In this document: positions 1 to 64,000 of the stretch, piece by piece
Position numbering within the stretch: position 1 is the first letter of the stretch
Layout: each line of letters begins with the position of its first letter
Assembly (NCBI RefSeq): GCF_000376385.1
Contig: NZ_AQWN01000003.1
Coordinates: 186,001 to 250,000, forward strand
Origin: Desulfurispora thermophila DSM 16022
Lineage (GTDB): Bacteria > Bacillota > Desulfotomaculia > Desulfotomaculales > Desulfurisporaceae
Reading direction: 5' to 3'
DNA length: 64,000 bases
Program-made: the position numbers and the translations under genes
Notes under the pieces: generated by a model
Seen by the model: the letters and a program-made list of their open reading frames with translations, nothing else
What the model was told of the DNA's origin: nothing
The model's database searches: none

Positions 1-1
1 G

Positions 2-676
2 GACGCCGCCATGGATCAGCTGGCGGCCGACGACCAGGTGCGGGTGATCATCATCACCGGCGCGGGCGAGAAGTCCTTTGTGGCCGGTGCCGACATCGCC
101 TTTATGAGCCAGCTTAGCCCCATGGAAGCCAAGCAATTTGCCCGCAAGGGGCAGCAGGTTTTCAGCAAAATTGAAAACCTGCCCAAGCCCGTGATCGCCG
201 CCATTAACGGCTTTGCCCTGGGTGGTGGCAACGAGCTGGCCATGGCCTGCGACATCCGCATTGCCAGCGAAAAAGCCAAATTCGGCCAGCCCGAAGTCAA
301 CCTGGGCCTGATTGCCGGCTTTGGCGGCACCCAGCGCCTGACCCGCCTGGTCAACCCGGGTATGGCCAAGGAGATCCTCTTCACGGCCGATATGTACGAC
401 GCGGAGACCGCCCTCAAAATCGGGCTGGTCAACCACGTGGTGCCGGCGGAAGAGTTGATGAACTTCTGCAAGAGCATGGCCAAGCGCATTGCCGCCCGCG
501 GCCCCATTGCCGTGCGGTTGAGCAAGGAAGCCGTGAACGACGGCCTGGAGATGGATCTGGAAAAGGCCTTCATCCACGAGGCCGATCTGTTTGGCCTGGT
601 CTTCACCACGCAGGACCGGGCGGAGGGCATCGATGCCTTCTTGAACAAGCGCAAGCCCGAGTTCAAGAATAAGTAA
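2..676 (+). CDS. enoyl-CoA hydratase/isomerase (crotonase family), 5'-truncated by window edge
   Basis: The product hydrates trans-2-enoyl-CoA to 3-hydroxyacyl-CoA in the cytoplasm (beta-oxidation or butyrate-type pathways). The frame is open from the first bases of the window, so the first ATG at 11 is probably internal. Family members are about 260 residues and roughly 35 N-terminal residues are missing here. The oxyanion-hole segment GFALGGGNELAMACD carries the first catalytic Glu, and QPEVNLGL carries the second, so hydratase activity is expected. The C-terminal part ends in a Lys-rich KRKPEFKNK tail. A strong terminator follows. The two acyl-CoA dehydrogenase genes about 6 kb downstream fit a fatty- or aromatic-acyl-CoA metabolism theme, but they are separate transcription units. 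Substrate length cannot be read from the sequence. Confidence 0.93.
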   Translation, partial: DAAMDQLAADDQVRVIIITGAGEKSFVAGADIAFMSQLSPMEAKQFARKGQQVFSKIENLPKPVIAAINGFALGGGNELAMACDIRIASEKAKFGQPEVNLGLIAGFGGTQRLTRLVNPGMAKEILFTADMYDAETALKIGLVNHVVPAEELMNFCKSMAKRIAARGPIAVRLSKEAVNDGLEMDLEKAFIHEADLFGLVFTTQDRAEGIDAFLNKRKPEFKNK

Positions 677-750
677 AGGCGATTTTGCCCGAAAGCAAGT
701 CTGGATGTGTTGCCTTTAAAGGGATTTGAGCGGGGGTTGAGGAATAATAA

Positions 751-782
751 AAAGCAGGTCTCGTCCGGGACCTGCTTTTTTC
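751..782 (+). terminator. rho-independent terminator after the crotonase gene
   Basis: A perfect 10-bp stem (751-760 AAAGCAGGTC pairs with 769-778) with an 8-nt loop is followed by a run of T. It ends the crotonase transcript before the M24 peptidase gene. Confidence 0.9.
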
Positions 783-861
783 CAGGAGAAAGATAAATAG
801 AGAATATTGAGAATATTGAAAACTATTGTTGGCACGAGCGTGTGAAAAGGGGGTTTTGTAT

Positions 862-2052
862 ATGCTGACAGTGCCCCGGGAGGAAATAACCGCCCGCTGG
901 CAGGGACTGCAGGCCGCGCTGGGCGGGGCCGGAATGGCCGGCGCCCTGCTCTGGCAGGGTGCCGATCTCTACTACTACACCGGCGTTTTCCAGCAGGGCG
1001 TGCTCTGGGTGCCCGCTGCCGGCCAGCCGGTGTTCTGTGTACGGCGCAGCTATGAAGAGGCAGCCCGCTACGCCCAGCTGGACCAGGTGGTGCGGATAAA
1101 CAGTTACAAGCAGCTGTCCGAGGTGCTCCAGTCCTGCGGCTATACGCTGGACGGGGTGATCGGGCTGGAGTACGATGTTTTACCCGTGCAATATTATGAA
1201 ATGCTGCGGCAGCTTTTCCCGGCCGCCCGCTGGCAAAATGTGTCCCATCTGATCCGGCAGCAGCGGGCGGTGAAATCCGCCTTCGAACTGAAGTTGATCC
1301 GGCAGGCGGCGGCCGCTCTGGATGATGCGTACTCTGCCCTGAGCGGCGAACTGCAGCCCGGGCAGGCCGAGCACCAGATCGCGGCCCGGCTGGAGCAGTT
1401 GCTGCGCCAGCGGGGTCACCAGGGCGTGGTGCGCCTGCGGGGGCTGAACAGCGAGTTCCATTACGGCTGTGTACTGGCCGGGCCCAGCGGCGGGGTGGCC
1501 AGCTATTTCGACGGCCCGCTGGGGGGCTGCGGCCTGAGCCTGGCTTACCCCATGGGGCCGGGCCGGGAGGTCTGGCAAACCGGGCAGCCCCTGATGATCG
1601 ACTATGTGGCCTGTCTGGAGGGGTATTGCGTGGACATGTCCCGCGTCTTTGTGGCCGGCCAGCTGCCGCCCCTGCTGGAAAAGGCACACCAGGTGGCGCT
1701 GGAAATTGAACAGGCCATAGTGGAAAGCGTCCGGCCGGGGCGGCCGGCCGAGGAAGCCCACCTGTTGGCCCTGACCATGGCTGAAAAGGCGGGGCTGGCC
1801 GAGCATTTCATGGGGCACGGCAGCCCGGTGGGCTTCATCGGCCACGGCGTGGGGCTGGAACTGAACGAACTGCCCGTGCTGGCCCGGGGCATCAAAGCGC
1901 TCCTTGTAGCCGGTATGGTCATCGCCGTGGAGCCCAAATTCATCTTCCCCGGCCTGGGTGCGGTGGGCACCGAGAGCACCTACCTGCTCACCGAGCACAA
2001 AATGGAAAAATTGACCCGTTTTCCCGCGCAGCTGTATAATATAGCTGGTTAA
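862..2052 (+). CDS. M24 family metallopeptidase (Xaa-Pro aminopeptidase-like)
   Basis: 396 residues. An N-terminal creatinase-like domain (about residues 1-140) is followed by the pita-bread M24 catalytic fold. All five expected metal ligands can be seen: Asp in MIDYVA, Asp in CVDMSR, His in GHGVGLE, Glu in AVEPKF and Glu in GTESTYLL. These predict an active dinuclear-metal aminopeptidase removing N-terminal residues before proline. It should be cytoplasmic, as there is no signal peptide. I chose the ATG at 862 because an AAGGGGG ribosome site lies 8 bases upstream. An earlier in-frame start at 826 has no such site. It is probably a single-gene unit, downstream of a terminator. Activity on proline peptides rather than another M24 substrate is inferred from family resemblance only. 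Confidence 0.88.
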   Translation: MLTVPREEITARWQGLQAALGGAGMAGALLWQGADLYYYTGVFQQGVLWVPAAGQPVFCVRRSYEEAARYAQLDQVVRINSYKQLSEVLQSCGYTLDGVIGLEYDVLPVQYYEMLRQLFPAARWQNVSHLIRQQRAVKSAFELKLIRQAAAALDDAYSALSGELQPGQAEHQIAARLEQLLRQRGHQGVVRLRGLNSEFHYGCVLAGPSGGVASYFDGPLGGCGLSLAYPMGPGREVWQTGQPLMIDYVACLEGYCVDMSRVFVAGQLPPLLEKAHQVALEIEQAIVESVRPGRPAEEAHLLALTMAEKAGLAEHFMGHGSPVGFIGHGVGLELNELPVLARGIKALLVAGMVIAVEPKFIFPGLGAVGTESTYLLTEHKMEKLTRFPAQLYNIAG

Positions 2053-2158
2053 TGAGGCGGATTTAAATATAGCGGGTAATGAGCGGGCAGCGCATTGATG
2101 ATATAATAAAATGTACAATGGGTTGGTAATGCTGCCGGTGATGGGCGGTGATTAAAGC

Positions 2159-2350
2159 ATGGATATAACCTGGCTGTTTTTATTTCTCTGCCCATACATG
2201 TTGCTGTACTTTTACCTGATCGACTTCACTGACTGGGCGCACTGGAAGATTGCTTTTTTCTGGACCTGCGGTCTGGCCCTGATTTTTGCCGGTTGGCTGG
2301 CGATCAACTACTATAATCCCCAGCCGCCGGCCTTCCCACAACTTTTTTAG
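2159..2350 (+). CDS. small two-helix membrane protein, unknown function
   Basis: 63 residues with two hydrophobic stretches (about 4-22 and 31-50) separated by an acidic turn (LIDFTDWAH), giving a short hairpin membrane protein. A weak GGCGGTGAT ribosome-site candidate precedes the ATG. I do not recognise the family. Base composition and the absence of a competing frame make it a plausible real gene, but nothing in the neighbourhood suggests a role. Confidence 0.5.
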   Translation: MDITWLFLFLCPYMLLYFYLIDFTDWAHWKIAFFWTCGLALIFAGWLAINYYNPQPPAFPQLF

Positions 2351-2502
2351 CCGTGATTTGTGCTCGAACGGCTTTTATTTCCATGTTGATGTTGTGCTAA
2401 ATATGGCAATTGCGCTGAGCGTAAAAATGTCTCTGCTATATGGATAGTGCTGTACACAGCGTTAACATTAGTGCGACTTATGACAGGTGAGGAGGAACAA
2501 CT

Positions 2503-2817
2503 GTGCCGCAGCCGAGATTGAACTTAGAACAGTTTGAGCAAATGTTCCTGCAAGTGCTGCAGTCCGGGCTACCCGGCCAGCCGGTGTCCCTGCAGAGCAT
2601 ATGGCAGGAACTGGCCGACGAACAGCAACGGCGCGCGCTGCTGCAAAAATTCAAAGAGGTGGCCGGGGAGGCCACCGGTGTGGAACTGGTAATCAGTCCG
2701 GGCATGGAAAACTTTCAGGGCCAGGTGCAGAGCGTGGTCATCCAGCTCTTTCACGTCTATTCCACCGTACACCTGATGGAACGGATCAACGCCAAAATCC
2801 TGGCCAGGAGGGCTTGA
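2503..2817 (+). CDS. conserved-looking hypothetical protein, 104 aa
   Basis: Unrecognised soluble protein. The GTG start at 2503 is supported by a very strong AGGTGAGGAGGA site 7-10 bases upstream. The N-terminal half is helix-forming and Gln/Glu/Leu-rich (LEQFEQMFLQVLQSG, ELADEQQRRALLQKF). The C-terminal half is more beta-like (GVELVISPG, QSVVIQLFHVYSTVHLM). No catalytic motif, metal cluster or membrane segment is visible. Its stop codon overlaps the -35 box of the tRNA-Leu promoter, so transcription may run into the tRNA. Confidence 0.65.
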   Translation: MPQPRLNLEQFEQMFLQVLQSGLPGQPVSLQSIWQELADEQQRRALLQKFKEVAGEATGVELVISPGMENFQGQVQSVVIQLFHVYSTVHLMERINAKILARRA

Positions 2818-2842
2818 CGCCGCCCGCAAAACGTGCTAACAT
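2814..2842 (+). promoter_or_regulatory. sigma-A-type promoter for tRNA-Leu
   Basis: TTGACG (2814-2819), 17-bp spacer, TAACAT (2837-2842). Initiation would fall about 20 bases before the mature tRNA 5' end. The -35 box overlaps the stop codon of the preceding gene. Confidence 0.7.
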
Positions 2843-2868
2843 ATCACTTGCAGCAAAAAATGAATAAT

Positions 2869-2951
2869 GTCGGAGTGGCGGAACTGGCAGACGCGTACGT
2901 TTGAGGGGCGTATGGGAAACCGTGCGGGTTCAAGTCCCGCCTCCGACACCA
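2869..2951 (+). tRNA. tRNA-Leu(GAG)
   Basis: Class II tRNA with acceptor stem GTCGGAG/CTCCGAC, D-arm GCGG...GGCAGACG, anticodon stem TACGT/GCGTA, loop TTGAGGG with anticodon GAG at 2903-2905, a long variable arm, and T-stem GCGGG/CCCGC with TTCAAGT loop. The discriminator A at 2948 is followed by a genomically encoded CCA (2949-2951). It reads CUC/CUU leucine codons. It lies alone between a promoter and a terminator. Confidence 0.96.
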
Positions 2952-2967
2952 GAAAGCCTTTAAGCCC

Positions 2968-2999
2968 AAAGGGCCGTGGAAACCACCACGGCCCTTTTG
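2968..2999 (+). terminator. terminator after tRNA-Leu
   Basis: Stem GGGCCGTGG (2971-2979)/CCACGGCCC (2986-2994), extended by AAA/TTT pairs, followed by TTTT. Confidence 0.9.
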
Positions 3000-3082
3000 C
3001 TTTAAGTGTCGTACGCGGTCAGCACGCACCCAAATGTACGGTAAATCAGCCAAAAAAGCACCGCGCGTTATTTTCAGGCAGC

Positions 3083-3111
3083 TTTCCACACTACCAGTTA
3101 CATGGTAAAAT
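3083..3111 (+). promoter_or_regulatory. sigma-A-type promoter before the Rpn-like pseudogene
   Basis: TTTCCA (3083-3088), 17-bp spacer, extended -10 TGG-TAAAAT (3103-3111). It still looks functional although the gene behind it is broken. Confidence 0.5.
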
Positions 3112-3135
3112 CAAAACCAGAAGGAGTGCCGCCTG

Positions 3136-4099
3136 ATGACCCACCCCGTCCACCAACCACACGACAAGGGCTACAAGTATTTGCTAAAGAACAATGAAAC
3201 CTTCCTGCAACTACTGCAAAACTTTGTTCCAGCCCCCTGGGTACGAAACATTGATCCACAAAGTCTGATCCTTGTAGATAAAAGCTACATCACCCAGGAA
3301 TTTGCCGACAAAGAGGCGGACATTGTCTACCGGCTGAAAAGCACTGCAGGCGACGTCATCTTTTATGTCCTGCTGGAGCTACAGTCCACAGTGGATTACC
3401 TGATGCCCTTTCGCCTACTATTGTACATGGTGGAAATCTGGCGGGAGGTGTTTAACAACACACCGCAAAATGAGCGGGAAAGTAAGCACTTTCGTCTGCC
3501 AGCCATCATCCCCTGGTGCTGTAAACTGTCAGTCCGGTTGGACAGCAACTACATCCTTTTAGGAAATTCTGTCCGAACAGGAGCAATTTGCCGGGTATCT
3601 TCTCAACTTTCACTATGAGCTAATATGTGTGCATGATTATAGCGACCGGGAACTTATGCGCATAGCCAACCTGATGGCCGCCGTGTTCATGTTGGACAAA
3701 AGCAGGGACTGGCAACAGGTATTCAAAACTCTGCGCCGGTTGTTGCGCGTAACCAGGAAAATGACATCAAATGACTTTCAGTGTTTTAAGAGCTTTTTGC
3801 GCAGGATTATCGCGCCGTATTTGCCAGTGGAAAAATAGGTGGAAGTAGAGGAATTACTGCAAAAAGCAGGGCCAGAGTTATGGTTACCAATGTTACCAAT
3901 AGAGAGGATTATTGCCGAGAGCATGGCAGATGCCGAGCGAAGAGGTATTCAGCAGGGTATGTTGCGCGGCGAATATGACAGAGCACGCAAAACAGCTCTG
4001 GCTATGCTTAAAAAAGGATACCCATCGGAAGAGGTTGCAGAAATTAACGATCTTCCACTTGAAGAAGTGCTTGAGTTGCAAAAGAAAACTGTACACTAG
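3136..4099 (+). pseudogene. decayed Rpn/PD-(D/E)XK family nuclease-transposase
   Basis: Resembles the Rpn recombination-promoting nuclease/putative transposase family (transposase_31, PD-(D/E)XK fold). The start is at the ATG at 3136. The N-terminal catalytic region survives, including DKEADIVYRL and VIFYVLLELQST (D...E-x-Q type motif). The frame is lost near 3512-3530, where the expected sequence after LPAIIP can be restored by assuming two single-base deletions. The downstream frame continues (EILSEQEQFAGYLLNF, ...RELMRIANLMAAVF) but contains two in-frame TAG codons, at 3560-3562 and 3836-3838. The tail 3839-4099 (RGIQQGMLRGEYDRARKTALAMLKKGYPSEEVAEI) is the usual C-terminal repeat of this family. 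Two stops plus a frameshift make it a pseudogene rather than a recoded gene. It retains a promoter, ribosome site and terminator. Confidence 0.85.
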
Positions 4100-4107
4100 G
4101 TTTCGGC

Positions 4108-4137
4108 AACCACCGCTAGAGCGGTGGTTTTCTGTTT
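4108..4137 (+). terminator. terminator after the Rpn-like pseudogene
   Basis: 10-bp stem AACCACCGCT (4108-4117)/AGCGGTGGTT (4120-4129) with a 2-base loop, followed by TTCTGTTT. Confidence 0.8.
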
Positions 4138-4200
4138 GTAAGCATAAAATGATCCTTACCCTGCTATGAACTGTACTTACTGTTATCATCCTGGGTATGC

Positions 4201-4338
4201 GGCCACTGGACAGAGTTGAGTATTGAAGAAATGCTCAAACTGGCCGACCGGGCGCTTTACCAGCCCAAAGCTGCCGAGAGAAACCGCACCACGGTCTGGC
4301 AAAATTTACATGGAACACAGGTACTGTTCGCTCCTTGA
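4201..4338 (+). pseudogene. C-terminal remnant of a GGDEF (diguanylate cyclase) domain
   Basis: A 45-codon open stretch ending at TGA 4336-4338 reads EEMLKLADRALYQPKAAERNRT, the usual last helix and strand of a GGDEF domain (family form ADxALYxAKxxGRN). There is no start codon context, no GGDEF motif and no upstream domain, so the rest of the gene is gone. A similar remnant occurs in the window near 51830 in a broken response regulator. The dinB-like promoter has been built over its stop codon. Confidence 0.75.
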
Positions 4339-4364
4339 CACAAAACTCCTGTTTGCCGCATAAT
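4335..4364 (+). promoter_or_regulatory. sigma-A promoter of the Y-family polymerase gene
   Basis: TTGACA (4335-4340), 18-bp spacer, CATAAT (4359-4364), with a short leader to the ATG at 4400. No LexA box of the GAAC-N4-GTTC type was found close by; the GAAC...GTTC pair just upstream has a 9-base spacer. Confidence 0.7.
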
Positions 4365-4399
4365 TATTCCATAAAACACCCGTTCCGGGAAGTGGTGGC

Positions 4400-5884
4400 A
4401 TGGAGCGCGTGATTGCCCTGGTGGACATGAACTCTTTCTTTGCCAGCTGTCACCAGGCCGAAAACCCGGCCCTGGAGGGAAAAGAGGTGATTGTGGCCGG
4501 TGATCCGGCCCACCGCACCGGCATTGTGCTGGCCTGTTCCTACCCCTGCAAGGCCAAAGGGGTGAAGACCGGCATGGCGGTGGGGGAGGCCAGGTTGCTC
4601 TGTCCGGACGCCCACTATTTCCGGCCGGACTACCGCCTGTATGTGGAGTACTCCAGCCGCATTCTGGCCATTCTGCGCGATTTCACCGACCTGGTGGAGC
4701 CCTTTTCTATTGACGAAGCCTTTCTGGATCTTACGGGGGTTTTGCACCTGTGGGGGACGCCGCTTAAGACGGCCACCCTGATCAAACAGCGCATTCGCCG
4801 GGAGACCGGCCTTTTTTGCAGTGTGGGCATTGGCCCCAACAAGCTGGTGGCCAAAATGGCCGCCGGCCTGCAAAAGCCCGACGGGCTGACGGTTTTGCCC
4901 ACGGTGGAGGACTACCGGCGGGCCTTTTACCATCGCCCGGTGCGGGAGCTGTTCGGCGTGGGCAGTCATTACGAGCGCCACCTGCGCAACTACGGCATCC
5001 GCACCATTGGCGACCTGGCCGGCTTTCCGGTGCAAATATTAAAGCAGCGCTGGGGCAAAAACGGCGAGATGCTCTGGCACTGTGCCCGGGGGATTGACTG
5101 CTCGCCGGTCAGTCCCGCTGCGCTGGACGTCTCCCGCAGCATGGGGCAGCAAAAGACCCTGCCCCGGGATATCTACAGCCGGGAGAAGATTAAGACCGTT
5201 ATCCTGGAGCTGTGCGAACTGGTGGCCCGGCGGGTGCGCCAGGGGGGGTATGCGGGGCGGACGGTTTTTCTCACCCTGCGGGACAGCGATTTCAATTTTT
5301 TCACCCGCTCCACCAGTTTAAAGCACTACACCGATCTGGGCGACGACATTTACAGCGCGGCCTGCCTGCTGCTGGACAGGCACTGGAGCGAGGGCCGGCC
5401 GGTGCGGCTGGTGGGTGTCACGCTGGGCGGCCTGGTGCGCAGCTGGTACCGGCAGCCCGATCTGTTCGGCCGGCAGGAGCGGCAGGTCAGGTTGAGCCAC
5501 GCCTGTGACGCCATCAAAAACCGCCACGGCGAGAAAACCATTTTCCGGGGGGTATCTCTGCGGGAGGAAAGTCTGATGCAGATTAAAAACAATATACTGT
5601 GGGAAAAACACCGCCTGTATTTGCCCGAAATGCGGGAAAAGGCCATCCACCGCTGCCGGGACTGCAAATTTTTCGTGCTGGTGCAGGGGCGGGAAGAACT
5701 GCGGCCGGGTTGTGTGGCCGGCATCCGGGCTTTTGCCAGCTATGAAAAGCCCGTGCCGGGCGTGGTCCCGGCCCATGAAATTATGCGCCTGGTGGGCCTG
5801 GAAGGATTAAACCAGGCCCTGCAGGGCGCCAATCCGGAAAAGCAGAGTTGCGGCCGGTTTGTTTTAAAACCTGTGGCCCGCTAG
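4400..5884 (+). CDS. Y-family DNA polymerase (UvrX/DinB-like) with extended C-terminus
   Basis: 494 residues; translesion DNA polymerase. The catalytic palm is intact: VDMNSFFASCHQ (first Asp) near residue 9 and SIDEAFLDLTG (Asp-Glu pair) near 106. These are followed by SVGIGPNKLVAKMA, the helix-hairpin-helix thumb (REIFGVG-like RELFGVGSHYERHLRNYGIRTIGDLA) and a little-finger domain. The fingers motif ACSYPCKAKGVKTGM is Cys-containing and typical of the Gram-positive UvrX/YqjW branch rather than classic Pol IV. DinB is usually about 350-420 residues. The extra C-terminal stretch (about 395-494) contains HRCRDCKFF and a later Cys pair that could bind zinc. It is a single gene under its own promoter, convergent with an acyl-CoA dehydrogenase gene. 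UvrX homologs in Bacilli are often phage- or plasmid-associated, but no phage genes are nearby. Confidence 0.88.
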   Translation: MERVIALVDMNSFFASCHQAENPALEGKEVIVAGDPAHRTGIVLACSYPCKAKGVKTGMAVGEARLLCPDAHYFRPDYRLYVEYSSRILAILRDFTDLVEPFSIDEAFLDLTGVLHLWGTPLKTATLIKQRIRRETGLFCSVGIGPNKLVAKMAAGLQKPDGLTVLPTVEDYRRAFYHRPVRELFGVGSHYERHLRNYGIRTIGDLAGFPVQILKQRWGKNGEMLWHCARGIDCSPVSPAALDVSRSMGQQKTLPRDIYSREKIKTVILELCELVARRVRQGGYAGRTVFLTLRDSDFNFFTRSTSLKHYTDLGDDIYSAACLLLDRHWSEGRPVRLVGVTLGGLVRSWYRQPDLFGRQERQVRLSHACDAIKNRHGEKTIFRGVSLREESLMQIKNNILWEKHRLYLPEMREKAIHRCRDCKFFVLVQGREELRPGCVAGIRAFASYEKPVPGVVPAHEIMRLVGLEGLNQALQGANPEKQSCGRFVLKPVAR

Positions 5885-5979
5885 TCACCGCCGGCTGTTT
5901 TGGCCCCCATACCGGATTGGCCCGGCAGGCCGGGGGAGTGAACCCAAAATAGTGCCGGGCAGGGGGGTGCCATTGCCTG

Positions 5980-7155
5980 TCACAAAAGTGAAGTGATCAC
6001 CAGCTTTTGCACATTGTCGGTTCCCTCGATGATGGGCAGCACCCGGGCGTCCCGCAGGTACATTTCCACCGGATGGCCCTGCAGGTAACTGCTGCCCCCG
6101 CAGATTTCCATGGCTTTAGCCGTCACCTGCACGGCCACCCGGCTGGCGGCCAGCTTGGCCATAGAGGAGGCCATGGAATAGTCCAGATCCCGGTCGATTA
6201 ACCAGCAGGCCTTCCACACCAGCAGGCGGGCGGCCTCGATGCTGGTGGCCAGCTCGGCCAGGGTGAAGGATACCCCCTGGTGGGAGAACACCGGCCGCCC
6301 AAACTGGACGCGCTCTTTGCTGTACTGCAGGGCGTATTCGTAGGCGGCCCGGGCGATGCCGATGCCGATGGCGCCGGCCAGGGCCCGCCCCCGGTCGAAG
6401 GTTTGCATCAGCAAAAGATAGGCGCTGCCCGGCCGGCCGATGACATTTTCCGCCTCCAGCCGTACATTGTTGAACAGCAGCTGCACTGTGTGGGCATAGC
6501 GGATGCCCATTTTCTGACGCACCGCGCCCACCTGCAGGCCGGGCGCATCGCCGGGCACCAGGAAGGAAAGCATGCTGCCCCTTTTGTTGGCCGGATCGGT
6601 GGTGGCAAAGAGGGTGATAAAACGGGCCACCCCGCCGTTAATCACATAGTCCTTGCTGCCGTTGAGCAGCCAGCGCTGCCCGCCGCCCCCGGCGGGGGCG
6701 GCGCTTTCCTCCCGGCAGGGTGTGGCGCTGGTCTCCAGCGCGCCCATGTCCGATCCGGCCGCCTTTTCGGTCAGGGCGAAGGCGGCTAAATTGGCCTGCG
6801 GCCCGGTCAGCAGCGGCAGGTATTTTTGCTTTTGTTCCCGGCTGCCGGCCAGGATGAGCGGGCTGGCGGCGTGGATGTTGGCCATGACCACCGCTGCCAG
6901 GCCGGCGCAGCCGGCGCTGATTTCCTCCAGCAGCAGCGCCGTGGTGAAATAGTCCAGCCCGCGGCCGCCGTACTCCCGGGGTACCGTGGGGGCGAGCAAA
7001 TTTTTTCCGGCCAGCAGGCCAGCCAGGGAGTAATCAAAGGAAAGATCCCCCTGCCGGTCAATCTGCAGGGCGGCCGGCGCGATCCTCTCCTGCACCAGGG
7101 CCCGCACCTCTTCCCGCAGTTCCTCCTGGGCCGGGGTCAGTTCAAAACTTACCAT
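5980..7155 (-). CDS. acyl-CoA dehydrogenase (gene A)
   Basis: 391 residues, full length for the family. The FAD-dependent enzyme oxidises acyl-CoA to 2-enoyl-CoA, passing electrons to ETF. Visible landmarks are the N-terminal helical domain (TPAQEELREEVRALVQ), middle beta domain AFALTEKAAGSDMGAL (FAD/substrate signature), KMGIRYAHTVQLLFNNVRL, and the C-terminal helical domain with RVQFGRPVFSHQGV and EICGGSSYLQGHPVEMYLRDARVLPIIEGTDNVQ, where the Glu of IEGT is the usual catalytic base. An unusual Gly/Ala/Pro-rich insertion (CREESAAPAGGGGQR) lies between the signature and KDYVINGG. The start overlaps the 3' end of the XRE regulator gene by 14 bases and uses GGAGGAAGAGG within it, so the two are translationally coupled. 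Confidence 0.9.
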   Translation of the reverse strand: MVSFELTPAQEELREEVRALVQERIAPAALQIDRQGDLSFDYSLAGLLAGKNLLAPTVPREYGGRGLDYFTTALLLEEISAGCAGLAAVVMANIHAASPLILAGSREQKQKYLPLLTGPQANLAAFALTEKAAGSDMGALETSATPCREESAAPAGGGGQRWLLNGSKDYVINGGVARFITLFATTDPANKRGSMLSFLVPGDAPGLQVGAVRQKMGIRYAHTVQLLFNNVRLEAENVIGRPGSAYLLLMQTFDRGRALAGAIGIGIARAAYEYALQYSKERVQFGRPVFSHQGVSFTLAELATSIEAARLLVWKACWLIDRDLDYSMASSMAKLAASRVAVQVTAKAMEICGGSSYLQGHPVEMYLRDARVLPIIEGTDNVQKLVITSLL

Positions 7156-7519
7156 CCTCTTCCTCCTCCCGCTTTTTCAGCCACAGGATAAAATCAATGG
7201 CCAGCCGGCGGTGGGCCGGGGAAAGCCCGGCCAGCGCCTTGAGCACCTTTTGGGCCTCGCCGTCCGGCAGGGGCGGGGCATGGCCCGGCTGGCCCTCTTC
7301 GTTCCATTCTTCGGTCAGGGGCTGCATGAAATATTCCAGGGGCTTTTGCAGCACCCGGGCTATTTTTTCCAGCTGGGCCAGGTACAGCCGCCGTTTGCCC
7401 TTTTCATAGTTGGACAGGGTGGACTGGGAGCAGCCCAGTCTGGCTGCCAGCTGCTCCTGGCTCAGCCCGGCTTCCTCCCGGGCCATCTGCAGCCGCCTGC
7501 CAATTAATTTGTAACTCAT
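7142..7519 (-). CDS. XRE-family helix-turn-helix transcriptional regulator
   Basis: 125 residues. The N-terminal HTH_3/Cro-C1 domain spans about residues 5-62 (GRRLQMAREEAGLSQEQLAARLGCS, then QSTLSNYEKGKRRL). A charged C-terminal extension (LAGLSPAHRRLAIDFILWLKKREEEEDGKF) could mediate dimerisation. It is the first gene of a two-gene minus-strand unit with the overlapping acyl-CoA dehydrogenase gene and is divergent from a second acyl-CoA dehydrogenase gene. The shared intergenic region holds a repeated 9-bp word that is a candidate operator. Control of both acyl-CoA dehydrogenase genes, plus autoregulation, is the simplest inference. The ribosome site AAAGGAG is 8 bases before the ATG. Confidence 0.88.
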   Translation of the reverse strand: MSYKLIGRRLQMAREEAGLSQEQLAARLGCSQSTLSNYEKGKRRLYLAQLEKIARVLQKPLEYFMQPLTEEWNEEGQPGHAPPLPDGEAQKVLKALAGLSPAHRRLAIDFILWLKKREEEEDGKF

Positions 7520-7559
7520 GGGGAAAGCTCCTTTGGCACAGTTTTATTTTTTAAGGAAG

Positions 7560-7670
7560 CTATTGCGCTGTAGTATTTAATTTTAAATTTAACACAAAAA
7601 TAGTTACTTTGTTTTTAAAAAATAAATTTTACAAATATTCTTGACAATATCTATTGCGCCGGCACATAAT
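7560..7670. promoter_or_regulatory. divergent promoter region with repeated CTATTGCGC words
   Basis: Plus-strand promoter TTGACA (7641-7646), 18-bp spacer, CATAAT (7665-7670) for the acyl-CoA dehydrogenase gene at 7734. The word CTATTGCGC occurs at 7651-7659, inside that spacer, and again at 7560-7568 close to the likely start of the divergent regulator gene. There it is part of an imperfect palindrome CTATTGCGCTGTAG. This placement suits a repressor operator for the XRE protein. The rest of the 214-bp gap is very AT-rich. Confidence 0.5.
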
Positions 7671-7733
7671 ATTACAAAGAATAATTATATAAATGACTAA
7701 TCGTAATACAGGAACCACAAAAAAGCGAGGTGC

Positions 7734-8975
7734 ATGGCATTGTTTGACTTTATGCTCACGCCGGAGCAACTCAAGCTGCGCGATGAGGTGCGCCAGTTTG
7801 TGAAGAGCGTGCCCCGCCAGCTGGTGCTGGACATGGATGAGGAAAAAATCCAGTTTCCCCGCAGCTTTATCGAGGAGGCCGGGGCGCGCAACCTGCTGGG
7901 CCTGCGCTTTCCCCGCGAGTACGGCGGCCGGGGCCTGGACTGGGCCAGCGAAGTGGTGGCCCTGGAAGAGGTGGGCGTGCTCAGCATGTCGCTCTCCTGT
8001 CTGTACTCCATGCCCAGCATTGTGGGCGAGGCCATCAACAAGTTCGGCACGCCAGCCCAGAAGGAGAAGTTCTTAAAGCCCACCCTGGCGGGCCGGCTGG
8101 CTTCCGCCGAGGGCCTCACCGAACCGCGGGGCGGTTCCGACTTCTTCGGCGCCACCACCGTGGCCGTGAAAAAAGGGGATAAGTACATTTTAAAAGGGCA
8201 GAAGCGCTTCATTGTGGGTGCCGAGGGAGCCGACTATTTCATGATTTACGCCAAAACCGACCCGGCCGCCCCCTCCCACAAATCGCTGTCCGCCTTTCTG
8301 GTGGAAAGAGGACCGGGCGTCAAGGTGGAATACATTTACGGTCTGATGGGCACCCGGGGCGGGGGAGCCGGCCGCCTGGTGCTGGACAACTGCGAAGTGC
8401 CGGCCGAAAACCTGCTGGGCCGGGAAAACGGTGCGGCAGAAATATTCTACCAGATGATGATCCCCGAGCGCATGACCAGCGCCGCCGGTTCCATCGGCAT
8501 GGCCCGGGCCGCCCTGGAGGTGGCCACCCGCTACACCACCCGCCGCAAAGCCTTTGGCCAGACCATCAACAAATTCCAGGCCGTCAGCTTCAAGATCGCC
8601 GAAAGCATCACCATGCTGGATGCCGCCCGGGCGCTGGTCTACGCGGCGGCGCGGGCCGTGGACGGCGGGGCGGATGCCGCCCTCTGCCGGCGCCTGGTTT
8701 CCGAGGCCAAAAAATGTGCCACCGAAACCGCCTGGGCCGTGGTCAACAATGCCATGCAGGTCATGGGCGGCATCGGCTACACCCGGGTTTACCCCATTGA
8801 GCGCCTGCTGCGGGACGCCCGGCTGGCCATGATCTGGACCGGCACCAGTGAGATCATGAACCTGATCATCCAGCACGAATATTACAAGGAGCTGGGTGCC
8901 CAGGTTGTCGACCGGCGGGATGTGGAGGAAGACGCTCCCGACGCCCACCGCCTGGAGGAAAAAGTGTACGAGTAA
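7734..8975 (+). CDS. acyl-CoA dehydrogenase (gene B)
   Basis: 413 residues. It has the same three-domain acyl-CoA dehydrogenase fold as the divergent neighbour: [18 protein letters not shown], the signature [36 protein letters not shown], the arginine-containing [17 protein letters not shown], and [33 protein letters not shown]. At the last position the family's catalytic-base region reads WTGTSE rather than IEGT. That shift is seen in several subfamilies whose base lies elsewhere, so substrate class is uncertain. The ATG at 7734 follows AGCGAGGTGC. It is monocistronic between its own promoter and a terminator. Electron acceptor (ETF) genes are not in the window. Confidence 0.88.
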
Positions 8976-8987
8976 ACTGCCAACCCA

Positions 8988-9019
8988 AAAGGCTGCTGGC
9001 GCAATTGTCAGCAGCCTTT
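8988..9019. terminator. bidirectional terminator between acyl-CoA dehydrogenase gene B and the multicopper operon
   Basis: 11-bp stem AAAGGCTGCTG (8988-8998)/CAGCAGCCTTT (9009-9019) between convergent genes, with T tracts on both sides of the symmetry. It serves both transcripts. Confidence 0.8.
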
Positions 9020-9023
9020 ATAT

Positions 9024-10010
9024 TTATTGAATACGCAGTCCGGTCATCATGCCGCCGGGAAATTGGTCGTTGTTTAGGAGATGTAAATACTCTCGATCGT
9101 AAATAAAATAATCGCCGCGAGCATCCGGTGTGATTAACACATCATATGTTTGTCCGGAGCTCAGAGTAATGCCTGTTTTCTGGTACGTGTTATCCTGGAC
9201 GGGTGTCTTGTAAGGGAAGCTGTCGCCAGCAATAATGCGACCGGTCAATCCGCCCCAATGAATGGTGTGGGTCTGGTAACCGGCGTTAACCAGCCTTAAT
9301 AACAGCCTTTGCCCGGCCTGGCAACTGACTGCTGAGCTGTAAGGCTGGCTGGAGTTATCGTCGCTGCGCAGAGTATCCGGGTAGGACCGCCCGTTCATCA
9401 ACCAGTAATCTGGTTTAAAAGTGAGCATATTGTAGTATTCTCCCGGAACTACCGCTTTGTGCATCTGGCTGTCTATTTCCTCCAGCGCCAGCACTTTTTC
9501 CACATCATAACGGGAACCTGTGCCGCTGCCATAGGCTGTGTGGTAATTGGGATGGCCGCTGGAGCTGTGTCCCACCGGCCGGACAATAATAATACCGTAA
9601 AGCCCCATCTGAATTTGTTTTTCGGGGTGGGTACCGCTTTCATACAGGAAAACCCCGGGTCTGGTTGCTCTAAAGCTATATTCCATCACCACATTGGTAC
9701 CGGGTTCCAGAAAATTTGTCAGCGAAATAATGAGCCCGTCTTCGTACTGGGGCCGGGCAGGACGGGTTGTACCAGAAGGCAGCCTTCTGACCATAACATT
9801 TTCCAGTCCCGGGAAAATGATCGAAGTGGGTTCGCTCAGGTTGTTCCTGAGCCTGATGCGCAGGGTGTCCCCCACAGTCGCTACTATCACAGGTCCCGGG
9901 AGCTGGGGAGGCCTGTTCGCTGCAGGCGCATAGCCCCAAAAGGGGACGTTTTGGCCGGGCAGGGATAGGGTTCCTGCCTTGGCCCATAAGTTTTTGATAA
10001 TCACAGCCAT
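9024..10010 (-). CDS. multicopper oxidase-like two-cupredoxin protein C (ligands mostly lost)
   Basis: 328 residues; last gene of the four-gene minus-strand operon. Two cupredoxin-like domains (about 1-145 and 195-328) are joined by the linker PDYWLMNGRSYPDTL, shared with the two upstream paralogs. Copper positions are degenerate. Where a paralog has HWHG this protein has SIIFPG (about 63-68), and where it has the HCH type-1 loop this protein has FLYESGTHPEKQIQMG (about 121-136). Domain 2 keeps only H248 and H251 in THTIHWGG, and the last strand reads YFIYDREYLHLL. It is probably not an oxidase alone and could be a structural or partner subunit. There is no signal peptide. The ATG at 10010 is preferred to a GTG nine bases earlier because GGGGTGG then sits at normal distance and the N-terminus aligns with the paralogs (MAVIIKNLWAK). 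Confidence 0.8.
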   Translation of the reverse strand: MAVIIKNLWAKAGTLSLPGQNVPFWGYAPAANRPPQLPGPVIVATVGDTLRIRLRNNLSEPTSIIFPGLENVMVRRLPSGTTRPARPQYEDGLIISLTNFLEPGTNVVMEYSFRATRPGVFLYESGTHPEKQIQMGLYGIIIVRPVGHSSSGHPNYHTAYGSGTGSRYDVEKVLALEEIDSQMHKAVVPGEYYNMLTFKPDYWLMNGRSYPDTLRSDDNSSQPYSSAVSCQAGQRLLLRLVNAGYQTHTIHWGGLTGRIIAGDSFPYKTPVQDNTYQKTGITLSSGQTYDVLITPDARGDYFIYDREYLHLLNNDQFPGGMMTGLRIQ

Positions 10011-10025
10011 GCTTTCCACCCCATG

Positions 10026-11180
10026 TTATTTTAACTCACCGACGGTGGGGCTAAGGGAGGGATATATGGCAATCATTGTCATCATGCCGCCCGGGAATTC
10101 GCCCCAATTGGTAATTTGCGGTTCTTCGTGCGAATGGAGCATAAAGTAGTACTCACCCATTTCATTGAACGAGGTGACACCTTTGGGGACATCTCCCTTT
10201 ACTCCCAGGTAGGGGCTGCCGCTCCACAAAGTCCACCCGGGTTCTCCTATGCCCATGTTGCGCAGATTGGGCAGAATTGTGGGGATGGGATTATCGGGTG
10301 TATAGCCCAGTCCTTCCCACTGATAAATCTGGTCGTAAGTCTGGCCTGCTCCCACCAGCACGGTAAAGCGCTTATAGGAGAGATCGGTACTGCCGTTGCG
10401 AAGCAAATAACCGTCCAGGCCGATAACCCGGGTGTGGTTGCCGTGGGGGTGCAGCGGGTGGTGCGCAATGCCGGCCCCGATGTAGCGGATTAAGACCCTT
10501 TCCCCTGGCTGGGCCATGATCATTGCCCCGTAGGGCTGGTGGGGCAGGTAGACAACATTATCCATGAGCATGGTGTCGGGCGCACAACGCCCGTTCAGCA
10601 TCCAGTAACGCGGCTTGTAATTTTTAAATGAGTATGGCTTCCCTTGTTCCACTGCCCTGTGCAGCTCGGGTTTGATCTCGCCTGTGATGAGCAGGTATTC
10701 CCGGTCAAACTCGGTACCGGTTTCGGCCCCGTAAGCAGTTTTGTACCGCCTGACAGCCGGGTTGTAATCGGCCGGCCGTACCACTATTCCTCCGTAAAGA
10801 CCCATGGGAACCTGCCGGGGCGGGTTGGTACCGCTTTCATAAAGAAAGGTTCCCGGCCGGGCGGGAGTAAAAGTGTAGGAAATCGTTTCTCCCGGCCGGG
10901 CGTAGTTTGTGAAGGAAACCAGCTTGTTATCAATATATTGTGGCTGAACCGGTTGACCAGCGGAGGTAATCCCGGGTTGTCCTGGGAAAAGCAGGGAGAC
11001 CGGTTCGGGCAGCGTGTTGGTCAGGTTGATGGTCACCGGCTCGCCCTGCCGCATAATCAGGTGGGGACCGGGTATTTGGGACGGCCCGTCAGCAGTGCTG
11101 GAAAAACCCCAGAAGTATATGCTGTTGCCATCCGGAGTGCTTAAATATCCATCCTTGGCCCACAAATTTATAACCTGCAT
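10026..11180 (-). CDS. multicopper oxidase-like two-cupredoxin protein B (ligands only in domain 2)
   Basis: 384 residues; third gene of the operon. Domain 1 (about 1-135) has no copper ligands: SLLFPGQ (62-68) replaces HWHG, and FLYESGTNPPRQVPMG (112-127) replaces the HCH loop. Domain 2 (about 190-375) is rich in them: HHPLHPHGNH at 240-249, of the HPxHLHGH type, and HSHEE at 349-353, before GEFPGGMMTM. In ordinary multicopper oxidases both halves are needed for the trinuclear site. A 40-residue loop between the two (about 290-335, with PDNPIPTILPNLRN) is longer than in the paralogs. No signal peptide. The ribosome site CAAGGAGCG precedes the ATG. Likely partner of the adjacent paralog that carries the missing domain 1 ligands; this is inference from motifs. 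Confidence 0.85.
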   Translation of the reverse strand: MQVINLWAKDGYLSTPDGNSIYFWGFSSTADGPSQIPGPHLIMRQGEPVTINLTNTLPEPVSLLFPGQPGITSAGQPVQPQYIDNKLVSFTNYARPGETISYTFTPARPGTFLYESGTNPPRQVPMGLYGGIVVRPADYNPAVRRYKTAYGAETGTEFDREYLLITGEIKPELHRAVEQGKPYSFKNYKPRYWMLNGRCAPDTMLMDNVVYLPHQPYGAMIMAQPGERVLIRYIGAGIAHHPLHPHGNHTRVIGLDGYLLRNGSTDLSYKRFTVLVGAGQTYDQIYQWEGLGYTPDNPIPTILPNLRNMGIGEPGWTLWSGSPYLGVKGDVPKGVTSFNEMGEYYFMLHSHEEPQITNWGEFPGGMMTMIAIYPSLSPTVGELK

Positions 11181-11203
11181 TGGTCTCGCTCCTTGAAAAT
11201 TAA

Positions 11204-12202
11204 CTACGGTGCCGGCAGAACCGTCACTTCGGTGACCATGCCCCCGAAAAACTTGCCGGCCACAGTATTCTTATGAAGATCGCGGTTGTACAGCGGATAT
11301 TTCCCCGCCCTGGGCGCACGGAAAATGGCGTCGGTAGTTTGCCCGGCTCCTATATACACAGTGCTTTTGTGGTAGCTGAGGTCTTCGTCATAGTAACCTC
11401 GCAGCAACTGGGCATCCTGCCCGATTATATGCAGCGGTATGCCCAGGATCTGGATGCTGTGCTGCTCATACCCCAGGTTAACAAAGCGGAGCAAGACCCG
11501 CTCCCCGGCATAGGCATGAATCAGAGAGCTGTAGGGCTGGTAGGGGAGGGAGGGGTCATCTGCCGGTTTTATTGTATCGGGGTAACTTCGCCCGTTGAGC
11601 AGCCAGTACCGCGGAGCGTATTCCGTCCAGTCAAATCCCTGCACATTGGCTACCAGGTAGTGAGGCCTGGCATCGAGCTCGGTGAGGAAGACTATGGCCT
11701 CCCGGTCAAACTGCGTGGAGATGTCGTTGTAGGCAAATTTTCTCTGCTGCTCTTTCTCCAGCTGGGGGCGGACAACCAGGGGACCCACCATGCCCATCTG
11801 GATGTGTTCCACTGGCTCAAAATGGCAGTGGTACATATAGGTGCCGGGGGCCAGGGGTTCATAGTAATAGGTAAAGTCCCTGCCTACGGGAACCGAAAGC
11901 GAGGCTTCGGGCACCCCGTCCCAAAGGGGAATCTGATTGGGAAAGCCGTGCCAGTGAATGGTGTGGGTATCGTCCAGATCCGGCCGTCCGGGCAACCCCA
12001 GGTTGGTTAAGGTAAGGTATATCTCATCCCCTTCATATACTTCCAGCAGAGGAGCCAACAAGTTGGCTTTACCTCTGTACATGAATACTGCCTCTTCCGG
12101 AACCCCGGTTATATCCACGAAGCCAAATATATAGTGGCTGGTACCGTCGGGCATGCGGATAAACCCATCTGTTGCGCCCAGCCGTTTTTTGACCACAGCC
12201 AT
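11204..12202 (-). CDS. multicopper oxidase-like two-cupredoxin protein A (type-1 copper site in domain 1)
   Basis: 332 residues; second gene of the operon, 29 bases after the large beta-helix gene. Domain 1 (about 1-145) holds the ligands THTIHWHG (H80, H83, H85) and YHCHFEPVEHIQMGM (H125, C126, H127, H133, M138). The Cys-His-Met set is a type-1 copper site and the extra His residues are type-2/3 ligands. This is the arrangement of two-domain enzymes with type-1 copper in the first domain, as in nitrite reductase. Domain 2 (about 195-332) lacks the HPxHLHG and HxH motifs and has only scattered His (H248, H258, H310). There is no signal peptide (MAVVKKRLGATDG), so secretion by Sec/Tat is not predicted; spore-coat deposition is possible. 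The ribosome site GGAAAGGAG is clear. Confidence 0.88.
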   Translation of the reverse strand: MAVVKKRLGATDGFIRMPDGTSHYIFGFVDITGVPEEAVFMYRGKANLLAPLLEVYEGDEIYLTLTNLGLPGRPDLDDTHTIHWHGFPNQIPLWDGVPEASLSVPVGRDFTYYYEPLAPGTYMYHCHFEPVEHIQMGMVGPLVVRPQLEKEQQRKFAYNDISTQFDREAIVFLTELDARPHYLVANVQGFDWTEYAPRYWLLNGRSYPDTIKPADDPSLPYQPYSSLIHAYAGERVLLRFVNLGYEQHSIQILGIPLHIIGQDAQLLRGYYDEDLSYHKSTVYIGAGQTTDAIFRAPRAGKYPLYNRDLHKNTVAGKFFGGMVTEVTVLPAP

Positions 12203-12231
12203 AGATATTCTCCTTTCCCCATATTCTCATA

Positions 12232-15200
12232 TTATGGTACAAGTACATGTTCGTATGCGCCAATGTCGTACCCGCTACCCCGGGGCCGTGCATTGCCGTC
12301 CATGTCTCTATCCGGGGCAGGGAAAACTTCACCATTTCTCACCACATGGTCGGTACCCCGGTCAATGGCCGGGGAGAGGGCCTGGAGGTGGTAGTCGCCG
12401 GCCAATTCCGGGCTAACGGTAACTATTTTTACGCTCTTGAAGTTAGGTTCCAGATTAAAGGCTACGGCGGTGACCTGCGTATTGTGCTCAGCAACAAAAA
12501 GCGGGTTTTCTCCCACCACGTTGTTGCTTCCACCGGCGTAGGTGCCCGACAGCAAGCAGTACTGGGGCTGTAGCACAGCATTGCTGCCGTATACCTCCAT
12601 GTCGATGACCCGGATGGGCAGCGGGTCTCCGGTAGCTCCAATGCCCGCAATGCCACCCCGGCCATTGTTCAGCGCCTGGTTGAAGAACCCCGCTCTGTTG
12701 TCCCAGAAAATATTGTTGAACAGGACCGGGTTGCTGAAGTTATCCGCGCCGGGGGGCAGTATGGCCAGAAAGGCTGCGCTGTGCAATTCGCTGGCCAACC
12801 CGGCCGCGTGGGGTTGCCCGTCACTGTCTTCCGCCGTTGCGGTAGTAATGTTTTTGGTTATGGTATTGTTGACAATGACTACCCGGGAAGCATCATCCAG
12901 GGCTATGCCGCCCCCCAGGTCGGTGGAGAGGTTGTTGGCTATGACGTTGTTGCTTATGGTGATCAGGTAATCCAGCGGCTGCAGCAGCCGGATGCCGCCT
13001 CCATCGTCGTTGGCCAGATTGCCTATGACCAGATTGCTGTCAACTTCCACTGTACCGGAGCCGGCGGTCAGCGCGGCCGGCGGGACGGGTTGTTCGCCGC
13101 CTACAAATATGCCGCCCCCTTCATCAAAGGAAGCGTTGAACAGAACTTTGTTATGCCGGATCTTTCCACCCGGGCTGTAACCAAAGTGGGATATGCCTCC
13201 TCCGTATTCCGCCGAGTAATTGCCGCAAATCTCGTTGTACTCGATGATATAGTCGTTTGCGCCGTTGAAAATGCCAATCCCACCGGCCAGGCTGATGCCG
13301 CCGTTGTTCAGGATTCTATTGTGGTGGATGTGTATGTGGTGGTTGTAGTTGTCTCCCACATAAGCTTTGCCGATGGTTATGCCTCCTCCGAAACCTCCGC
13401 CGTTGCTTTGAATGATGTTGTTGCTGATGATCAGGTACCGGCAGTGGGCATTGACATAAATGCCACCCGCTTCCTCACCCCGGGCGCCGGTTATTTTAAA
13501 ACCATCGATCTGGGGAGCAAAGGTGTTGCCGAAAGTTCCCGCTTTGGCCACAACGGTGAGCACCTGCCCCCGGGATATTTCCTTTACCTGATCCGGTTGC
13601 TGGGCCAGATTTTCCGGCCCGTCAAAATCAATTTGGGCCAGTTGTTCAAGCCACTGGTTGATATATGATTGAAAAAAACGCCCGTCAATCACCGAGCCTG
13701 CTACGGCCGTGCCATCAGGCCTGATACCACCCGGTCCCACGCCCTGCAGCTTGATGTTCTTGTATAGTATCGGGCTTTCGTAATAGGTGCCCGGCCCAAC
13801 CACAATGATGCTGCCGTCCGGTTCGTTATCTATGGCTGCCTGGATGCTGCTGTAATCTCCCGTGCCGTTCAGCCTTACCCGCTTGACGTTTGGCCAGTAC
13901 ACGCCGGGTTTGCGCAGGTGGAAAGTGATGCCGGTCGGGCTGGTCTCACCGGCGGTATTGGTAACCAGCAATTGCGCCGGTCCGGTGACGGGGAAGTTGT
14001 GGGGCACCAGGGCTGTGATTTCCTGGTCGCTCCAATTAACGATGGAGATAGGTTGGCCGTTTAGCTTCACCAGGCCCGGGGCGGAACCGAACCCTGTGCC
14101 CAGTATGCGTACCGTCCTCCTGGTGTCGTCTGCTTGCAGAACATTCACCTGCACTCTGTTGACCCTGAATATTTGCGGTACACCGCTGTTGAGGTGACAC
14201 TGGGGCGGTTGGGAAAACTGGGTGCCCGGAGTGCCCACAAAAGCAGTGATGGGGAACAGCGCCACGTCGGCGTACGTGGTCTTGCCCGGCCAGACATCGA
14301 AGACCATCTGCAGGGTCTGGTAATTGGGGTTATATAACAAGTTGGGCCGGTCCGGATCCCCGGGATCGTTCCCAATCACCCGGTACATAGCCGGTGCTAC
14401 CCCGGACGGCGTGGGCACGTTGCAAGTATAGGTGGAAGGCAGGAGGACCTCAAATATTCCGTTGATGTCCGAGTGGACAGTGGTGATCAGCCGGCCGGTA
14501 AAGTCCCGGATGCCCACGGGAGTATTGGGTATGCCTCTTTTTTCGCCGTAATATATAAAGTTGGGGTTGGTTTCTAAATTTACATCGTCCAGCAGAAAAC
14601 CCACAATGCGGCCGGGTATGGGTACGTCGGTAAAGAGGAAGAAATCGGTTGTTGCGTTCATCTCCGGGCCAACGGTTACCACTTTTTTTTGCATGTCCAG
14701 GTCGGGCGGGGGAGATGGAGGAGCATAGTACGGCGGGGGAGGCATGCGCGTAAGAGCCGGCCCGTTCATATTGGCGACAAAGACATCTCCCTGGCCGGTG
14801 TTAACCGAACCGTGCTGGTCGAGCACCTTGTAGCCCGCGGGTGGGATTACTTCCACTATATAAGTTCCCGGCGGCATTGGTATCTCCTGGGCTGACGGGT
14901 GTCCGTAATGCGGCTGGAAAATGGTTTTAAATGCGTAGCCGCCATCGAACGCGCCCGGTCTGATCTGGTTGGAAATATTGGGTACTTCCAGACAGGGCAC
15001 CGGAATGCCGTTGTGGTCGATGCAACCGGTTGGATGCTGCCAGCTGTCTGTGGTTGTAGTGTTCACCAGTTCGCCCTGGATCAACTTGCCGCTGACCGGG
15101 TCGTAGCGTGCGTTGTAAAGATTAATCGTTACATTGGGGATGCCGGGCTCATATTCTTCGGCAAAAGCGTAACGGGGGTCGGTTTCATTGCGCATGGTGG

Positions 15201-16836
15201 CATAATAGACAATGCCCGAGATGCCGCCATTTTCCCCGGGTTGGTAAGTTTTTTTCCCCCAATCGATGCGGTTGGTTTTGGCGGCCCAGGTTAGTTCGGC
15301 AAGGGTTATCGATTCAGGGTGGGTCTCCGGACAGCGCACGAACTGCCCCCTGTCATTCCGACAACCGCCGGGATAGTGTACGGGAATGTTGTCATCGGGA
15401 GTGGCTGTGGCCCCGGTGGCAGCAAAGCGCACAAAGTCCACTTCCGCCACTGCAAAGCGCTCCAGCTCAAAAACTTCCTCCAGCGCGTATTCCCCGCGCA
15501 TGTCGGAAACGGTGCTGTACTGTACGCTGCCGTCTTTAAAGCGGGTTTTTACCTCCACGTTGGGAATTCCTGCTTGCCCGGGCTGGCCGGTGCCGGTGCC
15601 CTCCGGGTCGTGGAATATTTTGCCTTTGATATAGCCAAACCACCGGGGAATGCCTATATCGCCCATGTCAATGGTGGCACCGGGTTGAACCTGAGCGGTC
15701 CGGAAAGAGATAATGTGGTCGAGAGGCTCATCCCAGATGGCCATTTGATAGATGCCCGGGGGTACATTGTTTATAATGAAGTTTCCGTCACTGTCGCCCC
15801 GGCCGGTGTAGACCTGCTGGTCGTTGGCTCCTATGTCACTCAGGGCTATCCAGGGTCTATCAACGGGGTCGCCCAGGGTCAGCGGCCGGAAAGGAGGGGT
15901 GAACTCAATGATGGTGCGGACCCGCCCTTTGATGGTGCCCGTTTCCCAGGGGATGGGAGGTCCGAAGTCCATGGGGCGGACGAAACCGATCCAGACCAGG
16001 GCGGCTTTAAAACCCTCCCGGGGACTGTAACCGTCGTTTCCTTCTTCAATCCAGGCGTCAATGATGTGCGTGCCCTCAATGGTTGTGGTTTGGATCCAGT
16101 CCGTGCCATCGGGAGGAATGGCCTGCACACCGTATTTGCCGGGAGGCAGGTTTTCTATCATTGCATCGCCATTGGCGTCGGTAAGTATTCTCCCGCCGGT
16201 GCCGGGGATGGGGATGGGCTGACCGCTGGGGTCCAGTACCAGGTTACCGGAAGCGTCCCGTTCGTATTTTGTCCCCAGGGGATTGCCAAAATAATCCACA
16301 GTCACTTGTCCCACGGTGTCTTCAATGATGATCAAGAAGCCTTCCAGCCCGCTCTCCAGCGGGAAATCGTCCTCACCATTGACCGGGTTGTTGTCGTGAA
16401 AAACGTGTACCCGGATTTGGGAGAGCGGTAGGGGATGGGGGTGCAATTCAATCTCGACTGTTACATCTGACCCCTCACTCACTGTTACCCAGTTGCCTCC
16501 CATTTTGTACCCGGGAGCAAGCACCGTCACCAGATAGTTCCCGGCCGGAACTACAACTACTGGTTGCGCTGTGGTGGATGACTCCCCTGTGGCCACCACG
16601 GGGCTGTGGCTGGCAGCGGGCTTTAGGGAAGGGAACAGGTTGGGGTTGCGCTGGTCTTCCGGCAGGTAAACTTGTGGATCGCCCACGTTGTTATCATTGA
16701 CAATGAATTTAAACTGTGGGATTTGCGTGCCTGTTTTAATATTGCGGGTGACCACAGTAAGGGTGGCGCCGGCTCTGAGCATGCCGGCAGAGCCTTTTTC
16801 TTGGACAGGCGAGTCCGTAGCAGGTTTATCTTTCAC
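12232..16836 (-). CDS. giant multi-domain protein: Ig-like/regulatory-like repeats, IPT/TIG domain and right-handed beta-helix
   Basis: 1534 residues from GTG 16836, chosen because AAGGAGG lies 6-12 bases before it; a TTG three bases earlier is also possible. Residues about 17-460 and 530-680 hold repeated carboxypeptidase-regulatory/CNA_B-like beta sandwiches (TDANGDAMIENLPPGKYGV, DSDGNFIINNVPPGIYQM, PPGTYIVEVIPPAGYKV). A Pro-rich linker follows (about 696-714, MPPPPYYAPPSPPP), then another such domain (740-806). An IPT/TIG domain lies at about 886-976 (VRILGTGFGSAPGLVKLNG). A parallel beta-helix occupies about 984-1480, with Asn/Gly-rich coils such as ISNNIIQSNGGGFGGGI. It ends in the SPAIDRG...DIGAYE motif common in beta-helix surface proteins. 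No signal peptide, LPXTG, SLH domain or membrane segment was seen. First gene of the operon with the three cupredoxin proteins; likely a scaffold. Function unproven. Confidence 0.85.
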   Translation of the reverse strand: MKDKPATDSPVQEKGSAGMLRAGATLTVVTRNIKTGTQIPQFKFIVNDNNVGDPQVYLPEDQRNPNLFPSLKPAASHSPVVATGESSTTAQPVVVVPAGNYLVTVLAPGYKMGGNWVTVSEGSDVTVEIELHPHPLPLSQIRVHVFHDNNPVNGEDDFPLESGLEGFLIIIEDTVGQVTVDYFGNPLGTKYERDASGNLVLDPSGQPIPIPGTGGRILTDANGDAMIENLPPGKYGVQAIPPDGTDWIQTTTIEGTHIIDAWIEEGNDGYSPREGFKAALVWIGFVRPMDFGPPIPWETGTIKGRVRTIIEFTPPFRPLTLGDPVDRPWIALSDIGANDQQVYTGRGDSDGNFIINNVPPGIYQMAIWDEPLDHIISFRTAQVQPGATIDMGDIGIPRWFGYIKGKIFHDPEGTGTGQPGQAGIPNVEVKTRFKDGSVQYSTVSDMRGEYALEEVFELERFAVAEVDFVRFAATGATATPDDNIPVHYPGGCRNDRGQFVRCPETHPESITLAELTWAAKTNRIDWGKKTYQPGENGGISGIVYYATMRNETDPRYAFAEEYEPGIPNVTINLYNARYDPVSGKLIQGELVNTTTTDSWQHPTGCIDHNGIPVPCLEVPNISNQIRPGAFDGGYAFKTIFQPHYGHPSAQEIPMPPGTYIVEVIPPAGYKVLDQHGSVNTGQGDVFVANMNGPALTRMPPPPYYAPPSPPPDLDMQKKVVTVGPEMNATTDFFLFTDVPIPGRIVGFLLDDVNLETNPNFIYYGEKRGIPNTPVGIRDFTGRLITTVHSDINGIFEVLLPSTYTCNVPTPSGVAPAMYRVIGNDPGDPDRPNLLYNPNYQTLQMVFDVWPGKTTYADVALFPITAFVGTPGTQFSQPPQCHLNSGVPQIFRVNRVQVNVLQADDTRRTVRILGTGFGSAPGLVKLNGQPISIVNWSDQEITALVPHNFPVTGPAQLLVTNTAGETSPTGITFHLRKPGVYWPNVKRVRLNGTGDYSSIQAAIDNEPDGSIIVVGPGTYYESPILYKNIKLQGVGPGGIRPDGTAVAGSVIDGRFFQSYINQWLEQLAQIDFDGPENLAQQPDQVKEISRGQVLTVVAKAGTFGNTFAPQIDGFKITGARGEEAGGIYVNAHCRYLIISNNIIQSNGGGFGGGITIGKAYVGDNYNHHIHIHHNRILNNGGISLAGGIGIFNGANDYIIEYNEICGNYSAEYGGGISHFGYSPGGKIRHNKVLFNASFDEGGGIFVGGEQPVPPAALTAGSGTVEVDSNLVIGNLANDDGGGIRLLQPLDYLITISNNVIANNLSTDLGGGIALDDASRVVIVNNTITKNITTATAEDSDGQPHAAGLASELHSAAFLAILPPGADNFSNPVLFNNIFWDNRAGFFNQALNNGRGGIAGIGATGDPLPIRVIDMEVYGSNAVLQPQYCLLSGTYAGGSNNVVGENPLFVAEHNTQVTAVAFNLEPNFKSVKIVTVSPELAGDYHLQALSPAIDRGTDHVVRNGEVFPAPDRDMDGNARPRGSGYDIGAYEHVLVP

Positions 16837-16887
16837 CAAATATTCCCTCCTTGCCAAAACCGGGGCAGGTAAAAGATTCTGTTGGCA

Positions 16888-16915
16888 TATTATATGTAAT
16901 TGGCCCGGATAAGGT
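16888..16915 (-). promoter_or_regulatory. sigma-K-like (late mother-cell) promoter of the beta-helix/multicopper operon
   Basis: On the minus strand, AC (16915-16914) is followed by a 17-base spacer and CATATAATA (16896-16888). This fits the Bacillus sigma-K pattern AC-N16/17-CATANNNTA. Initiation would be about 40 bases before the GTG. A sigma-A reading of the same region (TATAAT without a good -35) is possible. Confidence 0.5.
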
Positions 16916-17119
16916 TATATCTGGCAATATTGCATGGAATAGGTCATGGTGTTTCAGGGCGCGCCGTTTGGCGTACTGGCTGTAGCATCCGGCGAATCTG
17001 CTCCAGGCATTGACGGCTGGCGAGCGGTGCACATGCCTGTCGCCAATAAATGCATTGCAATTCATAAAAGTAAAAGTGTTTCGCCTAATTAGTTATATTG
17101 TATACTTGCTGCACATTTA
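16916..17119. other. intergenic region between divergent units, no gene seen
   Basis: Between the minus-strand operon promoter and the plus-strand carboxylase promoter. A 79-codon minus-strand frame ends inside the beta-helix gene but has no ribosome site and no recognisable product. No repeat or RNA gene was noticed. Confidence 0.4.
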
Positions 17120-17148
17120 TTTTCAAAAAAGGGACTGGTGTGTATAAT
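17120..17148 (+). promoter_or_regulatory. sigma-A promoter of the carboxylase operon
   Basis: TTTTCA (17120-17125), 17-bp spacer, TATAAT (17143-17148). This implies a leader of about 115 bases containing the hairpin at 17194-17215. Confidence 0.65.
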
Positions 17149-17193
17149 GTAAGTTGTTCAGTCCAAGGATACGTTAAAAGTTTTGCTATCTTA

Positions 17194-17226
17194 CAGGTTG
17201 TTGAAAAACAACCTGCTTTGTTTTAT
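17194..17226 (+). terminator. leader terminator/attenuator candidate before the carboxylase genes
   Basis: Perfect 9-bp stem CAGGTTGTT (17194-17202)/AACAACCTG (17207-17215) with a GAAA loop, followed by CTTTGTTTTAT. It lies downstream of the operon promoter and upstream of the ribosome site, so it may be a conditional terminator in the leader. No antiterminator or known riboswitch core was identified. Confidence 0.55.
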
Positions 17227-17271
17227 AAGGCCATTTGTATACAAAGACCACCGGTGCGAGGAGAGAAATAA

Positions 17272-19158
17272 ATGGCAAAAGTTAAAATCACAGACACTAC
17301 CCTGCGGGATGGTCACCAGAGCCTGTGGGCCACGCGCATGCGGCTGGAGCACATGCTGCCCATCGTGGAAAAAATCGACCAGGTGGGCTTTCACTCGGTG
17401 GAAGTCTGGGGAGGAGCCACCTTTGACGTCTGCCTGCGCTACCTGAACGAAGACCCCTGGGAAAGGCTGCGCGTGCTCAAAAAACATTTCAAGCGAACGC
17501 CGCTGCAAATGCTATTGCGCGGCCAGTCGCTGGTGGGTTACCAGCACTACCCGGACGATGTGGTGGAAGCCTTTGTGCACAAAATGGTGGAGAACGGCAT
17601 CGACATCATCCGGGTTTTCGATGCCTTAAACGATATCCGCAACCTGTCCACCGCCATCAAAGCGGGCAAACAGGCGGGCGCCCATGTCCAGGCGGCCGTG
17701 GTCTACACGGTCAGCCCGGTGCACACCATCGAGCACTACCTGCAGACGGCCCGGGAACTGGCTCAAATGGGAGCCGACTCCATTTGTATCAAGGACATGG
17801 CCGGCTTGCTGGTACCTTATAAAGCCTATGAGCTGGTCAAGTTGTTTAAAGAAGAGCTGGGGTTGCCGGTGCAACTGCACAGCCACTATATCGGCGGTCT
17901 GGCCGTGGGCGCTTACCTGAAGGCGGCCGAGGCCGGGGTGGATGTGGTGGACACGGCCTCGGTACCGCTGGCCTTTGGTGCCTCCCAGCCGCCGGTGGAA
18001 ACCGTGGTACGGGCCTTAAAAGATACTCCGTATGACACCGGCCTTAGCTTAAAGGCCCTTTTTGAAATTGCCAATTACTTTGAGCAACTGCGCAAGGAGC
18101 TGGGCTACGAGCGGGGCGTCACCCGCATCAACGACATGCGCGTGTTTGAGCACCAGGTGCCCGGCGGCATGATCACCAACCTGGTCAGCCAGCTGGAGGA
18201 ACAAAAAGCGCTGCACCGCCTGCCCGAGGTGCTGGAGGAGATCCCCCGCGTGCGCAGGGAGCTGGGCTATCCGCCCCTGGTCACTCCCACCAGCCAGATT
18301 GTGGGGACGCAGGCCGTGCTGAACGTGCTGGTGGGCGAGCGCTACAAGCTGGTACCCGGCGAGGTGCGGGCCTACGTGCAGGGGTTGTACGGTCAGCCCC
18401 CGGCCCCCATTGATGAAGAAATAGCGCGCAAAATTCTCGCCGGTAAACCTTCCTACACCTGCCGGCCGGCCGATTTATTGCCGCCCCGCCTGGAGAAAAT
18501 TAAAGAAGAGGCGCGGGACATTGCCAGAACAGAAGAGGCTGTCCTGTCCTATGCCCTTTTCCCGCAAATTTATCGCCAGTTTGTCAAAAACAGACAGAGT
18601 GGCGGGGCGGACCAGGCCGTCACCCCGGGGCGGAATGTTGCCGGCAGCCCGCTAGCCAAGACCAATAGTTCCAAGGAGGCGCATGGTGTGAACCTGCAGG
18701 AAGTGAAAGAGCTGATCAATCTGGTCCATGAAACCTCCATCAGCGAGGTTAAACTGGAGAACAACGGCATGAAGGTGGTCATCCGCAAGGGCCCGGTTAC
18801 CGGCGCCGATCCGGAAGCCGGCAAAAGCGCTCCCGCGGCAGCTGCAGCCCCGCTACCGCCGGTCGCTCCGGCCGCCCAACCGGCTGCCGCGGCACCTGCC
18901 GACACCAGCGGGCTGGCCGAGGTCAAATCGCCTATGGTGGGTACTTTTTACCGCGCTCCGGCCCCTGATGCACCTCCCTTTGTCCAGGAGGGTGACCTGG
19001 TCAAGCCCGGCCAGGTGTTGTGCATTGTGGAAGCCATGAAGCTGATGAATGAAATTGCGGCCGAAGTGGGCGGCCGGGTGGAGAAGATCCTGGTGGAGAA
19101 CGCCCAGCCGGTGGAGTACGGCCAGGTGCTATTCTTGATCAAGCCGGAGGGGAACTAA
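17272..19158 (+). CDS. pycB: pyruvate carboxylase/oxaloacetate decarboxylase carboxyltransferase fused to a biotin carrier domain
   Basis: 628 residues. The N-terminal HMGL-like carboxyltransferase domain (about 3-300) begins [18 protein letters not shown] and contains the metal-binding HSHYIGG motif and the lysine-bearing [13 protein letters not shown]/OadA conserved region follows (to about 455). The C-terminal 155 residues (from about 473) resemble the acetyl-CoA carboxylase carrier AccB more than a usual PycB tail: [26 protein letters not shown], an Ala/Pro-rich hinge ([22 protein letters not shown]), then [18 protein letters not shown] and the biotinylated Lys in EAMKLMNE. The product should transfer carboxyl from biotin to pyruvate with the AccC-type subunit encoded immediately downstream. 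Involvement in acetyl-CoA carboxylation is an alternative reading of the AccB-like tail. Cytoplasmic; no Na+ pump membrane subunits adjoin it. Confidence 0.88.
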
Positions 19159-20502
19159 GTGCTGGACAAAATACTGATCGCCAACCGGGGGGAAATCGCC
19201 GTGCGGGTGATCCGGGCCTGCCGCGAGCTGGGCATCCAGACGGTGGCCGTCTACTCCCAGGCCGACCGGGACAGCCTGCACGTACGCCTGGCCGACCAGG
19301 CGGTGTGCATCGGCCCACCGCCGGCCCGGGAAAGTTACCTGAACATGCAAAACATCATCTGCGCGGCTTTAATCACCGGCGCCCGGGCCATTCACCCCGG
19401 CTACGGCTTTCTGGCCGAAAACGCCCGCTTTGCCGCCCTCTGCCAGCAGCACGACCTGGTCTTCATCGGCCCCGCTCCCGCCGCCATGACCGCCATGGGC
19501 GATAAAGCCGTGGCCCGGGCAACCGTGCAAAGGGCCGGGGTGCCCGTGGTGCCCGGCTCACCCGGTGTGGTGGAGGAACTGGAGCAGGCCCTGCGGGTGG
19601 CGCAGGAGATCGGTTACCCGGTATTGATCAAGGCCGCGGCCGGCGGGGGCGGCCGGGGGATGCGGGTGGCGGCCAGCGAGGAGGAACTAAAGCGGGCCTG
19701 GCAGACCGCCCGGGCGGAAGCCGGCACGGCTTTTGGCAATGCCGCGGTCTACCTGGAGAAATACATTGAGCAGCCGCGCCATGTGGAAATCCAGGTGTTG
19801 GGCGACCAGCACGGCAACCTTTTGTACCTGGGCGAACGGGACTGCACCGTACAGCGGCGCAACCAGAAGCTGATTGAGGAGGCCCCTTCGCCGGTGGTTA
19901 CCCCCGAACTGCGCCAGGCCATGGGCCGGGCCGCCCTGGAGGCTGCGGCCGCGGTGGGTTATTTCAGCGCGGGCACGGTGGAGTTTTTAGTGGACCGGCA
20001 CCGGAACTTTTATTTTATTGAGATGAACACCCGCATCCAGGTCGAGCACCCCGTCACAGAGCTGATCACGGGCGTGGACTTGATCAAAGAGCAAATCCTG
20101 GTTGCCGCGGGCGAAAAATTGTCCATCAAACAGTCCGACGTGCAGATCAAGGGGCATGCCATCGAGTGCCGCATCAACGCCGAGGACCCGGCCGCCGGCT
20201 TCAAACCCTGTCCGGGCCGCATTAGCGCCTACCTGCCTCCCGGGGGCCCGGGCGTGCGGGTGGACAGCTTTATCTACGCCGGATACACCGTGCCGCCCTT
20301 TTACGATTCCCTGCTCTGCAAAGTGGTGGCCCTGGGCGCCGACCGGGCCGAGGCCATCTGCCGTATGCTGCGTGCCCTTAACGAAATGCAGTTGGAGGGT
20401 GTGCCCACCACCATTCCCCTGCACCGGCAGATACTGCAGCACGAACTTTTCCAGTCCGGCGCTTATGACACTTCTTTTGTGCAGCAAGAGTTGGGTCTTT
20501 AG
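19159..20502 (+). CDS. accC: biotin carboxylase subunit (AccC/PycA type)
   Basis: 447 residues, normal length. ATP-grasp enzyme that carboxylates carrier-bound biotin with bicarbonate and ATP. The N-terminal domain opens [18 protein letters not shown]. The ATP-binding loop GGGGRGM lies near residues 162-168, followed by [21 protein letters not shown] and the [14 protein letters not shown] catalytic segment. The GTG start is immediately after the preceding stop codon (TAA-GTG), so translation is coupled with the fused transferase-carrier gene. The pair forms a two-subunit pyruvate carboxylase-like enzyme, and the same subunit could also serve acetyl-CoA carboxylase. A strong terminator closes the unit. 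Confidence 0.93.
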
Positions 20503-20518
20503 CACTGCAGCTAAAATG

Positions 20519-20552
20519 TAGCGGGTGTGCGAAAAAACACACCCGCTTTTTA
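20519..20552 (+). terminator. terminator of the carboxylase operon
   Basis: Stem GCGGGTGTG (20521-20529)/CACACCCGC (20538-20546) followed by TTTTTAC. Confidence 0.92.
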
Positions 20553-20554
20553 CA

Positions 20555-20584
20555 TTGCCAAATCTTTGCGGCCAGTGATATAAT
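20555..20584 (+). promoter_or_regulatory. promoter of the asp23-amaP-nusB operon
   Basis: TTGCCA (20555-20560), 18-bp spacer, extended -10 TGA-TATAAT (20576-20584). One of the best sigma-A promoters in the window. Confidence 0.8.
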
Positions 20585-20631
20585 AAACCGAGCGAAAAAG
20601 GTAAAAAATACTAAATTGAGGAGGCTGGCAC

Positions 20632-21033
20632 ATGGAAAAGGCGGAAATGGTAGTCAAGGAGGAGCAGACCCGGCTGGGTTCCATCCGCATCGCCGACGAA
20701 GTGGTGAAGATCATCGCCGGTCTGGCTGCCACCGAGGTGCCGGGCGTGGCCGGTATGAGCGGCGGTGTGGTGGGCGGCATCGCCGAAATGCTGGGGCGCA
20801 AAAACATGTCCAAGGGCGTCAAGGTGGAAGTGGGCGAAAAAGAAGCCGCCGTGGACATTTTCGTGGTGGTGGAGTATGGTGTGCGCATCCCCGATATGGC
20901 GGCCCAGATCCAGGAGAATGTCAAAAATGCCATTGAAAAAATGACCGGCCTGACTGTCGTGGAAGTGAATGTCAATGTGCAGGGCGTGGTCTTCAGCCAG
21001 GAAGCGCGGGAAGAGGAACACCGGGTGCGCTGA
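20632..21033 (+). CDS. Asp23/Gls24 family envelope stress protein
   Basis: 133 residues. The Asp23 domain covers nearly the whole protein: LGSIRIADEVVKIIAGLAATEVPGV, then GVKVEVGEKEAAVDIFVVVEYG and VKNAIEKMTGLTVVEVNVNVQGVVF. Family members are cytoplasmic proteins held at the membrane by AmaP and linked to cell-envelope stress and, in clostridial relatives, to lipid or envelope homeostasis. The next two genes encode the AmaP-like anchor and a DUF2273 membrane protein, so the usual three-gene module is complete. The ribosome site GAGGAGG is at good distance from the ATG. First gene of an operon running to nusB. Confidence 0.92.
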   Translation: MEKAEMVVKEEQTRLGSIRIADEVVKIIAGLAATEVPGVAGMSGGVVGGIAEMLGRKNMSKGVKVEVGEKEAAVDIFVVVEYGVRIPDMAAQIQENVKNAIEKMTGLTVVEVNVNVQGVVFSQEAREEEHRVR

Positions 21034-21045
21034 GGAGTGCGAAAG

Positions 21046-21579
21046 ATGGGCTTTTTCGACCGCTTACTGCTCACGGTCTACGTCCTGGTAACCAGTGCCC
21101 TGCTGGTCACCGGTCTGGGCAGCTTTTACCACCGGCGTGCGCTGCTGGATTCGCTCATCCACTGGCAGCCCAATTATGTGGACAGCCAGATTCTGCTGGT
21201 CCTGTCCCTGGTCTATCTACTGGCCGGTGCCAGGCTCTTTTACATCGCCCTGCCTGTCGTCCGGAAAAAGGCCGTGGTGCAGCAGGTGGCCCTGGGCCGG
21301 CTGCGTATTGCCCTGCCCGCTATAGAAAGCCTGGTGGTCAGGATCGGCCTGGCCTACAGCCCGGTGATCCGGGCGGTGAAAGCTAAAGTTCTCGCCCACA
21401 AAGGCGGCATCGGGCTAAGCATCAACCTGTCGGTCACGCCCGAGGCGCAGGTTCCCGACCTGGTGGAAGGCTTGCAAAAGCACATCCAGGAACAGATGCA
21501 GCACACGCTGGGCATCACCGTGCAGGACATCCAGGTTGGGGTGGAAAGTATCACGGCCAGCAAACCCAAGGTGGAATAA
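21046..21579 (+). CDS. amaP: AmaP-like alkaline-shock membrane anchor
   Basis: 177 residues. Two N-terminal membrane helices (about 4-24 and 48-70) are separated by a short loop. A soluble Asp23-related region follows, with LGRLRIALPAIESLVVRIG and VEGLQKHIQEQMQHTLGITVQDIQVGVESI. It should tether the Asp23 protein to the membrane. I chose ATG 21046 over GTG 21037 because GAGGAG (21033-21038) then sits 7 bases upstream. Short spacing to neighbours on both sides indicates an operon. Confidence 0.88.
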   Translation: MGFFDRLLLTVYVLVTSALLVTGLGSFYHRRALLDSLIHWQPNYVDSQILLVLSLVYLLAGARLFYIALPVVRKKAVVQQVALGRLRIALPAIESLVVRIGLAYSPVIRAVKAKVLAHKGGIGLSINLSVTPEAQVPDLVEGLQKHIQEQMQHTLGITVQDIQVGVESITASKPKVE

Positions 21580-21596
21580 TGAGGGGAGCTGCACAA

Positions 21597-21815
21597 ATGA
21601 ACTGGCAGGACATCTGGCAATTACTGAACGAACACCGCGGCAAAGCGCTGGGCATCCTACTGGGCCTGCTCTTTGGCTGGTTTGCCATTACCTACGGTGT
21701 GCTCAAAGCCATTTTCGTGGCCCTGTGCGCAGGTGGGGGTTTTTTTATCGGCCGCCAGTTTGATGATAGAAGCAAAGGCAGCGGCTTTTTTTCCGGCTGG
21801 CTGAAAGACAAATAA
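21597..21815 (+). CDS. DUF2273 small membrane protein
   Basis: 72 residues with two central hydrophobic helices around GKALGILLGLLFGWFAITYGVLKAIFVALCAGGGFFIGRQFD, typical of the DUF2273 partner of Asp23/AmaP. The ATG at 21597 is preferred to the one overlapping the previous stop (21579) because GAGGGGAG lies 9 bases before it. Role: membrane component of the same envelope module; mechanism unknown. Confidence 0.85.
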   Translation: MNWQDIWQLLNEHRGKALGILLGLLFGWFAITYGVLKAIFVALCAGGGFFIGRQFDDRSKGSGFFSGWLKDK

Positions 21816-21833
21816 ACTCCTGGGAGGTAGACC

Positions 21834-22316
21834 ATGAGCCGTAGACAGGCCCGGGAAGTGGCCTTGCAGACCCTTTATCAAATTGACATCTCGGGTACCG
21901 ACCCGTTACTGGCCCTGGATCTCCTGCTGGAAATTCTGCAGCGCGAGTTGCCGGCCGATGACTTGAGCTTTGCCCGGCACAGCGGTTCGGCTGTTTTCAG
22001 CGAGAAGTTCTCTCTGGCGGAGGAGGACAGAGCCTTCGCCCTGGATCTGGTGACGGGTACGGTCAGGCACCTGGACGAGATTGACGCTCTGCTGGGCCAG
22101 TACAGCAAAGACTGGGCGTTATCCCGTCTGGCCCGGGTGGACCACAACATCATGCGCCTGGCGGTTTATGAGATGCTGCACCGGCCCGACGTGCCGGGCG
22201 GGGTGGCCATCAACGAAGCTGTGGAACTGGCCAAAGTCTATGGCAACGATGATTCGGCCAGGTTTGTGAACGGCGTGCTGGGCAAAATATGGCAGGAAAA
22301 AGTGCAGGGGCCGTAA
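21834..22316 (+). CDS. nusB: transcription antitermination factor NusB
   Basis: 160 residues. All-helical NusB fold with the N-terminal motif SRRQAREVALQTLYQIDI and C-terminal VAINEAVELAKVYGNDDSARFVNGVLGKI. Binds boxA RNA with NusE/S10 to promote rRNA antitermination. A family-typical linker LAEEDRAFALDLVTGTVRHLDEIDALLGQY precedes the core. The ribosome site GGGAGGT is strong. Last gene of the asp23 operon; its stop codon lies in the terminator stem. Confidence 0.95.
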   Translation: MSRRQAREVALQTLYQIDISGTDPLLALDLLLEILQRELPADDLSFARHSGSAVFSEKFSLAEEDRAFALDLVTGTVRHLDEIDALLGQYSKDWALSRLARVDHNIMRLAVYEMLHRPDVPGGVAINEAVELAKVYGNDDSARFVNGVLGKIWQEKVQGP

Positions 22317-22332
22317 GGCCCCCTGTGTTTTT
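22303..22332 (+). terminator. terminator after nusB
   Basis: GCAGGGGCC / GGCCCCCTGT stem (one bulged C) around a GTAA loop, then TTTTT. The nusB stop codon is within the hairpin. Confidence 0.8.
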
Positions 22333-22364
22333 GCTGGTACTGGCAGACATTTCACAATGATTAA

Positions 22365-22394
22365 ATAGTCTGGTTAAATGTATTGCCAGACTAT
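22365..22394. promoter_or_regulatory. perfect 9-bp inverted repeat upstream of nfnAB, operator candidate
   Basis: ATAGTCTGG (22365-22373), 12-base spacer, CCAGACTAT (22386-22394), in an AT-rich 190-bp gap. The 21-bp centre-to-centre spacing puts the half-sites on one DNA face, as for a dimeric regulator; alternatively the RNA could fold as a hairpin. A lone TTCACAA (a Rex half-site word) lies at 22351-22357 without its partner. Confidence 0.5.
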
Positions 22395-22506
22395 AGATAA
22401 AATTTTGTCCATTATTTAATTACCAGAAGGAATACTATCAAATTCCTAGAAATATTAAACCTAACTTGATATATAAATAAGCAAACAGGGAGGGGAAAAG
22501 GTTTTT

Positions 22507-23361
22507 ATGTACAAAATACTGGAAAAAGAAGTATTTTCACCAATCATCAAATTAATGGTCATCGAAGCGCCCAAAGTTGCCAGATCGTGCAAAGCGGGGC
22601 AGTTTGTCATCCTGCGCATCCACGAAGAAGGTGAGCGCATTCCTCTGACCATTGCCGATTTTGACCGGGAAAAGGGCACCATAACCATTGTATTCCAGGA
22701 AGTGGGTAAGACCACCAAACAGTTGGGGGCCCTGGAGGCCGGCGATTACATCAAAGATTTTGTCGGCCCGCTGGGAGAACCTTCCCACATTGAAAACTTC
22801 GGCACCGTGCTGGTAGTGGGCGGCGGTGTGGGGATCGCTCCCGTGCACCCCATTGCCAGAGAGCTCAAGGCGGCCGGCAATCACGTCATCGGCATTATCG
22901 GCGCCCGGAGCAAGGATTTGCTCTTCTGGGAAGACAAAATGCGCCTGGCCTGCAGCGAACTGCACGTCACCACGGACGACGGCTCCTACGTCCGCCAGGG
23001 CTTTGTCACCGATGTGATGAAGGAGATCATCGAAGCCCGCGGCAAGGAAAACATCAATCTGGTGCTGGCCATCGGACCCCAGCCCATGATGCGGGCCTGC
23101 TCCAACCTGACCAAAGAATACGGGATCAAGACCGTTGTCAGCCTGAACGCCCTGATGGTGGACGGTACCGGCATGTGCGGCTGCTGCCGGGTGTCGGTGG
23201 GCGGCAAGACCAAGTTCGTCTGTGTGGATGGCCCCGAGTTTGACGGCCACGAAGTGGACTGGCTGGAGCTGGGCCGCCGCGGCGCTTACTTCAAGGCGGA
23301 AGAAAACCTGGCCATGGAGCGCTACAGTACCTGCCAGTGCAGTTGCGGAGGTGAAAAGTAA
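22507..23361 (+). CDS. nfnA: NfnA-type FAD/NAD-binding subunit (NADH-dependent ferredoxin:NADP+ oxidoreductase, small subunit)
   Basis: 284 residues. A ferredoxin-reductase-like FAD domain (ERIPLTIADFDREKGTITIVFQ) is followed by a nucleotide-binding domain (VLVVGGGVGIAPVHPIAREL) and a C-terminal Cys cluster GTGMCGCCRVSVGG...FVCVDGPEFDGH that holds a [2Fe-2S] centre. Alone, such proteins are labelled dihydroorotate dehydrogenase electron-transfer subunit or sulfide dehydrogenase. Its overlap with the gltD-like nfnB gene makes NfnAB the likely identity. The complex couples NADPH oxidation to NAD+ and ferredoxin reduction by flavin-based bifurcation, and works reversibly. The ribosome site GGGAGGGG is about 10 bases before the ATG. 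The upstream inverted repeat may regulate it. Confidence 0.9.
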   Translation: MYKILEKEVFSPIIKLMVIEAPKVARSCKAGQFVILRIHEEGERIPLTIADFDREKGTITIVFQEVGKTTKQLGALEAGDYIKDFVGPLGEPSHIENFGTVLVVGGGVGIAPVHPIARELKAAGNHVIGIIGARSKDLLFWEDKMRLACSELHVTTDDGSYVRQGFVTDVMKEIIEARGKENINLVLAIGPQPMMRACSNLTKEYGIKTVVSLNALMVDGTGMCGCCRVSVGGKTKFVCVDGPEFDGHEVDWLELGRRGAYFKAEENLAMERYSTCQCSCGGEK

Positions 23362-24782
23362 TGTCCGACGCCCCGAAAGCCAAAAAGCAAATTATACCCC
23401 ATAAACACCCCATGCCGGCCCAGGATCCGGTGGAACGGGCCCGCAATTTCAACGAAGTGGCCCTGGGCTACGATGAGGCCACGGCCATTGCCGAAGCCAA
23501 GCGCTGCCTGCAGTGCAAAAACGAACCCTGCCGGCAGGGCTGTCCGGTGGAGGTTTACATTCCCCAGTTCATCAAGCTGCTGGCCGAAGGAGACTTTGCC
23601 GGCGCCATTGCCAAAATTAAAGAGAAAAACGCTCTGCCCGCCGTATGCGGACGCGTTTGCCCGCAGGAAAACCAGTGCGAAAAATACTGCACCCTGGGTA
23701 AAAAACACGAGCCGGTGGCCATCGGCCGCCTGGAGCGCTTCTGCGCTGACTGGGAACTGAAGCACGGCGTGAAGATCCCGGAAGTGGCTCCGCCCACCGG
23801 CTTCAAAGTGGCGGTGATCGGTTCCGGTCCGGCCGGCCTCACCTGTGCCGCCGACCTGGCCAAACTGGGCCACAAAGTCACCGTTTATGAAGCCCTGCAT
23901 GTGGCCGGTGGTGTGTTGATGTACGGCATCCCCGAGTTTCGTCTGCCCAAGGCGGTGGTGCAGGCCGAGGTGGAAAACCTGAAAAAGCTGGGCGTGGAGA
24001 TTGAAGTCAACTCCGTAGTGGGCAAATTCGCCACCGTGGACGAATTAATTGAAGAACACGGCTACGATGCCGTATTTATCGGCACGGGCGCTGGCCTGCC
24101 CTACTTCATGAACATCCCGGGCGAAAACTCCTGCGGCGTGTACTCTGCCAACGAGTTCCTCACCCGTACCAACTTGATGAAGGCCTACAAATTCCCCGAG
24201 TGGGATACCCCGATCAAGATCGGCAAAAAGGTGGCCGTGCTGGGCGGGGGCAACGTGGCCATGGACGCGGCCCGCACCGCACTGCGCCTGGGCGCCGAGG
24301 AGTCCTGGATTGTCTACCGCCGCTCCGAGAAAGAGCTGCCGGCCCGCAAAGAAGAAGTGGAACATGCCCACGAAGAGGGCGTGAAGTTTGCCCTGCTCAC
24401 CAACCCCACCCGGATCATTGCGGACGAAAACGGTTGGGTGAAGGCCATGGAGTGCCTGCGCTATGAGCTGGGCGAGCCCGATGCTTCCGGCCGCCGCAGC
24501 CCGGTGCCCATCCCGGGTTCCGAGTTTATCATGGAAGTGGACACCGTGGTGGTAGCCATCGGTCAGGGCCCCAACCCGCTGGTGCCCCGCACCACCAAGG
24601 GGCTGGAGCTGGGCAAGAAGGGCAACATCGCGGCCGATCCGGCTACGGGTGCCACTTCCAAGCCCGGCGTGTACGCCGGCGGCGACGTGGTCACCGGTGC
24701 CGCCACGGTGATCCTGGCCATGGGTGCCGGCAAGACCGGAGCCAAGTCCATTCATGAGTACCTGATGGCCAAAAAGGGTTAA
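23361..24782 (+). CDS. nfnB: NfnB-type subunit (glutamate synthase small-subunit-like NADPH oxidoreductase)
   Basis: 473 residues. The N-terminal dicluster ferredoxin-like part (about 40-125) has AKRCLQCKNEPCRQGCPV and CGRVCPQENQCEKYC. The first FAD Rossmann motif VAVIGSGPAGLTCAADLAKLGHKV is near residue 152, and the second nucleotide-binding motif KVAVLGGGNVAMDAARTALRLG is near 288. The C-terminal ATGATSKPGVYAGGDVVTGAATVILAMGAGK closes the FAD site. It overlaps nfnA by one base (TAATG), so production is stoichiometric. Annotation as homotetrameric glutamate synthase would be a common mislabel. The partner gene and the absence of a GltB gene argue for NfnB. Confidence 0.9.
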   Translation: MSDAPKAKKQIIPHKHPMPAQDPVERARNFNEVALGYDEATAIAEAKRCLQCKNEPCRQGCPVEVYIPQFIKLLAEGDFAGAIAKIKEKNALPAVCGRVCPQENQCEKYCTLGKKHEPVAIGRLERFCADWELKHGVKIPEVAPPTGFKVAVIGSGPAGLTCAADLAKLGHKVTVYEALHVAGGVLMYGIPEFRLPKAVVQAEVENLKKLGVEIEVNSVVGKFATVDELIEEHGYDAVFIGTGAGLPYFMNIPGENSCGVYSANEFLTRTNLMKAYKFPEWDTPIKIGKKVAVLGGGNVAMDAARTALRLGAEESWIVYRRSEKELPARKEEVEHAHEEGVKFALLTNPTRIIADENGWVKAMECLRYELGEPDASGRRSPVPIPGSEFIMEVDTVVVAIGQGPNPLVPRTTKGLELGKKGNIAADPATGATSKPGVYAGGDVVTGAATVILAMGAGKTGAKSIHEYLMAKKG

Positions 24783-24878
24783 TTATATATAGCCGCGCCG
24801 TGCAGGAACAGCTATTCTGCCGGCGCGGCAGTTGTCCAAAGCGAGCGCCAATTCAGCCGCAGCAGGAGGCAACGCACC

Positions 24879-26072
24879 GTGATCTACACCGTCACACAGC
24901 TCACAACCCACCTCCAGCACCTGATCGAACAAGACCCCCTGCTGGGCGACATCCAAGTCAGCGGCGAGATCTCCAACTGCAAGCCGGCCGCCAGCGGGCA
25001 CCTGTACTTCACTCTCAAGGACGCCAACAGCTGCCTGAAGGCCGTTATGTTCCGCTCCCGGGCCGGGCGGTTGACCTTCCGGCCGGCCGACGGCATGGCC
25101 GTGATCGCCCGTGGCTACATTGCCGTGTACGGCCCGGGCGGGACATACCAGCTCTATGTGCAGGACATGCTGCCGGCCGGGCAGGGTAACCTGTACGCCG
25201 CCTTCCTGCAATTGAAAGAAAAATTGGCCCGGGAGGGCCTGTTTGACCAGCAATACAAAAAGCCCCTGCCGCCTATTCCGGCCTGCGTCGCCCTGATCAC
25301 ATCCCCCCGGGGCGCGGTTTTGCGGGACATGGTGCAGATCATGCGCCGGCGCTGGCCCCTTTGCCGGCTGGTGCTGGTGCCGGTTACTGTACAGGGGCAG
25401 ACGGCGCCGGGCGAAATTGTCCAGGCCATCCACCAGGTGGACAGCTGGGGCGGAGCCCAGGTGATCATTCTGGCCCGGGGTGGCGGCTCGCTGGAAGACC
25501 TCTGGGCCTTCAACAGCGAGGAAGTGGCCCGCGCCATTTTTGCCTGCCGCACACCGCTGGTTTCCGCCGTGGGCCATGAGACCGACTACACCATCGCCGA
25601 CTTTGTGGCCGACTTGCGGGCGCCCACTCCTTCTGCGGCCGCCGAACTGGTGGTGCCCGACCAGCAGGAGGTGCGGGCCAGGCTGGATTTGCTGCGGGCC
25701 CGGGCCGAACGAGTGCTGCGGCAGCAACTGGCCAACTGGCGGGCCCGGCTGGAAGCCAGCCAGAAAAGGCCGCTCTTTCAGCGGCCGGTCGATGTCATTT
25801 GCGGCCAGCGCGCCCTTTACTTGGACAAATTGCGCCACCAGCTGAGCACAGCCTGGGAAAGGAAGGAACAGGCCGGGCGGCGGGCGCTGGGCGAGTTGTT
25901 GGCCCGCCTGGACGCTCTAAGCCCCCTGGCCACCCTGGCCCGCGGCTATGCCATCTGCCTGGACGGGCGGGGGATGCCCGTGCGCAACAGCAGCCAGGTC
26001 CGGCCCCAGGAGCAGGTGGAAATCAGGCTGCACCGTGGCCGGCTGTTTTGTCAAGTGGAAAGAGTAGAATAA
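24879..26072 (+). CDS. xseA: exodeoxyribonuclease VII large subunit
   Basis: 397 residues. The N-terminal OB-fold domain (YTVTQLTTHLQHLIEQ, DIQVSGEISNCKPAASGHLYFTLKD) binds single-stranded DNA. The catalytic domain begins PLPPIPACVALITSPRGAVLRDM and includes IILARGGGSLEDLWAFNSEEVARAI and VSAVGHETDYTIADFVADLRAPTPSAAAEL. A Gln/Arg-rich helical region precedes the closing ATLARGYAICLDGRGMPVRNSSQV. It degrades ssDNA bidirectionally to oligonucleotides with XseB, whose gene lies 2.6 kb downstream. The GTG start at 24879 has AGGAGG upstream. Shorter than E. coli XseA by trimming of the coiled-coil part. Confidence 0.94.
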   Translation: MIYTVTQLTTHLQHLIEQDPLLGDIQVSGEISNCKPAASGHLYFTLKDANSCLKAVMFRSRAGRLTFRPADGMAVIARGYIAVYGPGGTYQLYVQDMLPAGQGNLYAAFLQLKEKLAREGLFDQQYKKPLPPIPACVALITSPRGAVLRDMVQIMRRRWPLCRLVLVPVTVQGQTAPGEIVQAIHQVDSWGGAQVIILARGGGSLEDLWAFNSEEVARAIFACRTPLVSAVGHETDYTIADFVADLRAPTPSAAAELVVPDQQEVRARLDLLRARAERVLRQQLANWRARLEASQKRPLFQRPVDVICGQRALYLDKLRHQLSTAWERKEQAGRRALGELLARLDALSPLATLARGYAICLDGRGMPVRNSSQVRPQEQVEIRLHRGRLFCQVERVE

Positions 26073-26122
26073 ATTAATTAAATAGACTGACTTATCAAAC
26101 ATTGTTTCGGGGAGGTAAAAAT

Positions 26123-26974
26123 ATGTCCGCTACATTACTGGACGGGAAAAAGGTAGCCGCAGCGATCCGGGAAGAAGTCAAGGCTGAAGTGGCCAGCCTG
26201 CGGGAACAGGGCATCGCTCCCAAACTGGCCGTAGTGCTGGTGGGCGACGACCCGGCCTCCGTGGTTTACGCCCGCTCCAAGGAAAAGGCCTGCGGCAATG
26301 TGGGCATTGATTTTGAACTCTTCACCATGCCGGCCAGCACGCCGGAGAGCGATGTGCTGGGCCTGATTGAGCGTTTGAACAACGACCCGGCCGTGCACGG
26401 CATCATGATCGAGCTGCCGCTGCCCAAGCACATCGACAAGAAAAAAGTTCTGGAAGCGGTTGCGCCCATCAAGGACGTGGACGGCGTGCACCCCATCAAC
26501 CGCGGCTACATTTTGAGCGGTGGTGACGGTCTCTTCCCGGCCACTCCCCAGAGCTGCATCGAGCTCATGCTGCGCAGCGGCATTGAACTGAAGGGCAAAA
26601 ATGCCGTTATCGTGGGCCGTGGCGAAACTGTAGGCAAGCCGCTTGTTTTCATGCTGCTCAACCAGAACGCCACCGTTACGGTTTGCCACACCAAGACCGC
26701 CGACCTGGCCTACCACACCCGGCAGGCCGATGTGCTGATTGCCGCGGTGGGCAAAGCCAAGATGATCAAGGCCGACATGATCAAGCCGGGTGCCATTGTG
26801 GTGGATGCCGGCATCAATGAGATCGAAGGCGGCATTTGTGGCGACGTGGACTTTGACGCGGCCAAAGAGGTGGCCGGGTACATTTCCCCGGTGCCGGGCG
26901 GCGTGGGCAGCCTGACCACCGTTCTGATCCAGAAGAACGTGCTTAAGGCCGTGCGCCTGCAGCAGGGCAAATAG
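26123..26974 (+). CDS. folD: bifunctional methylene-THF dehydrogenase/methenyl-THF cyclohydrolase FolD
   Basis: 283 residues. The substrate-binding segment VVYARSKEKACGNVGI contains the catalytic Lys region. PLPKHIDKKKVLEAVAPIKDVDGVHPIN and GRGETVGKPLVFMLLNQNATVTVCH identify the NADP-binding domain. It interconverts 5,10-methylene-, methenyl- and 10-formyl-THF, serving purine/thymidylate synthesis and, in acetogen-like anaerobes, the methyl branch of the Wood-Ljungdahl pathway. I chose ATG 26123, 7 bases after GGAGGT, over an upstream TTG at 26102. Next to fchA, which duplicates the cyclohydrolase step. Confidence 0.95.
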   Translation: MSATLLDGKKVAAAIREEVKAEVASLREQGIAPKLAVVLVGDDPASVVYARSKEKACGNVGIDFELFTMPASTPESDVLGLIERLNNDPAVHGIMIELPLPKHIDKKKVLEAVAPIKDVDGVHPINRGYILSGGDGLFPATPQSCIELMLRSGIELKGKNAVIVGRGETVGKPLVFMLLNQNATVTVCHTKTADLAYHTRQADVLIAAVGKAKMIKADMIKPGAIVVDAGINEIEGGICGDVDFDAAKEVAGYISPVPGGVGSLTTVLIQKNVLKAVRLQQGK

Positions 26975-26992
26975 AAGCAGGGAGGGATAAGC

Positions 26993-27625
26993 ATGAGTGA
27001 CATGTTCGACCGCTCCTTCCGCCAGATTCTGGCTGTAGCCGCTTCGGACGCCCCCACGCCGGGCGGGGGCAGTGTGTCCGCCATGGTGGGCGCGCTGGGT
27101 GTGGCCATGACGGCCATGGTGGGCAACCTGACCGTGGGCAAGCCCAAGTACGCGGAAGTGGAGGGCAAGGTCAAGGAAATTACCGCCCGCGCCTATTACA
27201 TCATTAACCGGCTGGAAAAACTGGTGGCCGCCGATATCGCCGCCTTTGGCAAATTCATGGACGTCTACCGGATGCCCAAAAACACGGAGGAAGAGAAGGC
27301 CAAGCGGGAAGAGATGATGCAAAAGGCTCTCAAGACGGCCACCAATGAGCCCATGGAGATCGCTCGCACACTGCTGGAGGCGCTGGAGATCACCGAGGAG
27401 CTCTCTCACATCGGCAACAAGATGGCCATCAGCGATGCCGGCGTGGCGGCTTACGTCTGCGAAGCGGCTTTAAACGCCGTGCTCTTGAGCGCGGACATCA
27501 ACATCCCCATGATCACCGACCAGGAGTTTGTGCAGCAGGTGCTGGCGGAAAAAGAAAGGATTGTGAACCGGGCGCGCGAACTGAAAGAGGCCGCCGTGGC
27601 CAAAGTGAACGAGCGCATGAAATAG
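26993..27625 (+). CDS. fchA: methenyltetrahydrofolate cyclohydrolase FchA (cyclodeaminase-like)
   Basis: 210 residues of the formiminotransferase-cyclodeaminase fold. The N-terminal glycine-rich motif ASDAPTPGGGSVSAMVGALG is diagnostic, followed by MAISDAGVAAYVCEAALNAVLLSADIN. Family members hydrolyse 5,10-methenyl-THF to 10-formyl-THF (acetogens) or deaminate 5-formimino-THF. Adjacency to folD, 18 bases apart, supports the cyclohydrolase role. Fusion to a formiminotransferase is absent and no histidine-degradation genes are nearby. The GGGAGGG site precedes the ATG and a terminator follows the gene. Confidence 0.88.
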   Translation: MSDMFDRSFRQILAVAASDAPTPGGGSVSAMVGALGVAMTAMVGNLTVGKPKYAEVEGKVKEITARAYYIINRLEKLVAADIAAFGKFMDVYRMPKNTEEEKAKREEMMQKALKTATNEPMEIARTLLEALEITEELSHIGNKMAISDAGVAAYVCEAALNAVLLSADINIPMITDQEFVQQVLAEKERIVNRARELKEAAVAKVNERMK

Positions 27626-27663
27626 TTTCAGTCCCTTTGCACCCCCGGGCAGGGCTGCTTAAG

Positions 27664-27691
27664 TCACCCCCGCGGGGTGTTTCCTTTTTTT
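27664..27691 (+). terminator. terminator after folD-fchA
   Basis: Short GC stem CACCCC/GGGGTG (27665-27670/27674-27679) with a 3-base loop and a T-rich tail (TTTCCTTTTTTT). Confidence 0.8.
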
Positions 27692-27775
27692 CGGCTCAAA
27701 GCAAAATTAAACTTTTTGTGCTATAATATTACTTCAGTAATGATCAGCGGTGAGAAAAGGGAGCTTTGCAGACCA

Positions 27776-28741
27776 GTGGTGGAGCGATATAATACTTATG
27801 CTGCATATTTGCAAAAAACATACGGCAGCAAGGTTTACAAACTGCCCGTCAACCTGCCCGGCACCTGTCCCAACCGGGACGGCACGCTGGGGCGGGGGGG
27901 CTGCATATTTTGCGACGAGCAGGGAGCGGGCTTTCAATGCCTGCCGGCCAGCTATTCCGTAACAGAACAAATCAACCGGAACCGGGCTTTTTTTCAGAAG
28001 CGCTTCGGCGCGCAAAAGTTCATTGTCTATTTTCAGGCCTTCACCAACACCTACGTGCCGTGGGAGGTATTTTGCCGCAACATGCAACAGGCGGCCACGG
28101 CCGGGCCGGACATTGTGGCCATTTCCATATCCACCCGCCCGGACTGCCTGAGCGAGCGGCACCTGGCCTTTCTGGCCCGGCTGGCGGGCGAGCACGGCCT
28201 GGACATCAACATTGAGCTGGGCCTGCAAACCGTAAACTACCACACCCTGCAGTTCGTCAACCGCGGCCACACCCTGGCCGAATACATCGACGCCGTACTG
28301 CGGGCGCACAAATACAATTTTGACATTTGCACCCACCTCATTCTCAACCTGCCGGGGGATGAAATGCTGGACAGCATTGAATGTGCCAAAGTGGTCTCGG
28401 CCCTGGGGGTGAAATTTGTTAAGTTACACTCGCTCTATGTGGTGGAAGGCACTGTGCTGGGTGATTTGTACCAGGCCGGGCGCATCGCCATTATTTCGCT
28501 GGACGAGTATGTGGAGAGAGTGATCGCCTTTCTGGAACACCTGCACCCGGACGCGGTGGTACAGCGCCTGGTGGGCAAGGGGCCGGTGGAAAAGCTGCTC
28601 TTTTCCAACTGGGGTGTCAGCTGGTGGCGCATTAAACAGCGGCTGGAAGAAGAGCTGGAGCGGCGCGATACCTGGCAGGGCAAAAAGTGTCACTATTTAA
28701 ACGGGTCAGCCTGGAAGGCGGGTGAAAACACTGGTGGATAA
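27776..28741 (+). CDS. TIGR01212-family radical SAM protein (YtqA-like)
   Basis: 321 residues from the GTG at 27776. Upstream codons are open, but a -10-like TATAAT at 27722-27727 puts the transcript start near 27734, and AAGGGAG (27757-27763) serves the GTG. The N-terminus has a three-Cys cluster CPNRDGTLGRGGCIFCDE (C-x11-C-x2-C spacing). Radical SAM barrel features include FQAFTNTYVPWE, ISTRPDCLSE, INIELGLQTVNYHTLQFVNRGH and HLILNLPGDE. B. subtilis YtqA belongs here and neighbours the tRNA methyltransferase gene ytqB (mnmM), whose homolog lies 6 kb downstream. A tRNA-modification or elongator-like role is inferred, not shown. Confidence 0.85.
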   Translation: MVERYNTYAAYLQKTYGSKVYKLPVNLPGTCPNRDGTLGRGGCIFCDEQGAGFQCLPASYSVTEQINRNRAFFQKRFGAQKFIVYFQAFTNTYVPWEVFCRNMQQAATAGPDIVAISISTRPDCLSERHLAFLARLAGEHGLDINIELGLQTVNYHTLQFVNRGHTLAEYIDAVLRAHKYNFDICTHLILNLPGDEMLDSIECAKVVSALGVKFVKLHSLYVVEGTVLGDLYQAGRIAIISLDEYVERVIAFLEHLHPDAVVQRLVGKGPVEKLLFSNWGVSWWRIKQRLEEELERRDTWQGKKCHYLNGSAWKAGENTGG

Positions 28742-28961
28742 CAGGCCCAGTTTTGAAGAAGCGTTGCAGGAGCTGGAGACCGTGGTCGCCCAACTGGAAA
28801 GCGGCAACCTGACACTGGAAAAATCCCTGGAGCTCTACGCCCGGGGGCTGGAATTGGGGAAATACTGTCACGAAATCCTGCAAAATGCCGAACAGAAGAT
28901 CACCGTGCTGAACCGGCAGCAGCAAATTATCGAGAAAGAGCTGGGGATAAATGAAGAATAA
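28722..28961 (+). CDS. xseB: exodeoxyribonuclease VII small subunit
   Basis: 79 residues, usual length. The motif PSFEEALQELETVVAQLESGNLTLEKSLELYARGLEL is characteristic of XseB. Helical; it binds the XseA C-terminus to activate it. The GTG start overlaps the end of the radical SAM gene by 20 bases, and the GTG at 28734 is an alternative. Its end overlaps ispA by 11 bases, so the three genes are tightly coupled. Confidence 0.93.
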   Translation: MKTLVDNRPSFEEALQELETVVAQLESGNLTLEKSLELYARGLELGKYCHEILQNAEQKITVLNRQQQIIEKELGINEE

Positions 28962-29865
28962 TCAAGGGCAAAATGCCAGGCAGAATTTCCAAGAGCACTT
29001 CGCTTCTCTGGCCGGGCGAGTGGACAGCGCCCTGCAGCAGCTGCTGCCCGCGGAGAGCACGCCCCCGTCCGTTATTCACGTTGCCATGCGCTACAGTACA
29101 CTGGCCGGCGGCAAGCGGCTGCGGCCCGTGCTGGCCCTGGCGGCCTGCGAAGTGGTGGGCGGGGCGGCGGAGCAAATAATGCCGGCCGCCTGCGCGCTGG
29201 AACTCATCCACACCTACTCGCTCATCCATGATGATTTGCCGGCCATGGACAATGACGACCTGCGGCGGGGTCTGCCTACCTGCCACATCAAATTCGGCGA
29301 GGCCATGGCCATTCTGGCCGGAGACGCTCTGCTGACCATGGCCTTTGAATTGCTCAGCGCGCCCGGGCTGCCGGTGCAGCCGGCCCGCCAGCTGGCCGTG
29401 CTCAACGAAGTGGCGGTGGCGGCCGGCAGTCAGGGGCTGGTGGGCGGACAGGTGCTGGACATACTGGCCACCGGCCGGGAGATAACCCCGGCCGACCTGC
29501 TGGACGTCCACCGCCGCAAGACGGGTGTATTATTCCGCGCCGCCGTACGGCTGGGGGCCATACTGGGCAATGCCTCCCCACCGCAACTGGCCGCCCTGAC
29601 CGACTATGCGGAGAACTTCGGTCTTGCTTTCCAGATCATGGATGATATTTTAGACGTGACGGGCGACGAGCAAAAGCTGGGCAAGCCTGTGGGCAGCGAC
29701 CAAAAGAACAACAAAGTCACCTATGTCAGTCTGTACGGCCTGGACACCGCCCGGCAAAAGGCCAGAGAAAGTCAGCAGCGGGCGCAGGAAGCCCTGGCCA
29801 TGTTCGGCGAGCGGGCCTGGTTTTTGTGTGAACTGGTGGATTTTGTGGTGAGCCGGGATCATTGA
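28951..29865 (+). CDS. ispA: polyprenyl (farnesyl/geranylgeranyl) diphosphate synthase
   Basis: 304 residues. The first Asp-rich motif lies in LIHDDLPAMDNDDLRRG and the second in IMDDILDVTGD; SLIHD and GGKRLRP are also typical. It condenses IPP with allylic diphosphates to make C15 (possibly C20) prenyl diphosphate. The position between xseB and dxs is the widespread Firmicute isoprenoid cluster. Chain length is not firmly readable from the residues before the first motif. Cytoplasmic. Confidence 0.93.
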   Translation: MKNNQGQNARQNFQEHFASLAGRVDSALQQLLPAESTPPSVIHVAMRYSTLAGGKRLRPVLALAACEVVGGAAEQIMPAACALELIHTYSLIHDDLPAMDNDDLRRGLPTCHIKFGEAMAILAGDALLTMAFELLSAPGLPVQPARQLAVLNEVAVAAGSQGLVGGQVLDILATGREITPADLLDVHRRKTGVLFRAAVRLGAILGNASPPQLAALTDYAENFGLAFQIMDDILDVTGDEQKLGKPVGSDQKNNKVTYVSLYGLDTARQKARESQQRAQEALAMFGERAWFLCELVDFVVSRDH

Positions 29866-29920
29866 AAGTTGGCCCGGCGCTTACGCTGCAGTGAATACCC
29901 GATAACGAGGTGGCGTTTAT

Positions 29921-30508
29921 TTGGCGGGAAAATCATCATCTTCCACCGGGTATGCCATTCTGGTCACACTGGTATCCTTTAGTCTGGCCATATTCTTTTT
30001 CTGGTTGTCCGACCTGCTGGCCGCTCACCTGCGAAGTATCACCTTTTCTTTGCTTTTTCTGCTGATCATAATCCTGTTCGGCATTCTGGCCGACATCATG
30101 GGAGTGGCGGTAACGGCGGCCAGTGAAGCGCCCCTGCACGCCAAGGCGGCCAAAAAAATCCCCGGTGCCACGGCAGGGGTATATCTAATCCGCCATGCCG
30201 ACCGGGTGGCCAACATCATGAATGATGTGGTGGGCGATATAGCCGGTACGGTGAGCGGTGCACTGGGCATTGCCCTGGTCGTGCAGATCATACAACTGTG
30301 GCCGGCGGCCCGGCCCTCTCTGCTCAATATGTTCATGACAGCGGTCATCGCTGCCCTGACCGTGGGCGGTAAAGCGATGGGTAAGCGGATCGCTATTGAA
30401 AAAGCCGATGAAGTGGTGTTTACTGTGGGCAGGGCCATTGATCGCCTGGAAAGGCTGACCGGCCTCAACCTGACCGGCGGCAAGAAGAACGGGCGCAGCG
30501 CCCGCTGA
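29921..30508 (+). CDS. four-helix membrane protein between ispA and dxs, unknown function
   Basis: 195 residues from a TTG start (29921) preceded by GAGGTGG. Hydrophobic helices fall at about 8-28, 38-60, 105-125 and 138-155. Between helices 2 and 3 lies a conserved-looking cytosolic segment EAPLHAKAAKKIPGATAGVYLIRHADRVANIMNDVVGDIAG. The C-terminus is basic. The small helical arrangement and the DIMGVAVTAASEAPLHAKAA turn recall the N-terminal domain of CNNM/DUF21 proteins, but no CBS domains follow. I cannot assign a function. It is co-transcribed with dxs (15 bases apart). Confidence 0.7.
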   Translation: MAGKSSSSTGYAILVTLVSFSLAIFFFWLSDLLAAHLRSITFSLLFLLIIILFGILADIMGVAVTAASEAPLHAKAAKKIPGATAGVYLIRHADRVANIMNDVVGDIAGTVSGALGIALVVQIIQLWPAARPSLLNMFMTAVIAALTVGGKAMGKRIAIEKADEVVFTVGRAIDRLERLTGLNLTGGKKNGRSAR

Positions 30509-30523
30509 GGGAGAGTGACACAG

Positions 30524-32431
30524 TTGTCTTTACTGCAGCAAATAAATTCCCCGGCCGACTTAAAAGCCATGCCGGCCGAACAGCTGCCGCTGCTGGCGGA
30601 AGAAATCCGGCAGGAGATCATCCACACGGTGGCGCAAAACGGTGGACACCTGGCCCCCAACCTGGGCGTGGTGGAACTCACCCTGGCCCTGCACCGGGTG
30701 TTCACCACCCCCCGGGACAAGATCATCTGGGACGTGGGGCACCAGTGCTATGTGCACAAACTGCTCACCGGGCGGCGGGAGCAATTTGCCACCCTGCGGC
30801 AGTACGGGGGCATCAGCGGGTTTCCCCGCCCGCTGGAGAGTTCGCACGACGCCTTTGCCACCGGACACAGCAGCACTTCGGTCTCTGCAGCCCTGGGCAT
30901 GGCTCTGGCCCGTGATCTGCAAAAACAGCAGCACCACGTCATCGCTGTAATTGGTGACGGTGCCCTGACCGGAGGTATGGCTCTGGAGGCTTTAAACCAC
31001 GCCGGTCACCTGCAGTGCAACCTGATCGTGGTCTTGAACGACAACGAAATGTCCATTGCCCAAAATGTGGGGGGTATATCCAAATACTTGAGCCGACTGC
31101 GCAGCGACCCCAAATATACCCGGGGCAAGGAAGAGCTGGAAAACATCTTAAAGCGCATCCCCAACATCGGTTCGGCCGTGCTCAAGATGGCCGACCGCCT
31201 GAAGGACGCCTTCAAGTACCTGGTTGTGCCGGGCATGTTTTTTGAGGAAATGGGGTTCACTTACCTGGGCCCGGTGAACGGTCACGACCTGCCCGAACTG
31301 GTCCATATATTACAGCAGGCGAAGGCTCTGAAAGGGCCCGTGCTGGTGCACGTCCTGACCCAAAAGGGGCGCGGCTACCAGCCGGCCCTGGCCGACCCGG
31401 ATACCTTTCACGGCATCGCCCCCTTTGACATCGCGACGGGGCAGCTGAAAAAGAAATCGCCCCTCCCTACCTACACACAGGTTTTTGGACAGTTCATGCT
31501 GGAAATGGGTGCCCACCTGCCCGGCCTGGTGGCCATCACGGCCGCCATGCCCGGCGGCACGGGCTTAAAAGCCTTTGCCGCCCGTTACCCGGAGCGCTTT
31601 TTTGACGTGGGCATAGCCGAGCAACACGCAGTGACACTGGCGGCAGGATTGGCCAGTCAGGGCCTGCGGCCGGTGGTGGCTATTTATTCTACCTTCCTGC
31701 AACGGGCCTATGACCAAATTGTGCACGACGTTTGCCTGAGCGGTTTGCCCGTCACCTTCGCCATTGACCGGGGGGGCCTGGTGGGGGACGACGGCCCCAC
31801 GCACCACGGTGTATTTGACTTTTCTTACCTGCGCCATTTGCCCAACATGGTGATCATGGCGCCCGGGGACGAGAACGAGCTGCGGCAGATGCTTTACACC
31901 GCCCTGCAGCACGACGGTCCGGTGGCCGTACGCTACCCGCGCGGCAGCGGTACCGGCTGCCCGCTGGACCAACAGCTGCGGCCCATCCCCCTGGGCAGCG
32001 CCCGGGTGCTGCAGGAGGGCGATCAACTCACCCTGCTGGCCGCGGGCAGCATGGTGCAGCCGGCCCGGCAGGCGGCGCAGGAACTGGCCCGGCGGGGCAT
32101 TGCCACCGCCTGTATCAATGCCCGTTTCATCAAACCCCTGGACGAAAAACTGATCCTGCACTTTGCCGCCCGCACGGGCCGGGTGATCACAGTGGAGGAA
32201 AATGTGCTGGCCGGGGGATTTGGCAGCGCCGTGCTGGAGCTCCTGCAGCAACACGGTTTGAGCCGGGTGCAGGTGGTGCGCCTGGGCGTGCCCGACTGCT
32301 TCATCACGCACGGGAGCAGAGACATTTTGCTCCAGCAGTGCGGGCTGACCAGCGAGCAAATACTGGCCGCAGCCCTGCAGTTGGTCAAGGAGCAGGAGCG
32401 CCCGCGCCAGGGGCGCTTAAAGTTGCTCTAA
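30524..32431 (+). CDS. dxs: 1-deoxy-D-xylulose-5-phosphate synthase
   Basis: 635 residues, normal length. Thiamine-diphosphate enzyme making DXP from pyruvate and glyceraldehyde-3-P, the entry step of the MEP isoprenoid pathway. Seen: [17 protein letters not shown], the ThDP motif [18 protein letters not shown] with LNDNEMSI, the transketolase-like [15 protein letters not shown] with the catalytic Glu, and [17 protein letters not shown] chose the TTG at 30524, about 10 bases after GAGGGAG; the GTG at 30515 would be too close to that site. It sits in an ispA-dxs-tlyA-nadK cluster. Confidence 0.96.
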
Positions 32432-32458
32432 TAGTATAACAGTGGGAGTGGCTGCGGT

Positions 32459-33259
32459 TTGACACAGGAGAAAAAACGCTTGGACCTGCTGCTGGCGGAA
32501 AAGGGCTTTTTCCCCAGCCGGGAAAAGGCCCGGGCGGCCATCATGGCCGGCCAGGTGCTGGTTAATGGTCAGAAAATCAGCAAACCGGGGGCCAGTGTAC
32601 CAATGGATAGCCAGCTGGAAGTGCTGGCCGCCTTGCCCTATGTCAGCCGGGGCGGGCTGAAGCTGGCCCGGGCATTGGAATATTTCTCCATTGATGTGGG
32701 CGGACGCATAGCGCTGGACGTGGGGGCCTCCACGGGTGGCTTCACCGACTGTCTGCTCCAGGCCGGAGCAGCCCGGGTATTTGCCGTGGATGTGGGATAC
32801 GGGCAGCTGGCCTGGAGCCTGCGCACCGACCCCCGGGTGGAAGTGCTGGAAAGGACCAACATCCGCTATTTAAAGCCCGAGCAACTCTCTCAGCAGCCCG
32901 ACTTTGCCACGGTGGATGTTTCATTCATCTCGCTGACCAAAGTGCTGCCCGCTCTGGCCGGCCTGCTGGCGTCCGTTGCGGCGGGAGTCCTGCTGGTCAA
33001 ACCCCAGTTTGAGGCCGGGCGGGAGCAGGTGGGCAAAAAGGGTGTGGTGCGCGACCCGCAGGTGCACGAGGCGGTGCTCCAGCGCATCTGGCAAGAGGTG
33101 AACAGGCTGGGCTGGGGCGTGCAGGGACTGACTTATTCTCCCGTGCGCGGTCCGGAAGGCAACATTGAATATCTGCTTTACTTCGCCACAGATAAACCGG
33201 ACGCTCTTGACCGCCGGACGATTAATCAGGTTGTCCAGGAGGCGCATGCCTGTCTTTAA
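32459..33259 (+). CDS. tlyA: TlyA-family rRNA 2'-O-methyltransferase
   Basis: 266 residues. An N-terminal S4 RNA-binding domain (RLDLLLAEKGFFPSREKARAAIMAGQVLVNG) precedes a FtsJ-like methyltransferase domain with SAM motif DVGASTGGFTDCLLQAGA. VDVSFISL and VLLVKPQFEAG complete the family pattern. TlyA homologs methylate ribose of cytidines in 16S/23S rRNA, and B. subtilis YqxC is the ortholog in the same gene order. The start is TTG 32459 with a weak GGGAG site. Operon with nadK, mnmM, argR and recN. Confidence 0.93.
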   Translation: MTQEKKRLDLLLAEKGFFPSREKARAAIMAGQVLVNGQKISKPGASVPMDSQLEVLAALPYVSRGGLKLARALEYFSIDVGGRIALDVGASTGGFTDCLLQAGAARVFAVDVGYGQLAWSLRTDPRVEVLERTNIRYLKPEQLSQQPDFATVDVSFISLTKVLPALAGLLASVAAGVLLVKPQFEAGREQVGKKGVVRDPQVHEAVLQRIWQEVNRLGWGVQGLTYSPVRGPEGNIEYLLYFATDKPDALDRRTINQVVQEAHACL

Positions 33260-33287
33260 CAGCCTGATACAGGGTGGGGAGCAAACC

Positions 33288-34145
33288 ATGCAAAGACTGG
33301 GAATAATTGCCCACCTGGGCAAACCCAACATCGCCGACCTGGTTACCTCTTTGTTGCAGTGGTTGCAGAAACGCCAGGTGCAAGTGCTGCTGGTGCAGGA
33401 GGCCGCCCGCCTTTTTCCGGGCGTGCGGGTGGTGGAAAACATGAGCCAGCTGGCCCGGGAAGTGGACGCCCTGGTTGTGCTGGGCGGGGACGGCACCATT
33501 CTGGGGGCGGCCCGCAGCGGGGCTTTCAACGGTTTGCCGGTGTTGGGCATTAATACGGGCCGGCTGGGATTTCTGTCCGAGCTGGACCGGCAAGAACTAT
33601 ATGACGGGCTGGCCGCCATGCTGGCCGGCCACTACAGCATAGACACGCGCATGATGTTACAGGCCAGGGTGATTCGGAACAACAGCGAGGCGGGATGCTG
33701 CGTCGCCCTCAACGATGCTGTGATCACCAAGGGAGCCTTTGCCCGCCTGATCACGCTGAAAGTCAGTATTAACGGCCAGCCTGTGGGAACATATCCGGCC
33801 GACGGCCTGATTGTGGCCAGTCCCACCGGTTCCACGGCCTATTCCCTTTCCGCTGGCGGGCCGGTGGTCACACCCGAACTGGAGCTGATGGTGCTCACGC
33901 CCATTTGCCCCCACGCCCTGTGGGCCAGGCCCATGGTCATTGCAGCGCAGAGTGTGGTGGAAGTTTTATTGAGCGACGAATTAACCCAGGTCATGCTGAC
34001 CATGGACGGTCAGCTGGGACTGGCTTTGCAGCCGGGCGACCGGGTGGTGATCACACGCAGCGATCTGCAGGCCAGGTTCATCCGGCTGAAAAAACATAAT
34101 TTTTTTGCCGTAATGCGGCAAAAATTAAGCGAAGGGGAAAGATAA
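33288..34145 (+). CDS. nadK: NAD kinase
   Basis: 285 residues. Diagnostic motifs: GGDGTILGAARSG (kinase loop), GINTGRLGFLSEL, the NDAVITKG region and SPTGSTAYSLSAGGPVV. It phosphorylates NAD to NADP using ATP or polyphosphate. The ATG at 33288 has GGTGGGGA upstream and matches family N-termini (MQRLGIIAHLGKP). An in-frame ATG at 33246 overlapping tlyA would add 14 residues and is less likely. Confidence 0.95.
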   Translation: MQRLGIIAHLGKPNIADLVTSLLQWLQKRQVQVLLVQEAARLFPGVRVVENMSQLAREVDALVVLGGDGTILGAARSGAFNGLPVLGINTGRLGFLSELDRQELYDGLAAMLAGHYSIDTRMMLQARVIRNNSEAGCCVALNDAVITKGAFARLITLKVSINGQPVGTYPADGLIVASPTGSTAYSLSAGGPVVTPELELMVLTPICPHALWARPMVIAAQSVVEVLLSDELTQVMLTMDGQLGLALQPGDRVVITRSDLQARFIRLKKHNFFAVMRQKLSEGER

Positions 34146-34150
34146 GTGCC

Positions 34151-34720
34151 ATGATTGAGCAAGTGGCCAGTGCTGTGCAATGGGCCAGGCTGTTTGTCAG
34201 CGGTGCCCTCTACCCGGGCGCGGTAGCCATAGATGCCACAGCGGGCAACGGCCAGGACACTGTTTTTCTGGCCCGGCTGGTGGGAGAAAGTGGGCTGGTC
34301 TACGCCTTTGATCTGCAGGAACAGGCCATTCGTAACACCGCGGAGCGGCTGACCGCAGCCGGGCTGGCTTCCAGGGTGAAACTCTTACATGCCGATCATG
34401 CCCGCCTGCAGGAGTTTGTTTCTCAGCCTGTGCAGGCCGTCATGTTCAACCTGGGTTACCTGCCCGGTGGTGATCGCAACATCGTCACCCGACCCCAGAC
34501 CACCGGAGAGGCTCTGGAGCAAGCGCTGGCATTGCTGGCTCCCGGTGGGCGCATGAGCGTGGTGGTGTACACTGGACACCGGGGTGCGGGGGGTGAAGCC
34601 CGCCTGGTGGCAGCCATCCTGGCCGGGCTGGAGCAAAAGCAGTACCTGGTGCTGCAGATGAATTACTGGAACGGGCCGCACGACGCACCGGTCATATACC
34701 TCATTGCCAGGCAGGTGTAG
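34151..34720 (+). CDS. mnmM: class I SAM methyltransferase, YtqB/MnmM family
   Basis: 189 residues. The SAM-binding motif AIDATAGNGQDTVFLARLVGESG is followed by YAFDLQEQAI, VMFNLGYLPGGD and SVVVYTGHRGAGGE, the pattern of the YtqB rRNA-methylase-like family. B. subtilis YtqB (MnmM) methylates 5-aminomethyl-2-thiouridine in the tRNA wobble position. The gene lies five bases after nadK and four before argR, so it is in the same transcript. Confidence 0.87.
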   Translation: MIEQVASAVQWARLFVSGALYPGAVAIDATAGNGQDTVFLARLVGESGLVYAFDLQEQAIRNTAERLTAAGLASRVKLLHADHARLQEFVSQPVQAVMFNLGYLPGGDRNIVTRPQTTGEALEQALALLAPGGRMSVVVYTGHRGAGGEARLVAAILAGLEQKQYLVLQMNYWNGPHDAPVIYLIARQV

Positions 34721-34723
34721 CGC

Positions 34724-35179
34724 TTGAAAATATTGCGCCACAAAAAAATTATTGAAATTATACAGCACAACACCATTGAAACCCAGGAAGAGCTGGTGCA
34801 AGCGCTGAAAAACGCCGGCTTTGCCGTCACCCAGGCTACGGTATCCCGGGACATCAAAGAGCTGGGCCTGATCAAAGTACCGGGACAGAATAATAGCTCT
34901 TATTACGCGTATCCTACCGGCAATCTGGTTGTGCGCAACCAGGAAAGGCTGAAGAGGCTGTTTTTGAACTCGGTGCAGAGCATTGACCACAGTGAAAACC
35001 TGGTGGTGATTAAAACCCTGCCGGGCGAAGCGCAGGGGGTGGCCTCGGCCATCGACAATGCCGGCTGGCCGGAAATTATCGGCACCGTGGCGGGTGACGA
35101 TACCATCCTGATTATTGTTAAGCCCAAGCGGGCGACTCTGCAGATCTTGGGCCGGTTTAAAGAACTGGCCGGGGGATAA
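34724..35179 (+). CDS. argR: arginine repressor ArgR/AhrC
   Basis: 151 residues. The N-terminal winged helix (about 1-65) has [36 protein letters not shown]. The C-terminal hexamerisation and arginine-binding domain ends in [16 protein letters not shown], whose GDD binds arginine. It controls arginine biosynthesis and catabolism; no arg genes or obvious ARG boxes were noticed in the window. The start is TTG 34724. Its place directly before recN is conserved in Gram-positives. Confidence 0.95.
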
Positions 35180-35192
35180 GGAGAGATTAGGC

Positions 35193-36878
35193 ATGCTCTA
35201 TTCCCTGGAAATAAACAACTTCGGCATCATTGACCATTTGGAGTTGGAATTCAGCCCCGCCCTCAATGTACTGACAGGCGAAACCGGGGCTGGCAAATCC
35301 ATCATCCTGGAAGCGCTGCAGGCCGGTCTGGGACAGCGGGTGGGCAGCGAGGTGGTGCGCAGCGGCGCGCCGTACGCCCGCGTGCAAATCATCTGTGCCC
35401 TGCCGGAAAATGCCGAAGTGCAGGAGTTGCTGGCCGGGGCGGAAATAGAACCCGATGAAGACCGGACGTTGCTCCTGCAACGCGAAATCAAAGCCGGCGG
35501 CCGTCAGGTGTATAAAATTAACGGCCAGGCCGTGACGGCCCAATTTTACCGCCAGATAGGCAACCAGCTGGTTGACCTGCACGGACAGCACGAACAGCAG
35601 GCCCTGTTGCAACCCGCCCGGCACGGTCATTTTCTGGACCTGTTTGCCGGCGAGCCGCTGCCCGGCCATTTGCAGGCACTGCAAGCGTGCTACCAGACCT
35701 GGCACCAGGTGCAGCAAAAAATGGCTACCCTGCAGCGGCAGAGCGCGGAGGCCGCCCGCCAGCTGGATATGTTGCAGTACCAAATCGAGGAGATTGATGC
35801 GGCCCGGCTGGTGCCGGGTGAGGAAGAGCAACTGCAACAGGAAAGGGACAGGTTGCTGCACGCCGGTAAACTGGCCGAAGCAACCGCCAGGGCATACCAG
35901 TACATTTACAGCGGTAGCCGCAGCGGGGGGGCGGCCGTGGACGCGCTGGCCGCGGCCATGAAAGAACTGGAAAACGTTATCAGTTACGATGCAGCGCTGG
36001 GGCAGTGGCGGGATGCACTGGCCGAACACCTCTATGCCCTGGAAGAAACAGCGCGGGAGATCAGGCAGTACAGCGACCGGTTGGAGAGCAATCCGGCCCG
36101 GCTGGAGGAAGTGCAAAGCCGGTTGGATTTAATAAAGAAGTTGCGGCGCAAGTACGGCGACACGGTGGAGCAAATCCTTGCTTACCGGCAAAGGGCGGAG
36201 CAGGAACTGCAGGACCTGCAGAACAGCGAGCAGCTGTTGGAGGAGTTGGGGGACAAAGCGCAAAGACTGCAAGCGGAATGGCAAAAGGTTGCAGCCCGTG
36301 TTTCCGAACTGCGCCAGCAGGCGGCCCACCGGCTGGAAGAGCTGGTGTTAAGCGAGCTGGCCGAGCTGGAAATGGCCCATGTGGTTTTTAAAGTTATCTT
36401 CCAGGGGCTGGAGGAAATATCGCCAGCCGGCCTGGAGAAAGCCGAGTTTTATCTGGCGCCTCATCCCGGCGAAGAACTGCGCCCTTTGAGCAAAATAGCT
36501 TCCGGTGGGGAAATGTCCCGCATCTTTCTGGTGCTGAAATCTGTCCTGGCTGCTGTGCTGGGCGTGCCCACACTGGTATTTGACGAAATCGATGCCGGCA
36601 TCGGCGGGCGCACTCTGCAGGCTGTGGCGGAAAAGATTGCTAACCTGGCAAGGCAGAGGCAGGTGATCTGCGTTACGCACGCCGCGGCCATTGCTGCGCT
36701 GGCCGACAAACATTTTTACATTTTTAAACAGGAGAACCAGGGCCGCCTGCAGACCTTGATCACGGTTTTGGATATGGAGCAGCGCGTGCAGGAGCTGGCC
36801 CGCATGCTGGGGGGCAGAAATACTACGCCGGCGGTGTTGGAGCATGCCAGACAAATGCTAAAAAATAAAATTAGTTAA
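35193..36878 (+). CDS. recN: DNA repair ATPase RecN
   Basis: 561 residues. SMC-like: Walker A GETGAGKSIILEAL near residue 31, a long central coiled coil (about 160-370, Gln/Glu-rich), signature ASGGEMSRIFLVLK and Walker B TLVFDEIDAGIGG, then HAAAIAALADKHFYI. It acts early in double-strand break repair. I chose ATG 35193 with AAGGAGAG upstream; a longer frame begins inside argR. It ends 3 bases before a strong terminator, closing the long ytqA-to-recN gene run. Confidence 0.96.
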   Translation: MLYSLEINNFGIIDHLELEFSPALNVLTGETGAGKSIILEALQAGLGQRVGSEVVRSGAPYARVQIICALPENAEVQELLAGAEIEPDEDRTLLLQREIKAGGRQVYKINGQAVTAQFYRQIGNQLVDLHGQHEQQALLQPARHGHFLDLFAGEPLPGHLQALQACYQTWHQVQQKMATLQRQSAEAARQLDMLQYQIEEIDAARLVPGEEEQLQQERDRLLHAGKLAEATARAYQYIYSGSRSGGAAVDALAAAMKELENVISYDAALGQWRDALAEHLYALEETAREIRQYSDRLESNPARLEEVQSRLDLIKKLRRKYGDTVEQILAYRQRAEQELQDLQNSEQLLEELGDKAQRLQAEWQKVAARVSELRQQAAHRLEELVLSELAELEMAHVVFKVIFQGLEEISPAGLEKAEFYLAPHPGEELRPLSKIASGGEMSRIFLVLKSVLAAVLGVPTLVFDEIDAGIGGRTLQAVAEKIANLARQRQVICVTHAAAIAALADKHFYIFKQENQGRLQTLITVLDMEQRVQELARMLGGRNTTPAVLEHARQMLKNKIS

Positions 36879-36880
36879 AA

Positions 36881-36916
36881 ATAAGCACCAGTTGCAAAAC
36901 TGGTGCTTATTGTTTT
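36881..36916 (+). terminator. strong terminator after recN
   Basis: Perfect 13-bp stem ATAAGCACCAGTT (36881-36893)/AACTGGTGCTTAT (36898-36910) with a GCAA tetraloop and TGTTTT tail. Confidence 0.93.
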
Positions 36917-37015
36917 AGATACATTTAACTCGTATATATATTTGTGAATAAGCCACAATTAATATTAAATAGTCCCAGTAATGTGGAGGTGAATAAAAGT
37001 ACAGGAGGGATAATT

Positions 37016-38329
37016 TTGCATGACAAAAGAAATTCAACTCGCTTCCATGTACTTATTTTAGTCTTTATTGTTTGGGCATTTGTCCTGGGGTTGCAATTAA
37101 AACCATTAAATTGCTTTTCTACTTTGCTTAATGTCCAAGTAGGCGATCCTCTATTACCACCCAACTTGCTGCCTCCTTTGCTGCAAAACAGCCTATCCAT
37201 AGCCGTTTCCGAACAAAAGGGTTTTGTTTCCCCTAATAATATACCACTGGCCCGGCAGGCCGGGCCGGCCACACTGGAACTCAAGCTTTTTGGCTTCATC
37301 CCCCTGCCCAAACTGGTTTTAAATGTTGTGCCACCAGTTTACGTGGTGCCTGGAGGGCATTCCATTGGCGTTATGGTCAACCACCAGGGAATTATTGTTG
37401 TTGGTATTGCTCCGATATTTGATGATGCGGGTCGGAAGGAGTCACCGGCGCACCAGGCTGGCATCAACACAGGCGACGTTATTTTACAAATTAATGAACA
37501 GAAACTGCGCAGCAGCCGGCAGATGCAACAAATTATCGACCGTGCCGGTCAACAGCGTCTTATGTTTACAGTATTGCATCAGGGGAAAGTGAAAAAAATT
37601 GCTGTGCAGCCGGTTTATTGCCAGCAGAGCAAAAGGTATCGCATCGGGCTTTATGTGCGGGACGGAGCGTCCGGCGTGGGCACTTTGAGCTTTTATCACC
37701 CGGTGTCGGGCATATACGGAGCGCTGGGTCACATCATTGCCGATCAGGATACGGGAATTAAAATTAAGCCCTCAAAGGGAGCTATTTTTGAGGCCCGGGT
37801 GGTGAACATTCACATGGGACGCAGCGGTCAGCCGGGCGAAAAAGTCGGTCGTTTCGTTGCCCGGGGAGCGATAACGGGAAGCATCACCAGCAATACCAGC
37901 CTGGGGATTTTTGGCCATCTGGAAAAACCGGTGTTTAACCCATATTTTGCCTCCCCCATCCCGGTAGCTATGAGCTACCAGGTGCAAAAAGGGCCGGCTG
38001 AACTATATACTGTGCTTTCCGGCCAGCAAATCCGTTGCTTCGCTGTGGAAGTGGTGGATGTACTGCCCCCCTTTATGCAAAGGCAGGGCAAAGGAATGAT
38101 TATTCGCGTTACCGACCCGGAATTGCTGGCCACCACCGGAGGCATTATCCAGGGAATGAGCGGCAGCCCCATTGTACAGCAAGGGCGACTTATTGGCGTT
38201 GTGACCCACGTGTTTTTGAATAAACCGGAGCAGGGTTATGCGGCCATGGCCGAGTGGATGGTGGAAAAAGCGGGTCTCTGGGAGCGGGAAAAAAACAAAA
38301 AAACTACAGCAGCAGACAGGGCGGCGTAA
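37016..38329 (+). CDS. spoIVB: SpoIVB signalling serine protease (S55)
   Basis: 437 residues from TTG 37016, chosen because AGGAGGG (37003-37009) is 6 bases upstream; open codons extend back to a GTG at 36944 without such a site. One N-terminal membrane helix (about 10-30) is followed by an exported part: a PDZ domain (about 125-205; SPAHQAGINTGDVILQINEQKLRSSRQMQQII) and an S55 peptidase domain. The latter has GALGHIIADQDTG (catalytic His) and GMSGSPIVQQGRLIGVV (nucleophile Ser). In B. subtilis it is made in the forespore, crosses to the intermembrane space and cleaves SpoIVFA to trigger pro-sigma-K processing. A sigma-G promoter is expected; only a partial match (TGAATA near 36945) was seen. 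Confidence 0.94.
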   Translation: MHDKRNSTRFHVLILVFIVWAFVLGLQLKPLNCFSTLLNVQVGDPLLPPNLLPPLLQNSLSIAVSEQKGFVSPNNIPLARQAGPATLELKLFGFIPLPKLVLNVVPPVYVVPGGHSIGVMVNHQGIIVVGIAPIFDDAGRKESPAHQAGINTGDVILQINEQKLRSSRQMQQIIDRAGQQRLMFTVLHQGKVKKIAVQPVYCQQSKRYRIGLYVRDGASGVGTLSFYHPVSGIYGALGHIIADQDTGIKIKPSKGAIFEARVVNIHMGRSGQPGEKVGRFVARGAITGSITSNTSLGIFGHLEKPVFNPYFASPIPVAMSYQVQKGPAELYTVLSGQQIRCFAVEVVDVLPPFMQRQGKGMIIRVTDPELLATTGGIIQGMSGSPIVQQGRLIGVVTHVFLNKPEQGYAAMAEWMVEKAGLWEREKNKKTTAADRAA

Positions 38330-38338
38330 ACCGCCCTG
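38317..38338 (+). terminator. hairpin at the end of spoIVB
   Basis: Stem CAGGGCGG/CCGCCCTG (38317-38324/38331-38338) spans the stop codon. Only a weak T tract follows, so termination may be partial. Confidence 0.55.
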
Positions 38339-38395
38339 TATTAGCATGTTAATATCTGTAAATAATGGTAAATTATAATTATATTTTTTTCTCTA

Positions 38396-38424
38396 GAAGG
38401 AATTTTCAAAACACCGTCGAATCA
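38396..38424 (+). promoter_or_regulatory. sigma-H-type promoter of spo0A with overlapping 0A-box-like word
   Basis: GAAGGAATT (38396-38404) matches RnAGGAwWW. After 11 bases, GTCGAATCA (38416-38424) matches RnnGAATww except one position. This is the sigma-H pattern known for the induced spo0A promoter of B. subtilis. CGTCGAAT at 38415-38422 differs by one base from an 0A box (TGTCGAA) and overlaps the -10 region, which would allow feedback by phosphorylated Spo0A. Confidence 0.6.
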
Positions 38425-38489
38425 AACTGGATATAAATACCTGTGCAGAGAGAAAAAGATAAATTTTTATTTGCAGGAGGCGGGATTTG

Positions 38490-39269
38490 ATGTTTAAGAA
38501 AGCCATCAAGCTACTCATCGCCGATGACAACAAGGATCTCTGCGAAGTGCTGAGAGAATTCATAAACCAACAGGAAGATTTCGTACTGGCCGGAATAGCG
38601 CACAATGGACTGGATGTTCTGGAACAGATTGCCAGAACCAGTCCGGATGTGGTGGTGCTGGATGTTATTATGCCCCATCTGGACGGCATCGGGGTGCTGG
38701 AGAGATTGAACAATTTCAGCCCGCGGCCCAAAGTTATTTTATTGACCGCCTTCGGGCAGGAGACGTTGACCCAGCGGGCTGTGCAACTGGGGGCCGATTA
38801 CTATTTGCTCAAGCCCTTTGATTTCAGCGTGCTGGCCAGCCGCATACGCCAACTGGCCGAGGTGAGCAGTGGCATGTTGCCGGCCACTTACGTGAATCCA
38901 GCACCCTCCCGGCCCAAGAACCTGGATGTGGCAGTTACCAATATTATACATGAGATGGGCGTACCGGCGCACATCAAAGGCTACCATTATTTGCGCGACG
39001 CTATTTTAATGGTGGTCAATCAGGTCAGCCTGCTGGGTGCCATTACCAAAGAGCTTTACCCCTCCATTGCCGAAAAATACAAAACAACCCCCAGCCGGGT
39101 GGAGCGGGCCATCCGCCATGCCATTGAGCTGGCCTGGGATCGAGGCAATGTAGAAATGATGAACAAGTACTTCGGCTACACCATTAACCTGGAAAGAGGC
39201 AAGCCAACCAATTCCGAGTTCATTGCCATGGTGGCCGATAAGCTCAGAATTGAAGCCAAAGTTAGCTAA
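38490..39269 (+). CDS. spo0A: stage 0 sporulation master regulator Spo0A
   Basis: 259 residues. Receiver domain (about 5-122) with acidic pocket LLIADDNKD, phosphorylated Asp in [12 protein letters not shown] and Lys in LKPFDFS. A hinge is followed by the Spo0A DNA-binding domain (about 150-259): [48 protein letters not shown]. When phosphorylated it activates sporulation genes through 0A boxes. ATG 38490 follows AGGAGGCGGG; a TTG directly before it is less likely. Single gene after spoIVB, with its own promoter and terminator. Potential phosphodonors are kinases, but the hybrid kinases at 52-59 kb have no proven link. Confidence 0.98.
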
Positions 39270-39278
39270 AATGCTTCT

Positions 39279-39303
39279 AACCTGACTTCGGTCAGGTTTT
39301 TTT
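39279..39303 (+). terminator. terminator after spo0A
   Basis: AACCTGAC (39279-39286)/GTCAGGTT (39291-39298) with TTCG tetraloop and seven T. Confidence 0.95.
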
Positions 39304-39318
39304 GTAAATAATCATTTC

Positions 39319-39346
39319 TTGACGGTTAAATTATTTAATATATAAA
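39319..39346 (+). promoter_or_regulatory. sigma-A promoter of the steAB-glycosyltransferase operon
   Basis: TTGACG (39319-39324), 16-bp spacer, TATAAA (39341-39346) about 30 bases before the TTG start of steA. Confidence 0.7.
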
Positions 39347-39376
39347 ATGTGGAGAGTGAGCTGGAGGTGGTAGCTG

Positions 39377-40498
39377 TTGTTAATCAAAGGGACGGCCAAA
39401 ATGGACACCCGGACCAAAAACCTGACTCCTCGCCTGCGACCGGGCGACATAGCCATTATCGATCACGCCGAACTGGACGATGTAGCCGCCCATGCACTGG
39501 TAGACACCAAAATTAAGGCTGTGATCAATGCCGCCCCTTCCCTGAGCAACCGTTATCCCAACCCGGGACCCCTCACCCTGGTGCAAAATGGCATAGTTCT
39601 GTTGGACAATGTGGGGCGGGAAATCTTTCAGCTGGTCACAGAAGGGCAAACGGTGGAAATACATGGACCGCACGTTTATCTGGCCGAACAAAAGGTGGCC
39701 AGCGGTCATCTGTTGACCGAAAAAGAAATCCGGGAGGCCATGGCCGGAGTCAAGTCCAACATGTGCGTGGTGCTGGAAGACTTTGTGGCCAACACGCTGG
39801 AGTACGCCCGCCAGGAAATCGGCCTGATCAGCGGTCAGTATCCGCCGCCCCGCCTGAAAACCAGCTTTCGTCGCCGCCAGGCCCTGATTGTGGTGCGGGG
39901 ACAGAACTACCGGGAGGATTTGACCACCATCCGCTCCTATATTGATGAAGTGCGTCCGGTTTTGATTGGCGTGGACGGCGGGGCCGATGCGCTGCTGGAC
40001 TTTGGCTTGAAACCCGATATAATTGTGGGTGATATGGACAGCGTTTCGGACCGGGCCCTCTGCTGTGGAGCCGAACTGGTTGTGCACGCCTACCGGGACG
40101 GTCGGGCCCCCGGCTTAAGCCGCGTGCAGCAGCTGGGGCGCAGCGCGCACATTTATGCCGCTCCGGGCACCAGCGAGGACATCGCCATGCTCCTGGCTTA
40201 CGAACACGGGGCGGAGTTGCTGGTGGCCGTGGGCACCCATTCCAACATGCAGGACTTTCTAGAAAAAGGCAGGCGGGGTATGGCCAGCACTTTCCTGGTG
40301 CGTTTGAAGGTGGGCTCCATCCTGGTGGATGCCAAGGGCGTGAGTAAATTATACCGCAGCCGGTTGACCGGGCGGCATGTGGCCCAAATCGCCCTGGCGG
40401 CGCTGATTCCTGTCCTGGCAGCCATATTCGTTTCGCCTTCAGCCCGGGAACTGTTGCGCCTTTTGTACATAAACGTGCGGGCGTTGATTGGCATTTAA
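39377..40498 (+). CDS. steA: SteA-like putative cytokinetic ring protein
   Basis: 373 residues from TTG 39377 (GGAGGTGG upstream). The central part resembles thiamin pyrophosphokinase: VRGQNYREDLTTIRSYIDEVRPVLIGVDGGADALLDFGLKPDIIVGDMDSVSD. A single membrane helix lies near the C-terminus (about 337-358, AQIALAALIPVLAAIFVS). SteA of Corynebacterium works with SteB at the division septum to control cell separation. The same pair here, directly joined, supports this identity over a vitamin B1 enzyme. The function in endospore formers is unproven. Confidence 0.85.
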   Translation: MLIKGTAKMDTRTKNLTPRLRPGDIAIIDHAELDDVAAHALVDTKIKAVINAAPSLSNRYPNPGPLTLVQNGIVLLDNVGREIFQLVTEGQTVEIHGPHVYLAEQKVASGHLLTEKEIREAMAGVKSNMCVVLEDFVANTLEYARQEIGLISGQYPPPRLKTSFRRRQALIVVRGQNYREDLTTIRSYIDEVRPVLIGVDGGADALLDFGLKPDIIVGDMDSVSDRALCCGAELVVHAYRDGRAPGLSRVQQLGRSAHIYAAPGTSEDIAMLLAYEHGAELLVAVGTHSNMQDFLEKGRRGMASTFLVRLKVGSILVDAKGVSKLYRSRLTGRHVAQIALAALIPVLAAIFVSPSARELLRLLYINVRALIGI

Positions 40499-40505
40499 AC
40501 ATGAT

Positions 40506-40543
40506 CCGGATGTGCCCGAATATTGTCATCGAGGTGGAAAAGG
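40506..40543 (+). repeat. 38-bp dispersed repeat, copy 1 (before steB start)
   Basis: 37 of 38 bases identical to 44041-44078, where the same frame encodes the C-terminal ARMCPDIVIEVEK of the ferredoxin subunit. Here it lies between steA and the likely TTG start of steB and supplies the AAAGG part of its ribosome site. Confidence 0.85.
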
Positions 40544-40554
40544 GGCTGTTCACT

Positions 40555-41466
40555 TTGATCATCAACCTGCGCTACCACATTGCCTCGTTGGTGGCTGTTT
40601 TTTTAGCTCTGGGCATCGGTATTGTGATCGGTGGGGCCATGCTGGGCAATAATACCATGGTGGAAAAGCAAAAACAGCTGACCGACCGCCTGGAGGCCCA
40701 GCTCAACGCGTTGCGCCAGAAAAACGATGTGCTGGCCGCGCGGGCCAATACGCTGGAGATGGACAAAAACATTTACCAGCAGTTTTCCCAGCAGGCCATG
40801 CCGGCCTTAATTGGCGGCCGTCTGGCGGGTCGCCAGATCGCGGTTATTGAGACCAACAGCTATGGTTTTTCCGACGGTCTTTTACAGGCGCTACAGACGG
40901 CCGGCGCGCAGGTGGTATCGGTGACCACGGTTTTGAATGGGCTGGAAGTGAAAGACAAAAAAGGTGCCTTGACTGCCCTGGGCTGGCGGGACAGCCAGGA
41001 GGATCTCACCACCCGTCTGGCCTGGGAGATCGCCGCTTACATCACCACCGGTCGGGGGGAGAAAACCATCAAATACCTGCAGGAGCAAGATTTGCTGCGT
41101 ACAAACGGCAAATACGGTCAGTACATCACCGATGTGGTCATTGTGGGCGGGGCCATGGACGAAAAACTGAACAAGGTGGCTACGCTGGATATCCCTCTGA
41201 TTGATTACTTCCAGCAACAAAAAATTTCCGTGTACGGCGTGGAGGAAAGTGTGGCTGCCAATTCATATATGCGCGAATACCAGAAAAAACGCATCAGCAC
41301 GGTGGACAATATTGACACGGTTCCCGGCCAGGTGGCCCTGGTCATGGCCATGACCGGCAAACCCGGGCACTATGGCGCCAAATCCACAGCGCAAAAACTA
41401 CTGCCTGCTCTGGATAACGCATGGCCGGCAAACGTGGGGAGCGGAGCGAAAAGTGGCAAAAGATAA
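40555..41466 (+). CDS. steB: SteB-like membrane-anchored coiled-coil protein (MctB/copper transporter family label)
   Basis: 303 residues from TTG 40555, which has AAGGGG 9 bases before it and gives the family N-terminus LIINLRYHIASLVAVFLALGIGI. One membrane helix (about 9-29) precedes a coiled coil (about 38-80, VEKQKQLTDRLEAQLNALRQKNDVLAARANTLEMDK) and an external domain with IAVIETNSYGFSDGLLQAL. Databases often name the family copper transporter (MctB), but Corynebacterium SteB acts with SteA in division. No metal-binding cluster is visible. If ATG 40501 were used, 18 residues copied from a ferredoxin would be added; that start has no ribosome site. The 3' end overlaps the glycosyltransferase gene by 14 bases. 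Confidence 0.82.
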   Translation: MIINLRYHIASLVAVFLALGIGIVIGGAMLGNNTMVEKQKQLTDRLEAQLNALRQKNDVLAARANTLEMDKNIYQQFSQQAMPALIGGRLAGRQIAVIETNSYGFSDGLLQALQTAGAQVVSVTTVLNGLEVKDKKGALTALGWRDSQEDLTTRLAWEIAAYITTGRGEKTIKYLQEQDLLRTNGKYGQYITDVVIVGGAMDEKLNKVATLDIPLIDYFQQQKISVYGVEESVAANSYMREYQKKRISTVDNIDTVPGQVALVMAMTGKPGHYGAKSTAQKLLPALDNAWPANVGSGAKSGKR

Positions 41467-42124
41467 GTCGGTGTCGGTTTTAATACCGGCTTTCAACGAA
41501 GCGCAATTTATAGCGGAAACCGTGCGGGCAGCCCGGCAGATTCCCGGTGTGAAGCAAGTGGTGGTGGTTAACGACGCCTCCACCGATGGCACCGCGCAAT
41601 TGGCCGCCGCAGCCGGGGCGCAGGTGATTGACCTGCCGGTCAACGCGGGCAAGGGCAACGCCCTCAATGCCGGGTGCCGGACGCTGCAGGGTGAATTGGT
41701 TCTGCTACTGGATGGTGACCTGGGAGCCACGGCTGTGGAAGCCGCCCGCCTGCTCACACCGCTGCAGCAGGGGCAGGCCGACCTGAGCATTGCCGTTTTC
41801 CCGGCCGTGGCCGGCAGCGGCGGTTTCGGCCTGGTGAAGGGTCTGGCCCGCCTGGGCATCAAAGCGCTGGCCGGCATTGAAGTGCAAGCCCCGCTTTCCG
41901 GCCAGAGAGCCCTGACCCGGCCGGCGCTGCAGTGCGTATTGCCCTTTGCCAGCGGTTACGGTGTGGAAGTGGCCATGACCATCAAAGCGGCCCGCTGCGG
42001 CCTGCGCATTATTGAAGTGCCCGTACAGATGCACCACCGTTACACGGGGCGGGACCTGAAGGGTTTTTTGCACCGGGGCAAACAATTCCTTCAAGTAGCG
42101 CGGACGCTGGTGAACTGCCGGTGA
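41453..42124 (+). CDS. family 2 glycosyltransferase
   Basis: 223 residues. GT-A fold: VSVLIPAFNEAQFIAETV, VVVVNDASTDGTAQLA, NAGKGNALNAG and the metal-binding LLLDGDLGA; later LSGQRALTRPALQCVLPFASGYGVEVAMTIKA. It resembles dolichol-phosphate-mannose-synthase-like or glucosyl-3-phosphoglycerate-synthase-like transferases without membrane helices. The GTG start at 41453 overlaps steB. With the following MraY-like membrane transferase it likely builds a lipid-linked glycan or wall polymer; substrates are unknown. Confidence 0.85.
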   Translation: MAKDKSVSVLIPAFNEAQFIAETVRAARQIPGVKQVVVVNDASTDGTAQLAAAAGAQVIDLPVNAGKGNALNAGCRTLQGELVLLLDGDLGATAVEAARLLTPLQQGQADLSIAVFPAVAGSGGFGLVKGLARLGIKALAGIEVQAPLSGQRALTRPALQCVLPFASGYGVEVAMTIKAARCGLRIIEVPVQMHHRYTGRDLKGFLHRGKQFLQVARTLVNCR

Positions 42125-42969
42125 TGGCGCTTCTCTTTTTCGCTCTGGGCTTTTTGCTCACCCGCCTGCTCCTGCCCGGCGTGTTGCAGGTGATCACGGC
42201 GGCCGGCTTTCTGCGCCCCAACTACCGGCAGGAAAACATTCCACTGGGTGCGGGCATTGTCTTTCTCCTGAACATTCTGCTGGCCACGCCTCTACTGTTA
42301 CTCTGGTTCGCCCTTGCCCGGTCCGGGCCCTGGCCCGGCCTGTCCGCGGCGGATCAGAAGACCTGGCTGCTTTTTTTATTTGGGGCGACGGTTTTCACCG
42401 CTCTGGGCCTGTTGGATGACGTCTGGGGCAATCGGGAGACGACGGGGCTGAAGGGTCACCTGCGCCAGCTGCTGGCCGGCCGCCTGACCACGGGCGGCAT
42501 CAAATTTGTTTTTGGTGGCAGTGCGGCCTTAATTGCCGCCCTGTTGCTGGGAGGCACCTGGTGGGAGGTCGTAGTAAACACGCTGACCATTGCCCTCTCG
42601 GTTAATTTGATCAACTTGCTGGACCTGCGCCCCGGTAGGGCGGGCAAAGGCTATTTGCTGGTAACCGCATTGTTACTGCCGCAGACCTGGCCCGGTCTGC
42701 CGGCACAAATGCTCCTGCTTTTGACCGGTAGCCTGCTGGCTTATCTGCCCGCCGATTTAAAGGCCCGGGCCATGCTGGGCGACACCGGCGCCAACCTGTT
42801 GGGCTCCTTTCTGGGCCTGGCCGCCGCCACATTGCCGGTGGGCGCTTTTAAGTATACATATTTGGCCGTTTTGTTACTGTTGCACCTGATAGCGGAAAAG
42901 TACTCTTTTAGCAAAATCATTGCCCGCAGCCGCATATTGAGCTTTCTCGACCAGCTGGGCCGCGGGTAG
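42124..42969 (+). CDS. MraY/WecA-like membrane glycosyl-1-phosphate transferase (GT4 family)
   Basis: 281 residues, very hydrophobic with about eight to nine membrane helices. Polyprenol-phosphate transferase landmarks: GAGIVFLLNILL, LGLLDDVWGNRETTGLKGHLRQLLAG (the Asp-Asp motif), NLINLLDLRPGRAGKGY and MLGDTGANLLGSFLG. It should transfer a sugar-1-phosphate to undecaprenyl phosphate. The start overlaps the previous stop (TGATG). Last gene of the steAB operon; it probably supplies a septal or teichoic-type glycan, by inference. Confidence 0.85.
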   Translation: MALLFFALGFLLTRLLLPGVLQVITAAGFLRPNYRQENIPLGAGIVFLLNILLATPLLLLWFALARSGPWPGLSAADQKTWLLFLFGATVFTALGLLDDVWGNRETTGLKGHLRQLLAGRLTTGGIKFVFGGSAALIAALLLGGTWWEVVVNTLTIALSVNLINLLDLRPGRAGKGYLLVTALLLPQTWPGLPAQMLLLLTGSLLAYLPADLKARAMLGDTGANLLGSFLGLAAATLPVGAFKYTYLAVLLLLHLIAEKYSFSKIIARSRILSFLDQLGRG

Positions 42970-43123
42970 TGGGTAGTTCTATTTACATAAAATAAATTAT
43001 GCGTCTGTGCTTTTCTAGAGCGAGGCCCGACTGGAACACCGGTTGTTTATAGTTATTTACACCTCAATTGTGCCTGGCGAGCAGGAATTGTGTGAATAGT
43101 GTCGAATATAGACTGACAAAATG

Positions 43124-43149
43124 CCGGTGTTTACCGCACCGGTTTATTT
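43124..43149 (+). terminator. hairpin with T-rich tail upstream of the MinD-like gene
   Basis: CCGGTG/CACCGG (43124-43129/43137-43142) followed by TTTATTTATT. It ends read-through from the ste operon or acts as a leader hairpin for the next operon. The rest of the 198-bp gap (42970-43167) shows no gene; it contains a TGTCGAA word at 43100-43106. Confidence 0.5.
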
Positions 43150-43167
43150 ATTGAGACAGGAGCGGAG

Positions 43168-43857
43168 ATGATGGCGTTGCAGTGCCGTATCACAATTTTT
43201 ACCGGCAACCTGGGCAGCGGCAAAACCGAGCTGGCCGCCAGTTACGCCCTGCACCTCAGGCAGGATTGGGGCCTGCCCACCGCCATTGTGGATCTGGACA
43301 TCGTCAACCCCTATTTCCGCACCCGGCTAATAGAAAAGCCCCTCACTGCAGCCGGTGTCCGGGTGATCTGTCCGCGGGGCCGCTTGGCTGCGGCCGACAT
43401 TCCTTCTTTGTCGGCCGAAGTGAAAGCCGTCTTTACTGATAAAAATCTGCACGGGGTCTTCGATGTAGGCGGGGACGATGTGGGTGCCACCGCCCTGGGC
43501 CAGTACCGGGATGAACTGCCTGCCGGGGAGTACCGGCTGCTGTTTGTGATCAACGCCTGTCGTCCCTTCACCCGCCGGCCTGTCGACATCGAGCGCATCA
43601 TGGGAGAAATCAGCCAGGCCGCCCGCTTGCCCGTGGATGGCCTGGTCAGCAATACCAATCTGGGCGCGGCCACCGATCTGGACACCTTTCTAGCCGGACA
43701 CGCGGTGGTGGAAGAAGTGGCCCGCCAGACCGGCCTGCCCATCGTGCTGGCCGGCGTGCTGCCACATCTGCTGACCCGAGCGCAGGCCGCGCTGCCCCAG
43801 ATTAAATTTATACCTGTCCGTCGCTTTATGGTGCCACCCTGGGCGGACAACAGTTAG
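43168..43857 (+). CDS. MinD/ParA-like P-loop ATPase
   Basis: 229 residues (228 if the second ATG is used). N-terminal Walker A FTGNLGSGKTELAASYALHL, then IVDLDIVNPYFRTRLIEKPL, VFDVGGDDVGATALGQYRD (Walker B-like) and LLFVINACRPFTRRP. It resembles the ATPases often found next to ferredoxin oxidoreductase genes in anaerobes. It is the first gene of the 2-oxoacid oxidoreductase operon (13 bases to the next start), so a role in cluster or cofactor maturation is possible but unsupported. Confidence 0.8.
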   Translation: MMALQCRITIFTGNLGSGKTELAASYALHLRQDWGLPTAIVDLDIVNPYFRTRLIEKPLTAAGVRVICPRGRLAAADIPSLSAEVKAVFTDKNLHGVFDVGGDDVGATALGQYRDELPAGEYRLLFVINACRPFTRRPVDIERIMGEISQAARLPVDGLVSNTNLGAATDLDTFLAGHAVVEEVARQTGLPIVLAGVLPHLLTRAQAALPQIKFIPVRRFMVPPWADNS

Positions 43858-43870
43858 GGGAGGGAATCTT

Positions 43871-44098
43871 TTGCCACGCGTAACATTTCGGGAAGAGCGC
43901 TGTAAAGGGTGTGAGCTCTGCCGGGCTTTTTGCCCCCGGGGGATAATTAAAATGTCCGACCGGCTGAACGCCATGGGCTTTCACCCGGCTACAGTGGAGG
44001 AAGAGGATATGGCCAGGTGCACCGGTTGTGCCACCTGCGCCCGGATGTGCCCGGATATTGTCATCGAGGTGGAAAAGGAGGAGAAGAAGGTTGGCTAA
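43871..44098 (+). CDS. korD: 2-oxoacid:ferredoxin oxidoreductase delta subunit (2[4Fe-4S] ferredoxin-like)
   Basis: 75 residues from TTG 43871 with AGGGGAGGG upstream. Two clusters: CKGCELCRAFCP (residues 11-22) and CTGCATCARMCP (about 50-61), each CxxCxxCxxxCP. The Lys/Glu-rich tail [12 protein letters not shown] contains the sequence duplicated before steB. It passes electrons from the TPP enzyme to free ferredoxin. Overlaps the alpha-subunit gene by 8 bases. Confidence 0.9.
   Translation: MPRVTFREERCKGCELCRAFCPRGIIKMSDRLNAMGFHPATVEEEDMARCTGCATCARMCPDIVIEVEKEEKKVG
44041..44078 (+). repeat. 38-bp dispersed repeat, copy 2 (inside korD 3' end)
   Basis: Partner of 40506-40543, with one mismatch (G here, A there, at the 14th base). 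Here it is coding sequence of a conserved ferredoxin and carries the start of the AAGGAGGAG ribosome site for the following subunit gene, so this is probably the original copy. Confidence 0.85.
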
Positions 44099-45161
44099 AG
44101 TGCTCATGAAAGGCAACGAAGCCCTGGGAGAAGGGGCGGTGCGGGCCGGCTGCCGCTATTTCTTCGCCTACCCGATTACACCGCAGAGTGAACTGCCCCA
44201 TTATTTGGCCAAACGCCTCCCGGAAGTGGGGGGAGTATTTCTGCAGGCCGAGAGCGAAGTGGCTTCGATAAACATGGTCTTCGGGGCGGCCGGGGCCGGA
44301 GCCCGGGTGATGACTTCCTCCTCCGGGCCGGGCATCAGCCTGATGCAGGAAGGCATATCTTACCTGGCCGGGGCGGAACTGCCCTGTGTAATTGTGAACA
44401 TGGTGCGGGGCGGCCCGGGGCTGGGCAACATCGCTCCCGCCCAATCGGATTATTTTCAGGCCACCAAGGGCGGCGGGCACGGTGACTACCGCCTGCTGGT
44501 GCTGGCTCCCTATTCGGTACAGGAGATCATCGACCTCATGCAGGACGCCTTCGACCTGGCGGAAAAGTACCGCAACCCGGTCATGATCATGGGCGACGGT
44601 GTGCTGGGGCAAATGATGGAGCCGGTGGAACTGCCCGATGTGGAAGTAGGGCCGGTAGCGCCGCCGCACCGTCCCTGGGCGGCAACCGGGCGCATGGGCC
44701 GCGCTACCAAGAATCTGATTAACTCGCTGTACATTGTGCCGGAAAACTGCGAAGTGCACAACCAAAAACTGTGGGAGAAATACCGGCAAATTGCCGCTAA
44801 CGAGCAACGCTGGGAAGAATACCAAACGGCCGACGCCGAGTTGGTACTGGTGGCCTATGGCACCTCGGCCCGCATCTGCAAAGCCGTGGTGGACATGTGC
44901 CGGGAAGCGGGGCAAAAAGTGGGCCTGCTACGCCCCATCACTCTCTGGCCCTTCCCGGAAAAACCCTTCACCAACCTGTTAACAACAGCGAAACAGTTTC
45001 TCGCTGTGGAAATGAGCACCGGGCAGATGGTGGAAGACGTGCGGCTGGCAGTTAACGGCCAGCGTCCGGTTTATTTCTACGGGCGCAGCGGCGGCATGTT
45101 ACCGGTGGCCCGCGATGTTTACCGGGAAGTGCAAAAATTGTACTGCGGGGGTGAACAATAA
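44091..45161 (+). CDS. korA: 2-oxoacid:ferredoxin oxidoreductase alpha subunit
   Basis: 356 residues from TTG 44091 (AAGGAGGAG upstream). The pyruvate-ferredoxin-oxidoreductase-like N-terminal domain has [82 protein letters not shown] and [10 protein letters not shown]-terminal transketolase-like domain follows ([33 protein letters not shown]). With KorBCD it decarboxylates a 2-oxoacid to acyl-CoA and reduces ferredoxin. The four-subunit order DABC fits 2-oxoglutarate or branched-chain (Vor) enzymes; the sequence alone does not decide. Confidence 0.92.
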
Positions 45162-45922
45162 TGCCCAAAGTATTCAGCCGGCCCAAGAGCCTGAAGGACA
45201 TCCCTTTCCACTACTGCCCGGGTTGCACCCACGGCATTGTTCACCGCCTGGTGGCCGAAGTCATAGACGAAATGGAATGCTTTGACAAAGCGATTGCCGT
45301 GGCCCCGGTGGGCTGTGCGGTCTTCGCCTACGATTACTTTGACTGCGACGCCTTCCAGGCCGCCCACGGCCGGGCGCCGGCCGTGGCTACGGGCATCAAG
45401 CGGGTGCTGCCCGACCGCCTGGTCTTCACCTACCAGGGGGACGGCGACCTGGCGGCCATTGGCACCGGCGAAGTGGTACACGCCGCGGCCCGGGGCGAAA
45501 ACTTCACGGTCATCTTTATCAACAACGCCATTTACGCCATGACGGGCGGCCAGATGGCCCCCACCACCCTGCTGGGCCAGAAAACCACTACCACGCCCTA
45601 CGGGCGCGACCGCCAGGTCAACGGTTGTCCGGTGCGCATGTGCGAAATGTTGGCCGTGCTGGACGGTACCGCCTATGTGGCCAGAGTGAGTGTGCACAAT
45701 CCGGCCAATGTGAACAAGGCTAAAAAAGCCATCCGGCGGGCCTTTGAGGTGCAGATGGCCGGGCTGGGCTTTTCCATTGTGGAAGTGCTCTCGGCCTGCC
45801 CCACCAACTGGGGCCTTTCCCCGCTGGAAGCGTTGCAGTGGCTGGAGCAGAACATGATCCCGTATTACCCGCTGGGTGAGTTTAAAGTGCCGGCAGAGGA
45901 AGGGGGCGGCCAAAATGTTTGA
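45161..45922 (+). CDS. korB: 2-oxoacid:ferredoxin oxidoreductase beta subunit (TPP-binding)
   Basis: 253 residues. TPP-binding domain: [61 protein letters not shown], then [19 protein letters not shown]. The single-base stop/start overlap (TAATG) with the alpha gene indicates equimolar synthesis. The usual iron-sulfur Cys of PFOR-beta are fewer, with the clusters provided by KorD. Confidence 0.93.
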
Positions 45923-46469
45923 AGCAATTCTCATTGCCGGGTTTGGCGGCCAGGGCGTGCTGTCCATGGGGCAACTTTTAGCCTACGCCGGCATGACCGA
46001 CGGGCGCCATGTGGCCTGGATTCCCTCCTACGGACCGGAAATGCGCGGTGGCACGGCCAACTGTGGCGTGACCATCTCGGATAAACCCATCAGTTCGCCC
46101 GTGGTCAGCGAGCCCACCGTGCTGATCGCCATGAACCGCCCTTCGCTGGAAAAATTTGAAAAAGCAGTAGTGCCGGGCGGGCTGATCCTGGTCAACAGCT
46201 CGCTGATTGACATCCAGGTACAGCGCCGCGATGTCAAGGCGTTCTACATCCCCGCCAATGAGCTGGCGGAGGAAATTGGCAACAGTAAAGTGGCCAACAA
46301 CACCATTCTGGGCGCGCTGCTCAAACTGACCGGGGCGGTGAGCATTCCGGCCGTGGAGGAGTCGCTGAAAAAGGTGCTGCCGGCCCGCCGGCACAACTTG
46401 ATCCCCGTCAACCTGCAGGCTCTGCAGGTGGGGATGGATTTCATCGACCGGCAGAGCCAAATAGCTTGA
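45915..46469 (+). CDS. korC: 2-oxoacid:ferredoxin oxidoreductase gamma subunit
   Basis: 184 residues. Begins [23 protein letters not shown], a family signature, followed by [25 protein letters not shown] and [12 protein letters not shown] 45915 overlaps korB by 8 bases. It completes the four-subunit complex. A GC-rich hairpin follows. Confidence 0.92.
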
Positions 46470-46480
46470 GATTACTGTAA

Positions 46481-46519
46481 GCCGGGCCGGCTTTCCCGGC
46501 CCGGCCGGGCATGTTTTCC
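46481..46519 (+). terminator. terminator candidate after korDABC
   Basis: Perfect 10-bp stem GCCGGGCCGG/CCGGCCCGGC (46481-46490/46496-46505) with a CTTTC loop; a modest T run (ATGTTTT) follows slightly downstream. A second inverted repeat CAGGCAGG/CCTGCCTG spans 46532-46560. Confidence 0.6.
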
Positions 46520-46569
46520 CCGCCTGTTGGGCAGGCAGGTTTAAATTGGCAGCCTGCCTGTAAAAAATA

Positions 46570-46598
46570 TTGACAAGCAGTTTTGCGGCCGTTGGAAA
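46570..46598 (+). promoter_or_regulatory. promoter candidate upstream of the M20 peptidase gene
   Basis: Consensus TTGACA (46570-46575), 17-bp spacer, weak TGGAAA (46593-46598). The downstream leader would be about 190 bases. Confidence 0.4.
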
Positions 46599-46790
46599 TG
46601 CGCACACACTCCCCTTCCGGCGGCTGTATTTTTTCGCCACCGCGGGTGCGGCTAGCCTCGTCGCGCCTGTGCCGCAAGCGGCTGCCGCAAGTCGCTCGCT
46701 TTGGACAACTGCCGCGTCGCCAAGGACAGCAAAAGGCGAGCGCTGCACAGGGCTCGCAATAAGAGACGAACTATCCGAAAAGAGGGGCGA
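46599..46790. other. unexplained GC-rich leader segment with internal repeats, possible structured RNA or repeat element
   Basis: No gene is convincingly encoded; a 76-codon frame here is Ala/Arg-rich without a ribosome site. Several self-complementary parts are visible: GCCGCAAGCGGC near 46672-46683, and GCTCGCTTT near 46695 against AAAGGCGAGC near 46733. Low-complexity codon use differs from the flanking genes. It could be a dispersed repeat or cis-acting RNA of the peptidase gene. Confidence 0.35.
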
Positions 46791-46796
46791 TAACCA

Positions 46797-47924
46797 GTGA
46801 TAAACACAGAGAGGCTGCTCCAACAGTTTCTGGCCCTAGTAAAAATAGACAGCGTGAGTGGACAGGAAAAAAAACTGGCCGAATACCTGAAAGATATTCT
46901 CAGCGGGCTGGGCTTTAACGTTAACGAAGACGACGCCGGGGAAAAGATTAACTACTCCTGCGGCAACCTGATCGCCCGCCTGCCCGGCAGCCGGACGGAC
47001 CTGGCCCCGCTTTTGCTGAGCGCCCACATGGACACTGTGGAGCCGGGGCGGGGCGTAGATCCCGTGCTGGAAGACGGTATTGTCCGCTCCCGGGGCGAAA
47101 CCATTTTAGGCGCAGATGACAAAGCCGGCATCGCCATCATCCTGGAAGCCGTGCGCGTTTTGCAGGAGCAAAAGATCCCCCACGGCCCGCTGGAAGTCGT
47201 CCTGACGGTGGGCGAGGAGCAGGGGCTGCTGGGTGCCCGCCACCTGGACTACTCACTCCTCACGGCCCGCTGGGGCTACGTGCTGGACTGCGACGGGCAA
47301 CCGGGCACGCTGATTGTGCGCGCCCCCTCCCAGGACCGGATCAGCGCCACCATCACCGGCCGGGCCGCCCACGCCGGCATTAACCCGGAGGACGGAATCA
47401 ACGCCATCTATGTGGCCGCCCGGGCCATCAACCGGATGAAACTGGGCCGGCTGGATGAGGAGACAACGGCCAACATTGGCACTATTGCGGGGGGCAAGGC
47501 CACCAACATTGTCCCGGAAACAGTGACCATACAGGGGGAAGTGCGCAGCCTCACCGATGCCGTGCGTCAGCAGGTCACCCGGCAGATGGTGGACATCCTG
47601 CAAAGCACGGCGGCAGAAATGGGTGCCCGGGCCGATGTGCAGGTGGAGACATTGTACCACTCCTTCCACCTGAGTCCTGACAACCCTGCCCTGGTGCTGG
47701 CCGGCCGGGCGGCCCGCACGCTGGGTCTACCCGTTGTGCACCGGTCTTCGGGCGGGGGCAGTGATGCCAACGTCTTCAACCAGCACGGGCTGGCCGTGGC
47801 CAACCTGGGTATTGCCATGCAAAAAGTCCACACCACGGAGGAATTTATCGCCGTCCAGGACCTGGTGCAATCGACCGCCTACCTGGTGGAGATCATCAAA
47901 CAGGCGGGGGACATCACCCCATGA
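46797..47924 (+). CDS. M20 family peptidase (PepT-like)
   Basis: 375 residues from GTG 46797 (GAGGGG upstream). Zinc-peptidase landmarks: LLSAHMDTVEPG (His and Asp), LGADDKAGIAII (bridging Asp), TVGEEQGLLGARHLD (catalytic Glu pair), DCDGQPG and a dimerisation domain with GRAAHAGINPEDGINAI. The C-terminal RSSGGGSDANVFNQHGLAVANLGI bears the last ligand region. It cleaves peptides in the cytoplasm; whether it acts on tripeptides, as PepT does, is uncertain. Overlaps the following DUF3866 gene by 4 bases (ATGA). Confidence 0.9.
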   Translation: MINTERLLQQFLALVKIDSVSGQEKKLAEYLKDILSGLGFNVNEDDAGEKINYSCGNLIARLPGSRTDLAPLLLSAHMDTVEPGRGVDPVLEDGIVRSRGETILGADDKAGIAIILEAVRVLQEQKIPHGPLEVVLTVGEEQGLLGARHLDYSLLTARWGYVLDCDGQPGTLIVRAPSQDRISATITGRAAHAGINPEDGINAIYVAARAINRMKLGRLDEETTANIGTIAGGKATNIVPETVTIQGEVRSLTDAVRQQVTRQMVDILQSTAAEMGARADVQVETLYHSFHLSPDNPALVLAGRAARTLGLPVVHRSSGGGSDANVFNQHGLAVANLGIAMQKVHTTEEFIAVQDLVQSTAYLVEIIKQAGDITP

Positions 47925-48997
47925 TCAGGATCCGTCCGGGTGTGGTGAGCGAAATAACAAGTACCCGTCCGGGAGCCACCGAACTGCTGGTGCAGGTGGA
48001 CGGGCGACGGGAGAAGGCTATTAATTACGACCAACTTACCGGGCCCGTTTATGCCGGTGATCATGTCTTGCTGAACACTTCCGCCGTGCACCTGGGGCTG
48101 GGTACGGGCGGTTACCATTATGTTATGGCCAATATAAGCCGGCCCGCTCTGGACCCTCCGGCCGGTGGGCACATTATGAAAATGCGCTACGCCCCCCAGC
48201 AGGTCAAGGTGCTGGCCATCGAGGAGCCGGAGCACCCGCTGCACGACCTGTACAGCCAGACCGCCGACCTGGGCGGCATGCCGGTGGTGGTGGCTTCGCT
48301 GCACTCACTGCTGGCCCCGCTGGCGGCCGTGCTCAAACACCTGACGCAGGAAAAGTGCCGGCTGGCCTATATCATGACGGACGGGGCGGCACTGCCGCTG
48401 GCTTTCAGCCGCAGTGTGGCCGAGTTAAAGGAAAAAGGGCTGCTGGACGTGACCGTCACCTGCGGGCACGCTTTCGGCGGCGACCTGGAGGCCATCAATG
48501 TCTACAGCGCCTTGCTGGCCGCCCGGGGACCCGGGCGGGCCGATGTGGCCATTGTGGCCATGGGCCCGGGCATTGTGGGCAGCAACAGCCGGTTTGGCTA
48601 CACCGGGGTGGAGCAGGGGGAGATAATCAATGCCGTCAACATCCTGCAAGGACAGGCCATTGCTGTGCCGCGTCTCAGCTTTGCCGACGCCCGGGCCCGG
48701 CATTACGGCATCAGCCATCATACCCGTACAGCCCTGGGCAAGATCGCCCTCACACCGTCCACGGTGGTTTTCCCGGCTTTAAGCGGGGAAAAGCTGGCGC
48801 TGCTAAAGGAGCAAATTGCGGCGGCCGGGCTGGAGCGGTTGCACCGGGTGGTTTTCCAGCCGGCCGGTGTACTGTATACCGCGTTGTCCAGATACGGGCT
48901 GAAAGTTTCCACCATGGGCCGGGGGCTGGAGGAGGACCCGGAATTTTTCCAGGCCGCTGCTGCCGCTGCTGCCTATACTGCAGCTTTATTGCGCTGA
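47921..48997 (+). CDS. DUF3866 family protein
   Basis: 358 residues; recognised as DUF3866 by its overall pattern (N-terminal IRIRPGVVSEITSTRPGATELLVQVDG, KMRYAPQQVKVLAIEEPEHPLH, then a Rossmann-like part with VVASLHSLLAPLAAVLKHL, IMTDGAALPLAFS, CGHAFGGDLEAINVYSAL and AMGPGIVGSNSRFGYTG). The later motifs suggest binding of a phosphorylated or nucleotide ligand. Function unknown. It is translationally coupled to the M20 peptidase, an arrangement I recall from other Firmicutes. Confidence 0.85.
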   Translation: MIRIRPGVVSEITSTRPGATELLVQVDGRREKAINYDQLTGPVYAGDHVLLNTSAVHLGLGTGGYHYVMANISRPALDPPAGGHIMKMRYAPQQVKVLAIEEPEHPLHDLYSQTADLGGMPVVVASLHSLLAPLAAVLKHLTQEKCRLAYIMTDGAALPLAFSRSVAELKEKGLLDVTVTCGHAFGGDLEAINVYSALLAARGPGRADVAIVAMGPGIVGSNSRFGYTGVEQGEIINAVNILQGQAIAVPRLSFADARARHYGISHHTRTALGKIALTPSTVVFPALSGEKLALLKEQIAAAGLERLHRVVFQPAGVLYTALSRYGLKVSTMGRGLEEDPEFFQAAAAAAAYTAALLR

Positions 48998-49099
48998 TGC
49001 TCATTAGCGCGGGGCAGCACCAGCGGCTAGCTCAGGAAAAACACATTCGAAATTTACGCTGCAGCACTAATCTATTTATAGAAAAAGAAGGTGACCCGC

Positions 49100-49771
49100 G
49101 TGTCCGAGTTTACCGGCGTGCTGCTCACCACCGACGCCAGCGGCGCAGCCATGGCCGCCCGGCAGGGTATGGTGGTGGTGATTGTGGATCTGATCGATTT
49201 CTCCACCAGCCTGGAAGCCGCTCTGGACGCCGGTGCCGCAGCAGTCTGGGGCTGTGCGCCCGATACCGCCCGGCCGCCGGTGGAAGTAAACCCATACCGG
49301 ACGGCCACACTGGCCGCCCGCCAGGCCCTGGAACTGAGCAACGGCCAGCTGATCCTGATTGCCGAACCCCGCCTGGGCAGCGATGAGCAGCGCCGAAGCA
49401 CCATGCAGACAGCCCTGCGGGCCATTGCCGACACCGGCGCGCAAGTTGAGTATGTGTTGCCCAATCTAGGCGCCGAAACCGCCAAGATGGCCGATTTTCA
49501 GGGTAAAGTGGTGCTGGGTGTGACCAGCACCGGCGGGGTGGCCTTTGATGCTGCCGTAACGGCCGGCGCTCCCTGCGTTTTGACCGGCACAGTGGCCCGC
49601 ACTCTGCACCACAAAGGGTTGCAGCCGGCCCGGCGCAGCGCCCGCCGGGCCGTGGTTGCCGCCCGGCAGTACCAGTGCGGCATCGCGGTGGTGGCGGCCA
49701 GTGCCAATTCCCAGGAAGACATCCTGGCCGCCCGGCTGATCATGCAGGAAATTCTCAGCCTGATTCGTTAA
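49100..49771 (+). CDS. ComB-like (2-phosphosulfolactate phosphatase-like) protein
   Basis: 223 residues from GTG 49100 with AAGGTGA six bases upstream; GTG 49091 is the alternative. The segment MVVVIVDLIDFSTSLEAALDAGAAAVWG resembles the ComB pattern VVVIDVLRASTTIVTALANGA, and VLPNLGAETAKMAD, GVTSTGGVAFDAAVTAGAPCVLTG and ARTLHHKG are similarly placed. ComB removes phosphate from phosphosulfolactate in coenzyme M synthesis, unlikely here, so a different phosphatase substrate is probable. No conserved operon partners apart from the upstream DUF3866 gene. Confidence 0.6.
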   Translation: MSEFTGVLLTTDASGAAMAARQGMVVVIVDLIDFSTSLEAALDAGAAAVWGCAPDTARPPVEVNPYRTATLAARQALELSNGQLILIAEPRLGSDEQRRSTMQTALRAIADTGAQVEYVLPNLGAETAKMADFQGKVVLGVTSTGGVAFDAAVTAGAPCVLTGTVARTLHHKGLQPARRSARRAVVAARQYQCGIAVVAASANSQEDILAARLIMQEILSLIR

Positions 49772-49781
49772 GTTATATACG

Positions 49782-49812
49782 TTGTACATTTTTTGTTTGG
49801 CAATGATATAAT
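49782..49812 (+). promoter_or_regulatory. promoter of the cNMP-binding/DUF2225 gene
   Basis: Extended -10 TGA-TATAAT (49804-49812) with TTGTAC (49782-49787) at a long 19-bp spacing. Confidence 0.5.
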
Positions 49813-49923
49813 TTAACCGTGAGTTTTCAGTCAGGTTACATCAATAACAATACTTCCCCGGCAAGATACCATAATCTGGTTATTTAATCAGTATCATGTT
49901 TAAGCTTGAGGAGTAGAATAAAA

Positions 49924-51090
49924 ATGAGCCTTGCCATTATCACAGCAGTTTTGGAACGCATTCCCCAATTGGCCGGTTTGCCCAGAAAAGCGCTGGACAC
50001 CATTGCCCGCACGGGAAATCTGCACAAGTTTCCCGCCGGCCAGGTTGTCTTTCGCCGGGGGGAAAGTGCGGAATGTATATATATTGTCTTGCTGGGCGGG
50101 TTGACCCTGTATAAAAACGCTCTCTGCCTGGGAGAGGCGGTTAGCGAGGTCGGGCCGGGCAGTGTGCTGGGCCCGGTAACCTTTCTGTCCGGGGGGCAGT
50201 GGCCCGTCAGCGGGCAAACCTTTGCAGAAACTCTCTTGTTCAGCTTTGGTCTGGCCACTTTCAGCCAGGTTGACCAGGTTTCCAGTACTGCGGCCAGCGA
50301 GTTGCGCCTGCGGCTGCGCCAGGCCGATGCATTGGTAAAACAAAACACTGCCGCCTTGCCCGATGAGCAGAGTTTGCCGCCCGAGCTGTTCTGGCGCAGC
50401 TATACCTGCCCGTGCTGCGCTTCCACTGTTTATTCCTGTGCTGTGCGCAGTAAGGCGCAGCGCGTGGCCAGTGTGGAACAGGATTTTTATATCCACTATG
50501 AGGGCCACAACCCGCTTTATTACGCGGCCATTGTCTGTGACGCATGTGGCTACGCTTTTGATGAGGCCGACCGGGAGCCCCTGCGCCCGGCGGTGAAAGA
50601 GAGCGTGTTGCCCCGTCTGGCCAACCAGCCTCGTTGCGGCTATGCTGGAGTGCGCACACTGGAAAAGGCCATAGACGCCTACCATCGCGTCATGTATTGT
50701 CAGGGAATTGCCGAGCGCGGTCCGGCCATCCGCGCCAATTCCTGCCTCAAGCTGGCCTGGATCTACCGTTCGGCGGGCGATCGGGAAATGGAAAACCTCT
50801 GGCTGAAACAGGCCCGGCAATTTTTTCTGGAAGTGTACGAAAAGGGTCAGGCCACAGGCACCAAACAGGAACTGCGCCTGATGTACCTGCTGGGCGAGAT
50901 CCATTACCGCCTGGAGGATTACCAGCAGGCGGTTTACTGGTTCAGCCAGATCACCAACCATCCCGGTTACAAACAGTTTCCCCAGTACGCCCGCCTGGCC
51001 CGGCAGCGCTGGCAGGAAATTCGCTATCTGCTAGGCGAAATGAAAAAGCAAAATTCTGAAGCCGGAAGTGAAACGCAAACCGAGAAATGA
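49924..51090 (+). CDS. cyclic-nucleotide-binding domain fused to DUF2225 and TPR-like helices
   Basis: 388 residues; ATG 49924 follows GAGGAG. Residues about 10-115 form a cNMP-binding-like beta barrel (LHKFPAGQVVFRRGESAECIYIVLLGGLTLY). Residues about 160-260 match DUF2225 with YTCPCCASTVYSCAVRSKAQRV and VCDACGYAFDEAD, whose Cys pairs probably bind zinc. Residues about 270-380 contain TPR-like helices (RANSCLKLAWIYRSAGDREMENLWLKQA, RLMYLLGEIHYRLEDYQQAVYWF). No DNA-binding domain is present, so it is not a CRP-type regulator. A sensory adaptor role beside the downstream signalling genes is inferred. Confidence 0.8.
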   Translation: MSLAIITAVLERIPQLAGLPRKALDTIARTGNLHKFPAGQVVFRRGESAECIYIVLLGGLTLYKNALCLGEAVSEVGPGSVLGPVTFLSGGQWPVSGQTFAETLLFSFGLATFSQVDQVSSTAASELRLRLRQADALVKQNTAALPDEQSLPPELFWRSYTCPCCASTVYSCAVRSKAQRVASVEQDFYIHYEGHNPLYYAAIVCDACGYAFDEADREPLRPAVKESVLPRLANQPRCGYAGVRTLEKAIDAYHRVMYCQGIAERGPAIRANSCLKLAWIYRSAGDREMENLWLKQARQFFLEVYEKGQATGTKQELRLMYLLGEIHYRLEDYQQAVYWFSQITNHPGYKQFPQYARLARQRWQEIRYLLGEMKKQNSEAGSETQTEK

Positions 51091-51268
51091 CCCGGTCGGG
51101 CGCACTAGCAGTGTCCCGGCGAGAAGCTGTCCGTACGTCTCCGGTCCGAGCGCTGTCAATCCCGGGGGTGTTGGTTAACATTGTTAAGCGCAAACGTTGG
51201 GGACAGAAAGGGGCACAACCGGGTGGTTGTTACAAAGATTTCCTAAAAATTACGGGAAGTGATCAAAG
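51091..51268. other. 178-bp gap before the Hpt gene, no gene seen
   Basis: GC-rich with short self-complementary stretches (CCCGGTCGGG, CCGGCGAGAAG, ATCCCGGGGGTG). It does not contain the conserved core of a c-di-GMP-I riboswitch. GTTAACATTGTTAAGC near 51174 is a near-palindromic AT patch. No clear promoter was identified. Confidence 0.35.
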
Positions 51269-51592
51269 ATGGAAGAACTGCTGGCCGCTTTGCAGCAGAA
51301 GAAGATTGTGGTCCAGGTTGATGAGGACATCAAGGATCTGATTCCGGGTTTTCTGGCCAACCGCCAGCAGGATATCGTGAATTTACAGCGTGCTCTGGCC
51401 GCTGGAGACTTTCAGAGCATCCAATTTATTGCCCACGGCCTCAAGGGTTCGGGAGCGGGTTACGGCTTTGATTTCATCAGCCAGCTGGGTCGCCGGCTGG
51501 AAGAAGCGGCCAAAAGCAAACAGGAGACGCTGGTCAAGCAACTGATTGATTTATTACCTGTTTACCTGCAAAGAATAGAGTTACAAAACTAA
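51269..51592 (+). CDS. histidine phosphotransfer (Hpt) domain protein
   Basis: 107 residues, a single Hpt four-helix bundle: VDEDIKDLIPGFLANRQQDIVNLQRAL, then IQFIAHGLKGSGAGYGFDFISQLGRRLEEAA with the phospho-accepting His in FIAHGLKGSG (near residue 55). Such stand-alone Hpt proteins shuttle phosphate between hybrid-kinase receivers and a final response regulator. The next intact gene encodes a kinase with three receivers, an obvious partner. A predicted output regulator, the RR-GGDEF gene between them, is broken. Confidence 0.9.
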   Translation: MEELLAALQQKKIVVQVDEDIKDLIPGFLANRQQDIVNLQRALAAGDFQSIQFIAHGLKGSGAGYGFDFISQLGRRLEEAAKSKQETLVKQLIDLLPVYLQRIELQN

Positions 51593-51633
51593 CAACCCCA
51601 TTTAATCAAACCGCACATGGGGTGGAAGAAACC

Positions 51634-51968
51634 ATGGCAATTTTAATTGTGGAAGATTTGTACGTTACCTGCAGATCCTCAGCGCATTTTTGCGGGCGGC
51701 CGGTTTTGATGAACTGCTGGTGGCGGAGACGGCCGAGCAGGCTTTGGAGCATCTGCAGGGCTTTTATTTTTCCGAGGCTGGCAGTGGCCACGCCTGCGCT
51801 TTACCCCGGGCGCTCCTGGTCACAGCCGACCGGGCGCTTTATCAGGCCAAGCGGGCCGGGCGCAACCAGATCGCGCTGGCTCTACCCCGGTGCAGAGAGG
51901 ATGCTGGCAAGGAGGCCGAGTTATTTTGGAAAACAGTGCTAATAAATCGCCCGGATGGTGGGGATTAA
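51634..51968 (+). pseudogene. broken response regulator-GGDEF gene with frameshift and large internal deletion
   Basis: ATG 51634 starts MAILIVEDL, the N-terminal strand and acidic pocket of a receiver domain. The frame breaks at about 51665-51680. In the next frame it continues YLQILSAFLRAAGFDELLVAETAEQALEHLQG, normal receiver helix 1 and strand 2. It then jumps directly, without the phosphorylation-site Asp or a GGDEF motif, to LLVTADRALYQAKRAGRNQIALALP, the last helix of a GGDEF domain, and stops at TAA 51966-51968. A deletion of roughly 700-800 bp relative to a normal RR-GGDEF gene is implied. The 3' end still carries the ribosome site and start of the large kinase gene, which may explain why it persists. 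Confidence 0.85.
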
Positions 51969-54900
51969 AACATCTCCGCAGTGGCGTGGGCCGGACACTG
52001 CTGCTCTGGTCGCTGCTCATCTCGCTGCTGCCCCTGCTGGCGTTCAACCTGTTCAACTACTGGCAGATCAGCCGGACCCTGCGCCAGGGCATTGACCAGA
52101 AATTAATTGCAGTCAGCAAACTCAAAGCGCAACAGGTAGACCAGTTCTTGCAACGCGCTCTGGCCGACGCTGCGGTGCAGGCCCAAAGCCCGCCCGTACA
52201 GCAGTATCTGATGCAGGTCCTGCAGAAAGGCGGCAGCCCGGTTGCTGACGCATGGTCGGTCGGGGATCTGGAACAGCAGGCGCAAGATTACCTGGGCCTG
52301 ACCGGTTATCAGGACCTCGTGCTCATTGATGGGCAGGGAAATATTGTCTATGCCCGGCGGGAAAAAAGCTGGGTGGGCCGGAATATCTTTTCCGGAGACA
52401 ATATCAACACCAAACTGGCTCAGGCCTGCCGGCGCTCCTTGAGCAACAAGGGACCGGCCCTGGCCGATTTTGAGAAAGCTCCCCTCTACAACAACGCCAT
52501 CGCCGGGTTTACCGTCCACCCGGTGTACAGTCAGGCCGGTCAACACCTGGGCTTTGTAGCCCTGCGCCTGGCCACGGCCCAGCTTAACCAGATCATGCAC
52601 CAGGATACCGGTCTTGGTCAAGACAGCGAAGTGGGGATTATCGGCACCGATCTGCGCTTGCGGAACGATTCGGTGCTGGAAGAAGGGCCTACGGCCATGG
52701 GCAAACCGATTAACACACTGCAGCCCCAGCTGTGGTATAAGGAGCATGTGCTGAACAACCTGCCGGCTGAAATGGAAGAAAAGACCTCGGCTTATACGGG
52801 CCGGCTGGGTTTGCCCATTGTGGCCGTGCACCGGCACTTGGAAATTGACGGTGTCAAAATGGGTATTTTTGCTGCAGCCCCCCAGGCTGAATCGCTGGCG
52901 GCCATAAAAAAACAACGGGACATCTGCATTATTTTGTTTGCAGTTACCTGTGCTGTAGTACTGCTTTTATCCGGACGGATGGTGCAGTTTATTGTCAAAC
53001 CTCTGCTGGAGCTCAACATTTGGACGCAACAGGTAGCCAGAGGAGATTTGAGCAAGCGAGCCGTCAGCACGCCGGACAATGAACTGGGTCAACTGCGGGA
53101 CAGCTTCGCGTCCATGGTTGGTTCACTGCAAGAGGTGACCGATGTCTGCCAGGCGGTGGCCAGGGGCGACTTCAGCCGCCAAATTAAGGCCCGCAGTGAA
53201 CAGGATGTGCTGGCTGATTCGGTCAACCAGATGATTGACAACCTGCGCGGCGTGGTCAAGCAGGCCCGGGCCATTGCCGGGGGAGACTATGCCACACGCG
53301 TCACCCCTATGTCGGAAAATGATGAACTGGGCACTGCCATCCAGGCCATGGTGGCTGACCTGCGCCGGGTAAGGGCGGAAAACCAGCAGCGCAACTGGTT
53401 GAAAAACGGCCTGATGGCCATAAGCGACCAGATGCGCGGTGAACTGGCGCCGGCCGAACTGGCCCAGCGGGTTCTCACCACTTTGGCCAGACACCTGGAG
53501 GCCCGGGCAGCCGTGTTTTATCTGATGGACGAAAGGCGTACGCTGCAACTTTATGCCAGCTACGCCTTTACCAGGCGCAAAAACCTGTCCATAAGTTATG
53601 CGCTGGGCGAGAGCCTGGTGGGTCAGGCTGCCCTGGAAAAGAAAAGCATTATCCTGACCAGCGTATCCGAGGACTATTATTTAAAAATAACCTCGGGACT
53701 GGGTGAGGCTGTGCCACGCAACATTGCCGTGGTGCCGCTTTTGTACAACGGCCAGGTTAAAGGGGTGGTGGAACTGGCTACAATGACCGGGCTGGACGAT
53801 GTACAGCTGGAGTTTCTGGAGCGGGCGACGGAAAACATTGCCATTGCCCTGGAAACCGCCCAGGCCCGCCAGCGCATGAAGGAACTGCTGGAAAAGACCC
53901 AGCAACAGGCTGAGGAATTACAGGTGCAGCAGGAAGAGCTGCGCCAGATGAACGAAGAACTGGAGGAGCAGACCAGAATATTAAAAGAATCACAGAGCAA
54001 GCTGCAGGATCAGCAGGAAGAGTTGCGTCAGATCAACGAGGAACTGGAAGAACGCACCAAAGCGCTGGAAAAACAGCGCCTGGCTCTGGAACAAAAAAAT
54101 CAAGAGCTGGAGGAAGCGCAGCGCAAGCTGCAGGAAAAAGCCCGCGATTTGGAACTGGCCAGCCGGTACAAGTCGGAATTTCTGGCCAACATGTCCCACG
54201 AGTTGCGCACACCCCTGAACAGCGTGCTGATCCTTTCCAAGCTGCTGAGTGAAAATAAAGAAGAAAACCTGACCGCCAAACAGGTGGAATACGCCCACAC
54301 CATATATGCCGCCGGGTCGGATCTGTTGAGCCTGATTAACGACATCCTGGATCTGTCCAAAATTGAATCGGGCAAACTGGAACTGCGCCCCGAACAGATC
54401 AACATCCAGCAGCTGGCGGAGGACATGGAAAAGTATTTCCGCTGCCAGGCACAGGAGAAAAAATTGGCCTTTACCGTTTCTGTGCACCCCGCAGTGCCCC
54501 GGACAATTTACGCCGATAAACAGCGCTTGGAACAGATCATCAAAAACCTGTTGTCCAATGCCTTCAAGTTCACTGAACAAGGACAGGTCAATGTCCGCTT
54601 CCAGTTGGTCAATCCTCCGTCCCGGTCGGGGGTGGAAAAGCAGGCGGCATACACTATGCTGGCAATAGCCGTCAGCGACACGGGCAAGGGCATCGCCCCG
54701 GACAAACAAAAGATAATATTCGAAGCCTTCCAGCAGGAAGACGGCACCATTAGCCGGCGTTACGGGGGTACGGGGCTGGGCCTGTCCATCTCCCGCGAAC
54801 TGGCCAGGCTGATGGGTGGAGAGATCCGCCTGGTCAGCCAGGAGGGTAAAGGCAGCACATTCACACTGTATTTGCCCCTGTCTAAAGCCAGCCAGGTGGG

Positions 54901-56227
54901 CGAAAGCAAACCGGAGAGCAGCCTGCCACCTCTCTATCCGGGCGACCAGCACATGGTAGCGCCCCCGGCCGCTGCCCAAGCCGGCGCGCAGCTGGCTGCC
55001 AGCCAGCCGGAGCCGGTTGTTGAGCAACCGGCTACAACAGACCAGGCCGGTGGGGAGCGCCTGGTGCTAATTATTGAGGATGACCGCAATTTTGCCGGAT
55101 TGCTGGCCGACCTGGCCCGGCAAAAAGGCTTCCAGACGGCCTGGGCAGAAAGCGGGGAAAAGGGGATTGCCCTGGCCCGTCAGCTGCAACCAGCCGCCAT
55201 CATTCTGGATATCGGCTTGCCTGGCATTGACGGGTGGAAGGTACTGGAAATATTAAAAGGCGACCAGTTGACCAGACATATTCCCGTGCACTTCATCTCG
55301 GCCATGGACCACAGCCTGGAGGCCATGCGCCGGGGGGCCATCGGCTATTTGACCAAACCGGTCAGCCCGGAGGATCTGGACCAGGTTTTCCAAAAGATTC
55401 AGGACATTATCAGTAAAAAAGTTAAAAAGCTGCTGGTGGTGGAAGACGACCCACAACAGCGCCGGAGTATACTGGAACTGATAGGCAATGGCGATGTGGT
55501 GACCACAGCGGTGGGCAGTGGTAAAGAAGCTTACCAGCTCTTAAGAGAAAATGCTTATGACTGTGTGGTGCTGGATCTGGGTCTGCAGGACATGTCCGGA
55601 TTTGAACTGCTGGAAAAGATCAAGTCCGATCCAGCCATCAGCTACATCCCGGTCATTATCTACACCGGACGGGAACTGAGCCGGGAAGAGGAAAACATAC
55701 TGAATGCCCACGCGGAGAGCATCATTGTGAAAGGGGCGAAATCACCGGAAAGGTTGCTCTACGAAACCACGCTTTTCCTGCACCGGGTGGAGGCCAACCT
55801 GCCGCCCGAGCAGAGAAAAGCGCTGCGCATCCTGCACAATAAAGACCAGGTTTTCCAGGGCAAAAAAATCCTGCTGGCCGATGATGACATGCGCAATGTC
55901 TTTGCCCTGCTCAGCATCCTGGAGGAAAAGGGCATGGAGATCCTGGTGGCTCGCAATGGGCGGGAAGCTCTCCAAAAACTGGCCGAGCACCCCGACACAG
56001 ACCTGGTGCTGATGGACATCATGATGCCGGAAATGGACGGTTACCAGGCCATGCGGGAAATCCGGAAACAGGAGCGGTTTAAATACCTGCCTATCATCGC
56101 TCTGACGGCCAAAGCCATGAAGGGGGACAGAGAAAAAAGCATTGCGGCCGGCGCCAGCGATTACCTGTCCAAGCCGGTGGACCCGGATAAATTGCTTTCT
56201 CTGCTGCGGGTGTGGCTATATCGCTGA
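51926..56227 (+). CDS. large hybrid sensor histidine kinase: external sensor, HAMP, GAF, coiled coil, HisKA, HATPase, three receivers
   Basis: 1433 residues from TTG 51926 (AAGGAGG about 10 bases upstream, inside the preceding pseudogene). Membrane helices at about 23-46 and 331-353 enclose a Cache-like external sensor (GYQDLVLIDGQGNIVYARREKSWVGRNIF). HAMP lies at about 350-400 with a second HAMP-like unit to about 480, GAF at about 505-645, and a Gln/Glu coiled coil at about 650-748. HisKA has its phospho-His at about 758 (NMSHELRTPLNS); HATPase_c is at about 858-985 (GGTGLGLSISREL). Three receivers follow at about 1046-1158 (AIILDIGLPGIDG), 1168-1281 (VVLDLGLQDMSG) and 1313-1431 (VLMDIMMPEMDG). 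A Pro/Ala-rich linker precedes the receivers. It probably relays phosphate through the nearby Hpt protein. The order resembles kinases that work with CheB/CheR-type partners, which follow here. Confidence 0.92.
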   Translation: MENSANKSPGWWGLKHLRSGVGRTLLLWSLLISLLPLLAFNLFNYWQISRTLRQGIDQKLIAVSKLKAQQVDQFLQRALADAAVQAQSPPVQQYLMQVLQKGGSPVADAWSVGDLEQQAQDYLGLTGYQDLVLIDGQGNIVYARREKSWVGRNIFSGDNINTKLAQACRRSLSNKGPALADFEKAPLYNNAIAGFTVHPVYSQAGQHLGFVALRLATAQLNQIMHQDTGLGQDSEVGIIGTDLRLRNDSVLEEGPTAMGKPINTLQPQLWYKEHVLNNLPAEMEEKTSAYTGRLGLPIVAVHRHLEIDGVKMGIFAAAPQAESLAAIKKQRDICIILFAVTCAVVLLLSGRMVQFIVKPLLELNIWTQQVARGDLSKRAVSTPDNELGQLRDSFASMVGSLQEVTDVCQAVARGDFSRQIKARSEQDVLADSVNQMIDNLRGVVKQARAIAGGDYATRVTPMSENDELGTAIQAMVADLRRVRAENQQRNWLKNGLMAISDQMRGELAPAELAQRVLTTLARHLEARAAVFYLMDERRTLQLYASYAFTRRKNLSISYALGESLVGQAALEKKSIILTSVSEDYYLKITSGLGEAVPRNIAVVPLLYNGQVKGVVELATMTGLDDVQLEFLERATENIAIALETAQARQRMKELLEKTQQQAEELQVQQEELRQMNEELEEQTRILKESQSKLQDQQEELRQINEELEERTKALEKQRLALEQKNQELEEAQRKLQEKARDLELASRYKSEFLANMSHELRTPLNSVLILSKLLSENKEENLTAKQVEYAHTIYAAGSDLLSLINDILDLSKIESGKLELRPEQINIQQLAEDMEKYFRCQAQEKKLAFTVSVHPAVPRTIYADKQRLEQIIKNLLSNAFKFTEQGQVNVRFQLVNPPSRSGVEKQAAYTMLAIAVSDTGKGIAPDKQKIIFEAFQQEDGTISRRYGGTGLGLSISRELARLMGGEIRLVSQEGKGSTFTLYLPLSKASQVGESKPESSLPPLYPGDQHMVAPPAAAQAGAQLAASQPEPVVEQPATTDQAGGERLVLIIEDDRNFAGLLADLARQKGFQTAWAESGEKGIALARQLQPAAIILDIGLPGIDGWKVLEILKGDQLTRHIPVHFISAMDHSLEAMRRGAIGYLTKPVSPEDLDQVFQKIQDIISKKVKKLLVVEDDPQQRRSILELIGNGDVVTTAVGSGKEAYQLLRENAYDCVVLDLGLQDMSGFELLEKIKSDPAISYIPVIIYTGRELSREEENILNAHAESIIVKGAKSPERLLYETTLFLHRVEANLPPEQRKALRILHNKDQVFQGKKILLADDDMRNVFALLSILEEKGMEILVARNGREALQKLAEHPDTDLVLMDIMMPEMDGYQAMREIRKQERFKYLPIIALTAKAMKGDREKSIAAGASDYLSKPVDPDKLLSLLRVWLYR

Positions 56228-56239
56228 GGAGGGGGGCCG

Positions 56240-57070
56240 GTGGTGGCCGGTATGCACAACATTGAGGACATTGAGTTGCAACTTCTGCTGGAAGCCATTT
56301 ATTTAAAATACGGCTATGATTTCCGCGATTACGCCCGGGCTTCGGTCAAGCGACGCCTGACCCACCGTCTGGCTTTATCCGGCCTGCAGTCATTTTCCGA
56401 AATGCAGCATGTTGCTCTGCGCGACCAGCAGTATTTCGAGCAAATTTTGCTTGACCTGTCCATCAATGTCACCGAGATGTTCCGGGACCCCTCTTTCTAC
56501 CGGGCCCTGCGTTCCGAAATCATTCCGGTTCTGAAAACATACCCCTTCATCAAGATCTGGCATGCCGGTTGTGCCAGCGGGGAAGAGGTGTATTCCATGG
56601 CTATCCTGCTCCTGGAGGAAAAGATGTACAACCGCTGCCAGATTTACGCCACCGATTTCAACGAGGTGGTCCTGCAACAGGCGCAGGAAGCCATCTACCC
56701 GGTGGAAAAAATGAAACAGTACAGCACCAACTACTTGCTGGCCGGCGGCAAGTACTCCCTGGCCGACTACTACACAGCCAGCTACAACCTGGCCATCCTG
56801 CACCAGGAGCTGAAAAAGAACATCCTTTTTGCCGCCCACAACCTGGTCACCGACGGGGCCTTTGGCGAAATGCATTTGATCATGTGCCGTAACGTGCTGA
56901 TTTACTTTAATAAAGAGCTGCAAAGCAGGGTGGTCAAATTGTTTGCCGACAGCCTCTGCCGGCAGGGCTTTTTGTGTCTGGGCAGCAAGGAGAGCCTGCG
57001 CTTTTCACCTTATGCCGACTTTTTTGAAGAAGTGGTACCCCATGAAAAAATCTACCGCAAAAAGATATGA
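56240..57070 (+). CDS. cheR: CheR-type protein-glutamate methyltransferase
   Basis: 276 residues. The N-terminal CheR helical domain (KYGYDFRDYARASVKRRLTHRLALSGL, TEMFRDPSFYRALRSEIIPVL) and SAM-binding domain (KIWHAGCASGEEVYSMAILLLEE, YATDFNEVVLQQAQ, IMCRNVLIYFNKELQSR) are complete. No pentapeptide-binding TPR tail. The GTG start follows GAGGAGGGGG; GTG 56243 or ATG 56252 are alternatives. No chemoreceptor or cheA/cheW gene is in the window, so it may modify the signalling proteins of this cluster rather than flagellar receptors. Overlaps the CheB gene by 29 bases. Confidence 0.9.
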   Translation: MVAGMHNIEDIELQLLLEAIYLKYGYDFRDYARASVKRRLTHRLALSGLQSFSEMQHVALRDQQYFEQILLDLSINVTEMFRDPSFYRALRSEIIPVLKTYPFIKIWHAGCASGEEVYSMAILLLEEKMYNRCQIYATDFNEVVLQQAQEAIYPVEKMKQYSTNYLLAGGKYSLADYYTASYNLAILHQELKKNILFAAHNLVTDGAFGEMHLIMCRNVLIYFNKELQSRVVKLFADSLCRQGFLCLGSKESLRFSPYADFFEEVVPHEKIYRKKI

Positions 57071-57632
57071 AGCAGTGGTTCTGGGCGTGTCGGCCGGTGG
57101 CTTAAACGCCCTGCGCCTTCTGCTGCCTGCCCTGAAGCCCGACTTCAGTTTGCCTTTGGTCATAGTCCAGCACCAGCACCCGGCCGCCGATGATTTTCTG
57201 GTCAGATATTTAAACAACCTTTGTCCGCTGTTTGTAAAACAGGCGGAAGACAAGGAAGAGGTCCGATCCGGGATAGTTTATCTGGCACCACCAGATTATC
57301 ATTTGCTGGTTGAGATGGACAGGTTTTTTTCCCTGTCCGTTGATCCACCGGTAAACTACGCCCGGCCGGCCATTGACGTGTTGTTTGCTACGGCTGCCGA
57401 CACCTACGGCTCCGCTCTGATCGGGGTGATCCTGACCGGAGCCAGTAATGATGGCAGTGAGGGACTTAAACAAATCAAACAAAAAGGTGGCCTGACCATT
57501 GTGCAGGACCCGGACACGGCGGAGGTGGACTTCATGCCCCGGGCGGCCCTGAGTGCGGCCGGGGCGGATTACCTCCTGCCGCTGGAACAGATCGCGCCGC
57601 TGCTCAACAAACTGGCCGGCACGGCCAGTTGA
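57042..57632 (+). CDS. stand-alone CheB methylesterase domain
   Basis: 196 residues, the catalytic domain only; the usual N-terminal receiver and linker are absent. Catalytic triad visible: Ser in GVSAGGLNAL, His in VQHQHP, Asp in LTGASNDGSEG. Methylesterase/deamidase activity would not be controlled by its own receiver, so an outside partner, perhaps a receiver of the hybrid kinases, may regulate it. ATG 57042 lies inside the cheR 3' end with a weak GAAGAAGTGG site. Confidence 0.88.
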   Translation: MKKSTAKRYEAVVLGVSAGGLNALRLLLPALKPDFSLPLVIVQHQHPAADDFLVRYLNNLCPLFVKQAEDKEEVRSGIVYLAPPDYHLLVEMDRFFSLSVDPPVNYARPAIDVLFATAADTYGSALIGVILTGASNDGSEGLKQIKQKGGLTIVQDPDTAEVDFMPRAALSAAGADYLLPLEQIAPLLNKLAGTAS

Positions 57633-57660
57633 TTGAATGCCTGCCAAGAGGGTAAAAAAG

Positions 57661-59310
57661 ATGAACGAACAACTCAAACAAAATATTTTGATCGTGGATG
57701 ACCGGCCGGAAAATTTGCTGGTGCTGGAGAGCATTCTGGAGGATGCCCACCTGAACATCTACAAAGCCACCTCGGGTAATGAAGCACTGGCCATCGTTTT
57801 GGAGCACGATCTGGCTCTGGTGTTGCTGGACGTGCAGATGCCCGATATGGACGGCTTTGAAATAGCCGAGCTGATGCGGCGCAGCGAGCGCTCCCGCCAC
57901 ATTCCCATCATTTTTGTTACAGCCATCAGCAAAGAGCAAAAGCATATTTTTCAGGGTTATGAAGCCGGTGCGGTGGACTACCTGTTCAAGCCGCTGGAGC
58001 CGGAAATATTAAAGAGCAAGGTCAGGGTCTTTCTTGAACTGGACAAACAAAAAAAACTACTGAAAAAACAGGCTGCCGAGCTGCGGGAGAAGATCATTGA
58101 ACTGCACCTGGCCAAAGAGACGGCCGAGGCGGCCAACAAAGCCAAGAGCGAATTCCTGGCCAACATGAGCCATGAAATACGCACTCCTTTAAACTCCATC
58201 ATCGGCATGGCCGATTTGCTGGCGGAAACCAAGTTAAATACCGAGCAGGCAGAATATGTGCGCATCCTGAAAACGGCCGGTGAGAACCTGCTGCACCTGA
58301 TCAACGACATCCTGGATCTATCCAAAATAGAGGCCGGGCGCCTGCAGCTCAATCACACCAGCTTCCACTTGCCGGAAACCATCAGCAAGCCCTGCCAGAT
58401 ACTGGCCATGCGGGCCCGGCAAAAGGGGATCAGCCTTAATTACACCATTGCCCCGGACGTTCCGGTATATTTGCAGGGAGATCCGGACAGGCTGCAACAG
58501 GTGATCATCAACCTGTTGGGCAATGCTGTCAAATTCACGGAAAAGGGAGCGGTTTCTTTAGCTGTCACCCTCCATCAGCCCGGTAGTCCGGTGGAGCGGG
58601 AGGGAAAACCCGTCTTGCTTTTTACGGTGTCCGATACGGGTATTGGCATTCCGCCGGACAAACTGGAAGAAATATTTTACAGTTTTACCCAGGCCGATGC
58701 CTCCACCACCCGCCGCTATGGCGGAACCGGGTTGGGCCTGACTATCTCACGCCGTCTGGTGGAACTGATGGGCGGCCGCATCTGGGTGGAGAGCACGGTG
58801 GGGAAAGGCAGCACCTTCTATTTCACAGTACAATTTGAACCCGGGGATGAAAAGGGTAAAGACCACCCGACACAGGCTGGGACGGGGTATGCAGGAACAC
58901 CGGCCGGGGAACCGAAACAGCCCACCCGACGTATCCTGCTTGTAGAAGACAACCCCGACAACCTGTTCTTGTTCAAAACTTACTTGAAGAACACGCCGTA
59001 CCACATAGAAACGGCGGAAAACGGAGCGGTGGCGGTGGAAAAATACCAGTCAGAGCAATTTGACCTGGTACTGATGGATATGCAAATGCCTGTGTTGGAC
59101 GGCTACACAGCAACCACGCTGATCCGCAAGTGGGAAGCCGAGCAACACCGTCCACCCGTACCCATCATTGCCCTGACCGCTTACGCGCTGAAGGAAGATG
59201 AGCAAAAGAGCCGGCTGGCAGGTTGCAATGACCACGTGACCAAGCCGGTGAAGAAAAACATCCTGCTGGAGACAATTGCTAGGTATATATCTCCCTCCTC
59301 CCGGGAGTGA
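57661..59310 (+). CDS. soluble hybrid histidine kinase: receiver-HisKA-HATPase-receiver
   Basis: 549 residues from ATG 57661 (AAGAGGG upstream; ATG 57637 lacks a site). Receiver 1 at about 6-123 ([32 protein letters not shown]) is followed by a short coiled coil, HisKA with the phospho-His near 171 ([15 protein letters not shown]), HATPase at about 270-393 ([26 protein letters not shown]) and receiver 2 at about 425-543 ([25 protein letters not shown]). No membrane helices and no PAS domain, so input comes through receiver 1. It is likely downstream of the large kinase in one phosphorelay, with Hpt as shuttle. Confidence 0.92.
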
Positions 59311-59317
59311 TTTCTAG

Positions 59318-59350
59318 GCCGGCAAAATTGGTTTGCCGGCATAATTTTTT
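59318..59350 (+). terminator. terminator at the end of the signalling cluster
   Basis: GCCGGCAAA (59318-59326)/TTTGCCGGC (59332-59340) followed by ATAATTTTTTC. Confidence 0.9.
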
Positions 59351-59398
59351 CTTTCCGGCATAAGCATTATTTAGTAAAATTCCGGCGAGGTGAGGGCG

Positions 59399-60001
59399 GT
59401 GCTGCGCTTACTGGCATCCCGTTGGCTGCTGTGGCTGTTTCTGGTGCTCATCTTTGCCGGAGGGGCCTGGGCGGGGTATCTTTACCTGCACAGCTTGCCA
59501 CCAGCCCAACTGGAAAACATCTCGGCTTACCTGCTGGCCCTGTTCAAGCAGGCTGGCAGCGGAGAGGCCCGGACAGGGGAACTGCATCGTCTGATTACTA
59601 GCAATATTCTCTTTACATTGCTCATTTACTTATTAGGAGTAACGGTAATTGCTGTGCCTGTACTCCTGCTGCTGCTTTTTGGGCGGGGCTTTGCCCTGGG
59701 ATTTACAGTTGGTTATCTGCTGGAACAGTACCCCAAACAGGGCTTCCTGCTGGCCATCTGCGCAATTTTGCCCCAGCATATATTTTATTTGACGGGTTTG
59801 TTCCTGGCCGTGGGCGGAGCCGCATATTTCAGCCTGGTGCTGACCCGGCGTTGGTTTGACAGCCGGCAACCGGTCCTGCCTTTCTGGTCGGGTTACAGCT
59901 GCTTGATGTTGCTGGTGCTGGGCCTCAACCTGCTGGGCGGGATGGCGGAAGTTTATGTTACACCCTGGTGTATCAGCTTATCCAGCAAGTTGATCCTTTG
60001 A
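59399..60001 (+). CDS. spoIIM: stage II sporulation protein M
   Basis: 200 residues from GTG 59399 (GAGGTGAGGG upstream). About five membrane helices (about 8-28, 68-95, 96-112, 121-147, 163-185). The SpoIIM pattern is seen in FGRGFALGFTVGYLLEQYPKQGFLLAICAILPQHIFYL, where the PQH motif is typical. With SpoIIP and SpoIID it drives septal peptidoglycan remodelling and forespore engulfment. The spoIIM-xerD-deoB neighbourhood is conserved in endospore formers. Confidence 0.9.
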   Translation: MLRLLASRWLLWLFLVLIFAGGAWAGYLYLHSLPPAQLENISAYLLALFKQAGSGEARTGELHRLITSNILFTLLIYLLGVTVIAVPVLLLLLFGRGFALGFTVGYLLEQYPKQGFLLAICAILPQHIFYLTGLFLAVGGAAYFSLVLTRRWFDSRQPVLPFWSGYSCLMLLVLGLNLLGGMAEVYVTPWCISLSSKLIL

Positions 60002-60029
60002 AAAAGTGTTTAAAGGGGGGATAAGAAAC

Positions 60030-60167
60030 GTGCTGGTAATCATCACCGCCTGGCGACGCAAACTGATGGCACTGGCCCGCTTACTGGTAGCTCTGGCCAT
60101 TATCATTGTTTTATTTTTCCAGTTAGCAGGCATACTAAAGCAAAATTTTCCTGTCACCGGCTTTTAA
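60030..60167 (+). CDS. 45-residue single-helix membrane protein (YqzK-position)
   Basis: GTG 60030 with AAGGGGGG ten bases before it. The product has a basic N-terminal part (TAWRRKLMALARLL), one hydrophobic helix (about 17-34) and a short polar tail, ending at TAA 60165-60167. B. subtilis has a small membrane protein (YqzK, DUF4227) at this place between spoIIM and xerD. The likeness here is of position and topology only. Confidence 0.6.
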   Translation: MLVIITAWRRKLMALARLLVALAIIIVLFFQLAGILKQNFPVTGF

Positions 60168-60184
60168 AAAGCCGGTTTAATTTT
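60156..60184 (+). terminator. terminator overlapping the small membrane gene stop
   Basis: CCGGCTTT (60157-60164)/AAAGCCGG (60168-60175) followed by TTTAATTTTG. A -10-like TATAAT lies directly after, at 60186-60191. Confidence 0.75.
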
Positions 60185-60238
60185 GTATAATAAGTAATAT
60201 TAAACAGAAAGAAATCGCTACAGCCAGGGGAGGTGAAG

Positions 60239-60272
60239 GCCGGATGACAGAACTCAATCTGTCCCATCCGGC
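60239..60272 (+). other. hairpin between ribosome site and start codon of the DUF362 gene
   Basis: GCCGGATGACAG (60239-60250) pairs with CTGTC...ATCCGGC (60259-60272) around an AACTCAAT loop with a two-base bulge. The strong site GGGGAGGTGA (60227-60236) lies just before it and the ATG at 60278 five bases after it. Looping the hairpin out would leave about 7 unpaired bases between them. Confidence 0.55.
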
Positions 60273-60339
60273 GCCACATGTCGTCAAAGGTGTATTTTGC
60301 CAACATGCGTACCAGCCACAAGAACAGCCTGCTGGATAA
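60244..60339 (+). CDS. possible 31-codon leader peptide overlapping the DUF362 gene
   Basis: ATG 60244 is 7 bases after the same strong ribosome site and reads 31 codons (starts MTELNLSHPAPHVVKG) to TAA 60337-60339, in another frame than the DUF362 gene it overlaps. It could be a regulatory leader peptide or merely an artefact of the structured ribosome site. No run of a single amino acid suggests attenuation. Confidence 0.3.
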   Translation: MTELNLSHPAPHVVKGVFCQHAYQPQEQPAG

Positions 60340-61387
60340 AGTGGACAAGCTGATCAAACGCTGTGGTATCGATCAAGTCGTGGCCCCCAAAGACTTGGTG
60401 GCAATCAAAGTGCATTTCGGTGAACAGGGTAACACCGGATACATCCGCCCGCAGTTTATCCGTCGCGTGGTGGACATGGTGCACCGCCGACAGGGCAAGC
60501 CCTTTATCACCGATGCCAACACGCTGTATGTGGGTTCCCGGGCCAATGCGGTGGACCACCTGGTCACCGCCCTGGAGAACGGCTTTGCCTTCGCCGTGGT
60601 CAACGCGCCGTTGATTATCGCCGACGGGTTGAACGGCAAGGACTATATCAATGTGCCGGTGAATCTGAAACACTTCTCCGAAGTGAAAATAGGCAGCGCC
60701 GTTGTACATGCCGACGCCCTGATTGCCGTGAGCCACTTCAAAGGGCACGAAGCCACCGGCTTTGGAGGCACATTGAAAAACCTGGGCATGGGCTGCGGCT
60801 GCCGCAGTGGCAAGCAAATGATGCACTCGGACGTTTTGCCAAAGGTGAGCGAGGAAAAATGCGTCGGCTGCGCCCGCTGCACCCACTGGTGCCCGGGCAA
60901 CGCCATCACCGTCCAGGAGACCAAAAAGGCCCGCATTGATGAAAACAAATGCATTGGCTGCGGCGAATGCACGGTCACCTGTCCCGAACAGGCCATTGCC
61001 ATCAACTGGCGCACCCAGCCCGACATCATACAGGAAAAGATTGTGGAATACACGGCCGGTGTGCTGAAAAACAAACAGGGCAAAGCCGGCTTCATCACCT
61101 TTGTTACCAGCGTTTCGCCCGACTGTGACTGCTTTGCCTGGACCGACGCGCCCATTGTGCGGGACATCGGTATCCTGGCCTCGCTGGACCCGGTGGCCCT
61201 GGACCAGGCCTGCGTGGACCTGGTGAACAATGAGCCCGGTTTAAGCAACTCCCGCCTGGCCGGTCATGAGCACGCCCCGGACAAGTTCATGGCCATCCAC
61301 CCCAATGTGGACTGGCGCCGCCAGCTGGCCTACGCGGAGGAGATCGGCCTGGGCACCCGGCAGTACGAGCTGATTACCATAGACTGA
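60278..61387 (+). CDS. DUF362 domain 4Fe-4S protein
   Basis: 369 residues. N-terminal DUF362 (about 30-180; DLVAIKVHFGEQGNTGYIRPQFIRRVVD, VSHFKGHEATGFGGTLKNLGMGCGCRSGK) is followed by two ferredoxin clusters CVGCARCTHWCP and CIGCGECTVTCP (about 195-240). A C-terminal DUF362 part follows (DAPIVRDIGILASLDPVALDQACVDLVN). Related proteins occur widely in anaerobes as putative electron carriers; no enzymatic role is established. The only good ribosome site is 50 bases upstream behind a hairpin. Ends 5 bases before xerD. Confidence 0.88.
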   Translation: MSSKVYFANMRTSHKNSLLDKVDKLIKRCGIDQVVAPKDLVAIKVHFGEQGNTGYIRPQFIRRVVDMVHRRQGKPFITDANTLYVGSRANAVDHLVTALENGFAFAVVNAPLIIADGLNGKDYINVPVNLKHFSEVKIGSAVVHADALIAVSHFKGHEATGFGGTLKNLGMGCGCRSGKQMMHSDVLPKVSEEKCVGCARCTHWCPGNAITVQETKKARIDENKCIGCGECTVTCPEQAIAINWRTQPDIIQEKIVEYTAGVLKNKQGKAGFITFVTSVSPDCDCFAWTDAPIVRDIGILASLDPVALDQACVDLVNNEPGLSNSRLAGHEHAPDKFMAIHPNVDWRRQLAYAEEIGLGTRQYELITID

Positions 61388-61392
61388 GTACC

Positions 61393-62304
61393 ATGCTGCC
61401 ATACCTGGAAGAGTTCCTCAACTACCTGGCGGTGGAGCGCGGCATGTCCCGCAACACGGTTCTGTCCTACCGCTCCGACCTGCTCAACTACTGGGACTAC
61501 TGCCAGCAAAAAAAAAGCCTCGTCCTGTCCAGCGATGACCGACCAGCGCTGCTGGATTACTTGCGCCACTTAAAGAGCAGGGGATGTCAGGCCACAACGC
61601 TGGCCCGCCGGCTGGCAGCCTTAAAGGCCTTTTACCGTTATCTGACCCAGGAAAAGTACATTGCTGCAGATCCCACCCGCAACTTCAGTTCTCCCCGTAC
61701 CGGCCAGAAACTGCCTCGTGTGCTGACGGTGGAGCAGGTGGAGATGCTGCTGGCTCAACCGCGCATCAGCCATCCCACCGGATTGCGGGACAAAGCCATG
61801 CTGGAACTTATGTATGCCACGGGCATGCGTGTTTCCGAAGTGGTCAACCTGGATGTGGAGCACCTGGATCTGGTCCACGGGCTGGTGCGCTGCTATGGCA
61901 AAGGCCATAAAGAGCGTTTGCTGCCACTGGGAAGTGTGGCCGGACGATTCCTGGCCATGTACTTACAACAGGCCCGCACTAAACTTACCAGGCAGAAAGA
62001 CGGCGGACCGCTTTTTGTCAACCAGTATGGCCAGCGTCTATCCCGCCAGAGCTTCTGGAAGGCCATTAAAAAATACGCCCTTAAGAGCGGTATTGGGAGC
62101 CAAATAACTCCCCACACACTCCGGCACAGTTTTGCCACCCACTTGTTACAGGCTGGGGCCGGGTTGCGTTCGGTGCAGGAATTGTTGGGGCATGCCGACA
62201 TCGCTACCACCCAGATATATACTCACCTGACCGACGTGCATCTTCAGGAAGTTTACCGGGAAACCCATCCCCGCGCCCGGCGCAAATCTGACCATAGGGA
62301 GTGA
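61393..62304 (+). CDS. xerD: site-specific tyrosine recombinase XerD
   Basis: 303 residues. N-terminal SAM-like core-binding domain (about 1-90; [27 protein letters not shown]), then a catalytic domain with Arg in ATGMRVSEV, Lys in [12 protein letters not shown], His-x-x-Arg in [13 protein letters not shown], His in [11 protein letters not shown] and the nucleophile Tyr in QIYTHL. Resolves chromosome dimers at dif with XerC. The conserved location before deoB supports XerD over an integrase. No dif site was located in the window. Confidence 0.93.
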
Positions 62305-62309
62305 CCCGA

Positions 62310-63488
62310 ATGCCTGTCATTGAACAAGTTGTTATTCTAGTCATGGACAGCGCCGGAGTGGGCGCCCTGCCCGATGCACACCTGTACGGGGACGAAGGAA
62401 GCAATACCCTGGGCAACCTTTCCCGGGCGGTGGGTGGCCTGAGTCTTCCCACCCTGGGCTCGCTGGGCCTGGGCAGTATCATCCCTATTGCCGGCGTACC
62501 ACCCAGCGCCACCCCGCTGGCCTGTTACGGCAAAATGGCCGAGCAATCACCCGGCAAGGATACCACTACCGGGCACTGGGAAATAGCCGGCATCAAGCTG
62601 GAAAGGCCCTTTCCCACCTATCCCCACGGCTTTCCGCCCGCAGTCATCCAAGCTCTGACCGAGCGAATCGGTACCCCTGTCCTGGGCAACAAGCCCGCCT
62701 CGGGCACCGAGATCATTGCCGAACTGGGGGCCGAACACATGCGCACGGGCTATCCAATAGTCTATACCTCGGCGGACAGTGTGCTGCAAATAGCTGCCCA
62801 CGAAGAAGTAATCCCGCTGCCCCGGCTCTATGAGATCTGCCAAATTGCCCGTGAAATCATGACGGGTGAACACGCAGTGGGCCGGGTGATCGCCCGTCCC
62901 TTTATCGGTCAACCGGGCAGCTTCCAGCGCACTCCCAATCGGCATGATTATTCTCTCAAGCCGCCGCGTCCCCACCTGCTGCATCTGCTGCAGGAAGCGG
63001 GGCTGGCTGTGCAGGCGGTGGGCAAGATCAACGATATTTTTGCCGGTGACGGCATCACCGCCAGTTTCCCCACCAAAAGCAACGCCGAGGGCATGGAAAA
63101 AACCCTGGCCTGTGTGCAGCAACACCGGCCCGGTCTGGTGTTTACCAATCTGGTGGAATTTGACATGCTGTACGGTCACCGCAACGACCCGCAGGGCTAC
63201 GCCCGGGCGCTGCAGGAACTGGACGACTTTTTGCCCCGCCTGCTGGGTGCGCTAACAGAAAAGGACCTGCTGATCATCACCGCCGACCACGGCTGCGACC
63301 CTACCACCACCAGCACGGATCACAGCCGGGAGTATGTACCGCTGCTGGTTTACGGGCCGGCGCTCCGGCAGGGGATCGACCTGGGCACACGGCAAACCTT
63401 TGCCGATATAGCCGCCACGGTGGGTGAGATCTTCCAGATCGCTTTGCCAAACGGTATCAGCTTTGCCGCCCCAATAGGGGCAGTGTAA
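62310..63488 (+). CDS. deoB: phosphopentomutase
   Basis: 392 residues from ATG 62310 (AGGGAG upstream; GTG 62301 less likely). Alkaline-phosphatase superfamily: metal site [18 protein letters not shown], phosphorylated Thr in [13 protein letters not shown], and [27 protein letters not shown]. Interconverts ribose-1-P/deoxyribose-1-P and the 5-phosphates in nucleoside salvage. Followed 14 bases later by a nucleoside phosphorylase gene, which supplies its substrate. Confidence 0.95.
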
Positions 63489-63502
63489 AGGAAGTGATAA
63501 AA

Positions 63503-64000
63503 GTGCGCATGGTGGATTTGATTGTGCACAAGCGGGAAGGAAATGAACACACCGCGGCGGAAATTGAAGAAATTGTGCACGGTTTCACTACCGGTACCAT
63601 TCCCGACTACCAGATGTCCGCCTGGCTGATGGCCGTCTGCTGGCGGGGGTTGAGCCGGGCTGAAACCGGCGCCCTGACGCGGGCCATGCTCCAGTCAGGA
63701 GAACAGATTGATTTGAGCATCATACCCGGCCGCAAAGCCGACAAGCACAGCACGGGCGGGGTGGGCGACAAAACCACCCTGGTCCTGATCCCGCTGGTGG
63801 CCGCGGCCGGTGTGCCGGTGGCCAAAATGTCCGGCCGGGGGCTGGGTCATACCGGTGGTACTGTGGACAAGTTGAGCGCCATTCCCGGCTTCCAAACAGA
63901 CCTACCAGTAGAAAGGTTTTACCAGCAGGTGGAACAAGTGGGTGCGGCAGTGGCAGCCCAGACCGGCAACCTGGTGCCGGCCGACAAAAAAATGTACGCC
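63503..64000 (+). CDS. pdp: pyrimidine-nucleoside phosphorylase, 3'-truncated by window edge
   Basis: 166 codons visible of about 435 expected. It splits thymidine/uridine with phosphate. Seen: VDLIVHKREGNEHTAAEIEEIVHGF, the phosphate-binding DKHSTGGVGDKTTLVLIPLVAAAGVPVAKMSGRGLGHTGGTVDKL (family signature) and the end of the alpha/alpha-beta junction. GTG 63503 is 8 bases after AGGAAG; ATG 63509 is an alternative. Operon with deoB. Confidence 0.92.
   Translation, partial: MRMVDLIVHKREGNEHTAAEIEEIVHGFTTGTIPDYQMSAWLMAVCWRGLSRAETGALTRAMLQSGEQIDLSIIPGRKADKHSTGGVGDKTTLVLIPLVAAAGVPVAKMSGRGLGHTGGTVDKLSAIPGFQTDLPVERFYQQVEQVGAAVAAQTGNLVPADKKMYA

Follow-up and report, generated by a model that had tools for sequence, protein, structure and literature searches.

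Predicted trinuclear copper ligands divided between two putative subunits encoded by a multicopper oxidase-like operon in Desulfurispora thermophila

Here we report a tandem array of three paralogous genes on the minus strand of the window (the whole 64-kb stretch of Desulfurispora thermophila DSM 16022 DNA that was analysed), the products of which, A, B and C, hold a full set of multicopper oxidase (MCO) ligands only when A and B are taken jointly, no single subunit carrying it. We assign a probability of roughly 0.87 to a composite trinuclear copper site between A and B, as first proposed in the original prediction and now supported by conserved complementary ligands, by the joint loss of partner and ligands, by an independent fusion protein and by a ring model. 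The best reading of the data, and a well supported one, is that A, B and C make up a heterotrimeric multicopper oxidase whose single active site is composite.

Table 1. Features of the operon, in positions of the 64-kb window
Feature	Position	Strand	Basis or remark
Protein A, 332 aa, two-domain cupredoxin subunit	11204..12202	-	ORF, Pfam, 81 homologs
Protein A motif HTIHWHG, residues 80-86	11945..11965	-	H80 T1; H83, H85 trinuclear
Protein A motif HCHFEPVEHIQMGM, residues 125-138	11789..11830	-	H125, H127 trinuclear; C126, H133, M138 T1
Protein B, 384 aa, two-domain cupredoxin subunit	10026..11180	-	ORF, Pfam, homologs
Protein B motif HPLHPHG, residues 241-247	10440..10460	-	H244, H246 trinuclear
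Protein B motif HSH, residues 349-351	10128..10136	-	trinuclear ligands
Protein C, 331 aa, two-domain paralog without copper motifs	9024..10019	-	ORF, Pfam, motif scan
Protein D, ORF of 1541 aa, SdrD_B / CarboxypepD_reg / TIG / beta-helix-like surface protein	12232..16857	-	
Sigma-K-like promoter candidate AACC-N16-CATATAAT, upstream of D	16889..16916	-	lead only

The arrangement of A, B and C as tandem paralogs, together with a common NGRxxPDT linker, had been recognized beforehand, and both observations held: the minus-strand ORFs, their matches to Cu-oxidase Pfam families and the identities of B (37%) and C (32%) to A agree with the described layout, and the linker is seen in all three sequences. 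Pfam, sequence and the structural model described below likewise confirm two cupredoxin domains (D1 and D2) per subunit. Beyond the three genes noticed earlier, the operon has a fourth member, D, which is its first gene and sets the order D-A-B-C; its ribosome-binding site places the true start near 16836-16839, and its product combines SdrD_B, CarboxypepD_reg and TIG domains with a beta-helix-like region.

Ligand roles in A and B were assigned by established MCO motif rules. The HTIHWHG of A is the counterpart of the MCO motif HPxHLHG, in which the first His is a type-1 (T1) ligand. Domain 1 of A thus holds a complete T1 set (H80, C126, H133 and M138) and four trinuclear His (H83, H85, H125 and H127), and motif inspection found no copper motifs in its domain 2. 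The other four trinuclear His reside in domain 2 of B (H244, H246, H349 and H351), the same inspection finding no copper motifs in domain 1 of B; in C, HxH was not found anywhere in the protein. The original prediction had described this pattern largely correctly. For A, it named H83, H85, H125, C126, H127, H133 and M138 and an empty domain 2, and omitted only H80 from the T1 set. For B, the stretch HHPLHPHG (residues 240-247) and HSH in domain 2 and the lack of ligands in domain 1 were borne out, except that H240, H241 and H249 are not conserved ligands. The absence of ligand motifs from C also stood. Each of the 12 MCO ligands (four T1 and eight trinuclear His) is therefore found once across A and B, and both trinuclear halves never occur within one subunit, A being devoid of the D2 half, B of the D1 half and C of either.

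A scan of one-genome-per-species contigs rendered 80 loci, distributed over Bacillota, Chloroflexota, Actinomycetota, Pseudomonadota, Desulfobacterota and others. As far as each contig reaches, nearly all of them preserve the order D, A, B, C, with D ahead of A in almost every locus whose contig is long enough and C adjoining B. The eight ligand columns of A are invariant (81/81 homologs), and those of B nearly so (H244 and H246, 79/79 each; H349, 77/78; H351, 78/78), and the alignments of homologs disclose no other conserved His/Cys half-site in A-D2, B-D1 or C. A motif tally found the exact split in 70 of the 80 loci, 65 with C seen and 5 with C off the contig, the remaining loci being truncations, frameshifts, extra domains or motif variants. 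Judged from these alignments, the ligand pattern is far more than chance.

If A, B and C were decaying copies of one homotrimeric oxidase, their complementarity would be incidental, and both the complete lack of a site in C and the existence of a clearly broken locus (G223) would be readily accommodated. However, A and B retain their opposite half-sites with hardly any change over long branches and in different phyla, each family forms one clade, and the same partition is found independently in a fusion protein, L122. Decay of paralogs was consequently rejected on ligand conservation, and we attach almost no credence to it.

The evidence from L122 bears directly on the origin of the split. Phylogenetically, A, B and C each come out as one clade (support 100/99, 99/97 and 100/96, respectively). 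Two further loci do not belong to the trio family: L121 combines both half-sites in one gene, and L122 encodes a 764-residue four-domain fusion of two units, accompanied by a cupredoxin. Unit 1 of L122 displays the D1 half-site only and unit 2 the D2 half-site only. As the two units are sisters in the tree (support 98/89), the partition in L122 arose independently of the trio; on this phylogenetic evidence, ligand partition appears to have evolved independently inside one polypeptide.

Co-occurrence of A and B, suggested earlier as a check, was surveyed in 398 Bacillota, 251 Chloroflexota, 299 Pseudomonadota and 246 Actinomycetota genomes, and the A-B-C trio was present in 17 of the 398 Bacillota. 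Throughout the four phylum surveys a well-scoring A was always accompanied by a neighbouring B, with three Bacillota exceptions, in agreement with the proposed interdependence. It had also been argued that homologous operons in which A or B occurs alone with its own ligands conserved would speak against a shared site, and the exceptional Bacillota genomes do not provide such a case. G102 has an open A and a C, and no B or D was detected in the 14 kb covered. The motifs of its A are HTIYWEG and HCY: three of the four trinuclear His have been lost (H83Y, H85E and H127Y) and all four T1 ligands kept; this is the one genome with a clean combination of absent B and lost A ligands. G417 keeps C and a D remnant, A and B having been lost together, and four sister species in its genus carry the full trio. 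In G223, frameshifts and a deletion have disrupted the locus, the ligands still being visible in the remaining fragment of A.

These genomes are also relevant to the possibility that A acts on its own in electron transfer, as a blue-copper or nitrite-reductase-like protein, and that B is a separate copper-storage or copper-binding protein, the two merely having an operon in common. The T1 site is complete in A by itself, copper nitrite reductases appear among the sequence matches, and the persistence of the G102 A beside C, without trinuclear ligands, suggests that an A reduced to its T1 site may still be useful by itself. We nevertheless consider this explanation very improbable, given the full MCO trinuclear half-site (HxxHxHG plus HCH) in 81/81 A proteins, the loss of the trinuclear His of A where B has been lost, the four MCO-like D2 His of B, and a ring model that is predicted to dock B on A in laccase/ceruloplasmin geometry.

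For structure prediction we made use of locus L038, in which the three genes lie in one frame; stop codons were read as a residue, which resulted in a single chain A-linker-B-linker-C of 1086 residues. This chain was folded with a 32-row alignment of similarly joined chains, limited to joined rows because single A, B and C proteins were mostly misplaced, and AlphaFold2 returned a pLDDT of 80.9 and a pTM of 0.79. Using VIA-align, residues 2..732 of the model (A and B) were matched to residues 1..1040 of ceruloplasmin (532 residues, 3.9 A), residues 1..730 to the three-domain laccase 2xu9 (379 residues, 2.8 A), and residues 357..1086 (B and C) to residues 1..1039 of ceruloplasmin (454 residues, 4.8 A). 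These alignment ranges come from a single model of a single joined chain, in which linkers of about 25 and 8 residues could have biased the ring order; they suggest that A corresponds to ceruloplasmin D1-D2 and B to D5-D6, in such a way that A-D1 would meet B-D2 at the trinuclear position. The predicted docking of B on A is thus in line with the convergence of A and B ligands anticipated in the original prediction. An order-bound Foldseek superposition of the joined model on ceruloplasmin gave a low match (TM 0.23, 34 A), which counts against a ring in the gene order A-B-C; for this model, a weak order-bound match is as expected where ring order differs from gene order. A second model, restricted to A and B of L047, reached a pTM of 0.65, and its best PDB matches cover B alone, so that it is uninformative on the interface. 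The joined-chain model is in sum consistent with a heterotrimeric ring, and by prediction it contains six domains with one D1/D2-type trinuclear site.

The composite site could also be housed in an active unit of different stoichiometry, namely an A:B heterohexamer or an A2B/AB2 ring, with C just an accessory anchor. C is the most variable subunit in size and bears extra surface domains, including Ig/cadherin domains in some Pseudomonadota, and the L122 fusion has two units plus a cupredoxin only. On the other hand, C keeps its two-domain core and belongs to the same operon wherever the contig allows, and one A:B:C ring fits the model at the pTM given above. We therefore regard an active unit of A and B alone as rather doubtful, and C as a likely third ring member.

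We propose that A, B and C would assemble into a heterotrimer whose six cupredoxin domains form a ring, comparable to the homotrimeric two-domain MCOs and to ceruloplasmin but encoded by three genes. Two-domain MCOs form the trinuclear site where D1 of one subunit faces D2 of its neighbour. By analogy, each ring of the trio would contain one active copper set, with the type-1 Cu in domain 1 of A and the trinuclear cluster at the interface between the four His of A domain 1 and the four of B domain 2; the B-D1/C-D2 and C-D1/A-D2 interfaces are degenerate, and C would therefore close the ring, a structural role with which our data are consistent. Electrons from the substrate would enter via the type-1 Cu of A and proceed through the His-Cys-His bridge to the composite cluster, where O2 would be reduced to water. 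We infer from the above evidence that the trio would assemble, bind copper and act as an oxidase. Reduction of O2 is probable on the basis of the ligand set, though not self-evident in Bacillota, where many of the hosts have anaerobic relatives. Possible substrates are metal ions, for instance Fe(II) or Mn(II), and the site of action is possibly the cell surface or, in Bacillota, the spore coat.

Protein D would be an accessory of the complex, a large protein linked to it with a surface or scaffold function. D is joined to A in one protein in L110, and Cupriavidus metallidurans and Paraburkholderia have C-D fusions; such fusions indicate that D is probably part of the complex. A simple hydrophobicity/motif scan, which makes some false calls, detected export signals on the proteins outside Bacillota, with a Tat-like signal on A and Sec-like signals on B and C in many Chloroflexota and Actinomycetota loci; the same scan found no signal peptide on A, B or C in 11 Bacillota loci. 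A laccase located in the spore coat, in the manner of CotA, would be produced in the mother cell of a spore former and lack a signal peptide. The host genome encodes SpoIVA, and the sigma-K-like motif upstream of D is present in 4 of 9 Bacillota upstream regions versus 0.34 expected from shuffles, so a location in the spore coat may be taken as a lead in this phylum. As to neighbouring genes, CopC and CopD, involved in copper uptake, follow the cluster in a Chloroflexota locus (L045), and CopC does so in an actinomycete locus (L053).

Extended to all loci, these data incline us, by a little, towards the existence of a widespread heteromeric MCO class with half-sites on two gene products, often with different export routes, active only after extracellular assembly, and with a partition that evolved at least twice. 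Current schemes of MCO evolution start with homotrimers of two-domain subunits, which have three active sites, and end with six-domain rings such as ceruloplasmin, in which one is left (PMC3600357). The trio would represent a natural intermediate in this scheme, with two of three sites gone and the last one split between two subunits, and makes the scheme directly testable by mutation and co-expression. It is also a candidate enzyme for extracellular metal oxidation, because a cluster of like layout in Sideroxydans lithotrophicus ES-1 is more abundant at the protein level on magnetite (PMC12016527). Gene-by-gene annotation as 'multicopper oxidase' misses that neither A nor B is complete.

To our knowledge, all relatives of the trio enzyme build their trinuclear site from one gene product. 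The best PDB sequence matches of A are 3g5w, the blue copper oxidase of Nitrosomonas europaea, and 2zwn, a metagenomic two-domain laccase, which resemble the trio in having two cupredoxin domains, with HxxHxHG and HCHxxxxxHxxxxM in D1 and HxHG and HxH in D2. Both are homotrimers with the two half-sites in every subunit, whereas those of the trio are on different gene products, and at most one complete site can be formed per trimer. In copper nitrite reductase (NirK) the T2 site is mononuclear, and each motif contributes a single His rather than an HxH pair. Identity with NirK was rejected, as A has HxH and HCH and B has HxH twice, not one-His motifs, and the NCBIfam model scored 37 bits against a cut-off of 296.

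Six-domain rings of the ceruloplasmin/hephaestin type have a single trinuclear site between the first and last domain, the other interfaces being degenerate, and in bacterial six-domain MCOs the site has been placed between domains 2 and 3 (PMC3600357). The likeness to ceruloplasmin lies in the predicted superposition of A and B on its D1..D6; ceruloplasmin is, however, a single chain with T1 sites in even-numbered domains, whereas the trio consists of three chains, from three genes, with T1 in the D1-type domain of A. MnxG (9bxa, MnxG/MnxEFG), among the Foldseek matches of the model, is the ceruloplasmin-like six-domain subunit of a bacterial multi-subunit MCO and, unlike the trio, unites six domains and the trinuclear site in one polypeptide.

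The gene layout has a precedent in Slit_1816-1818 of S. lithotrophicus ES-1, three tandem extracellular cupredoxin/MCO genes (PMC5566968). Two of the encoded proteins have MCO motifs and the third is larger and motif-free, with adhesin/polysaccharide-lyase-like domains (PMC12016527). The sections of these two reports drawn upon here make no mention of a ligand split or of complementary halves, and membership of the Slit genes in the trio family is suggested by layout. A description of a heteromeric multicopper oxidase was not found in the open-access literature, where the original statement that division of ligands between gene products is undescribed accordingly stands. Clusters of the ES-1 layout in Cupriavidus and Paraburkholderia consist of A, B and a C-D fusion, with the A/B ligand split. 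As far as the open-access literature shows, what is new in the trio is the split of ligands between gene products, and what had already been reported is a Sideroxydans gene cluster of like layout (PMC5566968, PMC12016527).

In the locus L122, where two of the two-domain units occur joined in a natural fusion, the partition of copper ligands between domains 1 and 2 matches that of the separate A and B proteins. Judging from its placement in the tree of A, B and C units, this fusion arose independently. The oxidase of L121 clusters with the L122 units in the same tree, is closest to A, and is considered ancestor-like.

Coordinates of features at the window and at homologous loci.
Feature	Location	Strand	Remarks
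Two-domain oxidase, one gene	L121:1739-2845	-	both half-sites complete
Two two-domain units joined, plus C-terminal cupredoxin	L122:572-2866	-	natural fusion
A homolog	L114:8657-9688		genome G102; type-1 ligands all present, three trinuclear His gone
A-B-C cluster, C and D fused	L129, NC_007974.2 1336097-1355419		Cupriavidus metallidurans CH34 megaplasmid
Sigma-K-like promoter candidate, 5' of D	window 16889-16916	-	

Of its trinuclear ligands, the A homolog of L114 has lost H83, H85 and H127, but it retains every type-1 ligand, and B is absent from the locus that holds it; this protein is possibly a relic that serves in electron transfer.

PLSDB listed no features across the L129 region. A subtilase (Peptidase_S8) gene lies downstream of C in L107, L088, L101 and L113 (Pseudomonadota, Desulfobacterota), with Ig/cadherin domains in most of these.

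At many Chloroflexota and Actinomycetota loci (N-termini, L045-L113), A carries a Tat-like signal and B and C a Sec-like one; the N-termini of the Bacillota versions of A, B and C have no signal. Four Cys columns of the B family (near residues 42, 341 and 383, and at the N-terminus), kept in ~50 of ~80 homologs and missing from the window B, likely form disulfides in the exported versions.
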